From: Caldilinea sp. CFX5
GTDB lineage: Bacteria > Chloroflexota > Anaerolineae > Caldilineales > Caldilineaceae
Length of the DNA: 64,000 nt
Assembly: GCA_021405325.1 (NCBI GenBank)
Contig: QWII01000026.1
Coordinates: 32,798-96,797, forward strand
Reading direction: 5' to 3'
Below, in pieces: positions 1-64,000 of the stretch. How positions within the stretch are numbered: position 1 is the stretch's first letter; each line of letters opens with the position of its first letter. The notes beneath the pieces are model-generated. The model saw only the letters and a list, made by a program, of their open reading frames with translations, ran no database searches and was not told the DNA's origin. Made by a program: the position numbers and the translations under genes.

Positions 1-1620
1 GCGGCAGATTTTGCGCGCGCGGCGGACTTGGTGGAGTTGACCTGGCCGGCCCTGCATCGAAGTAATTTTCGCTCTGCGGCCTTGCTGCGCTGGATGAAGG
101 CGCTGCCCGCGGCGGTGGTGCGCACCAGACCGGTCCTCAGCGTTGGCTATGCCTGGGAGTATCTGAATAATGGTGAGTTGGAAGCCGCGGCGGCGTACTT
201 ACAAGATGCCGAACAGTGGCTCGACCAGACGGACGCGCTGCCAACCGATGCCATGACCTTTATGGATGCCGAGGAATTTCGGTTGTTACCGGAGGAGATC
301 GCCTCGGCCCGCACCTTTCTGTCCATGGCACAGGGTGATATCGCAAGTACCGTAACCTATGCGCAACGGGCGCTTGACCTCTTGCCGGCGAACGCGTATG
401 TCCGACGTGGGCCGGCAGTGGCGCTTTTGGGGTTGGCCTACTGGGCCAGCGGCGAATTGGAAGCGGCCTACCAGGCTCTGGCCGAGGGCATGGCGGGTTT
501 TCAGCAGGCCGGCAATCTCATTTTCGCCCTCAGTGGCACCTATGGTCTCGCCGACATCAGGACGGTGCAAGGTCGCCTCCACGAGGCGGTACAGGTCTAC
601 AAACAAGCCTTGCAACTAGCCCAAGCGCAGGGGGAGCCGGTTATTCAGGGTACAGCCGATCTCTATTTAGGCTTGGGTGAATTAGCCCGTGAACAGGGCG
701 ACCTGCCAGCCGCCGCCCAATATCTGGCGCAAAGTGAAGCGTTGGGCGAAGGCGCGGCCTTACCAAATTGGCCTTGTCGCCGCGCCATTGTACAGGCGCA
801 AATGCAACAAACCCTAGGCGATCTGGCAGGCGCGCTCGACCTACTTGACGAGGCGGCGCGCCACTATTTTCGCGGGCCTGTACCGGATTTTCGCCCGATT
901 GCCGCCTTGAAGGTGCGCGTGTGGGTGCGACAGGGGCGGCTGACCGAAGCGTTGGGCTGGGTGCGTGAACGTGGCTTGTCGATTGCTGATGAACTCAGCT
1001 ATCTGCGCGAGTTCGAACATGTAACCCTAGCTCGCGTGTTGATCGCCCGCTATCAACACGACCGGAGCAAAGCCCACTTACAGGCGGCCATAACACTACT
1101 GGCGCGCCTTTTGCCGGCAGCAGAAACCGGCGGTAGGATAGGCAGTGTTATTGAAATCCTGATATTACAGGCGCTTGCGTATGAGGCGCAAGATAACCTT
1201 CCTTTGGCCCTCGCTGCATTGACACGCGCCCTGACCTTGGCTGAACCGGCGGGCTGTGTCCGTCTCTTTGTCGATGAAGGGACGCCGATGGCACGACTCT
1301 TATCCGCCGCCGTCATCCACGGGGTAATGCCAGACTACAGTGCTAAACTGTTGGCGGCATTGGGGACGGCGCAACCAAAGAACCCTCACGAAGCCCTGCG
1401 TCCCGCCGCACGCCAGCTACACCCCCTCATCGAGCCATTAAGCGAGCGTGAACTGGAGGTGCTGCGGCTGCTCGGTACCGAATTGAGTGGCCCGGAAATG
1501 GCTCATCAACTCATGGTTTCCCTGAACACGCTGCGCACCCATACCAAAAACATTTTTAGCAAATTGGGGGTGAACAACCGGCGGGCAGCCGTTCGCCGTG
1601 CCGAAGAACTTGGTTTGTAG
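1..1620 (+). CDS. MalT-like LuxR-family transcriptional regulator, C-terminal part (5' end outside window)
   Basis: The frame is open from base 1, so this is the last 539 residues of a larger protein; the TTG at 28 is not a credible start. Most of it is alanine- and leucine-rich helical repeat sequence of the MalT/TPR sensor type. A LuxR helix-turn-helix fills about the last 65 residues (LSERELEVLRLL, then NTLRTHTKNIFSKLGV). MalT-family proteins are STAND regulators with an N-terminal NTPase that oligomerise on inducer binding and bind direct-repeat operators; the NTPase part would lie upstream of this window. The next genes on the same strand, and the repeated element at 1684-1769, make local regulation plausible (inference). 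Confidence 0.9.
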   Translation, partial: AADFARAADLVELTWPALHRSNFRSAALLRWMKALPAAVVRTRPVLSVGYAWEYLNNGELEAAAAYLQDAEQWLDQTDALPTDAMTFMDAEEFRLLPEEIASARTFLSMAQGDIASTVTYAQRALDLLPANAYVRRGPAVALLGLAYWASGELEAAYQALAEGMAGFQQAGNLIFALSGTYGLADIRTVQGRLHEAVQVYKQALQLAQAQGEPVIQGTADLYLGLGELAREQGDLPAAAQYLAQSEALGEGAALPNWPCRRAIVQAQMQQTLGDLAGALDLLDEAARHYFRGPVPDFRPIAALKVRVWVRQGRLTEALGWVRERGLSIADELSYLREFEHVTLARVLIARYQHDRSKAHLQAAITLLARLLPAAETGGRIGSVIEILILQALAYEAQDNLPLALAALTRALTLAEPAGCVRLFVDEGTPMARLLSAAVIHGVMPDYSAKLLAALGTAQPKNPHEALRPAARQLHPLIEPLSERELEVLRLLGTELSGPEMAHQLMVSLNTLRTHTKNIFSKLGVNNRRAAVRRAEELGL

Positions 1621-1683
1621 CAGTCACCCTATCCTCTGGCTCAAGTATAAACTCTCCGCATTCCTCACCACATCTGCCTCCAC

Positions 1684-1769
1684 AATCACCACATCAATCA
1701 CCACATCAATCACCACACATGGTGACGACACCTCACCACATTGGTTGGTATCCTCTAATCGACGCAATG
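1684..1769 (+). promoter_or_regulatory. Upstream element copy A: three 12-bp direct repeats plus a dyad
   Basis: AATCACCACATC-type units repeat three times with a 12-bp period, followed by CACCACACATGGTG, a dyad of CACCA and TGGTG. The whole 86 bp recurs at 7291-7376 with about 13 mismatches. It lies directly upstream of the CPBP protease start. Phased direct repeats fit a MalT-type operator, but the binding protein is inferred only from proximity. Confidence 0.55.
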
Positions 1770-1802
1770 TTTACCCAATTACACCAAAGGCAGAAAAAAA
1801 CG

Positions 1803-2747
1803 ATGAATACATTCGATGATATGGTTCAGCTAGCAGCCCCTCCCATTCAATATACACCAGAGACCCGCCTAGCGCTGGCGCGAAGGATTCTTCTGCATTG
1901 GGTAGTGCGATTCCTGATCACGTGGTTTGCCTTTGGCCTCATCACTTGGGCGAGTGTAGCGGGGCTGCAAGCCATGGCTGTCGAAATCGGTCCGATCATC
2001 TCGGTCGGTATGCTTGCCGTGAGTAGCTTACTGGCCGTCTTTGCGGTGACGTGGCTACTTGAACGGCGCAATCCCGTAGAAATCGGTTTGAGTTGGCGGC
2101 GTTTCGTCATGGACTGGCTCAAAGGCGCAGGAGTTGGTGCGGCCTACATCTGCGCAGCGGTGGGCATCCTCGCCTTGTTGGGTGGCTATCGAATTAGCGG
2201 TGTCACGTTCGTCGGACAAGCACTGGCGAGTGGGTTGCTGTTACATGTTCTCGTGGGTGTTTTTGAAGAAACCCTCTTTCGCGGCATTCTCTTTCGGTTT
2301 TTGGAAGAAGGCTTTGGGTCGTGGATTGCCTTGACCCTGACTGCGCTATTCTTTGGCTTTGTACACCTTAGTAACCCGAACGCCACGGTATGGAGCGCCA
2401 TCGCCATTGCCTTGGAAGCCGGCGTGTCGATTGGCGCCATTTATCTGGCAACGCGCAGTTTGTGGGTTGCGATGGGTTTTCACACAGCCTGGAATTTTCT
2501 TCAGGGGACTATTTTCGGTGTAGCTGTTTCGGGTGCCGACGCGCCGACCGGTAGCCTGTTTCAACCGATCATCCAGGGCAATCCCTGGTTGACCGGTGGC
2601 GCATTTGGGATCGAAGCCAGCGTGATTGCAGTGGTGTTGGGGCTTGGCTTGGGTAGCTATTGGATGGTTCGTGCCATGCGACAGAAACGCATCATGCGTG
2701 GATTGTTGTGGCATGGCGGAATCAACAGGTTTCGCAACGTTTCGTAA
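1803..2747 (+). CDS. CPBP family intramembrane glutamic protease
   Basis: A 314-residue hydrophobic protein with about seven to eight membrane segments. It shows the Abi/CPBP signature: EETLFR near residue 155, FGFVH near 184-188 and HTAWN near 227. In the family these Glu and His residues form the active site of an intramembrane protease related to Rce1, often linked to prenyl-protein processing or bacteriocin self-protection. I chose the ATG at 1803 because an earlier ATG at 1719 would translate the conserved regulatory element; the ribosome site before 1803 is weak (AGGCAGAAAA). It follows the LuxR regulator by 180 bp and has its own upstream element. Confidence 0.88.
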   Translation: MNTFDDMVQLAAPPIQYTPETRLALARRILLHWVVRFLITWFAFGLITWASVAGLQAMAVEIGPIISVGMLAVSSLLAVFAVTWLLERRNPVEIGLSWRRFVMDWLKGAGVGAAYICAAVGILALLGGYRISGVTFVGQALASGLLLHVLVGVFEETLFRGILFRFLEEGFGSWIALTLTALFFGFVHLSNPNATVWSAIAIALEAGVSIGAIYLATRSLWVAMGFHTAWNFLQGTIFGVAVSGADAPTGSLFQPIIQGNPWLTGGAFGIEASVIAVVLGLGLGSYWMVRAMRQKRIMRGLLWHGGINRFRNVS

Positions 2748-2846
2748 ACGAGCATTGCGTGTACTGGTATGAAGCAGTCCGATTGATCAACAAATACGAA
2801 TCATGAATTTATTCACACCAAGTGAGACCACTTGGAAAGGAGACCT

Positions 2847-3818
2847 ATGAAAGCGATTGTCTACACCCACTATGGCTCACCCGATGAACTTCAGTTCAAA
2901 GAAGTGGCCCAACCGACCCCCAAAGACAAGGAGGTCTTGGTCGAAGTCCATGCGGCGGCGGTCAATGCTGGCGACTGGCATCTCCTGCGGGGAAAGCCGT
3001 TCCTGATGCGCCTTGGTACGGGGCTGCGCAAACCCAAACACCCGATCCTCGGCGCTGACGTGGCCGGGAAGGTTGTAGCAGTTGGTCCTAACGTCACCCG
3101 CTTCCAGCCGGGGGATGAGGTCTTTGGCGATTTATCCGGTTCCGGCTATGGCGCCTTCGCCGAATATGTCGCTGCTGAGGAAAGCGCCTTCGTGCCGAAA
3201 CCAGTGAATGTGACCTTTGAGCAAGCCGCCGCCGTGCTTTCGGCGGCGGTCACCGCCCTGCAAGGGCTGCGCGATGAAGGCCAGATTCAGCTTGGTCAGC
3301 AGGTGTTGGTCAATGGCGCAGCAGGCGGTGTGGGCAGCTTTGCTGTGCAGATTGCCAAGGCGCTCGGCGCCGAAGTGACCGGCGTGTGCAGTACGCGCAA
3401 CGTCGAGATGGTGCGCAGTCTTGGCGCCGACCATGTCATTGATTATACCAAGCAAGATTTTACGCAGAATGGCCGCCAGTACGACCTGATTCTCGATGCT
3501 GCCGCCTATCGTCCGCTGGCGGATTTCAAGCGTGCCCTGACAGCTCATGGTCGCTACGTCATGGTTGGCGGCTCCGATCAACGCTATTTTCAGATGATGA
3601 TCATGGGGCCGTGGCTCTCACGGAAAGACGGACAGCACTTTGGCACCTTCGTCAAAGCAGCAAAGCCCAAGGATTTGGCGTTTTTGCAAGATCTGGTGGG
3701 TGAGGGCAAAGTCACCCCAATCATCGACCGCCGTTATCCATTGCGTGAAGTTGCCGAAGCGATCCGCTATGTGGAAACCGGACATGCGCACGGCAAAGTC
3801 GTCATCACCGTGGCATAA
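2847..3818 (+). CDS. Zinc-free MDR NAD(P)-dependent reductase (quinone oxidoreductase type), copy 1
   Basis: A 323-residue medium-chain dehydrogenase/reductase. It begins MKAIVYTHYGSPDEL and has a GroES-like N-terminal half. The Rossmann dinucleotide motif NGAAGGVGSFAVQIAK lies near residues 150-170, followed by GADHVIDYTKQDF and the closing VETGHAHGKVVITV. The structural and catalytic zinc ligands of alcohol dehydrogenases are absent, as in quinone oxidoreductase and enoyl reductase members. The start is the ATG at 2847, preceded by GGAAAGGAG at good spacing. It is the first of four paralogues in the window (others at 8200, 11094 and 12193). The natural substrate cannot be read from sequence. 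Confidence 0.9.
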   Translation: MKAIVYTHYGSPDELQFKEVAQPTPKDKEVLVEVHAAAVNAGDWHLLRGKPFLMRLGTGLRKPKHPILGADVAGKVVAVGPNVTRFQPGDEVFGDLSGSGYGAFAEYVAAEESAFVPKPVNVTFEQAAAVLSAAVTALQGLRDEGQIQLGQQVLVNGAAGGVGSFAVQIAKALGAEVTGVCSTRNVEMVRSLGADHVIDYTKQDFTQNGRQYDLILDAAAYRPLADFKRALTAHGRYVMVGGSDQRYFQMMIMGPWLSRKDGQHFGTFVKAAKPKDLAFLQDLVGEGKVTPIIDRRYPLREVAEAIRYVETGHAHGKVVITVA

Positions 3819-3826
3819 ATAAAGCC

Positions 3827-3964
3827 ACAGTGAGACAGTAGGACAGTGAGACAGTAGGACAGTGAGACAGTAGGACAGTGAGACAGTAGGACAGTGAGCT
3901 TGTCGGCGTAGCACTGTCTCACTGTTTTACTGTCTCACTGTTTTACTGAACCACTGTCTCACTT
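3827..3964. repeat. 16-bp tandem repeats facing their own inverse (hairpin array)
   Basis: ACAGTGAGACAGTAGG repeats four times without change and partly a fifth time (3827-3898). After a 12-base gap come CACTGTCTCACTG-type units in inverse orientation (to 3964). The two halves can fold into a long imperfect stem directly after the stop of the MDR gene, so the block may end transcription. It is too short-spaced to be a CRISPR. Confidence 0.8.
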
Positions 3965-4052
3965 ATGCCACTGTGTACTAGGAAATAGACTAAGCAGCCT
4001 TTCTCCTCAATTCTGGGTCGACTGAACCCAAACGACACCAAGGGGGTATTCA

Positions 4053-5069
4053 ATGAATCAGTATCTTTCTTCGCTTGAGCCACAAAAGCGAAGTCGCTGG
4101 CAAAAAATGCGCCGAGTGATGAAAACTATCGGCATTGTGTTCCTGGGCTTACTGCTGGTTGGGTTGATATATGAGCCGATGGCCGAACAAACCTATGTAC
4201 AGACCCACCAAGCGCCAGGGAAACTATTCCCAGTGGGTGACCATCAACTGCATGTGCACTGCACAGGGTCAGGTTCCCCAACCGTGGTGCTGGAAGCGGG
4301 ACTGAGCGAAACTTCCTATAGCATGGCTGGCTGGATCGCGCCAGCCGTCGCCCAGGCGACCCGCGTTTGTGTCTATGACCGGGCGGGCTATGGTTGGAGT
4401 GAGGCTGCTAATGGTGTGCGAGATGGCGATGCCGTCGCCGCTGACCTTCACACGTTGCTCGCCCAAGCCGAAGAAAAAGGTCCGTATGTGTTAGCGGGGC
4501 ACTCGACCGGTGGCGCCTATGTGCGCGTCTTCGCTGCCCGTTACCCGGAGCAGGTGGCGGGAATGGTCTTACTCGATTCCCAACCGAATGAAGCTTTTAC
4601 TCGCTTACCAGACTATCCCGCTTTCTATGCCGTTTTCCACCCAGTGACGAAAGTATTGCCCTACTTGGCGCAAGTCGGGATCCCACGACTGCTCGCTTTC
4701 TCTGCCCAAACCGGTCTCCCCGCAGCGGCGAATGAGGGCGAAATCGCCGCTGGGGCGACGGTCCATCAGTACCGCGCACAGCGCGACGAAGTTGCGGGGA
4801 TCCCCGCTGCACTTGAGCAAGCGCAGTCGCTGCAAAGTCTGGGCCACAAGCCGCTGATTGTGGTCACCGCACTGCTGGATGCACAAAAGGGGTGGCTTGC
4901 CCTCCAGGCCGAGATGACAAACTTATCGACAAATGGTGTCCAACGCGTCATTCCCAATGCAACCCACGCTTCCCTGATTTTGGACAAAGCCGATGCGGTC
5001 GCATCTAGCCAAGCAATCCTGGATGTGGTTATGGCGGTGCGAACCGCGCAGCCGCTTGGCAACGAATAA
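4053..5069 (+). CDS. Alpha/beta hydrolase with N-terminal membrane anchor
   Basis: A 338-residue protein. One hydrophobic segment (about residues 24-42, after a basic stretch) makes an uncleaved anchor or signal sequence. The hydrolase domain follows: an oxyanion region near HCTGSGSPTVVLEAG, the nucleophile elbow GHSTGG with Ser151, and a C-terminal NATHASLI with likely catalytic His305. The family cleaves esters, amides or haloalkanes; the substrate is unknown. The start ATG at 4053 follows AAGGGGGTATT at normal spacing. The repeat array upstream separates it from the MDR gene, so it probably has its own promoter. Confidence 0.88.
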   Translation: MNQYLSSLEPQKRSRWQKMRRVMKTIGIVFLGLLLVGLIYEPMAEQTYVQTHQAPGKLFPVGDHQLHVHCTGSGSPTVVLEAGLSETSYSMAGWIAPAVAQATRVCVYDRAGYGWSEAANGVRDGDAVAADLHTLLAQAEEKGPYVLAGHSTGGAYVRVFAARYPEQVAGMVLLDSQPNEAFTRLPDYPAFYAVFHPVTKVLPYLAQVGIPRLLAFSAQTGLPAAANEGEIAAGATVHQYRAQRDEVAGIPAALEQAQSLQSLGHKPLIVVTALLDAQKGWLALQAEMTNLSTNGVQRVIPNATHASLILDKADAVASSQAILDVVMAVRTAQPLGNE

Positions 5070-5134
5070 ACGTTACCTGATTCTGATGACGGTTGATGAT
5101 CAACGATTTTTATACCGATTTATAGAAGGGAGAA

Positions 5135-5626
5135 ATGGACGAAACGGCCGTGACCTATGGTTGGGTGGCAACGCAGGAAGCCTCAATCGGTGAGCTAAAC
5201 CTTGTCTTTCCGATTGCCGCCGATAGTCGCTACTTGTGGGATTTCGCCACCTTACCAGAGTGGCAAGGCAGAGGGCTGTATCCGCGTCTGCTACAGGGGA
5301 TTGTGCAGGCGGAGCGGGCGGAACGTTTCTGGATTCTCCATGCCCCGGAGAACTTGCCATCGGGTGCGGGAATCCAAAAGGCGGGCTTCCAGGCCGTCGG
5401 GCAGCTTTCGTTTCAGCGTGATAACACCCTTGGACTGCTGCCGTTTGGTCTGGCAGAACGAGCGCCTATCGGCGCAGCACTGTTGGGGGTGACGTTGATT
5501 GAGGGTGGATTAAGCCCGTGCTGGCGTTGTGTCAACCAAGTGGCCTGCACTTGTCAGGTTAACCCCGAAAGCTGTTCGTGTGCGGTTGCTGTTCGCGCAT
5601 CCTCCCTACAATCATACCCGATGTGA
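5135..5626 (+). CDS. GNAT-like acetyltransferase, N-terminally short, with cysteine-rich tail
   Basis: 163 residues. The segment WDFATLPEWQGRGLYPRLL (about 36-55) is the acetyl-CoA binding motif A of GNAT enzymes. Nothing resembles the usual 60-80 residues before the YGWVA strand, and an in-frame TAG sits 12 bp before the ATG, so the protein is either a short variant or a 5'-truncated relic that kept a good ribosome site (AAGGGAGAA). The last 40 residues carry six cysteines in CxxC, CxC and CxC pairs, unusual for GNAT and suggestive of a metal site (inference). Confidence 0.6.
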   Translation: MDETAVTYGWVATQEASIGELNLVFPIAADSRYLWDFATLPEWQGRGLYPRLLQGIVQAERAERFWILHAPENLPSGAGIQKAGFQAVGQLSFQRDNTLGLLPFGLAERAPIGAALLGVTLIEGGLSPCWRCVNQVACTCQVNPESCSCAVAVRASSLQSYPM

Positions 5627-5670
5627 GATAGAACACGACCCTTGATCATAGGGTAATTTAGGAGCCAAAC

Positions 5671-7200
5671 ATGTCCCAGACAAAAAGCACAGGCGCGCGG
5701 CTAACCATGCTGATCCTCATCAGCCTATTGTTCATTACTTTGCCGGTTACGTCAGCGGCTGCCCAAGGCTTGCCACTCGATCAGATTGATAAAGATCGAA
5801 TCGATGCCTATATTCAAGAAAGAATGGCGGTGGCCGGCATTCCTGGTCTCGCATTGGGCGTGGTCTATGGCGACCAGGTTGTCTATCTCAAAGGCTATGG
5901 CATCGCCGGGCCGGATGGGCGGGCAGTGACTGCGCAGACGCCCTTCATTCTCGGTTCAACCTCTAAATCTTTCACGGCGCTGGCGGTGATGCAACTGGTG
6001 GAGGCGGGCAAGATCGACCTGGATGCGCCGGTCACCAAGTATCTACCCTGGTTTCGCACGAGTGATGCAGCGGCATCGGCCCAAATCACCGTGCGCAACC
6101 TGCTACATCAAAACAGTGGGCTACCGACCTACGAAGGCCGCCGGGGTCTCGCCGATAATGACCAGAGTAGCATGGCGCTCGAAAACGGTGTGCGAGCGTT
6201 GTCCAGCGTGCAACTCAGCCAGCCAGCCGGCCAGGGCTACGAATACGCCAATGAGAATTACGATACCCTGGGTCTGATCGTCCAGACAGTTTCAGGGCAA
6301 TCATACGAGGAGTATGTCCGTTCTGCCATCTTTGCCCCGCTCCAGATGAACCACAGTGCGGCTGCCCTTTCCGACCCAGCAGCCGCAGACCTCGCCACGG
6401 GCTATCGCAATTGGCTATTTTGGCCGGTCGCCTTTGCGGCTCCCTACTCGCGCCGAACGCTCCCATCGGGTTTTCTGATTTCCTCGGCTGAAGACATGAC
6501 ACACTATTTAAGCGCCCAGTTAAACGGCGGCAAGTATGGTGATCACCAACTCTTATCTCCACAAGGAATTGCTACGCTCCACACGCCTGGCGCAAAGATC
6601 AGTCCTTCGAGTTCGTATGGCATGGGCTGGGTGATCCAGGGTCAACCAGGATCAACCGCAATTTGGCACAACGGGGATGTCAGCAATTTCCACTCAAACC
6701 TGGGTCTGCTACCTGACCAACACATCGGGATTGTCATCTTGATCAACATCGGTAAAGCCTATAACAACGCCGCGATCAATATTCCAATTGAAGGTGTAGC
6801 CGCCATTCTTCTCGGAGAGAGCCTAACCGCAAGCACCAATCCTCCAGGAACCATCATCCCACAGATACTGCTGCTGGCTACGCTTCTTATTCCTATCCTT
6901 TGGATCGTAGGGTCTTATCTGTCCATGAGGCATTGGCGCCAGCGCGCTGAACTCCCCCCGCACGGTAGCCGTCGTTTCTGGCGGCTCTATCTGCCGCTGG
7001 CAATCGATCTTTGTCCGCTGGGTCTGGCCTGGATAGTCGTACCAACCCAGTTCCATACGCCTATGAAAACGATTGCTGTGTACGCTCCCGATCTGTTTGT
7101 CGTGATCGTCACGCTGACTGTCCTGAGCGTGGGCTGGGCAATCGCTCGCACCTTCTTTACCCTTTACCCTCGTCGTCTCCTGAAGCAGGCAAGTCGTTAA
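5671..7200 (+). CDS. Serine hydrolase of the beta-lactamase/D-Ala-D-Ala carboxypeptidase fold, membrane-anchored
   Basis: 509 residues. A signal peptide (about 1-32, ending SAAAQG) is followed by a class C beta-lactamase-like domain. The catalytic motifs are Ser96-Thr-Ser-Lys99, Tyr192-Ala-Asn and HNGD near 333, which takes the place of KTG. From about residue 390 there are three to four membrane segments, so the enzyme domain is extracytoplasmic and anchored at its C terminus. Relatives include esterases, peptidases and penicillin-binding-related proteins; resistance cannot be assumed. GGAG lies 7 bp before ATG 5671. A perfect hairpin follows the stop. Confidence 0.9.
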   Translation: MSQTKSTGARLTMLILISLLFITLPVTSAAAQGLPLDQIDKDRIDAYIQERMAVAGIPGLALGVVYGDQVVYLKGYGIAGPDGRAVTAQTPFILGSTSKSFTALAVMQLVEAGKIDLDAPVTKYLPWFRTSDAAASAQITVRNLLHQNSGLPTYEGRRGLADNDQSSMALENGVRALSSVQLSQPAGQGYEYANENYDTLGLIVQTVSGQSYEEYVRSAIFAPLQMNHSAAALSDPAAADLATGYRNWLFWPVAFAAPYSRRTLPSGFLISSAEDMTHYLSAQLNGGKYGDHQLLSPQGIATLHTPGAKISPSSSYGMGWVIQGQPGSTAIWHNGDVSNFHSNLGLLPDQHIGIVILINIGKAYNNAAINIPIEGVAAILLGESLTASTNPPGTIIPQILLLATLLIPILWIVGSYLSMRHWRQRAELPPHGSRRFWRLYLPLAIDLCPLGLAWIVVPTQFHTPMKTIAVYAPDLFVVIVTLTVLSVGWAIARTFFTLYPRRLLKQASR

Positions 7201-7224
7201 GCGCAAAACATAGCTCTATTCCAT

Positions 7225-7258
7225 GCCTGTGCAGGCTGACGCGTCAGCCTGCACAGGC
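7225..7258. terminator. Perfect 34-bp palindrome after the serine hydrolase gene
   Basis: GCCTGTGCAGGCTGACG pairs perfectly with the following 17 bases. A T-rich run (TTTGTTTTTC) starts a few bases later, so it fits an intrinsic terminator for the upstream gene. Confidence 0.7.
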
Positions 7259-7290
7259 GATTTGTTTTTCTCACCATGCCCAGTCGCAGT

Positions 7291-7376
7291 AATCACCACA
7301 GTAATCACCAGATCAATCACCATGTATGGTGATGACGCCTCACCACATTGCTTGGTATCCTCTTAACGAAGCAAAG
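7291..7376 (+). promoter_or_regulatory. Upstream element copy B: 12-bp direct repeats plus palindrome
   Basis: Same layout as 1684-1769: AATCACCA at 12-bp period three times, then CACCATGTATGGTG, which is a near-perfect palindrome here (CACCAT and ATGGTG), then CTCACCACATTG and TTGGTATCCTCT, both identical to copy A. It lies 60 bp before the DUF4386 gene. About 85 percent identity over 86 bp between otherwise unrelated genes suggests a shared regulator. Confidence 0.55.
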
Positions 7377-7435
7377 CACGAAACCAACGACACAAAAACT
7401 GTCAAACATCATTAAATTAAAAAGGAGAAAGTACG

Positions 7436-8173
7436 ATGAGTGCTAAAGTAACGGTCAACACGTATCGAACGACGGCCATCGTCGTCGGGGTAGTCTACTT
7501 GGCTGGGTTTGTGGTCGGCATTGGCGGGGAGATGCTCTTCCAATCCGTTCTGGGAGCGCCGGATTCCCTGGCTACGCTTTCCGCCAACAGCATGACGGTG
7601 GCGATTGGCGCGCTGCTCTGGCTACTGGCGGTCGCAGGCGATGCGGCGCACGGGGTACTGCTCTTCCCGATTCTGAGGCAACACCACGAACGTATTGCGG
7701 TTGGCTATCTGGCCGCCCGGATCATGGATGCTCTCTTCATTGCCATCATGGTGATCTTCATCCTGTTGCAAGTCCCACTGGGCAACGCCTATCTGAACGC
7801 CGCGACCGCCGATGTGGCCGCGCTGCAAACCCTGAGTACGCTCTTCACCCACGGGCAGCACGTTGCCTACCAGATCGGCATGAGTACGCTGGGCGCGGCT
7901 GGGTTGCTGCTCTGCTACACGCTTTACAAGGCGACGTTGGTACCGCGCTGGCTGGCCGTTTGGGGTCTTGTGGGCTATGCGATCATCTTGGTCGGGATGC
8001 TGTCGGAACTCATGGGTTCCGGGCTGGGGCTGGCGTCCTCCCTGCCCGGTGGTCTGTGGGAGGTCTTTATGGGGGTGTGGCTGATCGTGAAGGGGTTCAA
8101 CACTTCAGCCTTCGCTGCCGAGTCGGCCACAACCGCGATCAATGTCGATAATGCGCGTTTGTCGGTGGCATAA
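7436..8173 (+). CDS. DUF4386 family membrane protein, copy 1
   Basis: 245 residues with about six membrane segments, resembling DUF4386 proteins of unknown function that are common in Chloroflexota and Firmicutes. The second half contains LYKATLVPRWLAVWGLVGYA and the glycine-rich GSGLGLASSLPGGLWE, typical of the family. AAAAAGGAG precedes the ATG. It is 26 bp upstream of MDR copy 2, so the two are probably co-transcribed, as DUF4386 and MDR genes are again neighbours at 10253-12089. Its last 104 residues are duplicated in the fragment at 9657-9983. Confidence 0.85.
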   Translation: MSAKVTVNTYRTTAIVVGVVYLAGFVVGIGGEMLFQSVLGAPDSLATLSANSMTVAIGALLWLLAVAGDAAHGVLLFPILRQHHERIAVGYLAARIMDALFIAIMVIFILLQVPLGNAYLNAATADVAALQTLSTLFTHGQHVAYQIGMSTLGAAGLLLCYTLYKATLVPRWLAVWGLVGYAIILVGMLSELMGSGLGLASSLPGGLWEVFMGVWLIVKGFNTSAFAAESATTAINVDNARLSVA

Positions 8174-8199
8174 TCTAAAAAATCTGAGGAGAAAATCTT

Positions 8200-9177
8200 A
8201 TGCAAGCAATGGTCTATCACAACTATGGTTCACCCGATGTATTAAAACTGGAAGAAGTGCAAAAGCCCACACCCAAGGATAACGAAGTCCTGGTCAAGGT
8301 TCATGCCGCTTCCGCCGCCGCAGGCGATTGGCATCTATTGCGCGCCGACCCGTTCCCGATACGCTTCATGGCTGGGCTGCTCAAACCAAAGTACAAGATC
8401 CTCGGGGCTGCCGTTGCGGGGCGGGTGGAAGCGGTAGGCCGCAACGTTACGCTCTTCCAACCCGGTGACGCGGTCTTTGGGGACTTATCCCTGTGTGGCT
8501 TTGGCGCATTTGCCGAATATGTGGCGGCGCCTGAAAATGCCTTCGTGCTGAAGCCTACCCGGTTGACCTTCGAGCAAGCCGCAACCGTACCAGTGTCGGC
8601 TGTCACCGCCTTACAAGGGCTGCGCGCCGGACAAATTCAGTCAGGGCAGCAGGTGCTGATTAACGGGGCATCCGGCGGCGTCGGCACCTTTGCCGTGCAG
8701 ATTGCCAAAGCCTTTGGTGCGGAAGTCACGGCCGTATGCAGCACAAGCAAAGTTGAAATGGTGCGTGCGCTGGGCGCTGACCATGTCATTGATTACACCA
8801 AAGAAGCGTTCACCCAAAGTGACAAACGTTACGACCTGATCCTGGCGGCTAACGGCTATCAACCCTTTGCCGCCTATCAACAGGCTTTAACGCCTACAGG
8901 CTGCTATGTGATGACTGGCGGCGCCACGCGGCAAATGTTCGAAGCCATGCTGCTTGGCCCCTGGCGCTCCAAGAAGGGGGGTCAGCAACTGGGGAATCTC
9001 CTGGCGAAACCCTGCCAAAAGGATTTACAGTTGATGAAAGAGTTGATCGATGCCGGCAAAGTGACACCCGTGATCGATCGTTGCTACCCGTTGGCCGGGG
9101 TGCAGGCTGCGATCCGCTATGTGGAAGCCGGTCACGCCAAAGGGAAAGTCGTCATCACCGTGGCGCAGAACGATTAA
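8200..9177 (+). CDS. Zinc-free MDR NAD(P)-dependent reductase, copy 2
   Basis: 325 residues, starting MQAMVYHNYGSPDVLKLEEV. The nucleotide-binding loop is NGASGGVGTFAVQIAK, followed by the characteristic GADHVIDYTKEAF and the closing VEAGHAKGKVVITV. It lacks zinc ligands, like the other three copies. It is closest by eye to copy 1 at 2847, sharing stretches such as FAEYVAA and the VTALQGLR segment. A strong ribosome site (GAGGAGAAAA) precedes ATG 8200, and the 26-bp gap from the DUF4386 gene indicates an operon. Substrate unknown. Confidence 0.9.
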   Translation: MQAMVYHNYGSPDVLKLEEVQKPTPKDNEVLVKVHAASAAAGDWHLLRADPFPIRFMAGLLKPKYKILGAAVAGRVEAVGRNVTLFQPGDAVFGDLSLCGFGAFAEYVAAPENAFVLKPTRLTFEQAATVPVSAVTALQGLRAGQIQSGQQVLINGASGGVGTFAVQIAKAFGAEVTAVCSTSKVEMVRALGADHVIDYTKEAFTQSDKRYDLILAANGYQPFAAYQQALTPTGCYVMTGGATRQMFEAMLLGPWRSKKGGQQLGNLLAKPCQKDLQLMKELIDAGKVTPVIDRCYPLAGVQAAIRYVEAGHAKGKVVITVAQND

Positions 9178-9310
9178 TGCCACTGGGACGCTCACGGTGG
9201 ATTGGGGCATAGCTGCTACCTTTTGATAGAACTATACTCACCTTCACGCCAAAAACAATACCTTGTTCAACACTTTAGTATCTATACAACAACACCTGTC
9301 TGTCGCTATA

Positions 9311-9346
9311 CTGTCGGTAAATGACACAACCACAATAGACCGACAG
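9311..9346. promoter_or_regulatory. Small dyad upstream of the 9384 gene
   Basis: CTGTCGGT at 9311 pairs with ACCGACAG ending at 9346, just after a TATACT hexamer at 9307. It could be an operator over a promoter, but no convincing -35 is visible. Confidence 0.3.
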
Positions 9347-9383
9347 GCACGATCACGGGAAGATGGCACGGAGGGATGGGGCA

Positions 9384-9656
9384 ATGACAAACAACCTTCA
9401 GACAAAACGGGATCCCGATGCCCCGATGATCTATCAGATCAGGCTTGCGGGCCATTTGGGGGCGCAATGGACGACGTGGTTTGATGGCCTGACCATTACG
9501 CTGGAAGAGAGTGGTGCAACCCTATTAACTGGCCCAGTGGTCGATCAAGCGGCGTTGTATGGCTTGCTCAAAAAGGTGCGTGATCTGGGGCTGCCTTTGC
9601 TCGCTGTCAATTGTGTGAACGCCGGCCAGGTCGATGGGCCGGATGACAAAGTGTAA
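9384..9656 (+). CDS. Small conserved hypothetical protein
   Basis: 90 residues, soluble, with a core reading IYQIRLAGHLGAQWTTWFDG and then LLTGPVVDQAALYGLLKKV. I recall similar short proteins in Chloroflexota and Actinobacteria, but no function is known to me. The ATG at 9384 is preferred over 9363 because GGAGGGA lies 7-8 bp upstream of it. Its stop is directly followed by the truncated DUF4386 copy, so that remnant may be transcribed with it. Confidence 0.65.
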   Translation: MTNNLQTKRDPDAPMIYQIRLAGHLGAQWTTWFDGLTITLEESGATLLTGPVVDQAALYGLLKKVRDLGLPLLAVNCVNAGQVDGPDDKV

Positions 9657-9983
9657 GCGCCGAACAATCGTCAAGCCTACCAGCTTGGCATGATCACCCT
9701 GGGGCTGGCCGGTTTGCAGCTTTGTTGCACTTTGTACAAGGCAACGCTTGTACCACGTTGGCTGGCTATCTGGGGTCTCGTCGGCTATGCCATCATCGCT
9801 ACCGGAATGGTAGCGGAATTCATGGGTTCCGGGCTGGGGTTGGCTTCGTCGCTGCCTGGTGGTCTGTGGGAGGTGTTCATGGGCGTTTGGCTGATTGTGA
9901 AGGGCTTCAATACGCCGGCCATCGCTTCGGCATCTGTCCCAAGCGAGATCAACCCGGAGCAGGTGCGTTTGTCGGTCGCCTAA
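9657..9983 (+). pseudogene. 5'-truncated DUF4386 copy
   Basis: Beginning right after the stop of the preceding gene, the frame reads QAYQLGMITLGLAG and continues through LYKATLVPRWLAIWGLVGYA and GSGLGLASSLPGGLWE to the end, matching the last ~104 residues of the protein at 7436 almost residue for residue. The first ~140 residues and the ribosome site are missing. An ATG at 9690 could start a 97-residue peptide, but it lacks a ribosome site. The high similarity indicates a recent partial duplication followed by loss of the 5' part. Confidence 0.8.
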
Positions 9984-10016
9984 ATAGAGCTTACGCATCG
10001 AATACAAGGGTAGACA

Positions 10017-10093
10017 GGCCAGACCTCCGGGAAGGGGGCAATTGCCGGCTTGTCATACGGAACAGTTCCCGCCCCCTTCCCGGAGGTCTGGCC
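10017..10093. terminator. 23-bp perfect inverted repeat
   Basis: GGCCAGACCTCCGGGAAGGG and three further bases at 10017-10039 are the exact reverse complement of 10071-10093, with a 31-base loop. It lies after the DUF4386 remnant. There is no T-run, so it may be a mobile repeat that can also act as a hairpin. Confidence 0.6.
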
Positions 10094-10252
10094 GGCTCGT
10101 ACATAAGTCCTAATAAAATAATCTGGTGGTTGATGATAGCAGCTTATGGTCAACCACCGGAGCAAAGGGCAATGTATCTATCAAGTGGCAGCCCAGTGTA
10201 ATCATACAAAATAAACTTATCCAGCGCTATCATTCAAACAAGGAGCAGCAAA

Positions 10253-10951
10253 ATGAATGCAATCCAGAAAACCGCCAGAATGACTGGTTTACTTTATCTC
10301 GCCATCGCGCTACTCAGTATCTTTGGGTTGACCTATGTTCCCGCGACCTTGATTGTCGCCGGCGACGCCGCCGCCACCGCCAATCGTATTATGGCTGCCG
10401 AGTCGCTCTTCCGCCTTGGCTTTATCAGCAACATCCTTACCTTTACCATCAATATCTTTGTCGCTATACTGTTGTATAAATTGCTGGCTCCGGTGAATAA
10501 AATGCTGGCAGCATTGATGGTCATTCTCATTCTTGTTGGGGTGGGGATTGCCATGCTCAATGAACTAAATCAAATGGCTGCCCTGTTGTTGCTGGGCGGT
10601 GCGGACTATCTGACTGCCTTTACTACCGAGCAACGGCAAGCGCTGGCCGCGCTCTTTCTCACCCTCCGTGAACATGGCTTGATGCTCGGTCATCTCTTTT
10701 TTGGTCTTTGGCTCTTTCCCCTGGGCTATTTGATCATCAAATCAACGTTCCTCCCCAAATGGATCGGCTTCCTGTTGCTGGTGGCGGGGGCGGGCTATGT
10801 GGTTGATTTTGCGCTCTTTTTTCTTGTGCCAGGGATTACCATCAAAGTCAGTGTGTTTACTTTTGTTGGCGAGGTCTGTCTGCTCTTGTGGCTACTGATC
10901 AAAGGCGTCAATGTCGAACGGTGGCAGAAACGGGCGCTTGCGGTTGCCTAG
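10253..10951 (+). CDS. DUF4386 family membrane protein, copy 3 (diverged)
   Basis: 232 residues with about six membrane spans. It begins MNAIQKTARMTGLLYLAIAL, like many DUF4386 proteins, and has PKWIGFLLLVAGAGYVVDFA late in the sequence. It is clearly less similar to the protein at 7436 than the remnant at 9657 is, so it is not part of the recent duplication. AAGGAGCAGCAAA precedes the ATG. The long inverted repeat at 10954 begins right after its stop, separating it from MDR copy 3. Function unknown. Confidence 0.82.
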   Translation: MNAIQKTARMTGLLYLAIALLSIFGLTYVPATLIVAGDAAATANRIMAAESLFRLGFISNILTFTINIFVAILLYKLLAPVNKMLAALMVILILVGVGIAMLNELNQMAALLLLGGADYLTAFTTEQRQALAALFLTLREHGLMLGHLFFGLWLFPLGYLIIKSTFLPKWIGFLLLVAGAGYVVDFALFFLVPGITIKVSVFTFVGEVCLLLWLLIKGVNVERWQKRALAVA

Positions 10952-10953
10952 TA

Positions 10954-11029
10954 TATCACCGCGAATCACAGGATTAGCGAATCTTTTCCTGCCAGACGAG
11001 ATTCGCTAATCCTGTGATTCGCGGTGATA
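10954..11029. repeat. 30-bp perfect inverted repeat, TATCACCGCGAATC family
   Basis: TATCACCGCGAATCACAGGA and the next ten bases (10954-10983) are exactly complementary to 11000-11029, with a 16-base loop. The same ends occur at 36542-36595 and one arm at 38309-38322, so it is a dispersed repeat family rather than a gene-specific terminator. Confidence 0.8.
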
Positions 11030-11093
11030 GTGGCGGGGAGACTTACGCTATCAGAACTTTGCTGATAAAACAAGAGAGATGGGGAGAAAACCG

Positions 11094-12089
11094 ATGAAAG
11101 CCATTACCTTTACCGAATATGGTTCACCTGATGTTTTGAAACTTACAGAGGTGGCAACGCCCACACCGAAGGCGAATGAGATCCTGATCAAAGTCCATGC
11201 CACTACGGTCAATACCGGCGATCTCTGGGCGCGCAATTTCAAGGCGATTTCGCCTGGGCAGTTTTCCATGGCCCTGCCGCTTTGGGTTATCAGCCGTTTG
11301 GTTTTTGGCGTCAATAAACCCAAGATCCAGATCCTGGGGGCCGAAGTGGCCGGCGAGGTGGCCGCGGTGGGCGCCAAGGTCACGCGCTTCAAAACCGGTG
11401 ATCAGGTCTTTGGCTATCGCGGGCCGGCCTTTGGTGGCAATGCCGAATATCTCGCCATGCCCGAAACCGGTCTGGTGGCGCACAAACCGACCAACCTGAC
11501 CTTTGCCGAAGCGGCGGCCATTCCCTATGGCGCGCTGACTGCACTGAACCTGCTGCGCAAGGTGAATTTGCAACCGGGACAGAAAATCCTGATCAACGGC
11601 GCTTCCGGCGGGATCGGTTCCTACGCCGTGCAGCTTGCCAAACTCTACGGCGCTGAGGTAACGGGGGTATGCAGCACACCGCGCATGGCATTAGTGAAAA
11701 CGTTGGGCGCCGATCAAGTCATTGATTATACCAAAGAAGATTTCACTCGAAACGGCCAGCGCTACCACGTAATCTTTGACATCTTGCGGCGGAGTTCCTT
11801 TGCCGGTGTGAAAAACTCGCTCACTGCGGATGGTCGCTATTTATTAGCCAGTTTCAAGACGCCCCAGCTTCTGCAAATGCTCATGACCGCCCGGACGAGC
11901 GGTACAAAAGTGATCTGCGCCCTCTCATCGGAAAGTCTGGCCGACCTCCTGCACATCAAAGAACTGGTTGAGGCAGGGCAGATCAAAGCGGTCATCGATC
12001 GCTGCTTTCCGCTGGAGCAGGTTGCCGAAGCGCACCGCTATGTCGAAGCCGGACAGAAAAAAGGCAGTGTCGTCATCACCGTGTCATAG
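11094..12089 (+). CDS. Zinc-free MDR NAD(P)-dependent reductase, copy 3
   Basis: 331 residues, beginning MKAITFTEYGSPDVLKLTEV. It has an insertion of about ten residues in the first domain (ALPLWVISRLVFGVNK) relative to the other copies. The nucleotide site is NGASGGIGSYAVQLAK, followed by GADQVIDYTKEDF. It lacks zinc ligands. GGGGAG precedes ATG 11094; the in-frame ATG at 11079 would put that site inside the gene. It is separated from MDR copy 4 only by a 27-bp inverted repeat. It probably arose by an older duplication, since it differs most from the rest. Confidence 0.9.
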   Translation: MKAITFTEYGSPDVLKLTEVATPTPKANEILIKVHATTVNTGDLWARNFKAISPGQFSMALPLWVISRLVFGVNKPKIQILGAEVAGEVAAVGAKVTRFKTGDQVFGYRGPAFGGNAEYLAMPETGLVAHKPTNLTFAEAAAIPYGALTALNLLRKVNLQPGQKILINGASGGIGSYAVQLAKLYGAEVTGVCSTPRMALVKTLGADQVIDYTKEDFTRNGQRYHVIFDILRRSSFAGVKNSLTADGRYLLASFKTPQLLQMLMTARTSGTKVICALSSESLADLLHIKELVEAGQIKAVIDRCFPLEQVAEAHRYVEAGQKKGSVVITVS

Positions 12090-12102
12090 AAGTTTAAACC
12101 TT

Positions 12103-12173
12103 CCGTGTTCCTTCGATCTGTGTTTAGTCATTTGTGGTTGCCCAAAGACTAAACACAGATCGAAGGAACACGG
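12103..12173. terminator. 27-bp perfect inverted repeat between two MDR genes
   Basis: CCGTGTTCCTTCGATCTGTG plus seven bases at 12103-12129 is the exact complement of 12147-12173, with a 17-base loop. The right arm ends only 19 bp before the start of MDR copy 4, so a hairpin in the RNA would sit near its ribosome site. Confidence 0.65.
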
Positions 12174-12192
12174 CGATAACGAAGGAATCCTG

Positions 12193-13152
12193 ATGAAAGC
12201 AATTCTCTACCCAACCTATGGATCGCCGGATGTACTGCGGCTGACAGAGGTCGCCATGCCTACCCCGAAAGAGCATGAGGTGTTGGTGAAAATTTATGCT
12301 GCCGCCGCCAACCCAGCCGACTGGCATCGGATGCGCGCCGACCCCATCCTGGTGCGCTTGAGCGACGGGCTGCGCAAACCGAAAGATCCCCGTCTGGGCG
12401 CCGACATCGCCGGACGAGTGGAAGCGGTTGGCGCGCAGGTGAAGGATTTTCAGCCGGGGGATGAGGTCTTTGGCGAGATCGGCGCGGGCGGCTTTGCCGA
12501 GTATGTCGCTGTGCCGGCCAAGGCGTTGATGCACAAACCGGTCAATATTACCTTTGCCGCTGCCGCCGCCGTGCCGATTGCCGGTTTGACGGCGTTACAA
12601 GGATTGCGCGACAAGGGCAAGCTACAACCGGGGCAGCGGGTCTTGGTCAATGGCGCGTCGGGTGGTGTCGGCACCTATGCGGTGCAACTTGCCAAGATCT
12701 TTGGCGCAGAAGTAACGGGCGTGTGCAGCACCCGCAATGTCGAACTGGTGCGTTCACTGGGCGCCGACCAGGTGATTGATTACACCCGAACCGATTTCAC
12801 CAGAACCGGCCAGCGTTATGACGTGATCTTCGACGCCATCGGCAATCGTTCCGTGGCCGATTGTCGTCGGGCCTTGACGCCGCAAGGGGTTTGCGCCGTC
12901 GCCGGTTTTACCACCCTGGCCCGGTTGTTCCAAGTCGCTCTCCTGGGGTCATGGGGCGGCCAGAAGATGGCAAACTTTCTGGCGCAGCCGAACCAAGACG
13001 ATCTTCGGGTACTCAAAGAACTACTGGAAGCCGGGAAGATCGTTTCGGTGATCGACCGATATTATCCCCTGGCACAGACTGCTGAGGCGATCCGCTACCT
13101 GGAAACCGGGCGCGCCCGTGGCAAGGTGATCATCACTATCGCAGAAGAATAG
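12193..13152 (+). CDS. Zinc-free MDR NAD(P)-dependent reductase, copy 4
   Basis: 319 residues, starting MKAILYPTYGSPDVLRLTEV. The nucleotide loop is NGASGGVGTYAVQLAK, then GADQVIDYTRTDF, ending RGKVIITIAEE. The catalytic zinc ligands of alcohol dehydrogenases are absent. A much earlier in-frame start near 11968 would overlap the previous gene and the hairpin, so ATG 12193 with GAAGGA upstream is chosen. Last of the four paralogues; likely an NADPH:quinone or enone reductase by family. Confidence 0.9.
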   Translation: MKAILYPTYGSPDVLRLTEVAMPTPKEHEVLVKIYAAAANPADWHRMRADPILVRLSDGLRKPKDPRLGADIAGRVEAVGAQVKDFQPGDEVFGEIGAGGFAEYVAVPAKALMHKPVNITFAAAAAVPIAGLTALQGLRDKGKLQPGQRVLVNGASGGVGTYAVQLAKIFGAEVTGVCSTRNVELVRSLGADQVIDYTRTDFTRTGQRYDVIFDAIGNRSVADCRRALTPQGVCAVAGFTTLARLFQVALLGSWGGQKMANFLAQPNQDDLRVLKELLEAGKIVSVIDRYYPLAQTAEAIRYLETGRARGKVIITIAEE

Positions 13153-13164
13153 AATAGCAACAGA

Positions 13165-13193
13165 TTCTCCTCTGCTTGGTTACATGGTATAAT
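13165..13193 (+). promoter_or_regulatory. Extended -10 promoter for the nuclease-like gene
   Basis: TATAAT at 13188-13193 is preceded by TGG, giving an extended -10. A weak -35, TTCTCC, lies 17 bp upstream. It stands 45 bp before the gene at 13238. Confidence 0.5.
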
Positions 13194-13237
13194 AGCCTGC
13201 ATAGCAACGGCAATGCAATCATTTCATGAGGTGAAGC

Positions 13238-13855
13238 ATGGCATACAGTGATTTTACAGTGCAAGAAGTTGTCCGGCGCTTCCAGCTTACCCTTGACGAA
13301 GCGCACGACCTCTTCTCGCCCGTGGTTGACCTTCAGCCGAGTGCGTTGTTGCAAGAGACATTAGCGGAAAATGTTCCGTTAGCCCTGGCCATCCAAACCG
13401 AAAAGGCGCGCTCCGAACTGATCATCGCTCCCATTCTGGTGGAAGTACGCCGACAGCTTGACCGGACGATTAGTTTGTTTTCGGGTGTTGACTTTACGGT
13501 CGATCCGGCTCAAGGTCTCAATGGCGTTTGCGACTATATTATTTCACAATCACGGGAGCAACTTTACATTCAAGCCCCCGTGATTGCGATTGTCGAGGCA
13601 AAAAACGAAAATATCAAAGCCGGCATTGGTCAATGCACGGCTGCGCTTGTTGCGGCACAACGCTTTAATGAACGGGAAAATACAGGGATTACCATCGTAT
13701 ACGGCGTGGTTACGACCGGCAACATCTGGCGTTTTCTGAAATTAGAAGCGCAAACGCTCTATGTTGATCAGATTGAATACTACGTCGATCGCGTTGGCGC
13801 GATTCTTGCCATCCTTACCTTGATTGTCACATCGAGCAACGCTATACCGGAATAA
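13238..13855 (+). CDS. Hypothetical protein with PD-(D/E)XK nuclease-like core
   Basis: 205 residues. The segment GVCDYII followed about 20 residues later by VIAIVEAKNENIKAGIGQC has the D...(E)xK spacing of the PD-(D/E)XK fold, as in type I restriction HsdR N-terminal regions and many orphan cyanobacterial and Chloroflexota proteins. No methylase or specificity subunit is adjacent, so it is not a complete restriction system here. GAGGTGAAGC precedes the ATG and a clear promoter lies upstream, indicating a single-gene unit. Nuclease activity is inference. Confidence 0.6.
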   Translation: MAYSDFTVQEVVRRFQLTLDEAHDLFSPVVDLQPSALLQETLAENVPLALAIQTEKARSELIIAPILVEVRRQLDRTISLFSGVDFTVDPAQGLNGVCDYIISQSREQLYIQAPVIAIVEAKNENIKAGIGQCTAALVAAQRFNERENTGITIVYGVVTTGNIWRFLKLEAQTLYVDQIEYYVDRVGAILAILTLIVTSSNAIPE

Positions 13856-13904
13856 CCATTGTCCTAACACTTTTCACGGTTGATCAACCATTGCTCAGGG
13901 GAAA

Positions 13905-14552
13905 ATGGGACATATGCACAGTGTTGCCGAAAAAGTAACCGCTTTTGTGATGCGCACCACCGCACAGGGTGCAGAGCTTCTCCTCTTCGAGCATCCATAC
14001 GCCGGCATTCAACTTCCGGCCGGCACGGTGGAAGATGACGAACCGCACGCCGTGGCGGCGGCCCGTGAAGCGCGCGAAGAGACCGGTCTGCTCGACCTGC
14101 CGCCAGGCCGTTTTCTTGAGGCTGTGTCCGAACCGCTGCCGGATGACTACTACCTAACGCTTGCCACAACGACCGTCTATGCCCGCCCCGATCCCACCAG
14201 CTTTGACTGGGCCACCATCCGGCGCGGGATTCGGGTTTTGCGCCATCGCACCATTGCTGATTTTTCACACGTCACCTATGCCGAACAGGAGCGGCAGGCC
14301 GATCCGCCCTACGTAAGCTTCCAAATCACCGGTTGGGTGCCGAGCGCCATGATCACCCGCGAGGCGACGCGCTATTTTTACCAGTTCCCCTATCACGGTG
14401 AAACGCCAACCACCTGGTGGGTTGATACGGACAATCATCGCTTTCGGCTCTTTTGGGCGCCGCTGACCCAGTTGCCGTCGATTGTCGGGCCACAGCGTTG
14501 GTGGCTGGATATTTTGTTGCGTTCCTCCCTTGAGGCTCTTTCCGCTGATTGA
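13905..14552 (+). CDS. NUDIX hydrolase
   Basis: 215 residues. The Nudix box begins at AGTVEDDE and ends REAREETGL (about residues 38-61), fitting Gx5Ex7REUxEExGU, which binds the divalent cation and hydrolyses a nucleoside diphosphate linked to some group X. The C-terminal ~110 residues are an extension with many aromatic residues that I do not recognise. AGGGGA precedes two candidate ATGs (13905 and 13914); spacing does not decide between them. Confidence 0.85.
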   Translation: MGHMHSVAEKVTAFVMRTTAQGAELLLFEHPYAGIQLPAGTVEDDEPHAVAAAREAREETGLLDLPPGRFLEAVSEPLPDDYYLTLATTTVYARPDPTSFDWATIRRGIRVLRHRTIADFSHVTYAEQERQADPPYVSFQITGWVPSAMITREATRYFYQFPYHGETPTTWWVDTDNHRFRLFWAPLTQLPSIVGPQRWWLDILLRSSLEALSAD

Positions 14553-14607
14553 CCAAAGTCAGAACTTCGCCTATACTTACCACACACCCAAGACTTTACC
14601 GATCAAT

Positions 14608-14652
14608 CCCAGTCCGTCAACTTGCTGCGCTGAGGCGCTCTGACAGACTGGG
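14608..14652. promoter_or_regulatory. Hairpin in the leader of the mannonate dehydratase gene
   Basis: CCCAGTCCGTC pairs with GACAGACTGGG with one internal mismatch, ending 17 bp before the start codon. It may be the end of the preceding unit or a leader structure; there is no T-run. Confidence 0.35.
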
Positions 14653-14669
14653 CAATAACAGGGAGAACA

Positions 14670-15734
14670 ATGGCAATGAGTACACAAGCAGACCCAATCC
14701 CCATGCGCGCCGTGCCGGGCTACGCTTCGAGTACGCCGGGCATCCAGGTCGCGATCCAAACGAGTTCTGACGCCAGCGACGAGGATCTACAGTTTTTTCA
14801 ACAACTCGGCGTCGAGTGGACCATGGTCGGCATCCGCCACCAGGAGCAGCATTCGGTTGATTTTTACAAGAGCCTGGTCAAACGGTTTGGCGACTTCGGC
14901 TTGAAGATCTACCGTGTCACCAACATGAGCGTGCATAATGTGCCGGAGATCACGCTCAACCTGCCTGGTCGCGACGCCAAGATTGAAGAATTTAAGCAAT
15001 TTATCCGCAACATCGGTGCGGCGGGCATCATGTACAACACCTACGCCCACATGGGCAACGGCATCTGGTCCTCCGGGCGCACCAAGGGGCGTGGCGGTAT
15101 GGATGCGCGGATGCTCGACATCAAAAATGCCGTCGGGCGCTGGGGGGATGTCACCTTCGCCGGCGAGTTGACCCACGGCCGGCCCTACAGCGAAGAAGAA
15201 CTGTGGGATAACTATGCCTATATGATCGGTCAGATCGCACCCGTGGCCGAAGAGGCCGGCGTCTATATCGGCATCCACCCCGACGATCCGCCCGTCTATG
15301 CGTTGGGCGGCATTCCTCGCTGTATGTTCGGCAACTTTGCCGGCTACAAGAAAGCGATGGAGATCGCCGACAGCCCCAACATTGGCGTCTGCCTCTGTGT
15401 GGGCTGCTGGCTGGAAGGGGGCGAGATTGGCATGGGCGTCGGCGTGATCGATGCCATTAAACATTTCGCCGCCCAAAATCAACTCTTCAAAGTCCACTTC
15501 CGCAACGTCACCAACCCCATGCCGGAACCGTGGGCCGAGACGCTGATCGACAACGGCTACCAGGATATGCACCAAGTCATGCGCGCCCTGCGTGAAGTCA
15601 AGTTCGACGGCTGTGTCATCCCCGATCACATCCCGGCCATGTTGGGCGGGCCACGGGTCGGTACAGCCTATTCGATTGCCTACATGCGGGCGCTCGTCCA
15701 GGCGGTGAATAACGAATTTGGCGGGCCGGCGTAG
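14670..15734 (+). CDS. uxuA: Mannonate dehydratase family protein
   Basis: 354 residues. A TIM-barrel protein of the UxuA type: it has GVEWTMVGIRH early, GIHPDDPPVYALGGIPR in the middle (metal-binding His/Asp region), FKVHFRNVTNP, and GCVIPDHIPAMLG near the end. UxuA dehydrates D-mannonate to 2-keto-3-deoxygluconate in hexuronate breakdown. GGGAGAAC precedes ATG 14670. Kinase and lyase families for the following steps occur further along (22604, 28187, 30360), though not in one operon. A terminator hairpin follows. Members of this family sometimes act on other sugar acids, so the exact substrate is open. Confidence 0.88.
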   Translation: MAMSTQADPIPMRAVPGYASSTPGIQVAIQTSSDASDEDLQFFQQLGVEWTMVGIRHQEQHSVDFYKSLVKRFGDFGLKIYRVTNMSVHNVPEITLNLPGRDAKIEEFKQFIRNIGAAGIMYNTYAHMGNGIWSSGRTKGRGGMDARMLDIKNAVGRWGDVTFAGELTHGRPYSEEELWDNYAYMIGQIAPVAEEAGVYIGIHPDDPPVYALGGIPRCMFGNFAGYKKAMEIADSPNIGVCLCVGCWLEGGEIGMGVGVIDAIKHFAAQNQLFKVHFRNVTNPMPEPWAETLIDNGYQDMHQVMRALREVKFDGCVIPDHIPAMLGGPRVGTAYSIAYMRALVQAVNNEFGGPA

Positions 15735-15762
15735 CGCTTAACCAACGGCTTTGTGTGGACGG

Positions 15763-15795
15763 AGAAACCAGGGTTTTGGCAAAACCCTGGTTTCT
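15763..15795. terminator. Hairpin after uxuA
   Basis: AGAAACCAGGGTTTTG pairs with its inverse across a one-base loop. The same CCAGG/TTTCT theme recurs at 23591-23623. Confidence 0.7.
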
Positions 15796-15814
15796 GTATG
15801 CTTGACTGGGAGGC

Positions 15815-16468
15815 ATGATGACACTTATCGAACCCGATGGTACATGGCAATCTGCCTTTCTGGCAATGGCAACCGAGTTTGCTGCCAGTGGTGATACGCG
15901 CTATCAGGCCGCGCTGACCGATTTTGTCGGCTACCTCCAACTTCGACAGCGGTTCGCTCGTGGCGAAAACTTACCACCAGATCGGGTGCGCGAAACTACC
16001 TATTGGGGTGTCGAAGGCGACATGATTGTTGGCACGGCTCGTGTACGCCATACGCTCACCCCGGCCTTAGAAGAATTAGGCGGGCATATCGGTTATGACG
16101 TGCGCCCATCGCAACGGCGGCAGGGTTATGGTACAGCGCTCTTAGGCGGCGCCCTGGAACGGGCGCGCCACTTCGGCCTTACCGGTGTACTGGTCACCTG
16201 CGATACGGATAACATCGGTTCAGCACGCGTAATAGTGAAGAACGGCGGCCAACTGATCAACCAGACGATGGTTGACGGCTACGCCAAATTGATCTCACGC
16301 TACTGGATTGATCTGCACCTGGCGACTGTGCCGTCCAATGAAGCGCAACCACGTCGATCGCTCTCTGGCGCGCTTGCCCCTCTGGGGCCGGCTCCATCTG
16401 CTGCAGAGATCGATCAAGCCCGTACGGAAGCCTGGGCCAATTTCCCACGAGAAGATGCAAAGGAATGA
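15815..16468 (+). CDS. GNAT family N-acetyltransferase
   Basis: 217 residues. The fold is visible from GGHIGYDVRPSQRRQGYGTA (motif A, acetyl-CoA pyrophosphate binding, about residues 90-110), then VLVTCDTDNIGSARVIVKNG, as in enzymes of the RimI/YjaB range. About 45 residues at the end are proline- and alanine-rich and probably not part of the catalytic fold. GGGAGG lies immediately before ATG 15815 and 4 bp before ATG 15818, so the second may be the true start. It ends 8 bp before the aminotransferase start at 16477, indicating an operon. Confidence 0.85.
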   Translation: MMTLIEPDGTWQSAFLAMATEFAASGDTRYQAALTDFVGYLQLRQRFARGENLPPDRVRETTYWGVEGDMIVGTARVRHTLTPALEELGGHIGYDVRPSQRRQGYGTALLGGALERARHFGLTGVLVTCDTDNIGSARVIVKNGGQLINQTMVDGYAKLISRYWIDLHLATVPSNEAQPRRSLSGALAPLGPAPSAAEIDQARTEAWANFPREDAKE

Positions 16469-16476
16469 AAGAAATC

Positions 16477-17397
16477 ATGAGCAATCAAGAACGTGTTGCC
16501 TACTTTAACGGCAAAATTGTCCCCGAAAGCCAGGTGCTGATCCCCTTTCGCGACCGCAGTTTCAAATACGGCGACGGCGTCTTCGACATGACGCGCACCT
16601 TTAACGGTCGCATCTTCAAATTGCAGGAGCATATCGACCGCCTCTACCGCTCGCTCAAGTACGCTGGTATTGAGATCAGCCTGTCAAAGCAGGAGATGAT
16701 GGCGATCAGCGAAGAGGTTCTCCAGCGCAACTGGTCGTTGTTGCCGCCCAATCATGACTATTGGGTCGGGCAGCGGGTTTCGCGGGGCGTGGATCGCGTG
16801 GGCGGCGACTTCTGGGAAAATGCCGGGCCGAATATCATCATCGAATGTACACCCCTACCGCTCAAGGCGCGCGCCCATCTCTATCGCGACGGCATTGATG
16901 TCGTCTTTCCCTCGGTGCAACGCACGCCGCCGGAGTGTCTGAGTCCCAATGTCAAGAGCCACAACTACTTGAACATGATCATCGCCGATTTAGAGGTGCG
17001 CAACGCCAACCCCAATGCCTGGGCGCTCCTGCTCGACACGCGTGGCTTTCTGGCGGAGGGCATGGGGAGCAATATCTTCCTGGTGCGCGATGGTGTTCTC
17101 TACACGCCCAAGGTGCAATATGTGCTGGCCGGCGTCAGTCGCCAAACGGTCTTTGAACTGGCTGCCCAACTCAATCTCAAAGTGGTCGAAGATGACTTGA
17201 CCCCCTATGACGCCTTTACCGCTGATGAAGCGTTTATTACCTCGACCAGCTTCTGTATCTGTCCGGTGCGTTCCTTTAATGGCAAAACGGTGGTCGATGG
17301 CAAGGTGCCGGGGCCGCTCACCAAGCGGTTGACCGACGCTTATTCGGATTCGGTTGACTGCGATTTTGTGGGGCAGTATTTGCAATATTTGTCGTAG
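16477..17397 (+). CDS. PLP-dependent class IV aminotransferase (branched-chain or D-amino-acid type)
   Basis: 306 residues. Class IV fold: DRSFKYGDGVFDMTRTF near the N terminus, the PLP lysine in SPNVKSHNYLNMI (about residue 156), and GFLAEGMGSNIFLV. This family includes branched-chain aminotransferase, D-alanine aminotransferase and aminodeoxychorismate lyase; the sequence is nearest in style to BCAT but the exact substrate is not decidable. MSNQERVAYFNG is the usual start, so ATG 16477 is preferred over 16465, which overlaps the stop of the GNAT gene. Confidence 0.88.
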   Translation: MSNQERVAYFNGKIVPESQVLIPFRDRSFKYGDGVFDMTRTFNGRIFKLQEHIDRLYRSLKYAGIEISLSKQEMMAISEEVLQRNWSLLPPNHDYWVGQRVSRGVDRVGGDFWENAGPNIIIECTPLPLKARAHLYRDGIDVVFPSVQRTPPECLSPNVKSHNYLNMIIADLEVRNANPNAWALLLDTRGFLAEGMGSNIFLVRDGVLYTPKVQYVLAGVSRQTVFELAAQLNLKVVEDDLTPYDAFTADEAFITSTSFCICPVRSFNGKTVVDGKVPGPLTKRLTDAYSDSVDCDFVGQYLQYLS

Positions 17398-17497
17398 CCG
17401 TACACACTACCACGGATTCAGAACGCATCTGATTTTTCACACTCTCCACCGACAGACAATAAATCCGTTGCTATCCGAATCCGTTGTAGTGTTCCTG

Positions 17498-18117
17498 TTA
17501 CCAGTATCCAATGGCTTCTGCTACCTCTCCCAATCGCCTACCATCCCAAGTCACATCCGCCACGACCGGCAGCGAATGCGTCGTAAAACTTGTTGGAAAA
17601 CGCGCGGTCACAGCCACCGTTGTCACCTGACCCGCCGGCGCATCGACCTGCACTTCCGCCGGTTCGAGTTGCACCCCGGCGACAGAACGGAAGCGCAGCA
17701 TACAGTGTCGTTGTGCTGTTTCGTGATTCGTGATACGTACCTGAAAATCGACGACCTCGCCTGGGGTCACCCGCACCTTGTACGGGTAAAACTCGATCCA
17801 GTGTGGGTCCATGCCCAGGTTGGGGTGGGGCTGGTCGAGAATGGTGACAAAGTGCTGTTGCCATTGCGCCATTGACTCCAGAAATAGTCGCGCAGTTTTC
17901 CCGGCGCGGACATGAGATCGCCACAGGCCAACATTCGCTGCCCATCCACGGTGAAAAGATAACCGACGCTGCCAAAGGTATGGCCCGGCAAAGGAATGAC
18001 TTCAATTGATAAATCGCGCCAGGCCAGGGTGGTGTAGTCATAAGCGTAGCGGTCGGCGCGCAGATCCTGGCGCGGCCCACGCCCCGGATAGTAGGCGGTG
18101 TAGTTATTGTAACCGTG
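17498..18117 (-). pseudogene. MBL-fold metallohydrolase remnant (5'-truncated and frameshifted)
   Basis: On the minus strand, frame one reads HGYNNYTAYYPGRGPRQDLR, then IEVIPLPGHTFGSVGYLF and ACGDLMSAPGKLRDYFW, a metallo-beta-lactamase-fold hydrolase missing its N-terminal HxHxDH domain. Around 17872 the homology moves to another frame, reading MAQWQQHFVTILDQPHPNLG and an Ig-like C-terminal domain ending DVTWDGRRLGEVAEAIGYW. The 5' end is joined within the last codons of the aldolase gene at 18104. A deletion that removed the first half of the gene explains this best. Confidence 0.75.
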
Positions 18118-18877
18118 CGCGAATGCCGGCGGCAATGCCATCCATCGCTTCAACCATATAGCCAAAATCGCCGCCCACTTGTAGCCACTGGACCCCGCGC
18201 TGGGCCATCTTGGCGGCATAGGCTGCGTCCGTTCCCATGCCGGCGCCGACCGAGCGACCACTGGCGCGGGTTTTGTCGATCACGGTCTGAATTGCTGCTA
18301 CTACCGTTGGGTGTTCGACATCGCCCAACCGCCCCAGTGCGCCGGAGAGATCTTGCGGGCCAAGCACCAACGAATCGAGACCGGGGATCGCCAGAATGTC
18401 ATCAAGGGCGGCGAAGGCTTCGGCGGTTTCAATCTGGACGGCGACAAAAAGTTCTTGGTTGGCGCGAGCAATGTACGCCGCGCCGCCATCGCGGCCATAG
18501 TTGGACGGCACGCGCGGACCATAGCCGCGATGCCCTTCGGGCGGGTAGCGACAGTCGCGCACAATGCGCCAGACCTCATCGGCGGTGCGCACCTGGGGAA
18601 CGATAATGCCGTCGGCCCCCATGTCGAGGATCGGCTTGATAAAGGGCGTGCTGCTACCGGTGACCCGTACCAACGCCGCCTTGCCTCGCCCGCGCGCCGC
18701 CAACAGATGACCGCTCAACGCTTCGGGACTCATCATGCAATGTTCCAGGTCGATCCAGAAAAAATCGACCGAATCGGCCAAGGCATCGGTGACACGCGGG
18801 TCGGTAAAGGTGATCGACGCGCCGATACACGTCTCATCCGCCGTTAATCGTTCACGAAAACGGGTAATTGCGCTCAT
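18104..18877 (-). CDS. HpcH/HpaI aldolase family protein
   Basis: 257 residues, the family's normal length. Motifs: FFWIDLEHCMMSPE near the start, GADGIIVPQVRTADE, RYPPEGHRGYGPR, and VQIETAEAF followed by LVLGPQDLSGALG. These divalent-metal aldolases cleave 2-keto-3-deoxy acids such as 4-hydroxy-2-oxoheptanedioate or 2-keto-3-deoxy-L-rhamnonate to pyruvate plus an aldehyde. The ATG at 18877 (MSAITRFRERL) is chosen; upstream in-frame codons to 19015 are not protein-like. Its last residues (GIRARLQ) overlap the junction with the MBL remnant, so the original C terminus may have been altered by a few residues. Confidence 0.87.
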   Translation of the reverse strand: MSAITRFRERLTADETCIGASITFTDPRVTDALADSVDFFWIDLEHCMMSPEALSGHLLAARGRGKAALVRVTGSSTPFIKPILDMGADGIIVPQVRTADEVWRIVRDCRYPPEGHRGYGPRVPSNYGRDGGAAYIARANQELFVAVQIETAEAFAALDDILAIPGLDSLVLGPQDLSGALGRLGDVEHPTVVAAIQTVIDKTRASGRSVGAGMGTDAAYAAKMAQRGVQWLQVGGDFGYMVEAMDGIAAGIRARLQ

Positions 18878-19030
18878 GGGATCTGCTTTCTGTGTTGAGA
18901 GAACAATCGAACGCGGATTGGGCGGATCAAGCGGATGATAGCAGATTTTATCCGCCATGATCGACTCAATCCGCTCAATCGTTCGACTGAGCTCACGCCG
19001 AAGTCCGCGTTCCATTCACTATGTTATACG

Positions 19031-20677
19031 CTATTGTTGTTGAAACGCCTGGTTGACGATCTGTTGAGCTTCGGCTTGGATCTGCTGCAGGTGATCCTCA
19101 CTCTTGAAGCTTTCGGCGTAAATTTTGTAGATGTTTTCGGTGCCGGAGGGGCGGGCGGCAAACCAACCTTCGGCTGTCACCACCTTGAGACCACCAATCG
19201 CCGCACCGTTACCGGGGGCATGGGTTAGTTTGGCAGTGATTTTGTCACCGGCTAACTCAGTAGCTGTGACGGCGTCGGCGGATAGATTCTTGAGTGCATT
19301 ACGCTGGGTGGCGTCTGCCGGGGCGTCAATACGGTCATAGAAGGAGGCGCCAAATTGGCTTTCTAACGCCTGATAATGTTCCCCCGGATCGCGCCCGGTG
19401 ACGGCGGTGATTTCAGCCGCCAGTAGGTCGAGAATGATGCCGTCTTTGTCGGTCGTCCAGACCGTGCCCTCTTTGCGCAGGAAGGCGGCGCCGGCGCTCT
19501 CTTCGCCGCCAAAGCCATAGCTGCCGTCGAGCAAGCCATCGACAAACCACTTAAAGCCGACCGGCACTTCCGCCAATCGTCGCCCCAGATGCTGCGCCAC
19601 CCGGTCGATCATGGCGCTGGAGACCAGTGTCTTGCCGATGGCGGCGTCAGCGCGCCAGCCTGGGCGATGTTGGAAGAGATACCAGATGGCGACGGCCAGG
19701 TAGTGGTTGGGGTCCATCAGTCCGCTGCTCTTGGTCACAATCCCGTGGCGGTCAAAGTCGGGGTCGTTGCCAAAGGCGATGTCAAAGCGATCTTTCAAGC
19801 CGATCAGGCTCGCCATTGCGTAAGGCGAAGAACAATCCATGCGGATCTTGCCGTCCTTGTCCACCGTCATAAAGGAGAAGGTGGCATCGACGCGGCGGTT
19901 GACCACTTCAATGTCAAGCCCATAGCGCTCCGTAATCGGCTCCCAATAATGAATGCCGGCGCCACCCATCGGGTCAGCGCCGATTTTGAGACCAGCGCGG
20001 CGGATTGCTGCCATGTCGATGACATTCGCCAGATCAGCGACATAGGGGCCGATGTAGTCATGCTCATGGGTGGTTTCGACCTTGAGCGCACGGGCCAACG
20101 GGAGTCGGCGCACGTCGGTTAAGCCCTGGCGCAAGAGTTGATTCGCCCGCTGCTGGATTTGGGCGGTTGTCTCTGCCGCCGCCGGACCTCCTTCCGGCGG
20201 ATTGTACTTAAAGCCGCCATCGCTGGGTGGATTGTGCGACGGGGTGATAACGACGCCATCAGCCAATCCACTGGTGCGACCACGATTGTAAGTCAAGATC
20301 GCATGGGAAATGGCCGGCGTCGGTGTATAGCCGCGGTTCGGCTGGATCATCAGTTCGACAGCGTTGGCGGCAAAGACCTCAATCGCCGTTGAGAGCGCCG
20401 CTTCGGAGAGGGCGTGGGTGTCCATCCCCAGATAGAGCGGCCCGGTAATCCCTTGTGCGCGCCGCAACTCACTGATCGCCTGGCAGATGGCCAGAATATG
20501 CTGCTCATTAAAACTATTTTCTGTGGATGTCCCCCGGTGGCCCGATGTGCCAAAGGCGACGGCTTGCGTCGCCACCTGTGGATCAGGTTGATGGGTATAA
20601 TAGGCGGAAACCAGACGCGACAAATTGGGCAAAAGGTCAAAGGGCGCCGGTTGGCCGGCCAGTGGATGGAGCGCCAT
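19031..20677 (-). CDS. pgm: Alpha-D-glucose phosphate-specific phosphoglucomutase
   Basis: 548 residues, full length for bacterial Pgm. It starts [12 protein letters not shown]. The phosphoserine loop is [20 protein letters not shown] (Ser about residue 150), the metal loop [10 protein letters not shown], the sugar-recognition [10 protein letters not shown], and near the end [14 protein letters not shown] binds the substrate phosphate. It interconverts glucose 1-phosphate and glucose 6-phosphate in the cytoplasm. AAAGGAAAAT precedes ATG 20677. The neighbouring DUF4058 remnant ends 34 bp upstream of that start. Confidence 0.95.
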
Positions 20678-20711
20678 GTGATTTTCCTTTTTGGCAGCCG
20701 TTGATCGATGG

Positions 20712-21499
20712 TTATTGCGCCGTTGCAGCAATCATTTTAATCCATGCTGCATCTTCCTCTGAAAAATCGGGTTGGGGCGGCGGTTTTGTATAATCAATCC
20801 GCATGTCATAGCCAGCCCGGTCATAGATGTTATGGATGGCTTGCGTTAGATCCAGGGGAATATCAGGATCGGGTTCACGCAAAGGGACTGGTAAAACAGG
20901 AATTGGCTCTCGCAACTTGAGCGGCCAAATGCCCAAGCGTTTTGGACTTAATACCCGCCACAAAAAGACAAAGTAGGGCGCATCAGGCAGTTCTTTATTG
21001 GGTAGCGACCAGCGGCGACCGGTACGCAGTAGATCGATTTCCAACAAATTGACACCGGCGCGCATCAGCGCGGTTCGCTTGCGCTGGTGGGCAATATAGG
21101 CTTCGTGCTTGGCGTGTTTGTTCACGGGAGCGAGAACCTTGATTGCCGTAATGAGTGTGTCTAAGTCAACTTGACGAATTTCAATAGTCCATAACTTTAC
21201 TGGGACCTCGTAGGCAATACTTTCAAAGAGTGGCGGTGGGGAAAGCATAGTAACAGTTCCCGGTGTTAGCTCCGCCACGTCGGTTTATGCCATTCTACCG
21301 TTTGGAGCTTTGTCTTGTCCAAATTTTCCTGGGGTAAAATTTTTTCATAGGCCAGACAAGAAACCAACGCCGCATAATATTTTGGCCGTAGGTAAGGGAC
21401 AAGTTGGTAGCGAATTTCCATCGCAAGATTTTGGTGAAAATCTTCCCAAATGTCAGGCGACTCAAAGTATGGATTCATCCCAGGAAATGGTGATGGCAT
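20712..21499 (-). pseudogene. DUF4058 family protein, broken by one frameshift
   Basis: The first part (21499 to about 21285) reads MPSPFPGMNPYFESPDIWED, the family's hallmark start, and LRPKYYAALVSC. The second part, in another frame from about 21280 to 20712, reads TDVAELTPG, where the family has a PDVAV segment, then FESIAYEVPVKLWTIEIR, AGVNLLEIDLLR, and the ending DLTQAIHNIYDRAGYDMRID. One inserted or deleted base near 21280-21290 would restore a ~260-residue protein. It may be a real lesion or a sequencing error; each half is otherwise intact. Function of the family is unknown. Confidence 0.75.
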
Positions 21500-21621
21500 A
21501 GGCTAGTCCTCCTAACCAGAATTATACCGCGTTTACGATGTCGTACCAAATGAGGAAGCAGAGGTTGCCCTCGTGTTTTGAACTGTTGTTGGCTTTTTCT
21601 GGGCGTATAGCGCTTAGCGGA

Positions 21622-22578
21622 TCACAACGGGATCTTTAGGAGTCGTGCCGCGTTGCCGGCAAAGATCATCTGGATATGGTCATCCGGCATATTCAAATCG
21701 AGGCAATCGCGCACCTGATCTTGCAGGTAGCGGTAGGCAAAGCCGCGTGGAAACCAGCTTGAATCGGAGCCGAAGATGATGCGGCTGGGACCGATGGTTT
21801 CGTAATATTTGCGGAAGAGATACTTCACCGTTACCTCACCCGGCACCCACCGAATCCACTGGTTACTGCCGCTGGTGTCTACACAGACATTGGGGCAGGC
21901 CCAGCAGAGTTGCAGAGTCTCCCGCTCCCAGGCGCAGCCAAAGTGGGGGATGACAAAGGTCACTTCGGGAAAGGCTTTGGCGATAGGATGGAGCTTGAGC
22001 GGGTTGATGTTCTCATGCCAGGCGATGCCGCCGGCGCCGCCCTGAATGCCAAAGTGAATTAAGACCGGAATGCCCAAATCGGCGCACTTTTCCCAGACCG
22101 GGAAGGCGGTAGGGTCTTCAATTGGCTCTTCAATCAGCGGCGCCAGCAACTTATAGGCGCGCAAGCCCAACTTGTTCACGGCCTGATCCAGTTTTTCCAC
22201 GGCGTCGGGGATAAAGGGGCTATGGTGGGCAAAGCCGACAAAGCGATCAGGCTGCCAACTGATGATCTCGGCCAGATGCTCATTGCCGCCGCCGGTGACA
22301 AAGCCGATGGCATGGATGCCATACTTGTCTAACTCCGCCACCCACCGCCGCGCCTGTTCGCGATCCCCGGGGTGAGCTTCCTTCCCTTCGGCCTGGGGAA
22401 AGTCCCACATCCGCCGCCACTGTTCTTCATAGGGCTGTGCCAACTGGCGCAGGCGCGCCACCCGCGCCGGGCTAACGCACGCCAGATAATTTTTCATGGT
22501 ATCACCCATGTCGGGAAACCAGGGTTGATCCGTCGGAAAGTGAGCGTGAAAATCAATAATCGTAAAGCCTTGATACAT
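21622..22578 (-). CDS. Amidohydrolase 2 family (metal-dependent hydrolase)
   Basis: 318 residues. It begins MYQGFTIIDFHAHFP, where HAH gives the first two metal ligands of the PF04909 TIM barrel. VLIHFGIQGG and FVIPHFGCAWE supply further histidines, and IIFGSDSSWFPRG carries the catalytic Asp. Family members hydrolyse lactones or decarboxylate aromatic acids. ATG 22578 is preceded by AAAGGAACC; it starts 25 bp after the ribokinase-like gene ends, so the two form an operon. Sugar-lactone hydrolysis would suit the neighbours (inference). Confidence 0.85.
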   Translation of the reverse strand: MYQGFTIIDFHAHFPTDQPWFPDMGDTMKNYLACVSPARVARLRQLAQPYEEQWRRMWDFPQAEGKEAHPGDREQARRWVAELDKYGIHAIGFVTGGGNEHLAEIISWQPDRFVGFAHHSPFIPDAVEKLDQAVNKLGLRAYKLLAPLIEEPIEDPTAFPVWEKCADLGIPVLIHFGIQGGAGGIAWHENINPLKLHPIAKAFPEVTFVIPHFGCAWERETLQLCWACPNVCVDTSGSNQWIRWVPGEVTVKYLFRKYYETIGPSRIIFGSDSSWFPRGFAYRYLQDQVRDCLDLNMPDDHIQMIFAGNAARLLKIPL

Positions 22579-22603
22579 GGGTGGTTCCTTTGGCCTGGTA
22601 TTG

Positions 22604-23530
22604 CTATCGGAAGAGTTCAGCGGGCAATGCTGCCCGTTGGGGAAAGCTGGTCTGCGTGCCAGGGCTTTGGACACTGACGGCGGCGACATAGTTGGCGTGG
22701 GCCATCGCCTCCTCAATCGGTTGGCCGATGCCGAGGAAATAGGCCAGGCTACCGCAGAAGGCGTCGCCGGCGCCGGTGGTGTCGATGGCTTGAACTTTGG
22801 TGGTTGGCACATGCACCGTTTTTTCGCCTGTCACCAGCAAACTGCCCCGTTCGCCTAAGGTCAAAATGACCTGACCGGCGCCCCGTGCCAGCAAGCTACG
22901 GGCGGCGGCTTCGGCCTGTTCCAACGTGGCGACATGTTGGCCGGTCAACAACTCGGTTTCCGTTTCGTTGGGGCAGAAGAGGTCACTCAGTTGGTAGGCT
23001 TCTGCCGGCAGGGCAGCGCGCGCCGGCGCCGGGTTGAAGATCGTCATCACGCCGGCGGCACGGGCAATGCGTAGGGCGGCCAGCGTCGTTTCCAGCGGCG
23101 ACTCCCATTGGCACAACACAATCTGGGCGTTGACAATGGCATTGCGCGCCGCTTCGACATCGGCCGGCGACAACAGATCATTGGCCCCAGTCGTGACAAT
23201 AATTGCATTGTTGCCGCTCACTTCGTCGACCCAAATCGGGGCGACACCGGTGGCGGCAGCATCGGTCATAAAGATATAACGCGTATCAAAGCCGAGCTGT
23301 GCATAGTGATTGAAATAGTCCTTGCCAAAGATGTCATTGCCCACCTTTGTTACCATCGTCACCGCGGCGCCCAACTTGGCCGCCATCACCGCCTGGTTGG
23401 CCCCTTTGCCGCCAAAGCCCATCTGAAAGCGGCTGCCCGGCAACGTTTCACCCAACTTGGGCAAGCGGGGCGCGTAACTAATCAAGTCGATATTCGATGC
23501 TCCCACGACACAAATCTTGGGGTTTGTCAT
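22604..23530 (-). CDS. PfkB-family sugar kinase (ribokinase type)
   Basis: 308 residues. It begins ICVVGASNIDLISY and has PfkB signature 1 GFGGKGANQAVMAAKLGA (about residues 40-57) and signature 2 VQAIDTTGAGDAFCGSLAYF near residue 250, with the catalytic Asp in GAGD. These enzymes phosphorylate ribose, 2-keto-3-deoxygluconate or related sugars. The long ribokinase-like core favours RbsK, but KDG kinase cannot be excluded given the mannonate dehydratase in the window. AAGGAGG lies about 5 bp before ATG 23530. Followed by the amidohydrolase. Confidence 0.88.
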   Translation of the reverse strand: MTNPKICVVGASNIDLISYAPRLPKLGETLPGSRFQMGFGGKGANQAVMAAKLGAAVTMVTKVGNDIFGKDYFNHYAQLGFDTRYIFMTDAAATGVAPIWVDEVSGNNAIIVTTGANDLLSPADVEAARNAIVNAQIVLCQWESPLETTLAALRIARAAGVMTIFNPAPARAALPAEAYQLSDLFCPNETETELLTGQHVATLEQAEAAARSLLARGAGQVILTLGERGSLLVTGEKTVHVPTTKVQAIDTTGAGDAFCGSLAYFLGIGQPIEEAMAHANYVAAVSVQSPGTQTSFPQRAALPAELFR

Positions 23531-23590
23531 CATTCCTCCTTATAATGAGTTGTTCCTTTTTGTCAATAGCAAAATCAGTCGGCCGCTATC

Positions 23591-23623
23591 ACAAACCAGG
23601 TTTCTCGCAGAAACCTGGTTTGT
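23591..23623. terminator. 15-bp inverted repeat between divergent genes
   Basis: ACAAACCAGGTTTCT and AGAAACCTGGTTTGT flank a 3-base loop. It lies between the divergent kinase and MFS starts, so it cannot terminate either; it is probably a dispersed repeat or an operator. Confidence 0.5.
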
Positions 23624-23650
23624 GGCTCACAGCATTACAGTCTACTGAAA

Positions 23651-24877
23651 ATGAATTCGAGCTTATCTATGAAGAACCGCCATCTCACCGTCTTTATACT
23701 CTTTACCGCCGCCTATTTTATGTCCTATTTTTTCCGTTCGGCCAACGCCGTCATTGCCCCGGCGCTGGCGCGGGAAATGAACTTAACCGCTGCCGACTTG
23801 GGGTTGATGACCAGCCTCTTTTTTGCCACCTTTGCCGCGGTGCAGACTCCGTTGGGCGTCGGCTTGGATCGCTGGGGGCCGCGCTGGGTGACGCCATTGC
23901 TGATGTTGGTGGGCGTGGTCGGCGCTTTGATCTTTGCAATGGCGCCCTCGTTTCCTGTCCTGGCGTTGGGCCGTGCGTTGATTGGGATGGGCATGGCCGG
24001 TGTGCTGATGGGTTCGCTAAAGATTTTTAGTCAATGGTTTGCCGCCGAACGCTTTGCCACTGTCTCCGGGGTATTAGTCGGCATCGGCGCGTTAGGGTCG
24101 TTGACCGCGGCTTCTCCGTTGGCCTGGCTCGCCATGCAGATCGGCTGGCGCAATATTTTTATCATCGGCGCCATCCTCACGGCGATCTTTGCCACGGCCA
24201 TTATGCTCTGGACGCGCAACACACCGCCAGGCATCCCCTGGACAGGGGCCAGCCACAACGAAGGGACACTCATGACGATCTTTCGTAATCGGCAGGTCTG
24301 GCGGATCACACCGCTGATCTTTTTTCTGGCCGGTGGGTTGATGGGTTTTCACGGGCTATGGGCCGGACCGTACCTCTTTGATGTCTATGGCCTTTCACCG
24401 ATTGACGGCGGCAACATTTTGCTCTGGCTTGGCGTTGGCGTTGCGCTGGGCTATGGCGCCTCCGGCTGGTTGGCTGATCAATTTGGCCTGGCGCGCATTC
24501 TGGCGATTGGCAGCTTTGTTTATATCCTCTGTCTCTTTGGCCTGGCCTTCCGCCCCGCCTTGCCGGTGGTCGTCGTCCTCTACGTGATCTTTGGCATCAC
24601 CGGCGGCTTCAACGTCATGCTCATGGCCCAAGCGCGCCAGCTTTTCCCCCTGGCGATGACCGGGAAAGCCGTCAGCGCCGTCAACATGTTCGGCATCGGC
24701 GGCACCTTCATCCTGCAATGGGTCATGGGCCTGATCATCAACCGCTTCCCCGCCGACGCCGCCGGCCACTACCCGCCGCAAGCTTACACGACGACGCTGC
24801 TCTTTCTCGCCACCGGTTCGCTACTGGCCTATCTTTGGTATTTGCCGTTAGTTCGCAAGCAGGTGCGTGTTGCGTGA
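23651..24877 (+). CDS. Major facilitator superfamily transporter
   Basis: 408 residues with twelve predicted membrane segments. The loop 2-3 motif appears as GVGLDRWGPRWV and the second half has GWLADQFG, typical of MFS. The family members nearest in style transport organic anions or sugar acids (ACS or glucarate-type), but the substrate is not readable. Start ATG 23651; ATG 23669 (MKNRHLTVF) is also possible, as neither has a good ribosome site. It is divergent from the sugar kinase operon and converges on the M81 gene, with a hairpin shared between the two 3' ends. Confidence 0.88.
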   Translation: MNSSLSMKNRHLTVFILFTAAYFMSYFFRSANAVIAPALAREMNLTAADLGLMTSLFFATFAAVQTPLGVGLDRWGPRWVTPLLMLVGVVGALIFAMAPSFPVLALGRALIGMGMAGVLMGSLKIFSQWFAAERFATVSGVLVGIGALGSLTAASPLAWLAMQIGWRNIFIIGAILTAIFATAIMLWTRNTPPGIPWTGASHNEGTLMTIFRNRQVWRITPLIFFLAGGLMGFHGLWAGPYLFDVYGLSPIDGGNILLWLGVGVALGYGASGWLADQFGLARILAIGSFVYILCLFGLAFRPALPVVVVLYVIFGITGGFNVMLMAQARQLFPLAMTGKAVSAVNMFGIGGTFILQWVMGLIINRFPADAAGHYPPQAYTTTLLFLATGSLLAYLWYLPLVRKQVRVA

Positions 24878-24913
24878 TGCGTGATGCGTGTCGAAGGCAA
24901 CGCATCACGCATC
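24876..24913. terminator. Bidirectional hairpin between convergent genes
   Basis: GATGCGTGATGCGT pairs perfectly with ACGCATCACGCATC across a 10-base loop. The left arm contains the TGA stop of the MFS gene, and the M81 gene ends 10 bp beyond the right arm. Confidence 0.65.
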
Positions 24914-24922
24914 ATGGTTCAA

Positions 24923-26398
24923 TTAGCGTTGCCACTCATACAACGTCTTGCGCGCTAGATGATATTGCGCCGGCGGAATGCTGATCGAGGTTGCACCAGC
25001 AGTGTCCACTTCGATGATCCGTTTGCTCACCGGCTCATAGGCGGCGCGCGGGGCGACCGCGCCCTTGGCCACCAGGATGCGCTGGTGTTGCGGCACAATG
25101 CCGGCGCTGGTCAGTTGGTGGATGCTCATGGGCGGCATCCGTTCACTGTCGAGCAGGAGCAAGCCGCCTTTCCCTGGCGCCGTCCGATTGACTTCGATCA
25201 CCGCCGTCAACCCCTGGTCATGATAGCGGCGACCGCCGTGGCGGCGTTCCGGCTCTTCATATTTGCCGTCGGAAAGCGTGCGCACTCGCCCGGTGATGGG
25301 CAAGGTGGGGCCGTGGATCTTGTCCACTTTGCCGCCTACCTGCAAGGAGACGGTGGCGCCGATACCGGCCTGGAAGCAGGTTTTTACCGATTCCGGGTCA
25401 TAGATGGCGACCACCCAGCCGTCCGCCCCTTGCGCCAGCAGTTGCTCCAAGATGATTGTCGCGTCGCCGGCGCTGCCGCCGCCAATGTTGTCGCCCAACT
25501 CGAAAAGCGAAACCGGCGTTTCCGTGGCGGTCATCGCCATCTGCACCGCGGTGGCGGCGTCAGGAATGTGCGGAATGAGTTGTTCACGGCTGCTCCACAT
25601 CATGTCGGCCAGCCGGTCACATTCACGGCGCGCCAGATCGGCATCGCCATCGGCTACCACGACGATACATGGCCCCATCGCCGGCACATCGGCATATTGA
25701 TAACCGGCGGCGATACTGGTGGCGAGAATGCCCGGCTGTTGCTCCAACGCAATCGCAGCCTGCATCAGCGGATACATCGGGCCGCGACTGGTGTTGTGAA
25801 AGGCGATGTTAAAGAGCACCGGCGGCTTGGCAATGGCACAGACCGGCTTGACCTCACCCCGAATGGTGCGCACCAGCAGATCTGCCGCTTGTAAGCCCCG
25901 CTCCGGCTGGTCGATGTGGGGGCAGGTTTTGTAGATGATCAGCGCCGTGGCGTCTTGCACCAGTTGTTCCGGCACATTGCCATGATAATCATGAGTGACA
26001 AAGAGCGGAAAGTTCGGCCCCACCACTTCGCGCACGCGGCGCACGGTCTCGCCGTCGGCTTGGGGGAAATCTTCGGCCACCATGGCGCCATGTAAGGCCA
26101 GCAATAGCCCGTCAATCTGGGGCAGGGCCGCACGTAGCTTGTCCAGTAATTCACCGACAATGGTTTCATAGGTGGCGCGCGGCAGCGGACCACCCGGCGT
26201 GGCGTCGGCGCCGATCAACGGGTGCAGTTCAAAATCATATTCATCGGCCCCTTTGATATAGCCGGCTACTTCGTGAAAGGTGGGACGATAGTGGTCAACC
26301 ACGGCGTCGCCGCGAAAAATATGAAATTGTTCCAACGTGGTTGGGTCAGCGGCAAAGGTGTTCGATTCGTGCATAAAGCTGGCAATGGCAATGCGCAT
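24923..26398 (-). CDS. M81 family metallopeptidase (MlrC-like)
   Basis: 491 residues. It begins MRIAIASFMHESNTF, the MlrC hallmark; HESNTF and downstream LLLALHGAMV with VTHDYHGN provide likely zinc ligands. The C-terminal MlrC domain includes FELGDNIGGGSAGDATIIL. The named member cleaves linearised microcystin, but most relatives sit in non-cyanobacterial genomes with unknown substrates. ATG 26398 follows GGGAGGAAA. Monocistronic as far as the layout shows, divergent from the YceI gene. Confidence 0.9.
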   Translation of the reverse strand: MRIAIASFMHESNTFAADPTTLEQFHIFRGDAVVDHYRPTFHEVAGYIKGADEYDFELHPLIGADATPGGPLPRATYETIVGELLDKLRAALPQIDGLLLALHGAMVAEDFPQADGETVRRVREVVGPNFPLFVTHDYHGNVPEQLVQDATALIIYKTCPHIDQPERGLQAADLLVRTIRGEVKPVCAIAKPPVLFNIAFHNTSRGPMYPLMQAAIALEQQPGILATSIAAGYQYADVPAMGPCIVVVADGDADLARRECDRLADMMWSSREQLIPHIPDAATAVQMAMTATETPVSLFELGDNIGGGSAGDATIILEQLLAQGADGWVVAIYDPESVKTCFQAGIGATVSLQVGGKVDKIHGPTLPITGRVRTLSDGKYEEPERRHGGRRYHDQGLTAVIEVNRTAPGKGGLLLLDSERMPPMSIHQLTSAGIVPQHQRILVAKGAVAPRAAYEPVSKRIIEVDTAGATSISIPPAQYHLARKTLYEWQR

Positions 26399-26492
26399 GG
26401 CGCTTTCCTCCCGATGCTCGTGTTGATTGGCGAAGAAGAGTTGATAGGTAAACGATACCAACGATGGGCAGGATTGTCAAAGTCGGGAAAAC

Positions 26493-26567
26493 GTTCACGT
26501 TTTGTTCACGCCCCGCTCACGCCGTTTTCATACAATGGGGACATAACGTGCTTGTTCACGACCGTGA
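26493..26567. promoter_or_regulatory. Repeated GTTCACG motifs upstream of the YceI gene
   Basis: GTTCACG occurs at about 26493, 26504 and 26554, and TCACGACCGTGA at 26556-26567 is a perfect dyad. A TACAAT hexamer sits at 26531. The cluster lies in the 244-bp divergent gap and could be an operator region. Confidence 0.35.
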
Positions 26568-26642
26568 TTCAGCAAAGATCACGAACAGCGTAGAACAAAC
26601 CTTGTCAACATCAACAAAACAGAGAAAAAGAGGAAATCACTT

Positions 26643-27164
26643 ATGGCATGGCAAATCGACAACGGTCACTCCCACATTCAATTCAGCGCCCGGCACATGA
26701 TGCTCGCCAAAGTGCGCGGCGAATTTCAGAAATTTTCCGGCACGGTGAATTTGGATGAGAACAATCCGGTCAATACAACGGTGGATATTCAAATTGATGC
26801 CGCCAGCATTAACACCCGCGATGAACAACGGGACGGCCACCTGAAATCACCCGATTTCCTGGAAGTCGCCGCGCACCCATATCTGACCTTCAAGAGCACC
26901 GCGGTCAATGTCATCGGCAGCAACACAGCTAAATTAGCCGGTGATCTGACCATCCGTGGCGTCACCAAGCCCGTTACCTTGGATGTGGAATATGTCGGCA
27001 AATCGAAAAGCCCTTGGGGTACCGAAAACTATGGCTTTGAAGCGCATACCAAGATCAACCGCAAGGATTGGGGACTGACCTGGAACGTTGCTCTGGAGAC
27101 CGGCGGCATCCTGGTTGGCGAAGAGCTCGCGATTGACATTGAGCTGGAATTGGTGAAGCAATAG
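26643..27164 (+). CDS. YceI family protein (lipid-binding beta-barrel)
   Basis: 173 residues. It starts MAWQIDNGHSHIQFSARHMM and shows the lipocalin-like YceI pattern: VDIQIDAASINTRDEQRDGH, LKSPDFLEVAAHPYLTFKST, GDLTIRGVTKPVTLDVEYVG, and FEAHTKINRKDWGLTWN. Relatives bind polyisoprenoid lipids. No signal peptide is present, so this copy is cytoplasmic, as in many Chloroflexota. AAAGAGGAAAT precedes the ATG. A strong terminator follows after the repeat block at 27180. Confidence 0.92.
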   Translation: MAWQIDNGHSHIQFSARHMMLAKVRGEFQKFSGTVNLDENNPVNTTVDIQIDAASINTRDEQRDGHLKSPDFLEVAAHPYLTFKSTAVNVIGSNTAKLAGDLTIRGVTKPVTLDVEYVGKSKSPWGTENYGFEAHTKINRKDWGLTWNVALETGGILVGEELAIDIELELVKQ

Positions 27165-27179
27165 ATTCTAAAAACCCAT

Positions 27180-27335
27180 GATGCGTGTTGTGTGATTCGT
27201 GACCTTCGACAAGCTCAGGTCACGAATCACGCAACACGCATCACGCAACACGCATCACGCATCACACAACACGCATCACACAACACGCATCACACAACAC
27301 GCATCACACAACACGCATCGCGCAACACGCATCGC
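27180..27335. repeat. Inverted repeat followed by a 14-bp minisatellite
   Basis: A 25-bp arm at 27180-27204 pairs with 27218-27242 (one mismatch) around CTTCGACAAGCTCA. It runs on into about five units of GCATCACACAACAC (14 bp) with small variants to 27335. No open frame crosses it convincingly. Confidence 0.8.
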
Positions 27336-27344
27336 GCCCAAAAC

Positions 27345-27375
27345 AAAAAGCCTGGCTCTAAGAGCCAGGCTTTTT
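27345..27375 (+). terminator. Rho-independent terminator of the YceI gene
   Basis: AAAAAGCCTGGCTCT, one base, then AGAGCCAGGCTTTTT: a perfect GC-rich stem ending in a T-run, the clearest intrinsic terminator in the window. It works in both directions in principle. Confidence 0.9.
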
Positions 27376-27585
27376 GTTGATCTACCGCAGTAGACCAGAG
27401 AAATCAACCAAAGGAGAAATCACCATGCAAACCACCCTTCGTTGATTATTGTATCATTGGTTTGGTAAATCTGAGCTTGCAGAATGCTGTCAACCTGGGT
27501 GGGGGTAGGGCGTGCGTTGCACAGGTCAAGCGGTGTTGCGATTGGTGAACTGTTGTGCCCCGTGCAACGCACGCCCTCTACTCTC

Positions 27586-27849
27586 TTACCAGCGGCGCGG
27601 CTGGAGATCAAGCTGCCATAAACCATAAACCAGTGGAATCAGCCCGCACGACCATAAGGCCAGCGCCAGAATCTGCACCCAATCGCTGGATGATAAGCTC
27701 AACAAAAAGGTTGTGACCTGAAAGAAAACGGTTGTCACGCACAGGATCAAGATAACCTTTAAGGCAACCCCATAGCCGGCCACAAAACGGCGCAGCCAGG
27801 CGCTAGAGTGAGGATGAACCCGATACGGGCCATTGTGGAGCATGTGCAT
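27586..27849 (-). CDS. Small membrane protein of unknown function
   Basis: 87 residues with two membrane segments (about 24-48 and 54-74) separated by a short polar turn. I recognise no family. The ATG at 27849 (MHMLHNGPYRVHP) has GGAGGG five bases upstream, better than the upstream in-frame start at 27915, which would be cysteine-rich and lacks a site. No close neighbour on the same strand, so it is probably transcribed alone. Confidence 0.5.
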   Translation of the reverse strand: MHMLHNGPYRVHPHSSAWLRRFVAGYGVALKVILILCVTTVFFQVTTFLLSLSSSDWVQILALALWSCGLIPLVYGLWQLDLQPRRW

Positions 27850-28186
27850 AAAACCCTCCGCTGGGAATGACAAGGGTGGCGTTACCACGCCGACGCGCTT
27901 ACAAAAACAGAACATTTGTTCCTGTGATTATAGCAGAAGCGGGATCAATCAGCAAATTTCGGTAGAACGGATGAGCTATTTGCTTTTTCTGTCCTCACCA
28001 ATGCTATAACCCTGCCCACGAATCCGCTTTGACGCTTACCCACTCTAGCGCTACAATACGGGTACTAAATGGGAGATTGAGAGATGCAGAGATAAAGAGA
28101 TTATCATTGGCGCAATCGCTCTATCTCACAATCTCTCAATCTCCCCTACCTTTCTGTTCTCGCAACAATACACAAAAGGAAGCTAT
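27850..28186. other. 337-bp divergent intergenic region
   Basis: It separates the small membrane gene (minus) and the lyase gene (plus). It contains the inverted repeat at 28071-28145. No gene or clear promoter hexamers are visible otherwise. Confidence 0.6.
28071..28145. promoter_or_regulatory. 15-bp inverted repeat upstream of the DHDPS-family gene
   Basis: GGGAGATTGAGAGAT pairs exactly with ATCTCTCAATCTCCC across 45 bases, which themselves contain AGAGATAAAGAGA. It ends 41 bp before the start codon; leader structure or dispersed repeat. Confidence 0.45.
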
Positions 28187-29077
28187 ATGAGTCAATTTGG
28201 CGGCGCGTGGCCGGCGTTGGTGACGCCTTTTACTGCGGATAATCAGGTGAATGTTCCCGTCTTACGGCGGCTGGTCGATTATTTGATCGACCGGGGCAGT
28301 GGCGGCTTGTATGTCTGTGGCAGCACAGGCGAAGGTGTTTACATGACCGTCGCTGAACGGAAACTGGCGCTGGAAACAGTGGTTGAACAGGTCAACCGGC
28401 GGGCGCCGGTCATTGCCCATGTCGGCACGGTAGCCCTGCCGGATGCAACTGCCCTGGCCGCCCATGCCCAAGCCGCCGGCGCTGATGGCGTGGCGAGTAT
28501 TATTCCACCGCTCTACAATACCGTTCCCAGCACGGTGGCCTACTTTACGGCGTTGGGGGCCGCCGCGCCGAATTTACCCCTCTTGACCTATATCTTTGGC
28601 GGCCCCGCCGACGCCGTAGCGCTCATGCGGGCGCTCATGGGGATTCCTACCCTGGCCGGCAGCAAATATACCGGCCCCAATATGTTTGAATTTCGCCGTA
28701 TTGTCGAATTAGGCCGAGGCGAGTGGACCGTCTTTTCCGGCATGGATGAGCAGTGCGCTTTCGCCGCCATGTTCGGCGCCAGCGGCAACATCGGTTCGAC
28801 GCTCAATTACATGGTGGGCCTCTATCGCGCCATTCACACGGCTGTCCAGCAAGGCGACCTGGCGCGCAGCGTCGAACTGCAACTGGCCGCCAACCAGATC
28901 ACCGGCGCCATGATTGACGCGGGCTTTATGGGCGCGCTCAAAGCCGTGATGACCCGCCTGGGCTTTGACTGTGGCCCTTGCCGTCTTCCCAATCGTACAT
29001 TGACCGCTGATCAGCAAACGGCGCTCTTTGCCCAACTTGACACACTCAACTTTGATCAACTGGTTGCCTTGTCATAA
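28187..29077 (+). CDS. DHDPS/N-acetylneuraminate lyase family aldolase
   Basis: 296 residues, a (beta/alpha)8 class I aldolase. GGLYVCGSTGEGVYMTVAER is the family signature binding the pyruvate carboxylate, the Schiff-base lysine is in LAGSKYTGPN (about residue 164), and the expected tyrosine region is LLTYIFGG. The GSKYTG form is closer to N-acetylneuraminate or 2-keto-3-deoxy acid lyases than to lysine biosynthesis. AAAAGGAAGC precedes the ATG. It heads a run of three same-strand catabolic genes (28187, 29264, 30360). Confidence 0.88.
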   Translation: MSQFGGAWPALVTPFTADNQVNVPVLRRLVDYLIDRGSGGLYVCGSTGEGVYMTVAERKLALETVVEQVNRRAPVIAHVGTVALPDATALAAHAQAAGADGVASIIPPLYNTVPSTVAYFTALGAAAPNLPLLTYIFGGPADAVALMRALMGIPTLAGSKYTGPNMFEFRRIVELGRGEWTVFSGMDEQCAFAAMFGASGNIGSTLNYMVGLYRAIHTAVQQGDLARSVELQLAANQITGAMIDAGFMGALKAVMTRLGFDCGPCRLPNRTLTADQQTALFAQLDTLNFDQLVALS

Positions 29078-29263
29078 ACCTGAAGCTGATCAAAGCTTGC
29101 TTAGATTACACAGATTCAGTAGTCCGCGGTCCTAAGTCCAGAGTCCTAAGTCAGGCTCAATAGCCTTGCGGTCTACTGAGATTCAAAAAGTAAAAATAAT
29201 CTGCACAGTCTGCGTAATCTTTGATGAATAATGCCGTGAAAACTAGATAAGTAGAGGACTCCA

Positions 29264-30340
29264 ATGGACTACGTTGCCCGAATTGAGGCGGGGGCGCTTC
29301 ACACTTTTGTACAAACTCTCTTTGAGCGCCTCGGCTGCCTGCCCGAACATGCCAAAGATGCCACCGATGTGCTGCTTTATGCCAGCCGCCGCGGCGTGGA
29401 GACGCATGGTGTGCGCAATGTCAAGCCGATTTATTACAAACAGATCAAGAACGGTCTGATCAACCTGCGGCCCCAATTCAAGATCGACCATGAGACGCCG
29501 GTCTCGGCGCGTGTCGATGGCGATAGTGGCCTGGGCTTGGTGGGTAGCCCGTGGGCGATGCGCCTGGCGATGGCAAAAGCAAAACAGAGTGGCATTGGCA
29601 TTGTCGCCATGCACAACAGCTACCACTACGGCGCCGCCGGCTACTATCCCTGGCTGGCGCTGCAAGAAGATCTGATCGGCATTAGCATGACGGGCCGTTT
29701 CTATAGCGGCGGCAGTGAGTACGGTGTCTTGCCGACCTTTGGCGCCAAATCTATGTTCTCCACCAACCCGCTCGCCATCGCCTTTCCGACGCTGGAAGAG
29801 CCGCCCTTTTTGCTTGACATGGCCACCTCGGTTGTCCCGTTCAACCGCGTCACTATGATGCGCGACAATGGGCTGAATATTCCGCTGGGCTGGGGCGTGG
29901 ACGCCGACGGCAAGCCAACGACCGACCCCAGCCAGGTGCGCAACCTCTATCCCCTCGGCGGCACCCGCGAACTGGGCGGCCATAAGGGCTATGGCTTGAT
30001 GATGATGGTTTCGGTTTTGTGCAATCTCCTCTCCGGTGGCTGGACTGAGTTGTATGAAGGCAAACCGCTTGGCTTCAATAACGACGGCCACTTCTTTGCC
30101 GCCATGCGTATTGATCTCTTCCGCCCGCTGGCGGCGTTCAAACAGGACATGGACGCCATGATCCGCGCCCTGCATGATGCCCCCAAAGCCGCCGGCCATG
30201 ATCGTATTTATGTCGCCGGCGAGATCGAGCATGAAACCGAGCAGGAGCGGTTGCGCAACGGTATTCCGCTGACCCAGTTTGTGGTTGATGAATTGCAGGA
30301 ACTTGGGGTGGAATTGGGTGTAGAATTACCGTTAACTTAA
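29264..30340 (+). CDS. Ldh2-family malate/L-lactate/ureidoglycolate-type dehydrogenase
   Basis: 358 residues. The Ldh2/YlbC/AllD fold is recognised by ASRRGVETHGVRNV near residue 45, VAMHNSYHYGAAGYYPWLAL (catalytic His), FGTNP-like FSTNPLAIAFPT, and LGGHKGYGLMMMVSVLCNLL. These NAD(P) oxidoreductases reduce 2-keto acids or imines. AGAGGACT precedes the ATG. Only 19 bp separates it from the next lyase gene, so they are co-transcribed; a lyase making a 2-keto acid next to a 2-keto-acid reductase makes pathway sense (inference). Confidence 0.9.
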   Translation: MDYVARIEAGALHTFVQTLFERLGCLPEHAKDATDVLLYASRRGVETHGVRNVKPIYYKQIKNGLINLRPQFKIDHETPVSARVDGDSGLGLVGSPWAMRLAMAKAKQSGIGIVAMHNSYHYGAAGYYPWLALQEDLIGISMTGRFYSGGSEYGVLPTFGAKSMFSTNPLAIAFPTLEEPPFLLDMATSVVPFNRVTMMRDNGLNIPLGWGVDADGKPTTDPSQVRNLYPLGGTRELGGHKGYGLMMMVSVLCNLLSGGWTELYEGKPLGFNNDGHFFAAMRIDLFRPLAAFKQDMDAMIRALHDAPKAAGHDRIYVAGEIEHETEQERLRNGIPLTQFVVDELQELGVELGVELPLT

Positions 30341-30359
30341 CGAAAGGAATTGAGCAATT

Positions 30360-31268
30360 ATGGCGCGCTTTGACCATCTCAAAGGGGTCTTTGGCTTGTT
30401 GCCGACCCCCTATCATGAAGATTATGAGATTCATCTCCCTGACCTACGAGCAGCGGCGAATTTTTGTTGCACCAGCGGACAACATGGCATTGTCTGGCCG
30501 GTGATGGTGGGGGAGTTCTACTTTCTGGGCGAGGAGGAACGGTTACGGGGGTTGGACGCGGTTTTGGAAGAGGTGAATGGGCGACTGCCCGTGGTCTTTG
30601 GCTGTTCGGGTGTTTCGCTGCCGCAAGTGTTATTCTTTGCACGGGCGGCGCAGAAGGCTGGCGCTGATTCCATTATCGCGATGGCGCCAGCCCGTGCCAA
30701 TGCCGCCGTCGCCATCGAAATGTTCAAACGCATGGCCGATGCCTACGATGGGCCGATCATGTTGCAAAACGCGGCCGCTTATGCACCTCTTACCGGTGAA
30801 CAGATCGCCAAACTAGTGGAAGAGGTACCCTCTATTCAGTACATCAAGGAAGAGCGCCCACCCGGCCCCAAACACATTGCCGAAGTCCATAACCTGCTGG
30901 GCGATAAAGTGAAGACGATCTTTGGCGGCTTTGCCGGGCGCTTTTTGCCGGATGAGTTGCGACGTGGCGCGAATGGCTGTATGCCCGCCTGTGAAATCGC
31001 TGACCTGCTGGCGAAGGTAATGGAAAAGTGGTGGGCCGGTGACGAAGCCGGGGCGCGGGCGCTCCATACTCGGTTGCTGCCGCTGATCAACCTGGAGACC
31101 CACCCCTTTATGCGCTATATTCTCAAACGCCGGGGCGTCTTTACCTCGCTGGTGGAACGGGCGCCCGCCGGTGCGCTGGAACTGGATGCCGAGGACAAGC
31201 GGGAAATTTCAATTTTGATCGACGCCATCAAAGATGAGGTGGAGTTCTATCCATTTGGCGCCGAATAG
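30360..31268 (+). CDS. DHDPS-fold lyase paralogue lacking the usual carboxylate-binding motif
   Basis: 302 residues. The overall pattern is DHDPS (GLLPTPYHEDYEIHLPDLRA at the start, YIKEERPPGPKH with the likely Schiff-base lysine near 160). At the position of the conserved GTTGE it reads GIVWPVMVGEFYFLGEEER, without the paired Thr residues. The substrate is therefore unlikely to be a plain pyruvate donor, or the reaction differs. GAAAGGAATTG precedes ATG 30360. A short hairpin follows the stop. Confidence 0.82.
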   Translation: MARFDHLKGVFGLLPTPYHEDYEIHLPDLRAAANFCCTSGQHGIVWPVMVGEFYFLGEEERLRGLDAVLEEVNGRLPVVFGCSGVSLPQVLFFARAAQKAGADSIIAMAPARANAAVAIEMFKRMADAYDGPIMLQNAAAYAPLTGEQIAKLVEEVPSIQYIKEERPPGPKHIAEVHNLLGDKVKTIFGGFAGRFLPDELRRGANGCMPACEIADLLAKVMEKWWAGDEAGARALHTRLLPLINLETHPFMRYILKRRGVFTSLVERAPAGALELDAEDKREISILIDAIKDEVEFYPFGAE

Positions 31269-31289
31269 CCCTTCATCCGTCGTATAAAG

Positions 31290-31327
31290 GCTGGGTAAGC
31301 AGGATTCATAGATTCTGTCTACCCAGC
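31290..31327. terminator. Stem-loop after the 28187-31268 gene run
   Basis: GCTGGGTA pairs with TACCCAGC around a 22-base loop. It is the only structure visible in the gap before 31524. Confidence 0.5.
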
Positions 31328-31523
31328 GTATCAGTCGCTAGTCGGGAGTGTCGGCCCCAAAGCGCAACTTGTGCTGCCGGTGCCGACGGCAAGCGCTGCC
31401 TGATCGGCAATCAGCGATTTGTTGGAGCTACCACTAACCAAAACCGACCTCGTCCGCTATAATCAGCAGGCGCGCTGACGAATTGGTCGTGCAGCGTTGC
31501 AACGCTTGGAACAAAGGAAGATT

Positions 31524-32597
31524 ATGGCGCTCATCATCACCGGGGTCGGGCTATTGCTGATGGTTGCGACGGCGCTGCCGTTAGTGCGCAAAGAGGCCTG
31601 GTGGATTCGTTTCTTTGATTTTCCCCGCCTGCAGCTTATCATCCTCCTCATTTTGACCTTTATCGCCGCCTGGTTCGGCGTGGGGACAACGGGTCTGGCC
31701 CCGAATCTCTTGTTGGCGGGCCTGGCCGTGAGCCTGCTTTACCAGTGCTATATGATGTTTCCCTATACCCTGTGGGCGCGCAAGCAGGTGCAGCAAAGCC
31801 GCCGGCCCCCCACGACCAACAGCATCCGTTTGGTCAGTGTCAATGTGCTGATGGGTAATCGCAACGCAGCAATCTTGAAACAGATTCTGCGCGCCGTCGA
31901 CCCTGATGTGATCTTGACATTGGAGGCTGATGATTGGTGGTTAGGCCAGATGAAGGAATTTGAACAAACCCACCCTTTTACCGTTTACCAGCCCCAGGAC
32001 AACTACTATGGCCTGTTGCTGTACTCCCGACTCGAACTGGTCAACCCACAGATCAAGTTTCGAGTGCAAGATGATATTCCCTCCGTTCACACAAAAGTCT
32101 GTTTGCCCTCCGGCCAGGAGATTGAACTCTATTGCCTTCATCCACGGCCCCCCGTACCCGAAGAAACAGCCCGCTCCATCGAACGCGATGTTGAGCTATT
32201 GTTGGTGGGCAAAGAAGTGAAAGGCAAACAACTGCCGGTCATCGTCATGGGTGATCTCAACGATGTCGCCTGGTCGCACACCAGTTATCTCTTTCGCAAC
32301 ATCAGCGGCCTGCTGGATCCGCGGGTTGGGCGGGGCTTCTACAACACCTTTCATGCCAAATATCCCTTTATTCGCTTCCCGCTCGATCATTTTTTTCATT
32401 CCAACGATTTCCGCTTGCTGGATCTCCAACGGCTACCCTACTTCGGCTCGGATCACTTCCCCATCTATATCAACCTGAGCTACGAACCAAGCGCCGAACG
32501 CCGGCAGCCCGAATTAGAAGCAACCCCGGACGACGAGGAGGAAGCAACGGAAAAGATTCTGAAACTGGCGCAAGAGGGTGATTTCGGGAAGCTCTAG
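31524..32597 (+). CDS. Endonuclease/exonuclease/phosphatase family protein, membrane-anchored
   Basis: 357 residues. Three hydrophobic segments occupy about residues 1-90. The EEP domain follows: VSVNVLMGNRN, the metal-binding Glu in ILTLEADDWW, VIVMGDLNDVAW, and the closing GSDHFPIYI with the catalytic His. This layout matches the integral-membrane EEP phosphatase-like proteins whose catalytic domain lies outside the membrane. Nucleic acid need not be the substrate; phosphoesters of lipids or sugars are equally possible. ATG 31524 follows AAAGGAAG. Confidence 0.87.
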   Translation: MALIITGVGLLLMVATALPLVRKEAWWIRFFDFPRLQLIILLILTFIAAWFGVGTTGLAPNLLLAGLAVSLLYQCYMMFPYTLWARKQVQQSRRPPTTNSIRLVSVNVLMGNRNAAILKQILRAVDPDVILTLEADDWWLGQMKEFEQTHPFTVYQPQDNYYGLLLYSRLELVNPQIKFRVQDDIPSVHTKVCLPSGQEIELYCLHPRPPVPEETARSIERDVELLLVGKEVKGKQLPVIVMGDLNDVAWSHTSYLFRNISGLLDPRVGRGFYNTFHAKYPFIRFPLDHFFHSNDFRLLDLQRLPYFGSDHFPIYINLSYEPSAERRQPELEATPDDEEEATEKILKLAQEGDFGKL

Positions 32598-32691
32598 CCG
32601 TGCAGATTGCCTGACCTTCCGCTCTCTTTTATAATGGATCGTGATCAATATCCACCGTCCTACCGGACAACCAAGAGAGGAATGTTGTTTC

Positions 32692-33393
32692 ATGACCCTG
32701 GATCCACAAATGGTCGCCACCCTATCCACCGTCTCGACAGCGACGATCACCACCATTTTGCTCAAGAAAGGGTTGCGCAATGTTTGGATGCGCGGCCCCC
32801 GCCCCCTGCAACCCGGCCAACCGCGCTTGGTCGGGCGCGCCTTTACCCTGCGTTTTATTCCTGCCCGTGAAGACCTGGCCACGCCGGAATCATGGTCGTC
32901 GCCCCGCTCCACCCGCGCGGCCATTGAAGCCATGCCACCGGGCTGCATCGCCGTCGTCGATGCCATGGGAATTACCGATGCCGGCATCTTTGGCGACATC
33001 CTCTGCGCCCGTATGCAGAAACGCGGCATCACGGCCTTGGTCACCGATGGTGTGGTGCGCGATCTTAGTGGCGTGTTGGGAACGGGGTTGCCGGTTTGGT
33101 GTCGCGGGGCAGCCGCACCGCCGTCGGTGGCCGGGTTGACCTTTGTCAACTGGCAGGAACCGATCGGCTGCGGCGGCGTGGCCGTCTTTCCCGATGACAT
33201 CATTGTGGCTGACGGTGACGGAGCCGTGGTTATTCCAGCGGCACTGCTCAATGATGTTCTCGCCGCTGGCCCGGAACAGGAACGGTTGGAAAGCTGGATC
33301 ATGGACGAGGTGGCAAAGGATGTGCCGTTGCCGGGGCTGTATCCACCGAATGCGGAAACCAAAGCGCGCTATGCAGCGAGTGCGCGCGCGTAA
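32692..33393 (+). CDS. RraA-like family protein
   Basis: 233 residues. RraA fold: CIAVVDAMGITDAGIFGDIL, then the ring-binding RGITALVTDGVVRDL, and GGVAVFPDDIIVADGDGAVV near the end. True RraA inhibits RNase E, but in sugar-acid gene clusters such proteins act as 4-hydroxy-4-methyl-2-oxoglutarate aldolase or oxaloacetate decarboxylase, with the R-D pair shown here. That enzymatic role fits the neighbours better (inference). ATG 32692 has GAGAGG about 11 bp upstream. Confidence 0.85.
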   Translation: MTLDPQMVATLSTVSTATITTILLKKGLRNVWMRGPRPLQPGQPRLVGRAFTLRFIPAREDLATPESWSSPRSTRAAIEAMPPGCIAVVDAMGITDAGIFGDILCARMQKRGITALVTDGVVRDLSGVLGTGLPVWCRGAAAPPSVAGLTFVNWQEPIGCGGVAVFPDDIIVADGDGAVVIPAALLNDVLAAGPEQERLESWIMDEVAKDVPLPGLYPPNAETKARYAASARA

Positions 33394-33401
33394 TACCGAA
33401 G

Positions 33402-33580
33402 CAGCGGATTCTAGACAGCAACGGATTGGTTACGGGATCGACAAGAGTGCGGTGTTGCAGGAAGCAACTTTAGTGTTCTATGCTGGTTACCATTGAAGTA
33501 GAGTTTACACCCGACTCCGTACAATGTGCCAACCACACCCCGCGCATGACCGCCAATCCGTTCCTGTCTAGAATCTGTTG
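33402..33580. repeat. 179-bp element with 28-bp terminal inverted repeats
   Basis: 33402-33429 and 33553-33580 are inverse copies with three mismatches (cores GGATTCTAGACAG and CTGTCTAGAATC). The 123 bases between carry no gene. The size and arrangement resemble a MITE or a small dispersed hairpin element filling the gap between two genes. Confidence 0.55.
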
Positions 33581-33607
33581 TTTCAGGGTTGCAAGGAAGG
33601 AGAAAGT

Positions 33608-34444
33608 ATGGAAATTGGCATTTTTAGCAAGACATTTGTCCGTCCCACGTTGAGCGCGGTGTTGGATGCGGTGGTAGGACATGGGGTTCATGCGGTGCAA
33701 TTCAACATGAGTTGCGCCAGTGTTGATGAGATGCCGGATGGGATTGAGCCGGCGTTGATCGCGACGATTCGCCAGGAGATGGCGACCCGTGGAATCACCA
33801 TGTCGGCAATCTCTGGCACCTTTAACATGATTCACCCGAATGTTGCGGAGCGCCAGGACGGTTTGCGCCGACTGCGTACCCTGGCCGCCGCCTGTGCGGG
33901 TCTTGGCACATCGGTTATCACGCTGTGTACCGGAACGCGCAACGCACAGAGCATGTGGCGTTCACACCCGGATAATGGTGCGGCAGATGCCTGGCGCGAT
34001 TTGGTCGTTTCTATGCACGAGACGGCAACGATTGCGGAGGAATATGGCGTCACAATGGCCTTTGAGCCCGAAGTGAGCAATGTGATCGATTCGGCCCAGC
34101 GGGCGCGGCGCTTGTTGGATGAAATCGGTTCGCCTTATCTCAAGGTGGTGATGGATGGCGCGAACATCTTTCACAAGGGGGAATTGCCGCACATGACGGC
34201 CATTTTGACGGAAGCCTTTGACCTGTTGGGCAACGACATTGCCCTAGCCCATGCCAAAGACTTGACCGAAGATGGTCATGCCGGCAATGCGGCGGCGGGG
34301 ACAGGGTTACTGGATTATGATCTCTATGTCCGCTTGCTACAGGACAGTGGTTACACCGGCGCGTTGGTCTTGCATGGTTTGAGTGAAGCGCAGACGCCTG
34401 AGTGTGTTGCGTTTTTGCGCGCTCGATTGGCGGCTATGTCATAA
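33608..34444 (+). CDS. TIM-barrel sugar phosphate isomerase/epimerase family protein
   Basis: 278 residues of the xylose-isomerase-like TIM barrel (PF01261). It begins MEIGIFSKTF; AISGTFNMIHP, VTMAFEPEVSN with a metal-ligand Glu, LKVVMDGANIFH and LAHAKDLTED follow the family pattern of Glu, Asp and His ligands. Members include hydroxypyruvate isomerase and tagatose or inosose epimerases. AAGGAAGGAGAAAGT gives an excellent ribosome site for ATG 33608. Likely part of the sugar-acid catabolic set. Confidence 0.85.
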   Translation: MEIGIFSKTFVRPTLSAVLDAVVGHGVHAVQFNMSCASVDEMPDGIEPALIATIRQEMATRGITMSAISGTFNMIHPNVAERQDGLRRLRTLAAACAGLGTSVITLCTGTRNAQSMWRSHPDNGAADAWRDLVVSMHETATIAEEYGVTMAFEPEVSNVIDSAQRARRLLDEIGSPYLKVVMDGANIFHKGELPHMTAILTEAFDLLGNDIALAHAKDLTEDGHAGNAAAGTGLLDYDLYVRLLQDSGYTGALVLHGLSEAQTPECVAFLRARLAAMS

Positions 34445-34501
34445 GGGGTATATACTCATCACCTGCTACCGATGATGAATTGAATCTTCCCTTTTTTCCA
34501 T

Positions 34502-35377
34502 TCAGGCAATATAGGCGGTTGCCATTGCGATATAACGTTGATAGATCCATTGCTGCACTTCCAGTGGACGGCGTTCCGCTAGTTGCACAATCCGCATCAT
34601 CCGGCACAACCGAAAATCAGCCAGATAGGGCGAAGGCGGTGGCAGGTGATTCCGTTGAAAGAGTGCGTCAATGGCTGTGCAGGCATCGGTTAGTTGGTTT
34701 GCGGTATAGCGATAGTCCGCCGGATCGGGCGGCAGGAGATCATCAGCGAAGAGGCCGGTGATGGCGTCATAGCCGGCCACACTCCAGTGGACAAACTCCA
34801 GGTCGATCACACCGCCGGGGCAGAGGTTGTGTGGGTGAAAGTCGCCGTGGGTGCGGACGACAGGAAAAACGGCCAGGCGTTGTTGGGCGCGTGCAAAGGC
34901 TTGACGGGTCAACAAGTTGTGCCCTGGTAGTAATCTCTCTACATCCGCCAGGCGCACTGTGGTTGCCAAGTCGGCCTGGATTGCGGTAGACGCCGGGTTT
35001 TGTAGCTGCGCTTCTGTCCAGTGGAGAATCAGGGCAAGCAGGTCGGCAAAGGAAGACTCACAAGCAGTGCCATGTTCGCGGGTCTCCATTTCCAAAAGGT
35101 CGCCCCAAACCACATCACCAAGCGCGGCTTCGATGAAGAAGGGCTGTCCATCCTGGACGCCGGTTTGTAGCAATGGCGCTACAGGAAACCCCTGCGCCAA
35201 CAGATGGCGATGAATGGTGATTTCGTGTTCGATCACCGCAGGCAGGCCGATGCGCAAGTAACGATCAGGGCCGCGATAGACGGCGCGACCACGGAGACGA
35301 TCGCCACAAACCAGGCTATAGCTCTGCTGGTTGACCTGAATGGTTGACAAAGGGTAGCGCTCCTCGATTAATGGCAA
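34502..35377 (-). CDS. APH-family phosphotransferase
   Basis: 291 residues. The kinase-like core is marked by RTHGDFHPHNLC (about residues 175-186), i.e. the HGDxHxxN catalytic loop, followed by VIDLEF with the metal-binding Asp near 192. Such proteins include aminoglycoside, homoserine, choline and fructosamine kinases, so resistance is only one option. The only available start is TTG 35377; a stop lies in frame 21 bp further up. It begins 8 bp after the GNAT gene ends and is third in an operon with that gene and the AAC(6')-like gene. Confidence 0.82.
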   Translation of the reverse strand: MPLIEERYPLSTIQVNQQSYSLVCGDRLRGRAVYRGPDRYLRIGLPAVIEHEITIHRHLLAQGFPVAPLLQTGVQDGQPFFIEAALGDVVWGDLLEMETREHGTACESSFADLLALILHWTEAQLQNPASTAIQADLATTVRLADVERLLPGHNLLTRQAFARAQQRLAVFPVVRTHGDFHPHNLCPGGVIDLEFVHWSVAGYDAITGLFADDLLPPDPADYRYTANQLTDACTAIDALFQRNHLPPPSPYLADFRLCRMMRIVQLAERRPLEVQQWIYQRYIAMATAYIA

Positions 35378-35385
35378 GCGACAGT

Positions 35386-35943
35386 CTATTGATGCGAATC
35401 AATTTGTGGGACCAACACGCTTAAATCCGGCCAGCCATAGACAATTTCGGGCAACAGAAAGCCTTCCTCGTCAAACATACGTTCACCCACCACCCGCCCG
35501 CCGATGGCCTCATAGAAACGGCGGGCGGGTGTGTTGGCGGCTAAAACGGCAATGTGAAGTGACTTAATACCGGTCGTTGCCAGGTACGCAGCAACGGCTT
35601 GCACCAACTGTCGGCCAATACCTTGACCCTGATCCTGTTGCCGCACATAGAGCGCGACGACCTCTCCGGTCTGCGCGTTGCCTTCTGCTGGCTGTCCCAT
35701 CGCCAGTCCGACAACCTCATCCACTGCCGTCACAACGATATAGATGCACATCGTCTGATCGCCCTTGTTGATCGCAGTGATGGTGCGCGCCCAACCGGCA
35801 GCAGACACGTCGTAGGTCCATTCTGCTTTGCGCTTTTGCCACGCCTCTTCCGGCATCTGCTCGCGATGCGCTGCTAGAAACGTATCCACCATCACCCGGC
35901 CCATAGCCGGGGCATCTTTTACTTGGGCTGGTCGGATGAGCAT
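35386..35943 (-). CDS. GNAT family N-acetyltransferase
   Basis: 185 residues. It starts MLIRPAQVKDAPAMGRVMVD, typical of RimI-like GNATs, with motif A VALYVRQQDQGQGIGRQLVQ (about 90-112) and LHIAVLAANTPARRFYEAIG. Its start codon lies 25 bases inside the end of the AAC(6')-like gene, and the APH-like gene follows after 8 bp, so the three are translated as a coupled set. Substrate unknown: amines, peptides and antibiotics are all used in this family. Confidence 0.87.
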   Translation of the reverse strand: MLIRPAQVKDAPAMGRVMVDTFLAAHREQMPEEAWQKRKAEWTYDVSAAGWARTITAINKGDQTMCIYIVVTAVDEVVGLAMGQPAEGNAQTGEVVALYVRQQDQGQGIGRQLVQAVAAYLATTGIKSLHIAVLAANTPARRFYEAIGGRVVGERMFDEEGFLLPEIVYGWPDLSVLVPQIDSHQ

Positions 35944-36491
35944 ACGATTCGTTTCCCCATGTAAATATCCGGCTTGCCGCGCCCACTGGCATCGGGGACG
36001 ACACCAATGACCGTATAGCCGAGCTTCTGGTAAAATTCATAAGGATGGCGATTGAGGTTGCGCATGGTGCGGATCTGCTCCCACAGATTGTCATAGAGGT
36101 CACCGCCGGCCAGCGACGTTTGGTTATGCTTATCGTCGGAACTCAACCAGATGGTGAGACCGCCCTCGGCTTTTACCCACTGCTCCAAAACGCCCACCAA
36201 TCGGCTGCCGATGCCCTGGCCTTGCCACGCTGGGCTGACCACCAACGGGTGCAGTTCCCACACATTACCATCATAGCGCGGCGTCCCGCCGATCCAGCCG
36301 ACGACTTCTTCGCCCACCATGGCCACCCAGACCATGCGCTCCGGCGTGAGCATTTCTTGCACTTCTTCGCTTGCTTCCTCCAGCGTCTCCCAGGAGCCTT
36401 GTGGGGCAAAAACAGCATGGAGAATCTGGGCGGCTTGTTGCGCCGCTGTGGTCATGGCAGGTGTTAATTGGATGATCTGTAAGTTGGTCAT
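35919..36491 (-). CDS. AAC(6')-like aminoglycoside N-acetyltransferase
   Basis: 190 residues. Compared from memory with AAC(6')-Ia, it shares VGWIGGTP, WELHPLVV (78-85), QGQGIGSRL, the SSDD plus TSL region near 117-126, HPYEFYQKLGY (149-159) and the ending GRGKPDIYMGKRI (170-182). These features are specific to the AAC(6')-Ia branch of GNAT rather than to GNAT in general. That branch acetylates the 6'-amino group of kanamycin-type drugs; here the natural substrate is unproven. ATG 36491 has GGAGC upstream. First gene of the three-gene operon. Confidence 0.78.
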   Translation of the reverse strand: MTNLQIIQLTPAMTTAAQQAAQILHAVFAPQGSWETLEEASEEVQEMLTPERMVWVAMVGEEVVGWIGGTPRYDGNVWELHPLVVSPAWQGQGIGSRLVGVLEQWVKAEGGLTIWLSSDDKHNQTSLAGGDLYDNLWEQIRTMRNLNRHPYEFYQKLGYTVIGVVPDASGRGKPDIYMGKRIVCSSDQPK

Positions 36492-36541
36492 GGTGTTGCT
36501 CCGGGTTCGGTTAGGTGGCGCAATGAGTAAATTATACAAAC

Positions 36542-36595
36542 TATCACCGCGAATCAAAGGATTAGCGAATCACCTCGAAAAGATTCGCGGTGATA
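36542..36595. repeat. TATCACCGCGAATC-family inverted repeat overlapping a gene end
   Basis: TATCACCGCGAATC at 36542 and GATTCGCGGTGATA ending at 36595 are exact inverse copies, with GATTAGCGAATC inside, as in the element at 10954-11029. The stop codon and about the last ten codons of the methyltransferase gene (36562-37959) lie inside it. Confidence 0.8.
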
Positions 36596-37959
36596 AGGGC
36601 GCAACTGATGGTTTCTGCGTCACATTCCCCTGCCTTCACGCCCACCACACAATGGTGGGGCCAGGTGATAAAGAAAGTCTCCTCGGCAATGGCCTGCTCT
36701 ACACCGCGGCGATATTCTTCTGCTTCCTCAGGGCTAATTTGCGCCAGCACCATGTTCTGCAAGACTTTCTCTACATACCCCTGCGGGTTGGCGAAAACGG
36801 CAGGTTGCGGCCAGCCGCGAATGTCGGTCAGGTGCGGATGGCGAAAGCGCCGGTAGAGGGTGGCGGACGCACAGGCGTTGCCTTCGTCCCGCTCTGTCTC
36901 GGCGATGGCTTCCACTTTGGTCTTCAATTCCTGGCGCAGGGGTGCATTAATGGTGCGTGGCAGATCAAGGGCGCGCACCATCACACCGATCCGCCCGCCT
37001 GGCTTGGTAACACGCACCAATTCGGCCAGCGCTTGATCCGCATCCACCTCTTCCAGCACGGTCGTCGAGATGACCACATCAAAGTGGTTCGCCGGAAAGG
37101 GGAGCGCTTCCGCATTGCCCGGCGCAAAGTGAACAACGTGATCAACGCCGACGCTTTTGGCTAATGTCTGCGCCTCCTGCAATAGGTAATCATTGATATC
37201 GACGCCGAGAATCGGATTCTGCCCGTTGGTCTGATGTGCTACCCAACGGCTTACCGCCCCGCTGCCGCAGCCGACATCCAGCACTTGTTCGCCCGGTTGT
37301 AGGGCGATTTCTTCCAATAAATTGCGCAATAACCGTACATAGCCTGGCGCTTGAACCCGCTGTTCCAGAAAAGGCAGGATCCCCAGTTCGGCGCCCCCTA
37401 AACGAATGGTGCAAAAGTGGACGCTTAACGCGTCGATCACCGGCGCCCAGCCCGAAGGCGCAAACCCCAGCGGCAACAGCACCAGCGGTTCGCCCTCCCC
37501 CCGAATTTCATAGGTGATGCTGGCTACCTCGCCTTGCCTTTCGGCGGCTGATAAGGGGTTGATCCGCTTGCCAGTTTGTACCCGGCCCAGCAATGCCGTG
37601 AGGGCGGTTGTCAATTCACTTGCACGCTCCTTGGCAATATCAGTCCAGGCGGCTGGTGCATAGCCGGGGAGAACCACATAGTGGGCGGCAGGCAACTGGG
37701 GGCGAGCGCGCAGCATAATTTCGCCAAAGAGGGCTTGATCGCCTGTGAAGATCAGCAACCGGTCGCCCAGGGTAGCCAGTTCCGGCGGCGCCATGCGTGT
37801 GCAAACCAGGGTCAACGACGCAATGACAGCCGAGTGCTTGCTCACCAACCCCAGCCAATCATCGGGGACGCGCCCGGCAAAGTGGGCTTGGTCTAGGCCC
37901 AAGTGTTGTAATACTTGGAGAAGGCGCTGTTCGATGGAATATGAGTTTGGTTGCTGCAT
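36562..37959 (-). CDS. Class I SAM methyltransferase fused to an alpha/beta-hydrolase-like region
   Basis: 465 residues. About residues 215-440 form a methyltransferase: motif I EQVLDVGCGSGAVSRWVA, then ILGVDIND, NAEALPFPANHFDVVIS and VTKPGGRIGVMVR. The first ~210 residues resemble an alpha/beta hydrolase out of order. LQHLGLDQAHFAG looks like the region before a nucleophile elbow but without the Ser motif, and YEIRGEGEPLVLLPLGFAP (about 150-168), normally the N-terminal strand and oxyanion region, comes later. The last residues ALITANLFEVIR are encoded by the 36542 repeat. Methylation target unknown. Confidence 0.78.
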   Translation of the reverse strand: MQQPNSYSIEQRLLQVLQHLGLDQAHFAGRVPDDWLGLVSKHSAVIASLTLVCTRMAPPELATLGDRLLIFTGDQALFGEIMLRARPQLPAAHYVVLPGYAPAAWTDIAKERASELTTALTALLGRVQTGKRINPLSAAERQGEVASITYEIRGEGEPLVLLPLGFAPSGWAPVIDALSVHFCTIRLGGAELGILPFLEQRVQAPGYVRLLRNLLEEIALQPGEQVLDVGCGSGAVSRWVAHQTNGQNPILGVDINDYLLQEAQTLAKSVGVDHVVHFAPGNAEALPFPANHFDVVISTTVLEEVDADQALAELVRVTKPGGRIGVMVRALDLPRTINAPLRQELKTKVEAIAETERDEGNACASATLYRRFRHPHLTDIRGWPQPAVFANPQGYVEKVLQNMVLAQISPEEAEEYRRGVEQAIAEETFFITWPHHCVVGVKAGECDAETISCALITANLFEVIR

Positions 37960-38061
37960 CTTTCCTCTTTTCGATAGGGTAATTTCGTTCTCTGGCCTAC
38001 GTTTTTACGTTTGCCCGCCATTGACAAATCTAGCTTTATGACTATACTCCTCTTGTTACTT

Positions 38062-38277
38062 ATGAAATTTCATTATTACCCAGAAACCGATTCGCTTTAC
38101 ATTGAATTGTCCGAGCAACCCAGTGTTGAGTCACGCGAAATCAAGCCCGGCGTCATCCTTGATTTTAGCGAGGAAGGCCACCTGGTCGGTCTTGATCTCG
38201 ATCATGCCAGCCGCTTTATCAATCTCGCCAAAGTGGAAATGGACTCTTTGCCTTTACGGACGCTCGCCTTTGCGTGA
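38062..38277 (+). CDS. DUF2283 family protein
   Basis: 71 residues. It begins MKFHYYPETDSLYIELSEQP and continues IKPGVILDFSEEGHLVGLDL, the complete DUF2283 domain. These small proteins are found widely in cyanobacteria and Chloroflexota, often in toxin-antitoxin-like pairs, but no partner is adjacent. In-frame upstream codons (from 38011) are hydrophobic and not family-like, so ATG 38062 is chosen despite a poor ribosome site. Confidence 0.8.
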   Translation: MKFHYYPETDSLYIELSEQPSVESREIKPGVILDFSEEGHLVGLDLDHASRFINLAKVEMDSLPLRTLAFA

Positions 38278-38308
38278 TGAGTATACTGGCGAATTCGCAA
38301 ATTCGGCT

Positions 38309-38322
38309 GATTCGCGGTGATA
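38309..38322. repeat. Single arm of the TATCACCGCGAATC family
   Basis: GATTCGCGGTGATA matches exactly the right arm of the elements at 10954-11029 and 36542-36595. The matching left arm is only partly present upstream as GCGAATTCGC. A decayed copy in the 111-bp gap between convergent genes. Confidence 0.6.
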
Positions 38323-38388
38323 GGCTGGATTCTTTATAGATTTTTCGCTTCGATTATACCCTGATTCGACACTGCGCAAGCATTGAAC

Positions 38389-39237
38389 TCACGACTGGAC
38401 GTAGCCGGCAACAAGTATAATTCCTTCGCAAAAGTAGAAGTCAGGATGGTTCACCAGGGAGTCAACAGCATCGCGCGATGAGAGTTTTTTCCAGATTGCG
38501 CTCTCTTCACTGGCAAGCTCGGTTTGTAGAGCATACTTTGCCGACCAGGCCAGGATGTTGCTGATATATAGGTGTTCCACCGACCGCAACGGCGCCCAGC
38601 GTTCGATCAGGGTCGTCTGCTGCCGAACAGCGCCAAACCCCGCCCGTTCTAGCCAGCGCTTGAGCTTCTGCGACCGCAGCGCCCCATGAATTTGCACGGA
38701 TATATCCTGGGTGGCTTCCAAAAAGTGCCAGAAAAAACCGTAGGGCGCGGGATGCAGACGGGTAACGCCCAAGTCCACATCCTTGATAGCAACCAGCCCG
38801 CCCGGCTTGACCACGCGGCGAAACTCTGCCAGTGCTTTCTCCAACTCGGCATCAGAAAGATAGAGTGTCACGTTGGCACACCAGAGGGCATCGAAGGCAT
38901 GATCGTCGAAAGGCAGCGCCGTGACCGAGCCTGTGCGCGTCTCAAGCGGCGCCGGAAAGCCCCACTGCTCGACGCGCGCACACACCGTGGAGATATTATC
39001 AGGCACGAGATCCAGTGCTGTCAATCGCCCCGTACTCCCCACCTGATCGGCCAACACCGGCAGAAAGCTGCCACTGCCACAGCCGGCATCGAGTACGTGC
39101 CAGCCCCGCTGAAAGCCGGCCGTGCGGGCAACGGCCAGGTACTCAGGCTCCGCCATCTGGAACTTTACATCCAGCCAGCCAACGGCCAAACCATGTTCTC
39201 CTTGTGAGGCTCCTGCACTCTCCTGACGCTCCGTCAT
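38389..39237 (-). CDS. Class I SAM-dependent methyltransferase
   Basis: 282 residues. Motif I is WHVLDAGCGSGSFLPVLA (about 46-63), then LTALDLVPDN, VTALPFDDHAFDALWCAN and FRRVVKPGGLVAIKDVD, the ubiquinone/menaquinone-methylase-like pattern. C-terminal helices follow. Substrate unknown. ATG 39237 has AAAGGAAAC upstream. It is 51 bp downstream of the LVIVD lipoprotein gene on the same strand, so the two may be co-transcribed. Confidence 0.88.
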   Translation of the reverse strand: MTERQESAGASQGEHGLAVGWLDVKFQMAEPEYLAVARTAGFQRGWHVLDAGCGSGSFLPVLADQVGSTGRLTALDLVPDNISTVCARVEQWGFPAPLETRTGSVTALPFDDHAFDALWCANVTLYLSDAELEKALAEFRRVVKPGGLVAIKDVDLGVTRLHPAPYGFFWHFLEATQDISVQIHGALRSQKLKRWLERAGFGAVRQQTTLIERWAPLRSVEHLYISNILAWSAKYALQTELASEESAIWKKLSSRDAVDSLVNHPDFYFCEGIILVAGYVQS

Positions 39238-39288
39238 AGTTGTTTCCTTTCCCAGCAATGCCATTGAAAAGCCACACGGTTGCCTACG

Positions 39289-41289
39289 CTACTCTTTCTC
39301 ACCTTGCGACGTCGCGGTGGATGCAGGTGGTACGAAGCGATAGACCAATATTCCATCAAAACCGGCGGCGAGATAGATCGTATCGCCGGCAACCGCGACA
39401 CTGCGCGGGTCGTCCACGTTCTCGATCTGCGCCACAAGCACAGGCCGCGACCCATCCTGCACATCGACGATGCTTACCCCTTGGCCCTCAATCGCAAGAT
39501 AGAGATAGTCGTCTTGCCGCGCCAGATCCGTGACTGCGCCGCCCAGCGTTATCTGCCCCACTTGACGGGGCGAGCGGGGGTTGCTGATGTCCACCAGGGC
39601 CAGAGCGTCCTCCCCAATGGCAAGATAGAGAAAGTGACCGACCAGGGCCAGGCGTCGCGCAAAGTGGGGCGTCGTCAGGGCGCCGATCCGTTCAATTTGG
39701 GCCGGGTTCCGCACATCCAACACTTGCAGCCCGACTTTGCCACTCGCCAGATAGGCATAGCCGTTCTGCACGACCACATCGACCACCTCAAGTGCGCCTG
39801 GGGTGCGACCCGCATAGACGCCAATCTGCGCTGGCGCGCGCCGTGTCGAAAGATCCAAGATGCGCAGCGCCCCCCAGCCATCAATAAGATAGGCGCGCTC
39901 CTGGTCAAGGATCGCCCGTCGAATATCGCCCCGAAACGACAGGTGCGCCAGTTGGCTGAGTTGACTGGGGTCGGTGGCGTCGATCAGCGTCGCCCCATCC
40001 TCGCCGGAGGCCGCCAAGAGGCAGGTGCAATGGGCGTCAGCGCTCACGTCGTACGTTAGTTCGCCGGGCATGGCATAAGCGCCCACCACCCGCAGTTCAT
40101 CTTGCCTGGCATAGGCCATGACGGGAGGCGTCAGAGCTGGGGGCGCCATGAGAGAGGAGGCCAGCGCTGTAGCAGAAAAGCGACCGGGGTGGATCACGTC
40201 GTCGGCTGCGTGCGCTAAGACATAGAGGCTGGAGGGCATCCCCGCGGCGACATAGACCCGGTCGCGGTAGGTATGTACACTAGAGGCCAGGCCAGGCGCC
40301 CGGTGATAGTGCCGTTCGCCAAGCTGGTTGTGATCAGCGATGTCGAGCAGATGCAGACCGCCGCCGAACAGGTCGGTGGCATAGGCAATGTCACCGACAA
40401 TGGCTAAATGGTTGAGCATCCCTACATCTGGCAAAGCGCCCACCAGTCGCAACTGCTGCGGATCCGCCACATCGATCAGCCGCAAACCATCAAGGCCATT
40501 GGCGATATAAGCGATGTCACCAACCACCTGCACGTCATCGGCATAGCCCGACAGCGCAAGTTGGTCAAGCGTTTGGGGCTGGGTCGGGTCGCTGATATCA
40601 ATGGCAGTCACAACCGCGGCGTCGCTGGCAAGATAGGCAATGTCATCTTGGATGGCAATGGCTTGCGCCCAGCCAGGCGCTGGGTTACTGCCCACCAGCC
40701 GCGGTTGCCGCCGGTCACGAATCGCCCAGACGGTGAGGCCGGCGCTTGTCGCCAGATAGGCATAGTCGCCGGCGATGGCAATATCCTGGGTGTGACCAGG
40801 CAGGTCAGTGAAACTGAGCGAAACGGGCGCGTTGGGGTCGGTGACATCGATGATGTACAGTCCGCCGCGTGGGCTGACGGCATAAACCAACCCCCCGTCG
40901 ACGGCCACACTGCTCAATCCCGCCCGTGTGGCGAGAAAGCCGAGTCGGCTTGGCTGCGTCGGCTGGCGAATATCAAACCAAGTCAGGCCACTCTTCCCGA
41001 CCACATAGGCGATATCGCCGTCCAGGGCAAGGTCATGGGTCGGGAGCGGCACATAGGCCACGCGTTGCGGGCGATGGGGGTCGCGGATGTCCAGCACGGC
41101 GAACTCTCGCGAAAAGGCGACATAGGCGTAGTGATCCTGGACGGCCACAGCGAGCGATGGGCCGCCGATACGGTCGATCAGTTCGAGCGTGGTCGCCGCG
41201 GGCGCAGCCACGGGTTGAATGGGCCGGCAACCGACCAGGATGACGAACAAAATGAGCAGGGTGTAAAGCAGCGATTGATTGGTGTGCAT
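39289..41289 (-). CDS. LVIVD-repeat beta-propeller lipoprotein
   Basis: 666 residues. A signal peptide ends at the lipobox LVGC (Cys about residue 21), so the protein is exported and lipid-anchored. The rest is a long series of ~40-residue repeats of the form VAVxGxYAYVA...GLxVxDIxDPxxPxxLG (LVIVD, PF08309), at least twelve by eye, which should form one or two beta-propellers. Such proteins act as surface scaffolds or binding proteins. ATG 41289 follows GGAAGGAG. It is divergent from the XRE-STAND regulator at 41490 with a 200-bp shared promoter region. Confidence 0.88.
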   Translation of the reverse strand: MHTNQSLLYTLLILFVILVGCRPIQPVAAPAATTLELIDRIGGPSLAVAVQDHYAYVAFSREFAVLDIRDPHRPQRVAYVPLPTHDLALDGDIAYVVGKSGLTWFDIRQPTQPSRLGFLATRAGLSSVAVDGGLVYAVSPRGGLYIIDVTDPNAPVSLSFTDLPGHTQDIAIAGDYAYLATSAGLTVWAIRDRRQPRLVGSNPAPGWAQAIAIQDDIAYLASDAAVVTAIDISDPTQPQTLDQLALSGYADDVQVVGDIAYIANGLDGLRLIDVADPQQLRLVGALPDVGMLNHLAIVGDIAYATDLFGGGLHLLDIADHNQLGERHYHRAPGLASSVHTYRDRVYVAAGMPSSLYVLAHAADDVIHPGRFSATALASSLMAPPALTPPVMAYARQDELRVVGAYAMPGELTYDVSADAHCTCLLAASGEDGATLIDATDPSQLSQLAHLSFRGDIRRAILDQERAYLIDGWGALRILDLSTRRAPAQIGVYAGRTPGALEVVDVVVQNGYAYLASGKVGLQVLDVRNPAQIERIGALTTPHFARRLALVGHFLYLAIGEDALALVDISNPRSPRQVGQITLGGAVTDLARQDDYLYLAIEGQGVSIVDVQDGSRPVLVAQIENVDDPRSVAVAGDTIYLAAGFDGILVYRFVPPASTATSQGEKE

Positions 41290-41391
41290 CGGGGTCTCCT
41301 TCCTCACACAGCGATACTCTTCACAGACCGGACGAAATCGATCCATTACCGCTTCCGTATGGCAGAAGCATGGTTGGGTTGTTGGTTGCTC

Positions 41392-41419
41392 TTGCCGTTC
41401 CGCCGAAATGATGTATAAT
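41392..41419 (+). promoter_or_regulatory. Promoter of the XRE-STAND regulator 41490
   Basis: TTGCCG at 41392-41397, 16-bp spacer, TATAAT at 41414-41419. Transcription would start near 41426, giving a ~65-base leader that contains the shared element. Confidence 0.55.
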
Positions 41420-41436
41420 AGACGCCACTATTTCAG

Positions 41437-41489
41437 CACATTCGGCCCGTTGGCGTAATGCCTTTTTGGCTACAAAAAGGGATACAAGT
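41437..41489 (+). promoter_or_regulatory. Shared leader element, copy 1, with palindrome over the ribosome site
   Basis: The 53 bp before ATG 41490 recur at 53278-53330 and 45844-45896. The core at 41461-41480 is CCTTTTTG-GCTA-CAAAAAGG, a perfect 8-bp-arm palindrome. Its right arm overlaps the ribosome-binding stretch AAAAAGGGA. It can be an operator or an RNA hairpin hiding the ribosome site. Confidence 0.65.
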
Positions 41490-43967
41490 ATGGCTCCTCC
41501 ACATCATCGACGACCCATCCGACAATCTCATCCGGTGCAGGCTGAAGACCCACCTTCCTTTGGCGCCTGGCTGCGTCAACAGCGGCGCGCCCTGGATTTG
41601 ACCCAAGCCGCACTGGCCCAACGCGTCGGCTGTGCGCGCATCACCATTCGGCGCATTGAGGCGGACGAACTCAAGCCTTCCCACCAGTTGGCCGAACTCT
41701 TTGTCGAACACTTAGGCGTGCCACCAGAGCAGCACAAGCAGTGGCTACAATTTGCCCGCGGTCTTGCTTCAATGCCTCCGCCGCAAGTCACCGATTTGCC
41801 TGCGCCAACGCCAGCTATGCCAACAAGGCCGCTGACCAATTTACCGGCTCCCCTCACCACCTTTCTAGGCCGTGACCAAGAGCTTATTGACGGCTGTCGC
41901 CTGGTCGCCGCAAGCCGTTTGCTGACTTTGACCGGTGTCGGCGGCGCCGGCAAAACGCGACTGGCGCTGGAAATGGCTCGATCAATTTTGGATTCGAGCG
42001 GGACAGACAATCCAAAATCTAAAATCCAAAGCTTGTCCTGGAAGGATCTAAAATTCCCTGACGGCATCTGGTGGGTGGAACTGGCGCCATTGACCGACGC
42101 TGCGCTCATTCCCGAAGCGGTGGCGAAGGTATTGGGCTTACGGGAACAACCGGGACAATCCATCGAACGGCTGCTGGCGGGAACGCTGAAAACTAAGCAG
42201 ATCCTCTTGCTGCTGGATAACTGTGAACATCTGGTGGCGGCGTGCGCGCAGTGGGTGCAACAATGGCTGCACGACGCGCCGCACTTGCACATCCTGACCA
42301 CAAGTCGCGAACCACTACACTTGCTGGGAGAGCAACGCTTTCCGGTCGCACCATTGGCCGCGGCGCCAGCCAGCGAACTCTTTGTCCAACGGGCGCGCTT
42401 GGTGGACCCGACCTTCACTCGCACAGCCACTAATGGTGCGGCGATTGATCAACTCTGCCAACAGGTGGATTATCTGCCGCTAGCGATTGAGTTGTTGGCC
42501 GCCCGTAGCGATCTCTTCTCCCCACAGATGATGCTGGAACGGCTGCAAGCGCGTTCCCTTGATCTGCTCAGTGCGGATCTGCGCAATTTACCCGCCCGTC
42601 AACGCACCTTGCGCCACACCATTCAGCATAGCTACGACTTGTTGACGGAACGGGAGCAGGCGCTCTTTCGCACGTTGGGCGTCTTTGTTGGCGGCTTTGA
42701 TCGTGTGGCGGTGGCGCATTTCGGTTTTGCGGAAGAGTTGTTGTATGGCCTGTTCCACAAGGGTCTCGTGCAGACGATGACGCAACCGGCTGAGGAACGC
42801 CGGTTTAGGTTGCTGGAAACGCTACGCGCCTATGCGCATGAGCGCCTGAGCAACCAGCAGGAAGAGCAGATGGTGCGGGAGCGTCATGCCCACTATTTCC
42901 TGGCAATGGCCGAGCATGCGTATCGCCAGTTAGGCCATGCGCCAGAGACAGCTTGCTATGATCAACTTGAGCGGGAGCATGACAACCTACGGGCGGCGTT
43001 GGGGTGGGCGCTGACAGCGAATCCACCCGTTGCTTTGCAGATGGCCGGCGCCCTACGTGAGTTTTGGTGCATCCGTGGCTACTACACAGAAGGTCGCCAG
43101 TGTGTGACAGAGGTATTGCAGCAAAATCCGGCGTCACCCTCGTCGGCCAGAGGCAGAGCGTTGCTGGCTGCCGGCAAGATCGCCTCGCTTCAACTTGACG
43201 CTGAACAAGCCATCGCCCACTTTGAAGAGGCATTGCAGCTCTATTCCAAGTTGGCTGACCAGGCAGGGATGGCGAATTCGCTCTATTTTCTGGGCAGCAC
43301 GGCCCGCGGCCAACCTGACAACTTACTCCGGGCAAAATCATACCTAGAGCAAAGCCTGGCGCTGCAGCGCGCCATTGGCGACAGTCATGGCACTTCGGGG
43401 ACGCTTTGTGACCTAGGAATGATCGCGATGGTACAGGGTGAGGTGGATGAAGGCAGGGCGCTATTGCAAGAAGGCCTAACAATTGCGCGTGCTGCCAACA
43501 ATGAGAATCGGGTTGCCATCCTCCATGCCCGCTCTGGCTATTTCGAACTCAATCAACACGCGCCGCATGTTGCACTTTCACATTTTCGTGAAAGCCTCCA
43601 AAGGGCGTTACGCTTTGGTAATCGAGGGATGATCGCTTTTTGTTTGATTAACATGGCGATAATCAGTGTCTTATATAGCGAAGAAGCGGAAGCCAAACAG
43701 CGGGCCGTGCGGTTGTTAAGCGCAGGGGATGCTTTGCGTAAAACAAAGCTCAACCTACAAGAACCCGTACAGGAGCCATGGTCTCAGCGCGCCCTCGCGG
43801 CGGTGCACCTCGCCCTGGATGAGGCAACCTTTGCCCAGGCTTGGGCCGAAGGCCAGGCCATGACATTAGAGGATGCCATCAGCTATGCCCTAACCGTGTC
43901 TTCCAGGGTAACGTCCGATTGCTATGAAAGCGACCAATCGACAATTGGCAGCCCCGGCACTTGTTGA
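41490..43967 (+). CDS. XRE-HTH/NB-ARC/TPR STAND regulator
   Basis: 825 residues. An XRE helix-turn-helix lies at about 20-80 (FGAWLRQQRRALDLTQAALA, then CARITIRRIEADELKPS). An NB-ARC-type ATPase follows: Walker A LTLTGVGGAGKTRLALEMA near 150, Walker B ILLLLDNCEHL near 240, sensor ILTTSREPL. The rest is TPR-like helices. STAND proteins oligomerise when a ligand binds the repeat domain. A repeat-derived insert (41986-42030) lies just after Walker A. The last ~15 residues are encoded over the antisense end of the vapC remnant and look unnatural, so the original C terminus has probably been replaced. Confidence 0.88.
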   Translation: MAPPHHRRPIRQSHPVQAEDPPSFGAWLRQQRRALDLTQAALAQRVGCARITIRRIEADELKPSHQLAELFVEHLGVPPEQHKQWLQFARGLASMPPPQVTDLPAPTPAMPTRPLTNLPAPLTTFLGRDQELIDGCRLVAASRLLTLTGVGGAGKTRLALEMARSILDSSGTDNPKSKIQSLSWKDLKFPDGIWWVELAPLTDAALIPEAVAKVLGLREQPGQSIERLLAGTLKTKQILLLLDNCEHLVAACAQWVQQWLHDAPHLHILTTSREPLHLLGEQRFPVAPLAAAPASELFVQRARLVDPTFTRTATNGAAIDQLCQQVDYLPLAIELLAARSDLFSPQMMLERLQARSLDLLSADLRNLPARQRTLRHTIQHSYDLLTEREQALFRTLGVFVGGFDRVAVAHFGFAEELLYGLFHKGLVQTMTQPAEERRFRLLETLRAYAHERLSNQQEEQMVRERHAHYFLAMAEHAYRQLGHAPETACYDQLEREHDNLRAALGWALTANPPVALQMAGALREFWCIRGYYTEGRQCVTEVLQQNPASPSSARGRALLAAGKIASLQLDAEQAIAHFEEALQLYSKLADQAGMANSLYFLGSTARGQPDNLLRAKSYLEQSLALQRAIGDSHGTSGTLCDLGMIAMVQGEVDEGRALLQEGLTIARAANNENRVAILHARSGYFELNQHAPHVALSHFRESLQRALRFGNRGMIAFCLINMAIISVLYSEEAEAKQRAVRLLSAGDALRKTKLNLQEPVQEPWSQRALAAVHLALDEATFAQAWAEGQAMTLEDAISYALTVSSRVTSDCYESDQSTIGSPGTC
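41986..42030. repeat. Short repeat inserted in frame inside the ATPase domain
   Basis: TTTTGGATT is followed by AATCCAAAA and then again AATCCAAA, with AAAATCTAAAATCC between: an imperfect inverted/direct repeat that adds residues such as NPKSKIQ between Walker A and the next strand. The second regulator lacks it. Confidence 0.55.
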
Positions 43968-44060
43968 AAATCACGTAAATTGCGGGTGACAACAGTAGCG
44001 TTTTTATGGGTTGTTGTGTTGCCACAACGTCATGTGATCGGTGTCGAGGATGTATACCAT
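43922..44060 (-). pseudogene. vapC: vapC-type PIN toxin remnant with central deletion
   Basis: The frame from ATG 44060 reads MVYILDTDHMTLWQHNNP and then meets a stop; the start matches PIN-domain toxins with the first catalytic Asp. In a shifted frame the end reads NATVVTRNLRDFQQVPGLPI and VDWSLS, the standard VapC C terminus. About 90 central residues, including the other acidic residues, are gone. The toxin must be inactive. It starts 5 bp after the intact upstream gene at 44066. Confidence 0.8.
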
Positions 44061-44065
44061 CGCTG

Positions 44066-44392
44066 TTACGCTTGGGGCAGGGTTGCGTCTTGGGTTTGTT
44101 TATCCATCTCGGCGCGGAAATCGTTGATGGCGGTCAGATATTCGTTCCACTCGTCATCAGGCAGATCTTGCCAGATACCGGCGTACCGTAGCCAGGGATC
44201 ATTTTCGTCCCCAACCGGTTCAACCTCAACGCGCACAATGTGGCTGTGGGCGAGAAAATCTGCTAGGGCAACACGGACGCGCGCTATCACCTCAACTTCG
44301 TTTGCGCCAGATAAGACCAGTTCCGGCCACAACAACGGTCGCGCCGAGTACCCATTGTTCAGATGCTTTGTGACGAGAATATCATACGCCAT
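44066..44392 (-). CDS. Antitoxin-like partner of the vapC remnant
   Basis: 108 residues, beginning MAYDILVTKHLNNGYSARPL, acidic at the C terminus (WQDLPDDEWNEYLTAINDFR). I recall similar proteins encoded just upstream of PIN-domain toxins in cyanobacteria and Chloroflexota. The five-base spacing to the vapC remnant supports that it was its antitoxin. No DNA-binding motif is obvious. GGAG lies about 12 bp before ATG 44392. Intact, so either retained for another function or not yet lost. Confidence 0.65.
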   Translation of the reverse strand: MAYDILVTKHLNNGYSARPLLWPELVLSGANEVEVIARVRVALADFLAHSHIVRVEVEPVGDENDPWLRYAGIWQDLPDDEWNEYLTAINDFRAEMDKQTQDATLPQA

Positions 44393-44600
44393 TCGGTGGA
44401 ATGCTCCTTCGGGTGAATGCTTGCCACTGGTAAACTCATCCCGGCACTATACCACAGATCAGGCGCTGACCGCAATCGGCAAGGCAACCGAACTGTTGGA
44501 TGAATGGTGTTCATTCGTCCGACAATGGCATTAACTGCTGTAAATTCTATTCAGTTGTTAAGGTACTGATGGCACGTTTACCCCAGCGATAGGATTGGCC

Positions 44601-44783
44601 CTACACAATCACTCGATAGATCTGATCGACCGTCTCTACAGTAGCTTGCAATGCGTTCGCCTCTTCGGTTAACGCCAGCCAGCCGGCATCCGTCTTGCGT
44701 TGCGTTTCATAGCTTTCCAGCGCGGCCAGTGAGTCACAGCGCGTGACCATGTGGATCTGCTGGTGGCGTCCGGCAAAGTACAT
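44601..44783 (-). CDS. Short hypothetical protein, possible C-terminal fragment of a dimeric alpha-beta barrel enzyme
   Basis: 60 residues, MYFAGRHQQIHMVTRCDSLA onward. The pattern of a strand, a helix with LAALESYETQRKTD and a closing VDQIYRVIV resembles the end of NIPSNAP or antibiotic-monooxygenase-like barrels, which are ~100 residues. The first half is absent and a stop precedes it, so it may be a truncated gene. It is 26 bp downstream of the LLM oxidoreductase gene. Confidence 0.4.
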   Translation of the reverse strand: MYFAGRHQQIHMVTRCDSLAALESYETQRKTDAGWLALTEEANALQATVETVDQIYRVIV

Positions 44784-44809
44784 TCCATCATCTCATGGCT
44801 GACATGACC

Positions 44810-45778
44810 CTAAGCCGCGGTCACGGCGACATGCGGCACTACCTCCTCTGCCAATCGCCTAAGCCCCTCAGTATCGTCCAGGCCGCGCCAGTGGATGATC
44901 AGCTCTTCAGCGCCGGCCTCGGCGTAGGCCTGCAAACCGGCGATGACCGCATCCGGGGGACCGGCGATAAGGGTCGGCATGCGCATGCGCAACGCCGCCA
45001 GCATGGCATCCCAAGAATGGGTGGGCAGATCGAGAAGGAACGGGCGGGCGGCACGCAGTTGCATCTCCATCTCTGCTGGGCTTCGCCCGCAGAGTACAGG
45101 AACAAGCACCGTACGCTTGACGGCTGCGGGCGGCCGGTCGACTGCCGTCAACAGTTCGTCAAGCAATGCCGAGATCGCCCTGAACTCCTCCACAGACAGC
45201 CCGTCACCGTTCCAGATGTCGGCATAGCGTGCCACCAACGGCAGCATCCGGCGCTTCCCCTTGGCGCCAATCAGAAGCCGCGGGCTGTGTGGTTGCAAGG
45301 GGCGTGTGCCCAGCATCGCCTCCTGTAGTCGGTAAAAACGTCCCTGGTGGGTAACGGGTGCCTCGCTACGCAACAGCAACGTGATGACGTGCAGGGCCTC
45401 TTCCAGCCGATCCATTCGCATGGCGACACTGCCCAGATCATAGCCGAACATGGTATGCTCAGGTTCGTGCCACCCGGCGCCGATTCCCAAGATCATGCGC
45501 CCGCCGCTCAAGTGATCCAGCAGAACCGCCTGCCGCGCCAGGAGGACAGGATCTCGATAAGAGACGGGTGCGACCAGGGGGCCAAAGCGGATGCGCTGCG
45601 TATGATCAGCCGCATGGACCAGTGCCAGGATGGCGTCTAGTCCATCCATGTTAGCGGGGATGAGATGATCCGAACAGTAGATCGCGGCAAAGCCAAGCTC
45701 GTCTGCTGCCTTGGTCAGACGGTTCCAGATGGGCCAGGTCAACCCCATGGTTCCCGAAACCGATAGCGAGATTTCCAT
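44810..45778 (-). CDS. LLM class F420-dependent oxidoreductase
   Basis: 322 residues of the bacterial luciferase-like TIM barrel. It starts MEISLSVSGTMGLTWP and shows AIYCSDHLIP, RIRFGPLVAPVSYRDPVLLA and GGRMILGIGAGWHEPEHTMF, all characteristic of F420-dependent LLM enzymes rather than flavin monooxygenases. It reduces or oxidises small substrates with coenzyme F420, which Chloroflexota can make. AAGGAGCAAAG precedes ATG 45778. Same strand as the FAD oxidoreductase upstream, but separated by 174 bp that hold the orphan leader element. Confidence 0.88.
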   Translation of the reverse strand: MEISLSVSGTMGLTWPIWNRLTKAADELGFAAIYCSDHLIPANMDGLDAILALVHAADHTQRIRFGPLVAPVSYRDPVLLARQAVLLDHLSGGRMILGIGAGWHEPEHTMFGYDLGSVAMRMDRLEEALHVITLLLRSEAPVTHQGRFYRLQEAMLGTRPLQPHSPRLLIGAKGKRRMLPLVARYADIWNGDGLSVEEFRAISALLDELLTAVDRPPAAVKRTVLVPVLCGRSPAEMEMQLRAARPFLLDLPTHSWDAMLAALRMRMPTLIAGPPDAVIAGLQAYAEAGAEELIIHWRGLDDTEGLRRLAEEVVPHVAVTAA

Positions 45779-45843
45779 CTTTGCTCCTTAACATGTGCCG
45801 CTGCCGATGACGGCGGTGGCTTTGACTTCGAACAACATTCCAT

Positions 45844-45896
45844 CACATTCGGCCCACTGGCGTAATGCCCTTTTGGCTACAAAAAGGGATACAAAA
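45844..45896 (+). promoter_or_regulatory. Shared leader element, copy 3 (orphan)
   Basis: Nearly identical to 41437-41489 (CACATTCGGCCC, GGCGTAATGCCC, TTTTGGCTACAAAAAGGGATACAA in parts). It lacks the TATAAT promoter before it and any XRE-type start codon after it. The palindrome CCCTTTTG-GCTA-CAAAAAGGG is kept. Likely the relic of a lost third regulator. Confidence 0.65.
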
Positions 45897-45952
45897 CGCT
45901 CTGTTGTTTGGGTGGTGAGGGTCAATGAGTGTGTTAATCTGGCCTGTTCACC

Positions 45953-47404
45953 TTACAGCCCTTGCCCCGTTCGCACCGTTGGCTTGATATTCTGATTCAG
46001 CCGGAAGAGGTTGGCGGGATCGTATTTGTTCTTCACGTCAATCAACCGCTCATAGTTGCCGCCATAGGCCGCCCGCGCCTGGGCCTCACCCTCTTCGCCT
46101 ACGCCAGGAAAATTCACATAGACACCGCCGCTTGAGTAGGGTCGTAGTGCGGCACAAGCGTTGCGTGACCAGGCCATGTTCTGTTCGGCCTCTTCGGGGT
46201 TTTGCCAAACAGCGTCAAAACTTACCATGAAGGGCGCTTGTCGGTGCCAAAAGGCGGTTGCGGTTGGCGGAACGCGCCGAATACCATCCCCAAAATGCCA
46301 GATGGAGACTATCGACGGGGGCGATGGTCGGTTGGCAACAAGGGTTGTAATGCTGTCGATCACTTCGCCGTTTAGGGTGTCCACATAGACCGATTTCCAG
46401 TAGTATTGGAAGACGTAGGCCGGTAAGGCTGCGTCGTTAAAGGTTTGTAGGACTGTATAGGGCAGGGTTTGGCTCAGATCGAGCAAGGGATCGCCAAGCT
46501 GACGCAATGGGCGGGTCAGCTCCTCGCCGGCTGCCGACGCACCGGCATAGACAGCAACCGGAATGACGGCGGTTTTGCCCCGTGCCGCTGGTGGAAAATC
46601 CGGCAGATCCGGAAAATTCAAGAAGCTGAGGTTGCCACTAATTTCAGCCGGTGCTGATTGCATAAATTCAAGCCAGCGCCGCCCGACCACACCGGCCTGC
46701 TCCAGGGGATAAGCCGGCCCACAAAGATAGAGCAGCGGACCCACAGGATGGAGTTGGAAGACAAACGACGTGACTATCCCAAAGTTACCGCCGCCGCCCC
46801 GGATCGCCCAAAAGAGGTCCGCATGGTCGGTTGCGTTCGCCGTTACCAACTGACCATTGGCGGTGACAACATCGACTGACAACACATTGTCGCAACTCAG
46901 GCCGTACTTGCTGCGTAGCCAACCATAGCCACCGCCCAAAGTGAGACCAGCGACGCCGGTCAATGAGTGGGCGCCGCCAGGCGTGGCCAGCCCGTAGATC
47001 TGGGTCTCGCGATCCACATCGCCCCAGGTGGCGCCCCCTTGCACCGTCGCCGTGCGCGCCTTGGCATCGACATGCACCCCACGCATGAGGGAAAGGTCGA
47101 TCATCAACCCGCCGTCACAGACCGCGCTGCCGGCCACGTTGTGACCACCGCCGCGCACAGCAACGATCAATTCGTGTTCACGGGCAAAGTTGACGGCGGC
47201 GATGACATCGGCGGCGCCAATGCAGCGGGCAATGAGCGCCGGTCGCCGGTCGATCATGCCGTTCCAGACCCGTCGAACCTGCTCGTACTCAGCGTCGCTG
47301 GGCTGGAGCAAAGAGCCGCGGAAATTGGCTTTGAAGCCTTGGATCGCGCCCTCGGCGAGGGTAACGCCAACGGTGGTGGGGGCGCTGTGTAGCATATCGG
47401 TCAT
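45953..47404 (-). CDS. FAD-linked oxidoreductase of the berberine-bridge (BBE) family
   Basis: 483 residues. The PCMH FAD domain has AVRGGGHNVAGSAVCDGGLM, where His of GGGH attaches FAD, and GLATPGGAHSLTGVAGLTLG, where the second covalent Cys site is absent, so mono-covalent FAD is expected. The C terminus YVNFPGVGEEG and ending NKYDPANLFRLNQNI is the BBE motif. It oxidises alcohols or sugars with O2 or another acceptor. AAAGGAGGAAAAC precedes ATG 47404. A repeat array lies upstream, and the large LuxR regulator is the next gene. Confidence 0.93.
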   Translation of the reverse strand: MTDMLHSAPTTVGVTLAEGAIQGFKANFRGSLLQPSDAEYEQVRRVWNGMIDRRPALIARCIGAADVIAAVNFAREHELIVAVRGGGHNVAGSAVCDGGLMIDLSLMRGVHVDAKARTATVQGGATWGDVDRETQIYGLATPGGAHSLTGVAGLTLGGGYGWLRSKYGLSCDNVLSVDVVTANGQLVTANATDHADLFWAIRGGGGNFGIVTSFVFQLHPVGPLLYLCGPAYPLEQAGVVGRRWLEFMQSAPAEISGNLSFLNFPDLPDFPPAARGKTAVIPVAVYAGASAAGEELTRPLRQLGDPLLDLSQTLPYTVLQTFNDAALPAYVFQYYWKSVYVDTLNGEVIDSITTLVANRPSPPSIVSIWHFGDGIRRVPPTATAFWHRQAPFMVSFDAVWQNPEEAEQNMAWSRNACAALRPYSSGGVYVNFPGVGEEGEAQARAAYGGNYERLIDVKNKYDPANLFRLNQNIKPTVRTGQGL

Positions 47405-47423
47405 CGTTTTCCTCCTTTGTTAT

Positions 47424-47518
47424 CGTGAAACGTGATTCGTGAAACGTGATTCGTGAAACGTGATTCGTGAGCCGTGATTCATGATTCACACGCAACACGA
47501 ATCACGTTTCACGGCTCG
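47424..47518. repeat. 14-bp tandem repeats with an inverted partner
   Basis: CGTGAAACGTGATT repeats three times with a fourth variant (47424-47479), followed by CGAATCACGTTTCACGGCTC in inverse orientation. It can form a long hairpin in the gap between the LuxR gene and the FAD oxidoreductase gene. The 14-bp period matches the block at 27237. Confidence 0.75.
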
Positions 47519-47692
47519 CTATGGGTAGTGATTATTTTTCAGAATGGGCTTCCGGGTGTTAACGGGTGTCTGTATGGCAACCGTCGCCCTAGTGTAGCAA
47601 CAAGGCGGCGCTTTGTCATCAGGGGCGAGTACGTAGATTTTTGGAAAACAGTACGGAGATTTTGGTAGCCCGTCCCGGAGGGACGCCTGCGT

Positions 47693-50600
47693 TTAGGGCT
47701 TGGCGCCGTTGGCGTTCACCAAACCTTTTTCCATAGCCCAAGCAACAATCTGGTGACGGGAAGAAAAGCCAAGTTTGGCGAGGATGTTGCCAACGTGGGT
47801 TTCGACCGTCCGTTCGCTGATGACCAGTGCCGCGCTCACTTCGCGATTGGTTTTGCCCTGAGCAAGCTGGATGGCGACATCAACTTCACGCGCTGTCAAT
47901 CCGCCGAACGCCTGCTTTGCCGCCTGGCGTGGGGTGCGGCGCGGTTGCAGCGAGAAGAGGGCGCTGGTCTGGTGCAGAAAATTCTCGCGCAGAGAAACGC
48001 TCTCCAGGTCAAATGGCTCGTCGGGGATTTTGGCTGCCAGTTCTTCGAGGATGGTGCGCGCTGATGTATAGGCGTGGTCCGCCTCTTCTTGTCGTCCCTG
48101 GGTCAGATACAAGTTGCCAAGCGCCACCTGTGCACGCCAGAGCAATGACGGCAAGCCCTTTGTGGCCGCACCTGCACACGCATGTTGTAGCGCAATTTCG
48201 GCTTCTCCTGGGCGGACCAATGCAGCCAAGACCCGGCCCTCTAGGAGGGCCAGACGGGGCACGCCGTACGTGTCAGTCTGCTCAATGTTGGGGGTAGTTG
48301 TGATTAGTTGCTCAGCAAGTCGAAAGGCCAGTTGCGCATCGCCAGAGGCAAGCGCCAATTCCGCTCGCCCAATCCAGACCCACTTCTGCGCCGCCGTTTG
48401 CGGTGGCAGTTCGGTGTCGGACGCCATATTAATGACAGCTTCCGCCCGTCCGAGATCGTGTTGCAGAATACAGGTCAGCGCCAGGAACCCGGTTACGCCG
48501 CGGAGCAGGAACAAGGAGCCAGTCTCTTGCGCTGACACCAGCGCCTGCTCAAAATGCTGGCGTGCTGCAGGCAAGGCAAGCACATCCAGGTAGAGAAGGC
48601 CAAAGGTTATATGCAGCTGACACAGCCATTGGCTATGACCGATCTCAATGGCGAGGCCAAGACCTTGCTGTGCAATGGTTAGAGCACGCGTATACTCTCC
48701 CGTCGTAGCGAAGAGTCGACCCAGAATAAAGAGGGCGTGCGCTTCTCCGGCACGCCAGCCGATCTCACGGGCGGTCTGCAACGCCAGTTCACATCGCTGT
48801 AAGGATTCAGCGATGCTCAATGATGGCAAGACGGCAACATCGCTCACATAGAGTACACTCTGGGCAGCTAGTAATGCCAGACAGGAGGACAGACCACGAG
48901 GCTCGTCCAACTGGCGAAATAGGGCAATCGCACGTTCTAGGTGGGCTGCACTTTGTAGTTTGTTGTCAAGGACGAAGTGCGCAAGGGCAATGAGATCAAA
49001 AGTTGCAGCCAGGCCCGCTTGATCGTCTAGCGCTCGAAAAATTGTCAGCGCCTCCTGATGGTAGCGCAAGCCTACATTGGGTTCTTCAATGTTCACATAC
49101 CAATTGCCAACCCGGTTTAGGCTTTGAGCCAAGGAGGTGGGATCGATCGCAGCACGCGCCAGGTCAAGCGCCTGGCGCAGATACTCCCCGGTTTGTCGAT
49201 AATTGCGCGAGGCCCACAGCTCCCCCAGGGCGAGTAATGCGTACCATTCGGCTGTGGGATCGGCCGCGCGCTGGGCCAGGTGCAGTGCGGTCCCTAGATC
49301 TGTGCGGGCTGCCTCAAAGTCACCCAGGGTTTCATAGGCAAGCCCGCGCGCGCTATGCAAACGCATCACCACCGCAGTGTCGGGTTGGGCAGCGGTGCTT
49401 GCGGCCAGGTGCTGCACTGCTGTCAAGGCATGGGTAAAGTGTTCAACGGCGGCATGGGGGGCATGGAGGATCTGCGCCTGTTCGCCGGCGCGCTGGGCGT
49501 AAAGCAGCGCTTTATCCCACACTTCACCAACGTAGAAATGATAGGCTAACGCCGCCCAAGGCGCCGTCTGTCCTGCGTTTGCTGCTGGTTGCGCTGTTGG
49601 CCCATGAAGCCGCTCGATGGTTTCGCCAATGGTACGGTGGAGCGTCTTCCGCTCACGCGTCAACAGATCGGCATAGATCGCCTGTTGCGTCAAGGCATGG
49701 CGAAACGCAAAGTGATCCGGCGTGGCTTCCACCACCAACTGCGCGGCGACTACTTCCTTCATGAGCGCCAGCAAGGCTATTTCATCAAGTCCGGTCAAGG
49801 CTTGGAGTAGAGCAAAATCAAACCGTCGTCCTGCCACGGCGGCCAGATTCAATAGCCGGCGGGCCGCCAGAGTGAGCCGATCTGTCCGGCGCTGCACGGC
49901 AGCTTGCACGGTGCGCGGGATTTGTAGCTCGCTCAACGGTTTGCGATCCCACTCTCCTTCCTGATAGAAAATGTCACCCGCCGCCACTAACGCTTTCAGC
50001 ACTTCCTCAATGAAGAAAGGGTTGCCTTCGGTCAACGTATGGAGGGCATCCAGAAAGGCTGTACGCACGGGGCGTTGTAAATCAAAAATGGCGCGTAGGA
50101 GAGCGTCCACTTCTGCCGCAGTGAAACGGGGCAAGGTCAGTTCAACTGGGCGCTGTTCGCGGTCGAGGGCAGCGAGAAAGTGGTGGAGCGTCGGCTGGAT
50201 TTCGTCACTGCGGTACGTGAGGAGCAGGAACAGGGGGCGCTTTGCCATCCGGCGGGCCAGATAGCGTAGAAACTCCAGGCTGGTGTCATCACACCAGTGT
50301 AGATCTTCGATAATGACCAGCAAAGGGCGCGGTTGGGGGAGTGGCGATTGGGGCTGGCCCTGGCTGAAGTCACTCAAAAAGTGGACAAAGGCATCAAAGA
50401 GCCGCCGCTTCTCCGCTTCGGGGTCAAGGCGGGCTGTCGGTTGCAAGCCTGGCCGCAACAGCGCCAATTCCGGCAGCAGCTTGACAAACTCAGACGCCCA
50501 GAGGTCAAGGCCGGTTTGCACTTCCTGGCGTGAACGGTGAGCCAGGTGCGTGCGCAGCAGGTCGATGAGGGGCGCATAGGGCAGGAGAAGATCCGGTTCA

Positions 50601-50818
50601 AAACAGGCGCCCTGCACGGTTTGCCAGCCCCGCGCCTCAGCTCGTGTGCGCACTTCCGCCGCCAGGCGCGACTTGCCGATGCCCGCCTCCCCGGCCAGAC
50701 AGACAACCTGGCGCTGCCCCGCGCTGACTTGCGCCAGCCAATGATCAATCGCGGCGACTTGCGCGACGCGCCCAATAAAGGTGGCCGAAACAATGGTTTT
50801 GTCAAACAGTGGTGTCAT
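47693..50818 (-). CDS. Large LuxR-family ATPase/TPR regulator
   Basis: 1041 residues. An N-terminal AAA/STAND ATPase: Walker A LAGEAGIGKSRLAAEV (about 38-52), Walker B LLVIIEDLHWCDD near 170, RYLARRMAKRPLFLLLTYR. Long TPR-like helices run from about 400 to 950, and a LuxR HTH is at the end (LTAREVDVAIQLAQGKTNRE, then RTVETHVGNILAKLGF). Start ATG 50818 with GAGGAGC upstream. It lies next to the FAD oxidoreductase and LLM genes, a common arrangement for regulators of small-molecule modification genes (inference). Ligand unknown. Confidence 0.93.
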   Translation of the reverse strand: MTPLFDKTIVSATFIGRVAQVAAIDHWLAQVSAGQRQVVCLAGEAGIGKSRLAAEVRTRAEARGWQTVQGACFEPDLLLPYAPLIDLLRTHLAHRSRQEVQTGLDLWASEFVKLLPELALLRPGLQPTARLDPEAEKRRLFDAFVHFLSDFSQGQPQSPLPQPRPLLVIIEDLHWCDDTSLEFLRYLARRMAKRPLFLLLTYRSDEIQPTLHHFLAALDREQRPVELTLPRFTAAEVDALLRAIFDLQRPVRTAFLDALHTLTEGNPFFIEEVLKALVAAGDIFYQEGEWDRKPLSELQIPRTVQAAVQRRTDRLTLAARRLLNLAAVAGRRFDFALLQALTGLDEIALLALMKEVVAAQLVVEATPDHFAFRHALTQQAIYADLLTRERKTLHRTIGETIERLHGPTAQPAANAGQTAPWAALAYHFYVGEVWDKALLYAQRAGEQAQILHAPHAAVEHFTHALTAVQHLAASTAAQPDTAVVMRLHSARGLAYETLGDFEAARTDLGTALHLAQRAADPTAEWYALLALGELWASRNYRQTGEYLRQALDLARAAIDPTSLAQSLNRVGNWYVNIEEPNVGLRYHQEALTIFRALDDQAGLAATFDLIALAHFVLDNKLQSAAHLERAIALFRQLDEPRGLSSCLALLAAQSVLYVSDVAVLPSLSIAESLQRCELALQTAREIGWRAGEAHALFILGRLFATTGEYTRALTIAQQGLGLAIEIGHSQWLCQLHITFGLLYLDVLALPAARQHFEQALVSAQETGSLFLLRGVTGFLALTCILQHDLGRAEAVINMASDTELPPQTAAQKWVWIGRAELALASGDAQLAFRLAEQLITTTPNIEQTDTYGVPRLALLEGRVLAALVRPGEAEIALQHACAGAATKGLPSLLWRAQVALGNLYLTQGRQEEADHAYTSARTILEELAAKIPDEPFDLESVSLRENFLHQTSALFSLQPRRTPRQAAKQAFGGLTAREVDVAIQLAQGKTNREVSAALVISERTVETHVGNILAKLGFSSRHQIVAWAMEKGLVNANGAKP

Positions 50819-51101
50819 GGCGCCTGCTCCTCGGTGTAGCGGGGGCAAGAACAGGGACGCACCCATCAGCAACGGCTACGTGTGGCCGGTTGCTACTGGT
50901 TGCGCGTGGTCAAATGTTTGGCTATTATATCAAGGTGATGACGGGAAGGCAAAGCAGAAAGAATATATATATGATCAGTCTATCTTTCCAGACACCTTGT
51001 ATTATACTATGCTTCATGACAGCCATTACGACCTGCACAGATCGCCACACGCAAGGCGCCAGGTGCGGTAGAAGAAGTTTTTCCAAAGGATCGGTAGCCC
51101 C

Positions 51102-51866
51102 ATGCGTTTAGAACCAAAACCAACAGAACATTGGGAACGCGTTGCCCTGGCCGAACGACTTGTGCAAAGAATTCTTGCTGTACACGGGGAAAAAGTGCTT
51201 GCCATTGGTTTATACGGTTCTTTGGCCCGTGGCACGGATCAACCCTATTCCGATATTGAAATGATGTGCGCCTTCAACACAACCGGCGAGGATTACGCAC
51301 ACGAGTGGATTGAAACTGGGTGCAAGGTTGAGGTAAACTTTGCCAGTGCGGATGAGATTTTACAAGATGCCGCCACCGTGGATGCGGAATGGGCCATCAC
51401 CCATGGCGTCTACTTTGATCTGAAACCACTGTATGGCAGCCCTGCTTTCTTCACCCAAGTCAGCAATGCGCTGCACTCCCCGTCCCCAGCAATGTTTGCC
51501 GCCGCGCTCCGTGAACTGATCATCGGTAGTATCTACGAAAACATGGGTAAGTTACGCAACAGCCGTCTGGCAGGCAATCGCGGCTATTTGCCGCTCTTAG
51601 CCTGTACCATTGCGGAACAAGGCGCCTTAGCCATCGGGTTAGCCCACAAAAAATGTTACTCAACCCACGCGTTACTATGGGCGGAATCACTGGCATTTGC
51701 CAATCGACCGGATGGCTATGAAGCACTATGCCAACTCGTGATGGCAGGCAATTTAAGCAATGCCGACGCCATTGTAGCCACCCTCGAAATGTTTTGGGAC
51801 GGTTTACTAGCCTGGGCCGCGAAAAATGGCTTTACTCTTGAGCAAGGCGGTATTGCTCCGCTATAA
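51102..51866 (+). CDS. ANT(4')-like aminoglycoside nucleotidyltransferase
   Basis: 254 residues, the same length as kanamycin nucleotidyltransferase ANT(4')-Ia. The nucleotidyltransferase motif is GSLARGTDQPYSDIEMM (39-55) with metal-binding Asp51 and Glu53. KVEVNF with the third acidic residue, THGVYFDLKPLY and the C-terminal FWDGLLAWAAKNGF also parallel ANT(4')-Ia, which I compare from memory. The enzyme adenylylates the 4'-hydroxyl of kanamycin and relatives; activity here is unproven. AAAGGAT lies ~12 bp before ATG 51102. The unknown mosaic gene follows after 21 bp, so they are probably co-transcribed. Confidence 0.83.
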   Translation: MRLEPKPTEHWERVALAERLVQRILAVHGEKVLAIGLYGSLARGTDQPYSDIEMMCAFNTTGEDYAHEWIETGCKVEVNFASADEILQDAATVDAEWAITHGVYFDLKPLYGSPAFFTQVSNALHSPSPAMFAAALRELIIGSIYENMGKLRNSRLAGNRGYLPLLACTIAEQGALAIGLAHKKCYSTHALLWAESLAFANRPDGYEALCQLVMAGNLSNADAIVATLEMFWDGLLAWAAKNGFTLEQGGIAPL

Positions 51867-51887
51867 ATAGTTCAGCACAGGTAACTT

Positions 51888-52313
51888 ATGCAGAAACATG
51901 TACTCAATCTGGCCCAATCTATCAATGAAACACGCATTGAGATTGCTTTACGCGGCTATGCGTCGCTGATTGGGGGTGCACAGGAATTAGCGGAAGCATG
52001 GGACGCGATGGAAGAAGAAGAACAAGGATTAGAACGCGCCTATGTGATGTCCGATTGGAGTAAACGGAACGAACTGGGCGACTGGTATCGTGCCGATGCG
52101 TTATCGCCAGCCCAAGTCAACGAACTGGCGCGCCTGGATCATGCGCTTTTAGAACAGGCCGCCGCCATTGAAACCGCCTACGGGCCTTCCATCTGGCAGT
52201 TGGTCAGAAATCTGGTGGACTGGGGTACGCCGTTGAGTGAGGAAGAGGGCAGCGTGCAAATGGCCGTGCCGGTACGGGCGTTGCCAGAGTTGGCAAAACA
52301 CTTTGCGCAGTAA
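51888..52313 (+). CDS. Unknown protein, mosaic paralogue A
   Basis: 141 residues. I do not recognise the family. The N-terminal half is helical (YASLIGGAQELAEAWDAMEE). The C-terminal half reads LDHALLEQAAAIETAYGPSI, WQLVRNLVDWGTPLSEEEGS and ends LPELAKHFAQ. The last 180 bp match 61368-61547 at about 92 percent at DNA level, while the first halves differ strongly in protein. The ribosome site is weak (CAGGTAAC). Co-directional with ANT(4') 21 bp upstream. A perfect hairpin follows the stop. Confidence 0.7.
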   Translation: MQKHVLNLAQSINETRIEIALRGYASLIGGAQELAEAWDAMEEEEQGLERAYVMSDWSKRNELGDWYRADALSPAQVNELARLDHALLEQAAAIETAYGPSIWQLVRNLVDWGTPLSEEEGSVQMAVPVRALPELAKHFAQ

Positions 52314-52315
52314 GG

Positions 52316-52350
52316 CAACGTAGAGCAACCACATAGGTTGCTCTACGTTG
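52316..52350. terminator. Bidirectional hairpin between convergent genes
   Basis: CAACGTAGAGCAACC and GGTTGCTCTACGTTG are exact inverse copies around a 5-base loop, lying between the stop at 52313 and the end of the ester cyclase gene at 52356. Confidence 0.75.
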
Positions 52351-52355
52351 GCGTT

Positions 52356-52781
52356 CTAGCCTTGACTGGGCAAGCCCCCAATCTGTTGCATCAGTCCCAA
52401 CCAATCTTCCTCAGCCCACAGTTCGGCAATCTTGCCGTCGGCCAGGCGATGGATGGTGATGCCCGTAATCGTGATTGGTCTTCCTGTCGCTGCAATCCCA
52501 CGCCACGCACCGGTATGAACGCCCTGCAGTGTCCAACGGGCAACAACTTGATCGTCTTCGGCAATGAGGGCGTCAATGGCCGAGTGACAGTCATTGCCAA
52601 AGGTGCGCGTCATTCCTTCGACCATTGATTTCAGGCCGGCACTACCCTGCATGACGGGCCGACCAGCACGATGAGCGACAAAGTCAGTGGCAAAGAGTTC
52701 GTCGATCACGGCGACATTATGTTGACGCCAAAGTTCAGCAAAGAGCCGTCTGATCACTGCTTTATTTTGTTCGGTTGACAT
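52356..52781 (-). CDS. SnoaL-like ester cyclase family protein, copy 1
   Basis: 141 residues of the SnoaL/NTF2-like fold: MSTEQNKAVIRRLFAELWRQ at the start, IDALIAEDDQVVARWTLQG in the middle, ITITGITIHRLADGKIAELW near the end. Such proteins are small cyclases or isomerases, though most bacterial members have unknown function. AAGGAACAGGTACT precedes the ATG. The paralogue at 52794 starts with the same MSTEQNKA and lies 12 bp upstream, so this is a tandem duplication in one operon, divergent from the XRE-STAND regulator at 53331. Confidence 0.87.
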   Translation of the reverse strand: MSTEQNKAVIRRLFAELWRQHNVAVIDELFATDFVAHRAGRPVMQGSAGLKSMVEGMTRTFGNDCHSAIDALIAEDDQVVARWTLQGVHTGAWRGIAATGRPITITGITIHRLADGKIAELWAEEDWLGLMQQIGGLPSQG

Positions 52782-52793
52782 AGTACCTGTTCC

Positions 52794-53228
52794 TTATCCT
52801 TCCCTTGCTTTGTCACTGGGGATGAGGCCGAGTTGTTGCCGCAAGGTTAGCATATCGCCCATGTCCCACGTTTCGACGATCTGGCCGTCGGCGAATCGAA
52901 AGAAGGTCATCCCGGAGACTGTCACCTGTTGGCCTGCGCTGGTTGCCCCCATAAAGCCGCCCTGGTGCGTACCCCGTATCGTCCAGCGGTAGGCGACCCG
53001 ATCCCCTTCGGCCAGAATGTCATCGACCTCACCATGAACATCAGGAAAGGCGCGTCGCCAGGCCGCAGCACTCTGCTTCAGGCTCTCCGGGCCAGGCGGA
53101 ACCGGGGTTGGCATCCCGTGGCGAAGATAGGTGGGGGCAACAAGTTCATCGGCGGTTTCCAGCTTGCCCTGGTTGAAGACTTCCTCTAAAAACCGGCGGA
53201 CAAGCGCTTTGTTTTGTTCGGTTGACAT
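52794..53228 (-). CDS. SnoaL-like ester cyclase family protein, copy 2
   Basis: 144 residues. MSTEQNKALVRRFLEEVFNQ is followed by APTYLRHGMPTPVPPGPESL, DILAEGDRVAYRWTIRGTHQ and TVSGMTFFRFADGQIVETW, the ester cyclase pattern. AGAAAGGAAAAGC precedes ATG 53228. It is the first gene of the two-gene unit; the shared gap of about 100 bp with the regulator at 53331 probably holds both promoters, so control by that regulator is plausible (inference). Confidence 0.88.
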   Translation of the reverse strand: MSTEQNKALVRRFLEEVFNQGKLETADELVAPTYLRHGMPTPVPPGPESLKQSAAAWRRAFPDVHGEVDDILAEGDRVAYRWTIRGTHQGGFMGATSAGQQVTVSGMTFFRFADGQIVETWDMGDMLTLRQQLGLIPSDKAREG

Positions 53229-53277
53229 AGCTTTTCCTTTCTGGTCAATGGTGTATAATAGAGAGACTCTATTGCAT

Positions 53278-53330
53278 CACATCCGGGGCGTTGGCGTAAG
53301 GCCATTTTGGATACAAAAAGTGATACAACC
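53278..53330 (+). promoter_or_regulatory. Shared leader element, copy 2
   Basis: Matches 41437-41489 at most positions (GTTGGCGTAA, ATACAAAAAG, GATACAA). The dyad is partly lost: TTTTG-GATA-CAAAA keeps five pairs. TATAAT lies 18 bp upstream at 53254-53259. It ends at ATG 53331. Confidence 0.6.
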
Positions 53331-56300
53331 ATGACCCCTCCCCACCATCGACAATCTGCGCGACAATCCGGTCGGCAACGCTCTTCAGCGCCGCCGGAAG
53401 AGACGCCTTCCTTTGGCGTCTGGCTCCGCCAACGGCGCCGCGCCTTGGATTTGACCCAGGAAGCACTGGCCCAAAAGATCGGTTGTGCGCGCATCACCAT
53501 TCGGCGCATCGAGGCCGATGAACTCAAACCTTCGCAGCAATTAGCCGAACTCTTTGCCACCCATCTGGCGATTCCACCCAATGAGCGGACGGCCTTTCTC
53601 CGCCTGGCCCGTGGGCTGCCTGACCGGTCGCTACAGGAGGCCACCGCGGCCTACCACCCCTTATCAACACCGCCTTTTCTGCCGCCGGATAGCGCTGACC
53701 AGCCGGGAATCAACACTTTTGTCGGACGCACTCGCGAATTGACAGCATTGGCGGCGGCGCTGGATCTGGCGCGCAGTGGGCAGGGCCAACTCCGCTTTGT
53801 CATTGGCGAAGCTGGGCGCGGCAAGAGTACGCTGTTGCAAGCATTCGTCCGTACAGCCCAACAACAAGATGCCACGTTGCTGGTCTGCGGCGGTTCCTGT
53901 AGCGCATATACCGGGATTAGCGATCCCTACTTACCCTTGCGCGAGGCATTGACCATGTTGACGGGGGCCGTGGAGAGTCGCTGGGCCGGCGGGCCAATGA
54001 CGGCGGAACATGCGCACCAGTTGTGGGCAGCCATGCCATTGACCATCCCGGTGTTGGTCAACCATGCCCCTGACTTGATTGGGTCGTTTGTGCCGGTGGA
54101 GCCATTGTATGCGCGAGCAACCACCTTTGCCCCACCCTACGCACCCTGGTTGCACTCCCTGGCCAAGCGGCGTCAGGCCGAGCCGACCGCACGGCTGACA
54201 GAGAAGCAGATCTTTGCCCAGTCCACGACGTTGCTCAAGACCATTGCTGCCGAGCGGCCCTTGGTGCTGCTGCTGGAAGACCTGCATTGGGTGGATCATG
54301 CCTCCTGCGGCTTACTCTTCCATCTAAGCCGCACACTGCGTGACAGTCGGGTCTTGATCGTTGGCGCCTATCGGCCCGAAGAACTAAGCATCACGATGCG
54401 CGGTGAAACGCATCCGCTGGCCATGCTTGTTGGTGAGTTCAAACGCCAGCAGGGCAACATTTGGCTCGATCTGGATCAGGTTACGCCGCCGGAAGGGCGC
54501 GCCTTTATCGATGCCTATCTGGATACCCAGCCAAACCATCTGGATCAGCGCTTTCGGGCGGCCTTATTTCAGCGAACGGGCGGCCACGCGCTTTTCACGG
54601 TCGAGTTGTTGCGCGCCATGCAGGAACAGGGTGAATTGCGCCAGGATGATGCCGGTATTTGGCTGGCCGGTGCAGCAGTGGCGTGGCAGAATTTACCCGT
54701 CAGGATCGAAGGCGTCATTGGGCAACGGCTTGAACGGCTGCCGTCGTCATTGCAGCGTGTCCTAACTGTAGCCAGTATCGAAGGCGAAACCTTTACGGTC
54801 GAGTTGGTGGCACGCGTGCTAGGCTGGGCGGTACACGAACTGGTCCAGCAGTTGGGTGAAGAGCTGGATCGCCGTCATCGTCTGATCATGCCGGTGTCAC
54901 AGGAAGAGGTCGGGCAACAGCGCCTCACCCGTTATTGCTTTCGGCATCAGCTCTTCCAACACTATTTGTATCAACGGCTGGACAACCCAGAACGCACCTA
55001 TCTGCATGAGGCGATTGGCTATGCCCTGGAAGCCTTCGTGCAGCCCCAGACCGAACCGTTCGCCGTGCCATTGGCGCACCACTTTACCCAAGCCGGCTTG
55101 CCGGCAAAGGCCGTAACGTACCTCAGTCAGGCGGGGAACAACGCGCAGCGATTGGGCGCGCACACCGCAGCGATCCAATACTTGCAAGCGGGGTTGACCC
55201 TCCTCGCTACCGTACCAGACGCCGATCAACAGATCCATCAGGATCTGGCCCTGCAACTTAGTCTGGCGAATACACTCAGTTCAGCCAAAGGCTCTGGTGC
55301 TGCGGCGGTGGGCGATGCCTATCGCCGCGCCCACCAACTCTGTCATCAAGTTGGGGAGACAGCCGCTTGGGTGGGGGTACTCAACGGTTTGCGCAATTAC
55401 CATTCGATTCGGGGCGAATGGGCGGAGACACGGGCGGTGTGCAAGGAGATGTTACAACTGGCCTACCAGCAGACCGATCCGATCCATCAGGTGGCTGCAC
55501 ACCGGTCGCTGGGCAATACGCTGGTCTGGCTCGGCGCCTTTGCCGACGCCCGCCAACATTTAGAACAGGGGGTTGCCCGCTATGATCGTCGCCAACATAC
55601 CCAATATGTACAATGGTATGGGCAGGATCTGGGCGTGGCTTGCTTGACCAACTTGTTGAATACGCTTTGGCTACTTGGCTATCCTGACCAGGCGCTGGCG
55701 CGCAGTAACGAAGTACTCACCCTAGCGGAAACCCTGGACCACCCGCTGAGTTTAACCTATGCCTACGTCTGGAAAGCGCAACTGCATTGGTTGCGCCGCG
55801 AGCCGCAGCATGCACAACGGCTGGCCGAGACAACCATGCAGATGACCATGTCGTATACCTCACCGCTGTGGTGGGCCGTCGCGGCTTGTGTGCGTGGTAT
55901 GGCTCTGATCAGTCAAGGGCAGGTTGACGCAGGGATCGACCAGCTTCAGCAGGGTTTCCAAAGTTATCGCAACTGTGGCGCAACCGCCGGTCTGGCTTTT
56001 TCGCTGATGGCGCTGGCCGTAGGATATAGCCAATTGGGGCAAGCTACGCAAGGGTTGCAGGTGCTGACGGAGGCGCTGGCAACCCTGGGCGAGGAAGCGT
56101 GCTGGCTGGCGGAAATTTACCGGTTGCAGGGCGAGCTGCGCTTGCAACAGACTGAACAGACAGCTTCAGCCCCGGCTGATGTCGAGGCCGAAGCGTTGTT
56201 TACACAGGCGATTGACCTGGCTCGTCGCCAAGCGGCCAAATCTTTTGAACTGCGGGCCACGATGAGCCTCTGTCGCTTGTGGCAGACGCAGGGCAGAGGT

Positions 56301-56402
56301 GAAGAGGCGCGCCAACAGTTGGCTACCATCTACGGCTGGTTTACGGAAGGGTTTGCAACACCTGATTTGCTAGAAGCCCGTACCCTGTTGAATGCAGGCT
56401 GA
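53331..56402 (+). CDS. XRE-HTH/AAA ATPase/TPR STAND regulator
   Basis: 1023 residues. The N-terminal HTH (FGVWLRQRRRALDLTQEALA, then CARITIRRIEADELKPS) is nearly the same as in the regulator at 41490. The ATPase is of a different class, like those of adenylate-cyclase-type LuxR proteins: Walker A VIGEAGRGKSTLLQAF near 165, Walker B LVLLLEDLHWVDHAS near 320, then YRPEELS. TPR-like repeats follow to the end. It starts at ATG 53331 after the shared leader. Divergent from two ester cyclase genes. No C-terminal LuxR domain, so DNA binding depends on the XRE domain. Confidence 0.9.
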   Translation: MTPPHHRQSARQSGRQRSSAPPEETPSFGVWLRQRRRALDLTQEALAQKIGCARITIRRIEADELKPSQQLAELFATHLAIPPNERTAFLRLARGLPDRSLQEATAAYHPLSTPPFLPPDSADQPGINTFVGRTRELTALAAALDLARSGQGQLRFVIGEAGRGKSTLLQAFVRTAQQQDATLLVCGGSCSAYTGISDPYLPLREALTMLTGAVESRWAGGPMTAEHAHQLWAAMPLTIPVLVNHAPDLIGSFVPVEPLYARATTFAPPYAPWLHSLAKRRQAEPTARLTEKQIFAQSTTLLKTIAAERPLVLLLEDLHWVDHASCGLLFHLSRTLRDSRVLIVGAYRPEELSITMRGETHPLAMLVGEFKRQQGNIWLDLDQVTPPEGRAFIDAYLDTQPNHLDQRFRAALFQRTGGHALFTVELLRAMQEQGELRQDDAGIWLAGAAVAWQNLPVRIEGVIGQRLERLPSSLQRVLTVASIEGETFTVELVARVLGWAVHELVQQLGEELDRRHRLIMPVSQEEVGQQRLTRYCFRHQLFQHYLYQRLDNPERTYLHEAIGYALEAFVQPQTEPFAVPLAHHFTQAGLPAKAVTYLSQAGNNAQRLGAHTAAIQYLQAGLTLLATVPDADQQIHQDLALQLSLANTLSSAKGSGAAAVGDAYRRAHQLCHQVGETAAWVGVLNGLRNYHSIRGEWAETRAVCKEMLQLAYQQTDPIHQVAAHRSLGNTLVWLGAFADARQHLEQGVARYDRRQHTQYVQWYGQDLGVACLTNLLNTLWLLGYPDQALARSNEVLTLAETLDHPLSLTYAYVWKAQLHWLRREPQHAQRLAETTMQMTMSYTSPLWWAVAACVRGMALISQGQVDAGIDQLQQGFQSYRNCGATAGLAFSLMALAVGYSQLGQATQGLQVLTEALATLGEEACWLAEIYRLQGELRLQQTEQTASAPADVEAEALFTQAIDLARRQAAKSFELRATMSLCRLWQTQGRGEEARQQLATIYGWFTEGFATPDLLEARTLLNAG

Positions 56403-56575
56403 TCAACTATCCTAAGGGCGAGTTGTTCAGCGTAATGGCAGCATCTTGTAGTCATTCATTCCCTTCTCTGGGGGCTTCGGGTCGGCCTGTTCCAGGATCA
56501 CCCAGAACAGGGCCATATCGGCGCGGGCGGCCCGTTCCTTGCACTATTGAGGAAGAGTTGCGGATAGACCCTTGC

Positions 56576-57475
56576 CTACCCCTTGATCCCGGTCATGACA
56601 ATACCCTGCACAAACTGACGCTGCGCCACAAAGAAGAGGATAAGAATCGGGACCAACATAATCAGCGCGACCGCCATCATATAGTTCCAGGCCAGTTGGT
56701 ATTCGCCGCGGAAGGCGCGCAGGCCCAGCGCCAGCGTGCGCAGTTCCGGGCGACCGAGGTAGATCAACGGGCGCAGAAATTCATTCCAGTGATGGATAAA
56801 ACTGAGGATCGCCAGCGTCGCCAGCACTGCTTTGGAGAGGGGGACGATGATCATCCACCAGATGCGCAGCGTGCCGGCGCCGTCTACGCGCGCCGCTTCG
56901 TCCAGTTCCAGCGGGATGGTCAGGCAATATTGGCGGAAGAGGAAGACGGCAAAGGCGCTGCCGGCCAGACTCCACGGGATAATCAGCGGGAGGAAGGTGT
57001 TGACCCAGCCGATCCGCCGAAAGAGGATAAATTCAGGAATCAGCGTGACCGTTTCCGGCAGCATCAGCGAGGCAATGCAGAGAGTGAAAAGAAAGTTACG
57101 TCCAGGAAACTGCACGCGCGCAAAGCCATAGCCAGCCAGGCTGGCCGTCAGCACCCCAAAGAGCGTCGCTGTCAGCGTGATGACCAGAGAATTGCGGATG
57201 TAGAGCGTCAACGGCACCTGCACAAAAACATCCACATAGTTTTGCCACACAATGGGATTCGGCGCCCACTGGGGCGGAATCACCATTTCGCTCCCCGTCT
57301 GCTTCAGGCTGGTCGAGATCATCCAGTACAAGGGTAGCAGGTAGAGAATCGACAGCGTAATGAGGAGTAGATAGAGGATCACGTCCTTCACCCGCGTCTT
57401 GGATCGGCTGCGGCGCTGTGTGACCGTCTGCCCGAAGGTCTCAGCGCGCTCTTGGGTCAGCAGATTTTGGCTCAT
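56576..57475 (-). CDS. Carbohydrate ABC transporter permease (MalG type)
   Basis: 299 residues with six membrane segments. The EAA loop is LPLELDEAARVDGAGTLRIW (about 195-214), the contact site for the ATPase. N-terminal LYLLPLYWMISTSLKQTG and C-terminal FFVAQRQFVQGIVMTGIKG are typical of MalG-like inner-membrane subunits. Its ATG overlaps the stop of the partner permease by four bases (ATGA), so translation is coupled. No ATPase gene lies in the window, so a shared MsiK/UgpC-type ATPase is expected (inference). Confidence 0.95.
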   Translation of the reverse strand: MSQNLLTQERAETFGQTVTQRRSRSKTRVKDVILYLLLITLSILYLLPLYWMISTSLKQTGSEMVIPPQWAPNPIVWQNYVDVFVQVPLTLYIRNSLVITLTATLFGVLTASLAGYGFARVQFPGRNFLFTLCIASLMLPETVTLIPEFILFRRIGWVNTFLPLIIPWSLAGSAFAVFLFRQYCLTIPLELDEAARVDGAGTLRIWWMIIVPLSKAVLATLAILSFIHHWNEFLRPLIYLGRPELRTLALGLRAFRGEYQLAWNYMMAVALIMLVPILILFFVAQRQFVQGIVMTGIKG

Positions 57476-58425
57476 TTGCGTTCTCCTCCCTCATAGTAGA
57501 CCCAATGACGCGCCAGGAGAAATTGAATCGCCGTCATCACCATAATGATCATGAAGAGCACCCAGGCCAGCGCGGCAGCGTACCCCATCTTAAAGTCCTG
57601 GAAGGCGCGGTAGTAGATGTAAACAACATAGATCAGCGTCGCATAGACCGGCCCGCCGCCCGTAGTCAGGAAGACAATCGTAAAGAAGCCCTGGAAGGAG
57701 GCGATGATCCCGATAATCAGGTTAAAGAAGATCACCGGGCTGAGCATGGGGATGGTCACATAGCGGAAGCGGGCAAAGGCGCCGGCGCCGTCGAGCGAGG
57801 CCGCCTCGTAGAGCGTTTCCGGCACCCCTTGCAACCCGGCCAGAAAGATGATCATCGGCACCCCGATGCCCGACCAGAGGGTGATCAGGATCAGCGCAGG
57901 CTTGGCTAATTGCAGGTCGAAGAGCCAGTTCTGCGTCGGCAGGCCGATGGCGCTTAGGAGGGCGTTAGCCAACCCAAAGTCCGGGTGGTAGATCCAGTTC
58001 CAGAGAAAGGCCGTTGCCACCAGCGGCGTCTGCGACGGCAGGTAGAAGATGGTGCGAAAGGTCGGCATGGCGCGCAGCTTCTCATTGAGCATGAGCGCAA
58101 AGAGAAACGCGACCGCCAGTTGCGCCGGGACCGAGAGAAAGCTGAGATAGGCCGTATTATAAAGCGCATTGTACCAGCGCGGGTCGTTGAGCATCGTCTG
58201 GAAGTTATCCAGACCAATCCAGCGCGGCGGCTGCAACGCATCCCACTGCATCATGCCGATGACCAACGAGGCCACCATTGGCCCAAACTTGAAGCAGAGA
58301 AAGCCGATCAACCAGGGCAGAATGCAGAGCAGCCCCTCGATCTCCTGGCGGCGGCGGAAGCGACTGCGTTTGTGCCGCACCACGCCGACCTGGCCCCCAA
58401 GCTTGGCAACGTTTGTGATAGACAT
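57472..58425 (-). CDS. Carbohydrate ABC transporter permease (MalF/UgpA type)
   Basis: 317 residues with six membrane segments. It has GVPMIIFLAGLQGVPETLYE followed by AASLDGAGAFARF, the EAA loop, near residues 205-235. The first ~30 residues are a basic cytoplasmic extension. ATG 58425 has AGAAGG upstream; an earlier in-frame ATG at 58470 lacks one. Forms the membrane pair with the permease at 56576 and receives sugar from the binding protein at 58682, from which it is separated by two inverted repeats. Confidence 0.95.
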   Translation of the reverse strand: MSITNVAKLGGQVGVVRHKRSRFRRRQEIEGLLCILPWLIGFLCFKFGPMVASLVIGMMQWDALQPPRWIGLDNFQTMLNDPRWYNALYNTAYLSFLSVPAQLAVAFLFALMLNEKLRAMPTFRTIFYLPSQTPLVATAFLWNWIYHPDFGLANALLSAIGLPTQNWLFDLQLAKPALILITLWSGIGVPMIIFLAGLQGVPETLYEAASLDGAGAFARFRYVTIPMLSPVIFFNLIIGIIASFQGFFTIVFLTTGGGPVYATLIYVVYIYYRAFQDFKMGYAAALAWVLFMIIMVMTAIQFLLARHWVYYEGGERK

Positions 58426-58468
58426 TGGCGCCTTCTTGTGTCCTTCTGTGGGATTGGGTATTACAGAC

Positions 58469-58537
58469 AATCAGTAGGCCGCAATGGCCCGCTCTCAGCC
58501 GGTCCGCGACCGGCGCCGGAGGTTGCGGTCTACTGAC
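58469..58537. repeat. CAGTAGACCGCAA-type inverted repeat
   Basis: CAGTAGGCCGCAA near 58471 and TTGCGGTCTACTG near 58525 are inverse copies with one mismatch. The same core is found at 29121-29180 (AGTAGTCCGC and GCGGTCTACT). Dispersed repeat in the binding protein-permease gap. Confidence 0.55.
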
Positions 58538-58599
58538 AATGCTCATCCCTGCTACCCGATATCTGACCTGGCTAGGGTTCGTAAATATAACTTGACCGC

Positions 58600-58658
58600 G
58601 CTCTTCGCGAGTCCGTGACTCGCAACCGGCTGGGGCGAGTCACGGACTCGCGAAGAGC
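58600..58658. terminator. 24-bp perfect inverted repeat after the binding-protein gene
   Basis: GCTCTTCGCGAGTCCGTGAC plus four bases at 58600-58623 is the exact complement of 58635-58658. It lies just after the sugar-binding protein gene on its strand and can reduce read-through, giving more binding protein than permease, as in other sugar ABC operons. Confidence 0.65.
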
Positions 58659-58681
58659 AGTACCTTATATTTTTACAACCT

Positions 58682-60046
58682 TTAGCTGGTCGGCAGTTTC
58701 AGCAGTTCGTTCATCTCCGGGGTGACGCGAGCCAATGCCTCTTGCGGCGTGGTTTGGCCAAGCATCACTTCGTCGATGGCCGCCTTGAAGACGCGCCCCC
58801 ACTCCGCTGCCTGACCGGGGTTGCGCCAGTTGCGCACGGTCTGCGCGGCTTCCAGATGGACTTCGGCGCGCTCGAAGGGGCGCAACGCATCATAAAAGAT
58901 CTGGGACTCTTGCAATGACTGGCGCACCGGGAACGAGCGTCCGGAGGCCAAATAGTAGGGCGCGCCTTCTTCGCCACCCATAAAGATGCCAAATTTGAAG
59001 GCCAGATCCTGGTGTTTGCTGGCCGTGGCCGAGCCAACGCCATTGGGGCCGTCACGGTTGATGCGCCCGGCCTTCCCCTTGGGCGTCGGCGCATGGCCGA
59101 CGGTGAAGTTATCGCCGGGGATCGAGACGGCGTGCGCCTTGATGCCCCAGGCCATGGCCAGCCGTCCAGTGTCAAACATGCGGGTAATGCCCTGGAGGTC
59201 AGCCGGCATGACCATCGACTTGTCCTTGAGCGCCATATCCTGATGCCATTGGACGACATCGATGATCTCTTGCTGGTCGAAGAGCCATTCGGTCTCGTCT
59301 TCGTTGATAAATTCGACGCCGCTGGTCCACCAGGGTACGCAGAGGTAGTAGTGAATAGCCGAGGGGTTTTGCGCGGCGTCCCAACCCAACGTCTTCTCCA
59401 TGCCTTCGCCGCCGGTGGTCTGCAAGGCGAGTTCACGCAGCGTCTCCCAGGTCCAGGTGCCTTCCTGCTCATGTTCCCACGGGGTCTTTACCCCCTTCGC
59501 CCGGAAGATGTCTTCGTTGTACCAGATACAGCTTGGCCCGGAGTAGTAGGGCAGGGCATAGAAGCCGCCATCATAGGTGTAGAAGCCCCGTTGCGCCGGG
59601 AAGTAGTCTTCAATATTGGCGCTAGCGTCGGCCTCGGCAAAAGGCGTCCAGTCGACCAGTTGGCCGGCGGCGGCGACCTGCACCATCCAGGCGGTGTGAA
59701 CGGCGAAGATGTCCGGCGGCGTACCGGCGGCCATATTCGTCATCAACTTTTCCAGATGTTGGGCGCCCGTGTCATCGAAGGTGATTTTGACACCGGGATG
59801 GCGTTCCTCAAAGGCGGTGAAGGTGTCGGTTAACACCTTGGCGTCACGGGGCGAGTCCGACCACCAGAACGCGAGCATTTCAATGTTCTCGGTTCCGGCT
59901 GCGTCGGAAGCTGCCGGCGCAGCCGGGTTGACGGGCTGGCAGGCTGCGATCAAGGGTATGAACGATATAGTTGTCACAGTAGCTAGACCACCGCGCAAAA
60001 ATGCGCGACGCGAGAGTTTTCCTGGCGATTGCGTGTTGTCAGTCAT
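58682..60046 (-). CDS. ABC sugar-binding lipoprotein with twin-arginine signal
   Basis: 454 residues. The signal begins KLSRRAFLRGGLATVTTISF, a twin-arginine motif, and ends at the lipobox LIAAC, so a folded, lipid-anchored export is likely. The mature part is a cluster B/family 1 solute-binding protein: ADGTPPDIF-like AAGTPPDIFAVHTAWM, FYALPYYSGPSCIWYNEDIF and the C-terminal NEFWxP-like region. Ligand probably an oligosaccharide or polyol; not decidable. ATG 60046 follows GGAGGGAGCC. It heads the operon with the two permeases. Confidence 0.93.
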   Translation of the reverse strand: MTDNTQSPGKLSRRAFLRGGLATVTTISFIPLIAACQPVNPAAPAASDAAGTENIEMLAFWWSDSPRDAKVLTDTFTAFEERHPGVKITFDDTGAQHLEKLMTNMAAGTPPDIFAVHTAWMVQVAAAGQLVDWTPFAEADASANIEDYFPAQRGFYTYDGGFYALPYYSGPSCIWYNEDIFRAKGVKTPWEHEQEGTWTWETLRELALQTTGGEGMEKTLGWDAAQNPSAIHYYLCVPWWTSGVEFINEDETEWLFDQQEIIDVVQWHQDMALKDKSMVMPADLQGITRMFDTGRLAMAWGIKAHAVSIPGDNFTVGHAPTPKGKAGRINRDGPNGVGSATASKHQDLAFKFGIFMGGEEGAPYYLASGRSFPVRQSLQESQIFYDALRPFERAEVHLEAAQTVRNWRNPGQAAEWGRVFKAAIDEVMLGQTTPQEALARVTPEMNELLKLPTS

Positions 60047-60134
60047 GGCTCCCTCCAATGGTTATTCAGTTGGCCCGTTACGTCGTGGCGGGAGCGAGTA
60101 TAGCACAGGGGATTGGGCCTGTCAAACCGCTTTT

Positions 60135-60163
60135 TTCTGCCACAAGCACCTTTGTGTTATAAT
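60135..60163 (+). promoter_or_regulatory. Extended -10 promoter of the DUF5678/retropepsin pair
   Basis: TGTTATAAT gives an extended -10 (TATAAT at 60158-60163). The -35 TTCTGC, 17 bp upstream, is weak. The start codon is 41 bp downstream. Confidence 0.5.
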
Positions 60164-60203
60164 AGAAGAAAGCGATTCACGGGTACGGGAAGGGAAATCA
60201 TCG

Positions 60204-60623
60204 ATGGCAGCGGATGTCACGTTAACGATACCGAACCATTTATTCAACCGGGCCAAGCAACTGACTCAACGGCGCCGCACGCAAGCTGTTGATGAATTGG
60301 TCGATTTACTGGATCAAATTCTAGCCTCTGCCGACCAGCACGAAGTTGGTCCAGAAGAAGAGGATGAGATCCTGGTAGATCCTGAAGTTGCTGACGAGAT
60401 GCAAGCATACATTGCTATGCACCCGCGTCTGAAGAAAACACATTTGGGCAAACATGTCGCGATTTATGGGGGTAAACTCGTCGATACAGATGAAGACTAC
60501 GATGCGTTGACCAGACGGATTGATGCACAATACCCCGACCGCTTTGTGTGGATCGCGACAGTTGAGGAAGAGCCAATCAAAACCTTTGTCTTTCGCTCAC
60601 CGCGTCTAGAAACGGTTGGCTAG
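60204..60623 (+). CDS. DUF5678 domain protein
   Basis: 139 residues. The first 45 residues (ADVTLTIPNHLFNRAKQLTQ) look like a small antitoxin-type N terminus. The C-terminal LGKHVAIYGGKLVDTDEDYD and VWIATVEEEPIKTFVFRSPR is the DUF5678 domain. Genes of this family usually sit directly before a retropepsin-like gene, as here (3-bp gap). AAGGGAAAT precedes ATG 60204, and an extended -10 promoter lies upstream. An earlier in-frame start near 59709 runs antisense through the binding-protein gene and is rejected. Confidence 0.82.
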   Translation: MAADVTLTIPNHLFNRAKQLTQRRRTQAVDELVDLLDQILASADQHEVGPEEEDEILVDPEVADEMQAYIAMHPRLKKTHLGKHVAIYGGKLVDTDEDYDALTRRIDAQYPDRFVWIATVEEEPIKTFVFRSPRLETVG

Positions 60624-60626
60624 CGT

Positions 60627-60995
60627 ATGGTTTACACCTACGATTATGACCTGACCTATGTACCGGCCATGCCGATGGTAACGCTGGCTATCGGCAAACC
60701 TGATGCCGCAGCGACCTTCACCCTCTCTGCGCTTGTCGACTCCGGCGCTGATGCAACCATGATCCCGATTCGTTATCTCCAACAGATAGGGGCGATCAAA
60801 CGGCAGCTTGTCTTTATTCGGACGGTTGCCGGCAAACGGGTGGGCGCTCATTTGTATACCGTCTCCCTACAGTTCGCTCATTACAACCGCCAGCGCATTG
60901 AGGTCGTCGGCAATCAAGCGACGACGGAAGCGATTATCACCTTCTCATGTTCAGGGAGTCAATGGCGCAAGAGCGTTTATCTTTGTGGCGTATAG
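60627..60995 (+). CDS. Retropepsin-like aspartic protease, C terminus altered
   Basis: 122 residues. The catalytic motif ALVDSGADATMIP (Asp about residue 38) and the flap-like region RTVAGKRVGAHLYTVSLQF belong to single-domain retroviral-type proteases, which act as dimers. After EVVGNQATTEAII the expected LGRDVLN segment is missing and the last ~18 residues (FSCSGSQWRKSVYLCGV) look unrelated, so the 3' end has probably been lost or shifted. Three bases separate it from the DUF5678 gene; translation is likely coupled. Confidence 0.72.
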   Translation: MVYTYDYDLTYVPAMPMVTLAIGKPDAAATFTLSALVDSGADATMIPIRYLQQIGAIKRQLVFIRTVAGKRVGAHLYTVSLQFAHYNRQRIEVVGNQATTEAIITFSCSGSQWRKSVYLCGV

Positions 60996-61109
60996 TCCGC
61001 TTTCTGGTACGATTACCACTGGCTACCAGGCAAGCGGTATAGAGGAAATCTTGAACAACGACTACACGCATGTAAAGCGGCAGCGGTAACGAGGGGAAAG
61101 GCATTTCTA

Positions 61110-61550
61110 ATGACGACCGTTTTCAAACCAGCAGGGACACGGCACAAGCCAGCGCTGCACGATGCCAGCCAGATCGCTATGTATCTGCGAAATTACGCCG
61201 TCTTGATCGGTGATGCCACGGAATTGGCCGAAGAGTGGGCAACGATGGCTGAACAGGAGCAGATTCATCACCGTTCGCTGGCCATGCAAATTTGGGGCAT
61301 GCGCCATACGCTCGGCGAACTCTACCGGACAAACCAGTTGACGCCGACCCAAGTTCAGGAGTTAACCCGCCTGGATCATGCGCTTTTAGAACAGGCCGCC
61401 GCCATCGAAACCGCCTACGGCCCCTCGATCTGGCAACTGGTCAGAAATCTGGTGGACTGGGGTACACCGTTGAGCGAAGAAGAAGGCAGCGTGCAACTGG
61501 CCGTGCCGGTGCGGGCGTTGCCGGAGTTAGCAAAACACTTTGCGCGCTAA
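61110..61550 (+). CDS. Unknown protein, mosaic paralogue B
   Basis: 146 residues. The C-terminal half (RLDHALLEQAAAIETAYGPS, then VRNLVDWGTPLSEEEGS, ending ELAKHFAR) is almost identical to that of the protein at 51888, also at DNA level, while the N-terminal half is only weakly similar (both have an LIG-x-A-x-ELAE core). GGGGAAAGG precedes ATG 61110. It converges on the radical SAM gene, 9 bp away. I cannot assign a family; all-helical by eye. Confidence 0.7.
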   Translation: MTTVFKPAGTRHKPALHDASQIAMYLRNYAVLIGDATELAEEWATMAEQEQIHHRSLAMQIWGMRHTLGELYRTNQLTPTQVQELTRLDHALLEQAAAIETAYGPSIWQLVRNLVDWGTPLSEEEGSVQLAVPVRALPELAKHFAR

Positions 61551-61559
61551 TGTGCGCCG

Positions 61560-62543
61560 CTACTCGTGCAGAGCAATCTGCCCAATTTGTGAAGTTTGAT
61601 AGGGGCGATAACAGGGCAGCCGGGGCAAATGCTGTGTCGCCGCCAGCAAGCCCTGATAAGTCAATGCCGGGAGCAGTTGACCGCTGTCAATAAACGAACA
61701 GGCTTTGACCACCTTCTCCTCGCTGATCGACACAAACCAATCATTCGCCCCACAACCCATATCGCTGCTGCGCATTCTAGGGGGCGGTGGCTGACAAGCG
61801 GTCAACCGAATGGCGTTCAGCGCGTTCTCGACGCCCAGGCTCTTGATAAAGGCGGCGACCTCAGTTGCCGACAACGACTCCGCAGCGAATTGCAGGCCAA
61901 AACCGGCGGGCAACATGGTCAGCAACAAAATGTCGTGGTAGCCGGCTACGACAAACTGCGCAACCGCCTGGCGACAAGCGTCCAATTGGCTGCGCCACAG
62001 CAACAAATTGATCCCCACCTGACTGACGCTTTGGCGACAGCGGTCGGCTCTGGCGATGATGGTCGCCGCCTCGTCGGGCGTGTGACAGGAGAGACGCAGC
62101 GGCAGATCCGGCAACCGTTCAACCTGGAGGGCCGGAATCCCGCTCGTCGTAAAGGTCAACGCCAGGGCAACGCGGCCATAGAGCGCGTTCACGAGGTCAT
62201 AAAAATCCTTGCCCGCCTGTGGATCTGCCCACAACGTTGGCTCGCCACCGCCCAGCATGACGCTAAAGACATTGTTCTGGTCCAGGTCGGTGATAAAAGC
62301 GAGCAATTCGTCGTAGCGCCAGTGAGTCGTCCCCACTTTGGTCGAAGAAGCATAGCAAAACGGACAGCCCTTGTAACAGCGCCCGGTAATGGCAATCGAG
62401 ACGTTCAAAGGCTGCCAGCGCTCCGCTTTGACATCGGTGTCCAGCACATTGAGTCCCGTCGCCGGGAAATATTGCCATAGCCCCAGGGGTGTTGGGGCGG
62501 ATTTGCCATGACCCATTGGCGCCATTTGACGCAACTGCTGCAT
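61560..62543 (-). CDS. Radical SAM protein with C-terminal cysteines
   Basis: 327 residues. ITGRCYKGCPFCYASS carries the CxxxCxxC cluster (Cys56, Cys60, Cys63) and GGGEPT near 98 the SAM-binding loop. Toward the C terminus Cys264 (DMGCGAND), Cys282 (VVKACSF) and Cys311 (LPCYRP) resemble an auxiliary-cluster region of the SPASM type, although shortened. Such proteins modify peptides or proteins. The ATG at 62543 follows AAGGGTAACT and lies 2 bp after the stop of the 180-residue gene, so the two are translationally linked. No small peptide substrate is obvious nearby. Exact role unknown. Confidence 0.85.
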   Translation of the reverse strand: MQQLRQMAPMGHGKSAPTPLGLWQYFPATGLNVLDTDVKAERWQPLNVSIAITGRCYKGCPFCYASSTKVGTTHWRYDELLAFITDLDQNNVFSVMLGGGEPTLWADPQAGKDFYDLVNALYGRVALALTFTTSGIPALQVERLPDLPLRLSCHTPDEAATIIARADRCRQSVSQVGINLLLWRSQLDACRQAVAQFVVAGYHDILLLTMLPAGFGLQFAAESLSATEVAAFIKSLGVENALNAIRLTACQPPPPRMRSSDMGCGANDWFVSISEEKVVKACSFIDSGQLLPALTYQGLLAATQHLPRLPCYRPYQTSQIGQIALHE

Positions 62544-62545
62544 AG

Positions 62546-63088
62546 TTACCCTTCCCAATGATGACGCCAATCTGGCCCTAGCTCTAATTCTTCTCGCCGT
62601 TCTTTGGAAAGACCATAATAGAGGCGCGCCAGTTCAGCCGCCAGCAACACATCCCCCTCTTCATCGCGATCGACAAAGACAATGGCCGCCTCCGGCGTAC
62701 CGCCCTTGAGCAACAGATCGCAACATTCGGTGGTCGAATAGGTGTTGGAATCGACGGACAGACTCCAATCATCTTCGTCCAGCCGGGAGGAATCGTCTGT
62801 GATCTCGTCACGCTGCACCTGAACCACTTCCCGAATGTGTTCCTCGCTGGATGCTGGGTAGAAATGAAAACCAGCAGGCAGCAGGGAGATGAGCGTTAAC
62901 GCCGCGTCAGTGAACTCGCCATAATCATGCGCAAGCGCCGGCCCACCCAAAATATAAGGGCCGCCACCATCAGCCACATAGAGCGAAAAATGGCCCACGT
63001 CCCCATCGGGGTCGAGATAGAGAAAATTGACCGTACCGGAGTGATTGGTTGGTTGGTTAAACCAGACAAGCTTTGGCATTGGTGTCAT
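62546..63088 (-). CDS. Unknown acidic protein between xisI and the radical SAM gene
   Basis: 180 residues, strongly acidic, no signal or membrane segment. Regions: GTVNFLYLDPDGDVGHFSLY, then PYILGGPALAHDYGEF, DDSSRLDEDDWSLSVDSNTY, CCDLLLKGGTPEAAIVFVD and a basic-acidic end. I know no family for it. It starts 13 bp after xisI ends and stops 2 bp before the radical SAM start, so it is part of the operon and could be a partner or substrate of that enzyme (inference). ATG 63079 (MPKLVWFN) is an alternative start with better spacing from AGGAAAGG. Confidence 0.7.
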   Translation of the reverse strand: MTPMPKLVWFNQPTNHSGTVNFLYLDPDGDVGHFSLYVADGGGPYILGGPALAHDYGEFTDAALTLISLLPAGFHFYPASSEEHIREVVQVQRDEITDDSSRLDEDDWSLSVDSNTYSTTECCDLLLKGGTPEAAIVFVDRDEEGDVLLAAELARLYYGLSKERREELELGPDWRHHWEG

Positions 63089-63101
63089 CCTTTCCTACTG
63101 C

Positions 63102-63446
63102 TCACGTCACCGCAAATTCCGTATAGGGGCGGACCGATGGATGGTGAAAAGCCAATACAATGTCTTCGGGTGGCACCCCTGCCTCTAGTAGGTCAGTGGC
63201 AATACCATGCTCGGTGCCGTCAACTTCAATATAGAACTTATTGTTATGGAGACGCACGTAAAGGGCTGTGTTCCACACATGCTTCCGATCGGCCCAACCG
63301 ATGGTGTGGAGGAGATAGTGTTCCCGTTCATCGTCAAAAACAAGAAAGGTTTCAACGCCCTCCTTCTGATGCCGCTTTAGTAACTCGGCGTAGCTTTGCA
63401 ATACCCGTTTAATCAGCGCACGATATTCGTCTAATTTTCGATCCAT
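63102..63446 (-). CDS. xisI: XisI family protein
   Basis: 114 residues, the full family length. MDRKLDEYRALIKRVLQSYA is followed by YLLHTIGWADRKHVWNTALY, VRLHNNKFYIEVDGTEHGIA and the ending ILAFHHPSVRPYTEFAV, standard for XisI (PF08869). In Anabaena XisI and XisH control excision of the fdxN element together with the recombinase XisF, which is absent here. GGAG precedes ATG 63446. It overlaps the xisH reading frame end by 16 bp. Confidence 0.92.
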   Translation of the reverse strand: MDRKLDEYRALIKRVLQSYAELLKRHQKEGVETFLVFDDEREHYLLHTIGWADRKHVWNTALYVRLHNNKFYIEVDGTEHGIATDLLEAGVPPEDIVLAFHHPSVRPYTEFAVT

Positions 63447-63853
63447 TCTGTGATCTCCTTTGTTTCGGGATTCACAACCAGTAGGCGAACTTTGTAGTCT
63501 TGGAGCAACATTTGAATCGCTTTACTTCCCATGAACGTGTTATAGGCAATATCGCTGGTTGCCAAATATAGTTTGTGTTCCGGCTCAAGCCGCCGCAGAA
63601 AACTAAGGTAGACTAAATATTAACCGAGCGCTTCTTCCAAATCTTCCAGTACAGAACGGCGGATAAAACTTTTGATTTCAACGGCAATTTTTTCCAACCC
63701 CCGTTCTGCGCCCAGTAAGCTGCGTTGAGCGCCCAAATCAGGAAAGACGCTTTTGTCTTCATAAGAGAGCGTCAACGGATCATCTGTAATTGTCCACCCG
63801 TCATTTACTAGCGCTTTGCACACCGGCTCGTAAATCAGATCCTTTGCCGCCAT
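63431..63853 (-). pseudogene. xisH: xisH interrupted by one in-frame TAA
   Basis: From ATG 63853 (GGTGGA five bases upstream) the frame reads MAAKDLIYEPVCKALVNDGW, then VFPDLGAQRSLLGAER and KIAVEIKSFIRRSVLEDLEE with a PD-(D/E)XK-type Asp and E-x-K. At 63620-63622 TAA replaces the Gln usually found in the (G)QYLVY segment. Translation past it gives YLVYLSFLRRLEPEHKLYLA and the normal end EITEWIEN, stopping at 63431 inside xisI. One C-to-T change would restore the gene. The catalytic residues lie before the stop, so a short product might retain some fold. Confidence 0.88.
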
Positions 63854-63991
63854 TGATTCCACCATTTTCAAAAAGATGAATTTTGAGGTTAGTATACCAT
63901 AATCTAGTTACCGTAGGGTTTGAAAGAAGTGGACAATATCCCCACTCTTCTGATATGGTCAGAGTGCGAAAAAGATCATAATCAGGAGGGA

Positions 63992-64000
63992 ATGATGAAT
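63992..64000 (+). CDS. Start of a gene leaving the window
   Basis: AGGAGGG at 63984-63990 is followed by ATGATGAAT at the window edge. The ribosome site is strong, and the position is divergent from xisH. Only two or three codons are visible, so no product can be named. Confidence 0.35.

Follow-up and report, generated by a model that had tools for sequence, protein, structure and literature searches.

An apparent protein-modification pair of a radical-SAM enzyme and a His-Ser motif protein in Caldilinea sp. CFX5 and distantly related bacteria

Introduction

To our knowledge, few radical-SAM enzymes modify folded proteins at a fixed motif. The nearest known kind to the enzyme considered here comprises anSME (anaerobic sulfatase-maturating enzyme) and the maturases of the QhpD type. 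In anSME the C-terminal SPASM domain is longer, and the target motif is C/S-x-P-x-R. SPASM-domain enzymes have a C-terminal pattern of seven cysteines, and twitch-type radical-SAM enzymes have a short C-terminal domain with one auxiliary Fe-S cluster. The maturases SkfB, SuiB, and EpeE act on short precursor peptides. (A RiPP precursor is a short peptide with a conserved leader and a variable core.) The His-Xaa-Ser (Hxs) system links a radical-SAM enzyme to a protein with a His/Ser motif, which in that system consists of H-x-S repeats.

Here we consider a locus from Caldilinea sp. CFX5 (contig QWII01000026.1) in which a radical-SAM gene and a gene for a 180-residue protein lie next to relatives of xisH and xisI. 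The window that we analyzed is 64,000 nucleotides long. A first-pass annotation had treated the four genes as one operon and had described XisH and XisI as known only as factors of the fdxN element. The window's genes belong to the same families as these fdxN excision factors, but according to PMC4853749 Thiomargarita and Beggiatoa, outside the cyanobacteria, have xisHI and no xisF, which contradicts so narrow a description. XisH and XisI also appear in PMC11297309, among the domains of toxins predicted for an injection system. Neither of the cited passages mentions the enzyme and its 180-residue partner.

Results

All four genes lie on the minus strand (Table 1), and the positions and spacings in the first-pass annotation match the sequence: xisH and xisI overlap by 16 bp (the reading of xisH ends at 63431), a gap of 13 bp separates xisI from the partner gene, and a gap of 2 bp separates the partner gene from the radical-SAM gene. 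The annotation took all four frames to be open. This is correct for xisI, the partner, and the enzyme, but xisH is interrupted by an in-frame stop codon.

Table 1. Features of the locus, with positions in the window
Feature	Position	Strand	Evidence or remark
xisH remnant: 77 codons, TAA stop, 62 codons	63431..63853	-	both halves match PF08814 and XisH chains 2inb/2okf
In-frame TAA stop within xisH (63622-63620 as read)	63620..63622	-	
xisI, intact, 114 residues; apparent neighbor outside the conserved unit	63102..63446	-	PF08869 125.2 bits; 2nwv_A E 6.8e-27
HS-motif partner P0002, 180 residues	62546..63088	-	homolog alignments; model pLDDT 86.8
PTNHSG motif of partner, residues 13-18	63035..63052	-	lower-confidence loop between strands 6-10 and 19-25
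Radical-SAM enzyme P0001, 327 residues	61560..62543	-	PF04055 32.2 bits; CxxxCxxC
CxxxCxxC motif of enzyme, residues 56-63, expected to bind the SAM cluster	62355..62378	-	
Four conserved C-terminal cysteines of enzyme (250, 264, 282, 311), probable auxiliary Fe-S cluster	61611..61796	-	

The two halves of xisH match successive parts of PF08814 (cutoff 25 bits): the 77-residue half covers positions 1-76 (92.3 bits) and the 62-residue half covers positions 78-133 (46.4 bits). Similarly, the halves align to positions 2-78 and 81-139 of solved XisH chains. Given this coverage, either one codon was turned into a stop or there is a single base error, so xisH appears to be an otherwise normal gene that is a fresh pseudogene or contains one wrong base; nothing points to an alternative genetic code. 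Residues that we take to be the nuclease-like D...ExK motif are visible in the 77-residue half. The frame of xisI is intact, and its product scores far above the PF08869 cutoff of 25 bits.

GC content rises from 36.7% upstream of xisH (63854-64000, the end of the window) through 45.3% in xisH and 49.3% in xisI to 54.1% in the partner gene and 58.2% in the enzyme gene (56.7% for the whole window). This rise hints that the xisHI side and the partner/enzyme side have separate origins.

When the xisH halves and three XisI proteins were compared by tblastn to the window and to 66 fetched loci, the only match was to the window itself. We also used XisI as the query against the five genomes behind loci L001-L005, which encode the pair: XisI was not found in two of these genomes and was on other contigs in three. 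(At least 2 kb is assembled upstream of the partner gene in three of the five loci: L001, L003, and L005.) In Chloroflexota, the context of xisHI was judged solely from matching contig sizes, with the longest contig per cluster listed. Among the 120 XisI relatives listed, of 321, the contig sizes that coincide with those for the pair were the window's (96,797 bases), 1,065 bases, and 1,069 bases, and the latter two come from differing sources; none of the listed relatives besides the window was convincingly on the same contig as the pair.

Across this material (66 loci, 5 genomes, and 120 of 321 XisI relatives), the proposed coupling of XisHI to the radical-SAM pair does not recur. By the criterion that the first-pass annotation itself had set, the linkage seems to be a local accident where it can be tested (in Chloroflexota, through contig sizes only), and the intact xisI and broken xisH are, as far as testable, probably unrelated neighbors of a two-gene unit. 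Within this scope we rejected XisHI as part of the system, based on its absence from the fetched loci, the different contigs, the broken xisH, the GC difference, and the weak PADLOC matches described below; this corrects the view of XisHI as a participant at this locus. The four-gene set looks like a separate two-gene unit that happens to lie beside xisI and a broken xisH.

The enzyme of this unit, P0001, belongs to the radical SAM superfamily (the PF04055 cutoff is 29.5 bits), and the CxxxCxxC motif is present as annotated, as C56, C60, and C63. Instead of the three C-terminal cysteines that had been counted, we found four conserved ones. The SAM-cluster cysteines and these four are invariant in a 27-row alignment of the enzyme (A4), and the four C-terminal cysteines are conserved in both of the enzyme branches described below; part of the C-terminal model of P0001 has low confidence. 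(The enzyme alignment A2 omits the short hits P0054-P0056, and A4 additionally omits P0031, P0052, and the enzyme of L005.) With just four conserved cysteines in place of the seven-cysteine pattern, P0001 does not fit the SPASM-domain enzymes. It scores far under the cutoffs of all 24 NCBIfam families listed. A search with PADLOC gave only partial, weak matches to pVip and Cas56g, and no catalogued anti-phage defence system covers the genes.

The partner, P0002, has no match in Pfam, NCBIfam, PADLOC, or PHROGs, in agreement with its first description as a protein of no known family. Its predicted structure (ma3b927b806a1) is folded over most of its length. With 180 residues, a confident fold, and conservation along its length in a 23-row alignment, P0002 does not resemble a RiPP precursor. 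Partners from Chloroflexota and Desulfobacterota share the N-terminal feature W-x3-P-(T/S)-(N/D)-H-S-G (28-row alignment A3), and D28, P78, L149, D173, and W174 are each conserved in at least 90% of these 28 rows. In 22 of the 23 partners in alignment A1, the residue after HS is G or A. (A1 and A3 omit the short hits P0024, P0027, and P0028.) The sole exception is P0007, from a contig of 57,454 bases, which lacks the motif His. The enzyme P0031, from a contig of the same size, has a deviant C-terminus without the last cysteine. Both deviations are probably sequencing frameshifts or read errors, and both proteins were kept in the counts.

Homologs of the partner and the enzyme tend to be encoded together. 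Our lists of 24 contig sizes for the partner and 29 for the enzyme have 14 sizes in common (including 475,292, 134,495, 57,454, and 21,074 bases), and 13 of these 14 have a common source. One such pair has consecutive locus tags (R3A44_38080 and R3A44_38075). Among six genome loci found by searching with the enzyme alignment, a homolog of the partner is directly upstream of the enzyme in five (L001-L005), and the sixth, L006, is a weak relative without such a homolog.

Relatives from Desulfobacterota show that this association crosses phyla. Their enzymes are 33-36% identical to P0001, and their partners are more diverged (21-24% identity), with just 3-7 bits in a plain search with the A1 profile. 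When A1, the Chloroflexota-type alignment, was compared by hhalign to four Desulfobacterota partners (A9), LVWFNQPTNHSGTVNFL fell on LIWYGNPSDHSGAYHVI, and none of 200 column-shuffled controls reached the score. In one class, represented by 389 genomes, four genomes gave a match to the enzyme, and the same four gave a match to the partner; because the partner profile (A3) includes rows from Desulfobacterota, this detection is partly circular. From the conserved association we infer the reaction, its site, and its direction, which are discussed below. Judging from these comparisons, the pairing is real, and it is ancient.

A more distant branch pairs the enzyme with another HS protein. Among 377 genomes from the phylum of genome G001, enzyme matches with E of 1e-20 or better were found in five: G001 and four with more distant enzymes. 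All four distant enzymes adjoin a protein with the N-terminus AAHSMDTxW(F/Y)xVDxxGx(V/I)xxF, which we will call the HSMD module. In two orders, a profile of the enzyme (A10) matched 7 of 183 and 3 of 35 genomes, and a profile of the module (A7; 47 columns, E of 1e-8 or better) matched exactly the same 7 and 3, in searches that scored only part of the first-look candidates in many genomes. The pooled exact probability of this concordance is 1.8e-17, ignoring kinship between genomes. Four genomes match by construction, as A7 contains rows from G240, G304, and G325, and A10 contains rows from these three and G038; 6 of the 10 concordant genomes contributed no row to either alignment.

Of the six new loci, four have the module protein next to the enzyme and one (L056) has the two fused. 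In the sixth, L057, the enzyme gene is cut off by the end of its contig, and the module is at bases 28-156 of another contig. The module protein is encoded upstream on the same strand in L022, L023, L024, L051, and L052; it is downstream in L053, tail-to-tail in L054, and head-to-head in L025. The fusion protein (L056:1492-2778, plus strand; 428 residues, in frame) consists of the radical-SAM domain and the HSMD module, which is placed after the third C-terminal cysteine; the last cysteine is missing. That adjacency is kept through changes of layout and a fusion argues for a direct functional link. In the first set of loci, an HS protein is beside the enzyme in all 9 distinct loci that score at least 80 bits against the A2 profile and in 0 of 10 lower-scoring ones. 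(A script for the pattern P-x-x-HS(G/M) flagged 8 of the 9, and L023, with AAAHSMD, was added by eye.)

In L022 (3-485) and L024 (3-446), from two related genomes, the HSMD protein is preceded by a gene with SNHSWGRAIDLRYF and HRNHFHIDIG segments, which presumably resembles extensin/M15 peptidases.

Across 13 HSMD proteins, the modules average 64% identity and the bodies just 25%. Of 7 HSMD proteins linked to the enzyme, 5 have a hydrophobic tail (best 19-residue Kyte-Doolittle mean of 2.7-3.2; L022, L023, L051, L052, and L054), as do 0 of 4 that are away from the enzyme (L035, L036, L037, and L059). The window's partner lacks such a membrane-type tail (best mean 1.2). Some results count against the reading as one wider family: the divergence of the bodies, module proteins at a distance from any enzyme, and the weak match between the two types of partner described next. 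G240 encodes three further module proteins away from the enzyme, and G771 encodes one. When the module was sought with looser settings in 235 genomes, four enzyme-negative genomes gave weak partial matches (E of 6e-4 to 9e-6), in addition to the matches in G038 and G240.

The two types of partner may share the HS loop. An hhalign comparison of window-type and HSMD-type partners aligned only about 25 residues (probability 5%, E 0.008; no shuffle reached the score), and in this short, weak match the PTNHSG loop of the window's partner is in register with the HS motif of the module. In the alignment of A9 to A8, the motif was not aligned at all.

The first-pass suggestion of a partner or substrate role for the 180-residue protein is thus well supported, by the conserved pairing and by the concordance of module and enzyme in distant relatives.

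Discussion

We propose that the functional unit is a two-gene module of a radical-SAM enzyme and a dedicated partner with a conserved N-terminal His-Ser motif. Reduction of SAM at the CxxxCxxC cluster would yield a radical, and a second cluster, probably held by the four C-terminal cysteines, would assist the radical step. The most likely target of the radical is the partner, at its exposed (P)xxHS(G/M) loop or right beside it, where the reaction would give an altered side chain or a crosslink that the folded partner needs. From the pairing across phyla, the genome concordance in the distant branch, and the conserved cysteines and motif, we infer the substrate, the site, and the cluster content. 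We would give about an even chance to this reading, in which the partner is modified at or near its N-terminal His-Ser loop and xisHI is unrelated. The two-gene unit recurs in distantly related bacteria and looks like an undescribed protein-modification pair. More tentatively, the pairs may represent an undescribed class of protein maturation in several bacterial lineages, in which a four-cysteine enzyme rewrites the N-terminal His-Ser loop of variable, partly membrane-tailed proteins and the product is a protein-derived cofactor or a crosslink, formed in folded proteins instead of peptides; we lean somewhat against a claim this broad.

The alternative that we take most seriously, although we consider it unlikely, is that the partner is a subunit (for scaffolding, specificity, or electron transfer) and that the enzyme acts on some other protein or peptide, which the HS module would recruit. 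A compact, conserved N-terminal module on variable bodies is what one would expect of a docking element, the partner is predicted to be folded over most of its length, and extra HSMD proteins exist away from the enzyme. But in L056 the enzyme and the HS module are directly joined in one protein. Also, by eye, no third gene recurs next to the pair in L001-L005 and L022-L025 (save in the closely related L022 and L024), so no other substrate is visible. It is less probable still that a small molecule is the product or substrate of the enzyme, as with MoaA or viperin, and that the partner is a second subunit or the user of the product: P0001 is far below the cutoffs for viperin (NF038283; 15.6 versus 180 bits) and MoaA (19.6 versus 284 bits), and the conserved surface loop of the partner would go unexplained. 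P0001 also differs from viperins in its linked protein partner and in the four additional cysteines conserved at its C-terminus. The earlier suggestion of a single operon of all four genes, for defence, a toxin-antitoxin function, or excision, draws on their tight same-strand spacing and on the nuclease-like D...ExK of XisH (our assignment), but we find it very improbable. xisH is interrupted, no XisHI was found in the related loci that we fetched, the closest relatives of XisI and of the pair are on different contigs among the matches listed, GC content is lower in xisH and xisI than in the partner and the enzyme, and the PADLOC matches are partial and weak.

If the partner is indeed modified at its HS loop, then P0001 can be likened to the anSME-type maturases of folded proteins, but it is not a member, as it lacks the seven-cysteine SPASM pattern. 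A further difference is the putative client, which carries its HS loop near the N-terminus and is matched by no Pfam family. The partners described here have 175-351 residues, unlike the short peptides modified by SkfB, SuiB, and EpeE (P0001 scores 23.2 bits against the SkfB model, with a cutoff of 300). The Hxs system is set apart by its motif, as the partners here have HS followed by G or M instead of H-x-S repeats, and by the score of P0001 against HxsC (TIGR03977; 24.4 versus 267.9 bits). As for XisH and XisI, they are not members of the conserved pair. A rare enzyme that is detected only with one motif protein in the same genomes offers an enzyme-client pair that can be tested cleanly, and it is a candidate for new chemistry at His/Ser.

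Putative retropepsin-like genes lie near the radical-SAM gene at two loci. In the window, at 60204-60995 on the plus strand, a gene for a DUF5678 protein is followed by one whose product resembles retropepsin-like aspartyl proteases (its gag-asp_proteas score of 23.7 bits is under the cutoff), and in L002 a gene that is retropepsin-like by eye (1731-2309) is directly after the radical-SAM gene. This is probably a coincidence.
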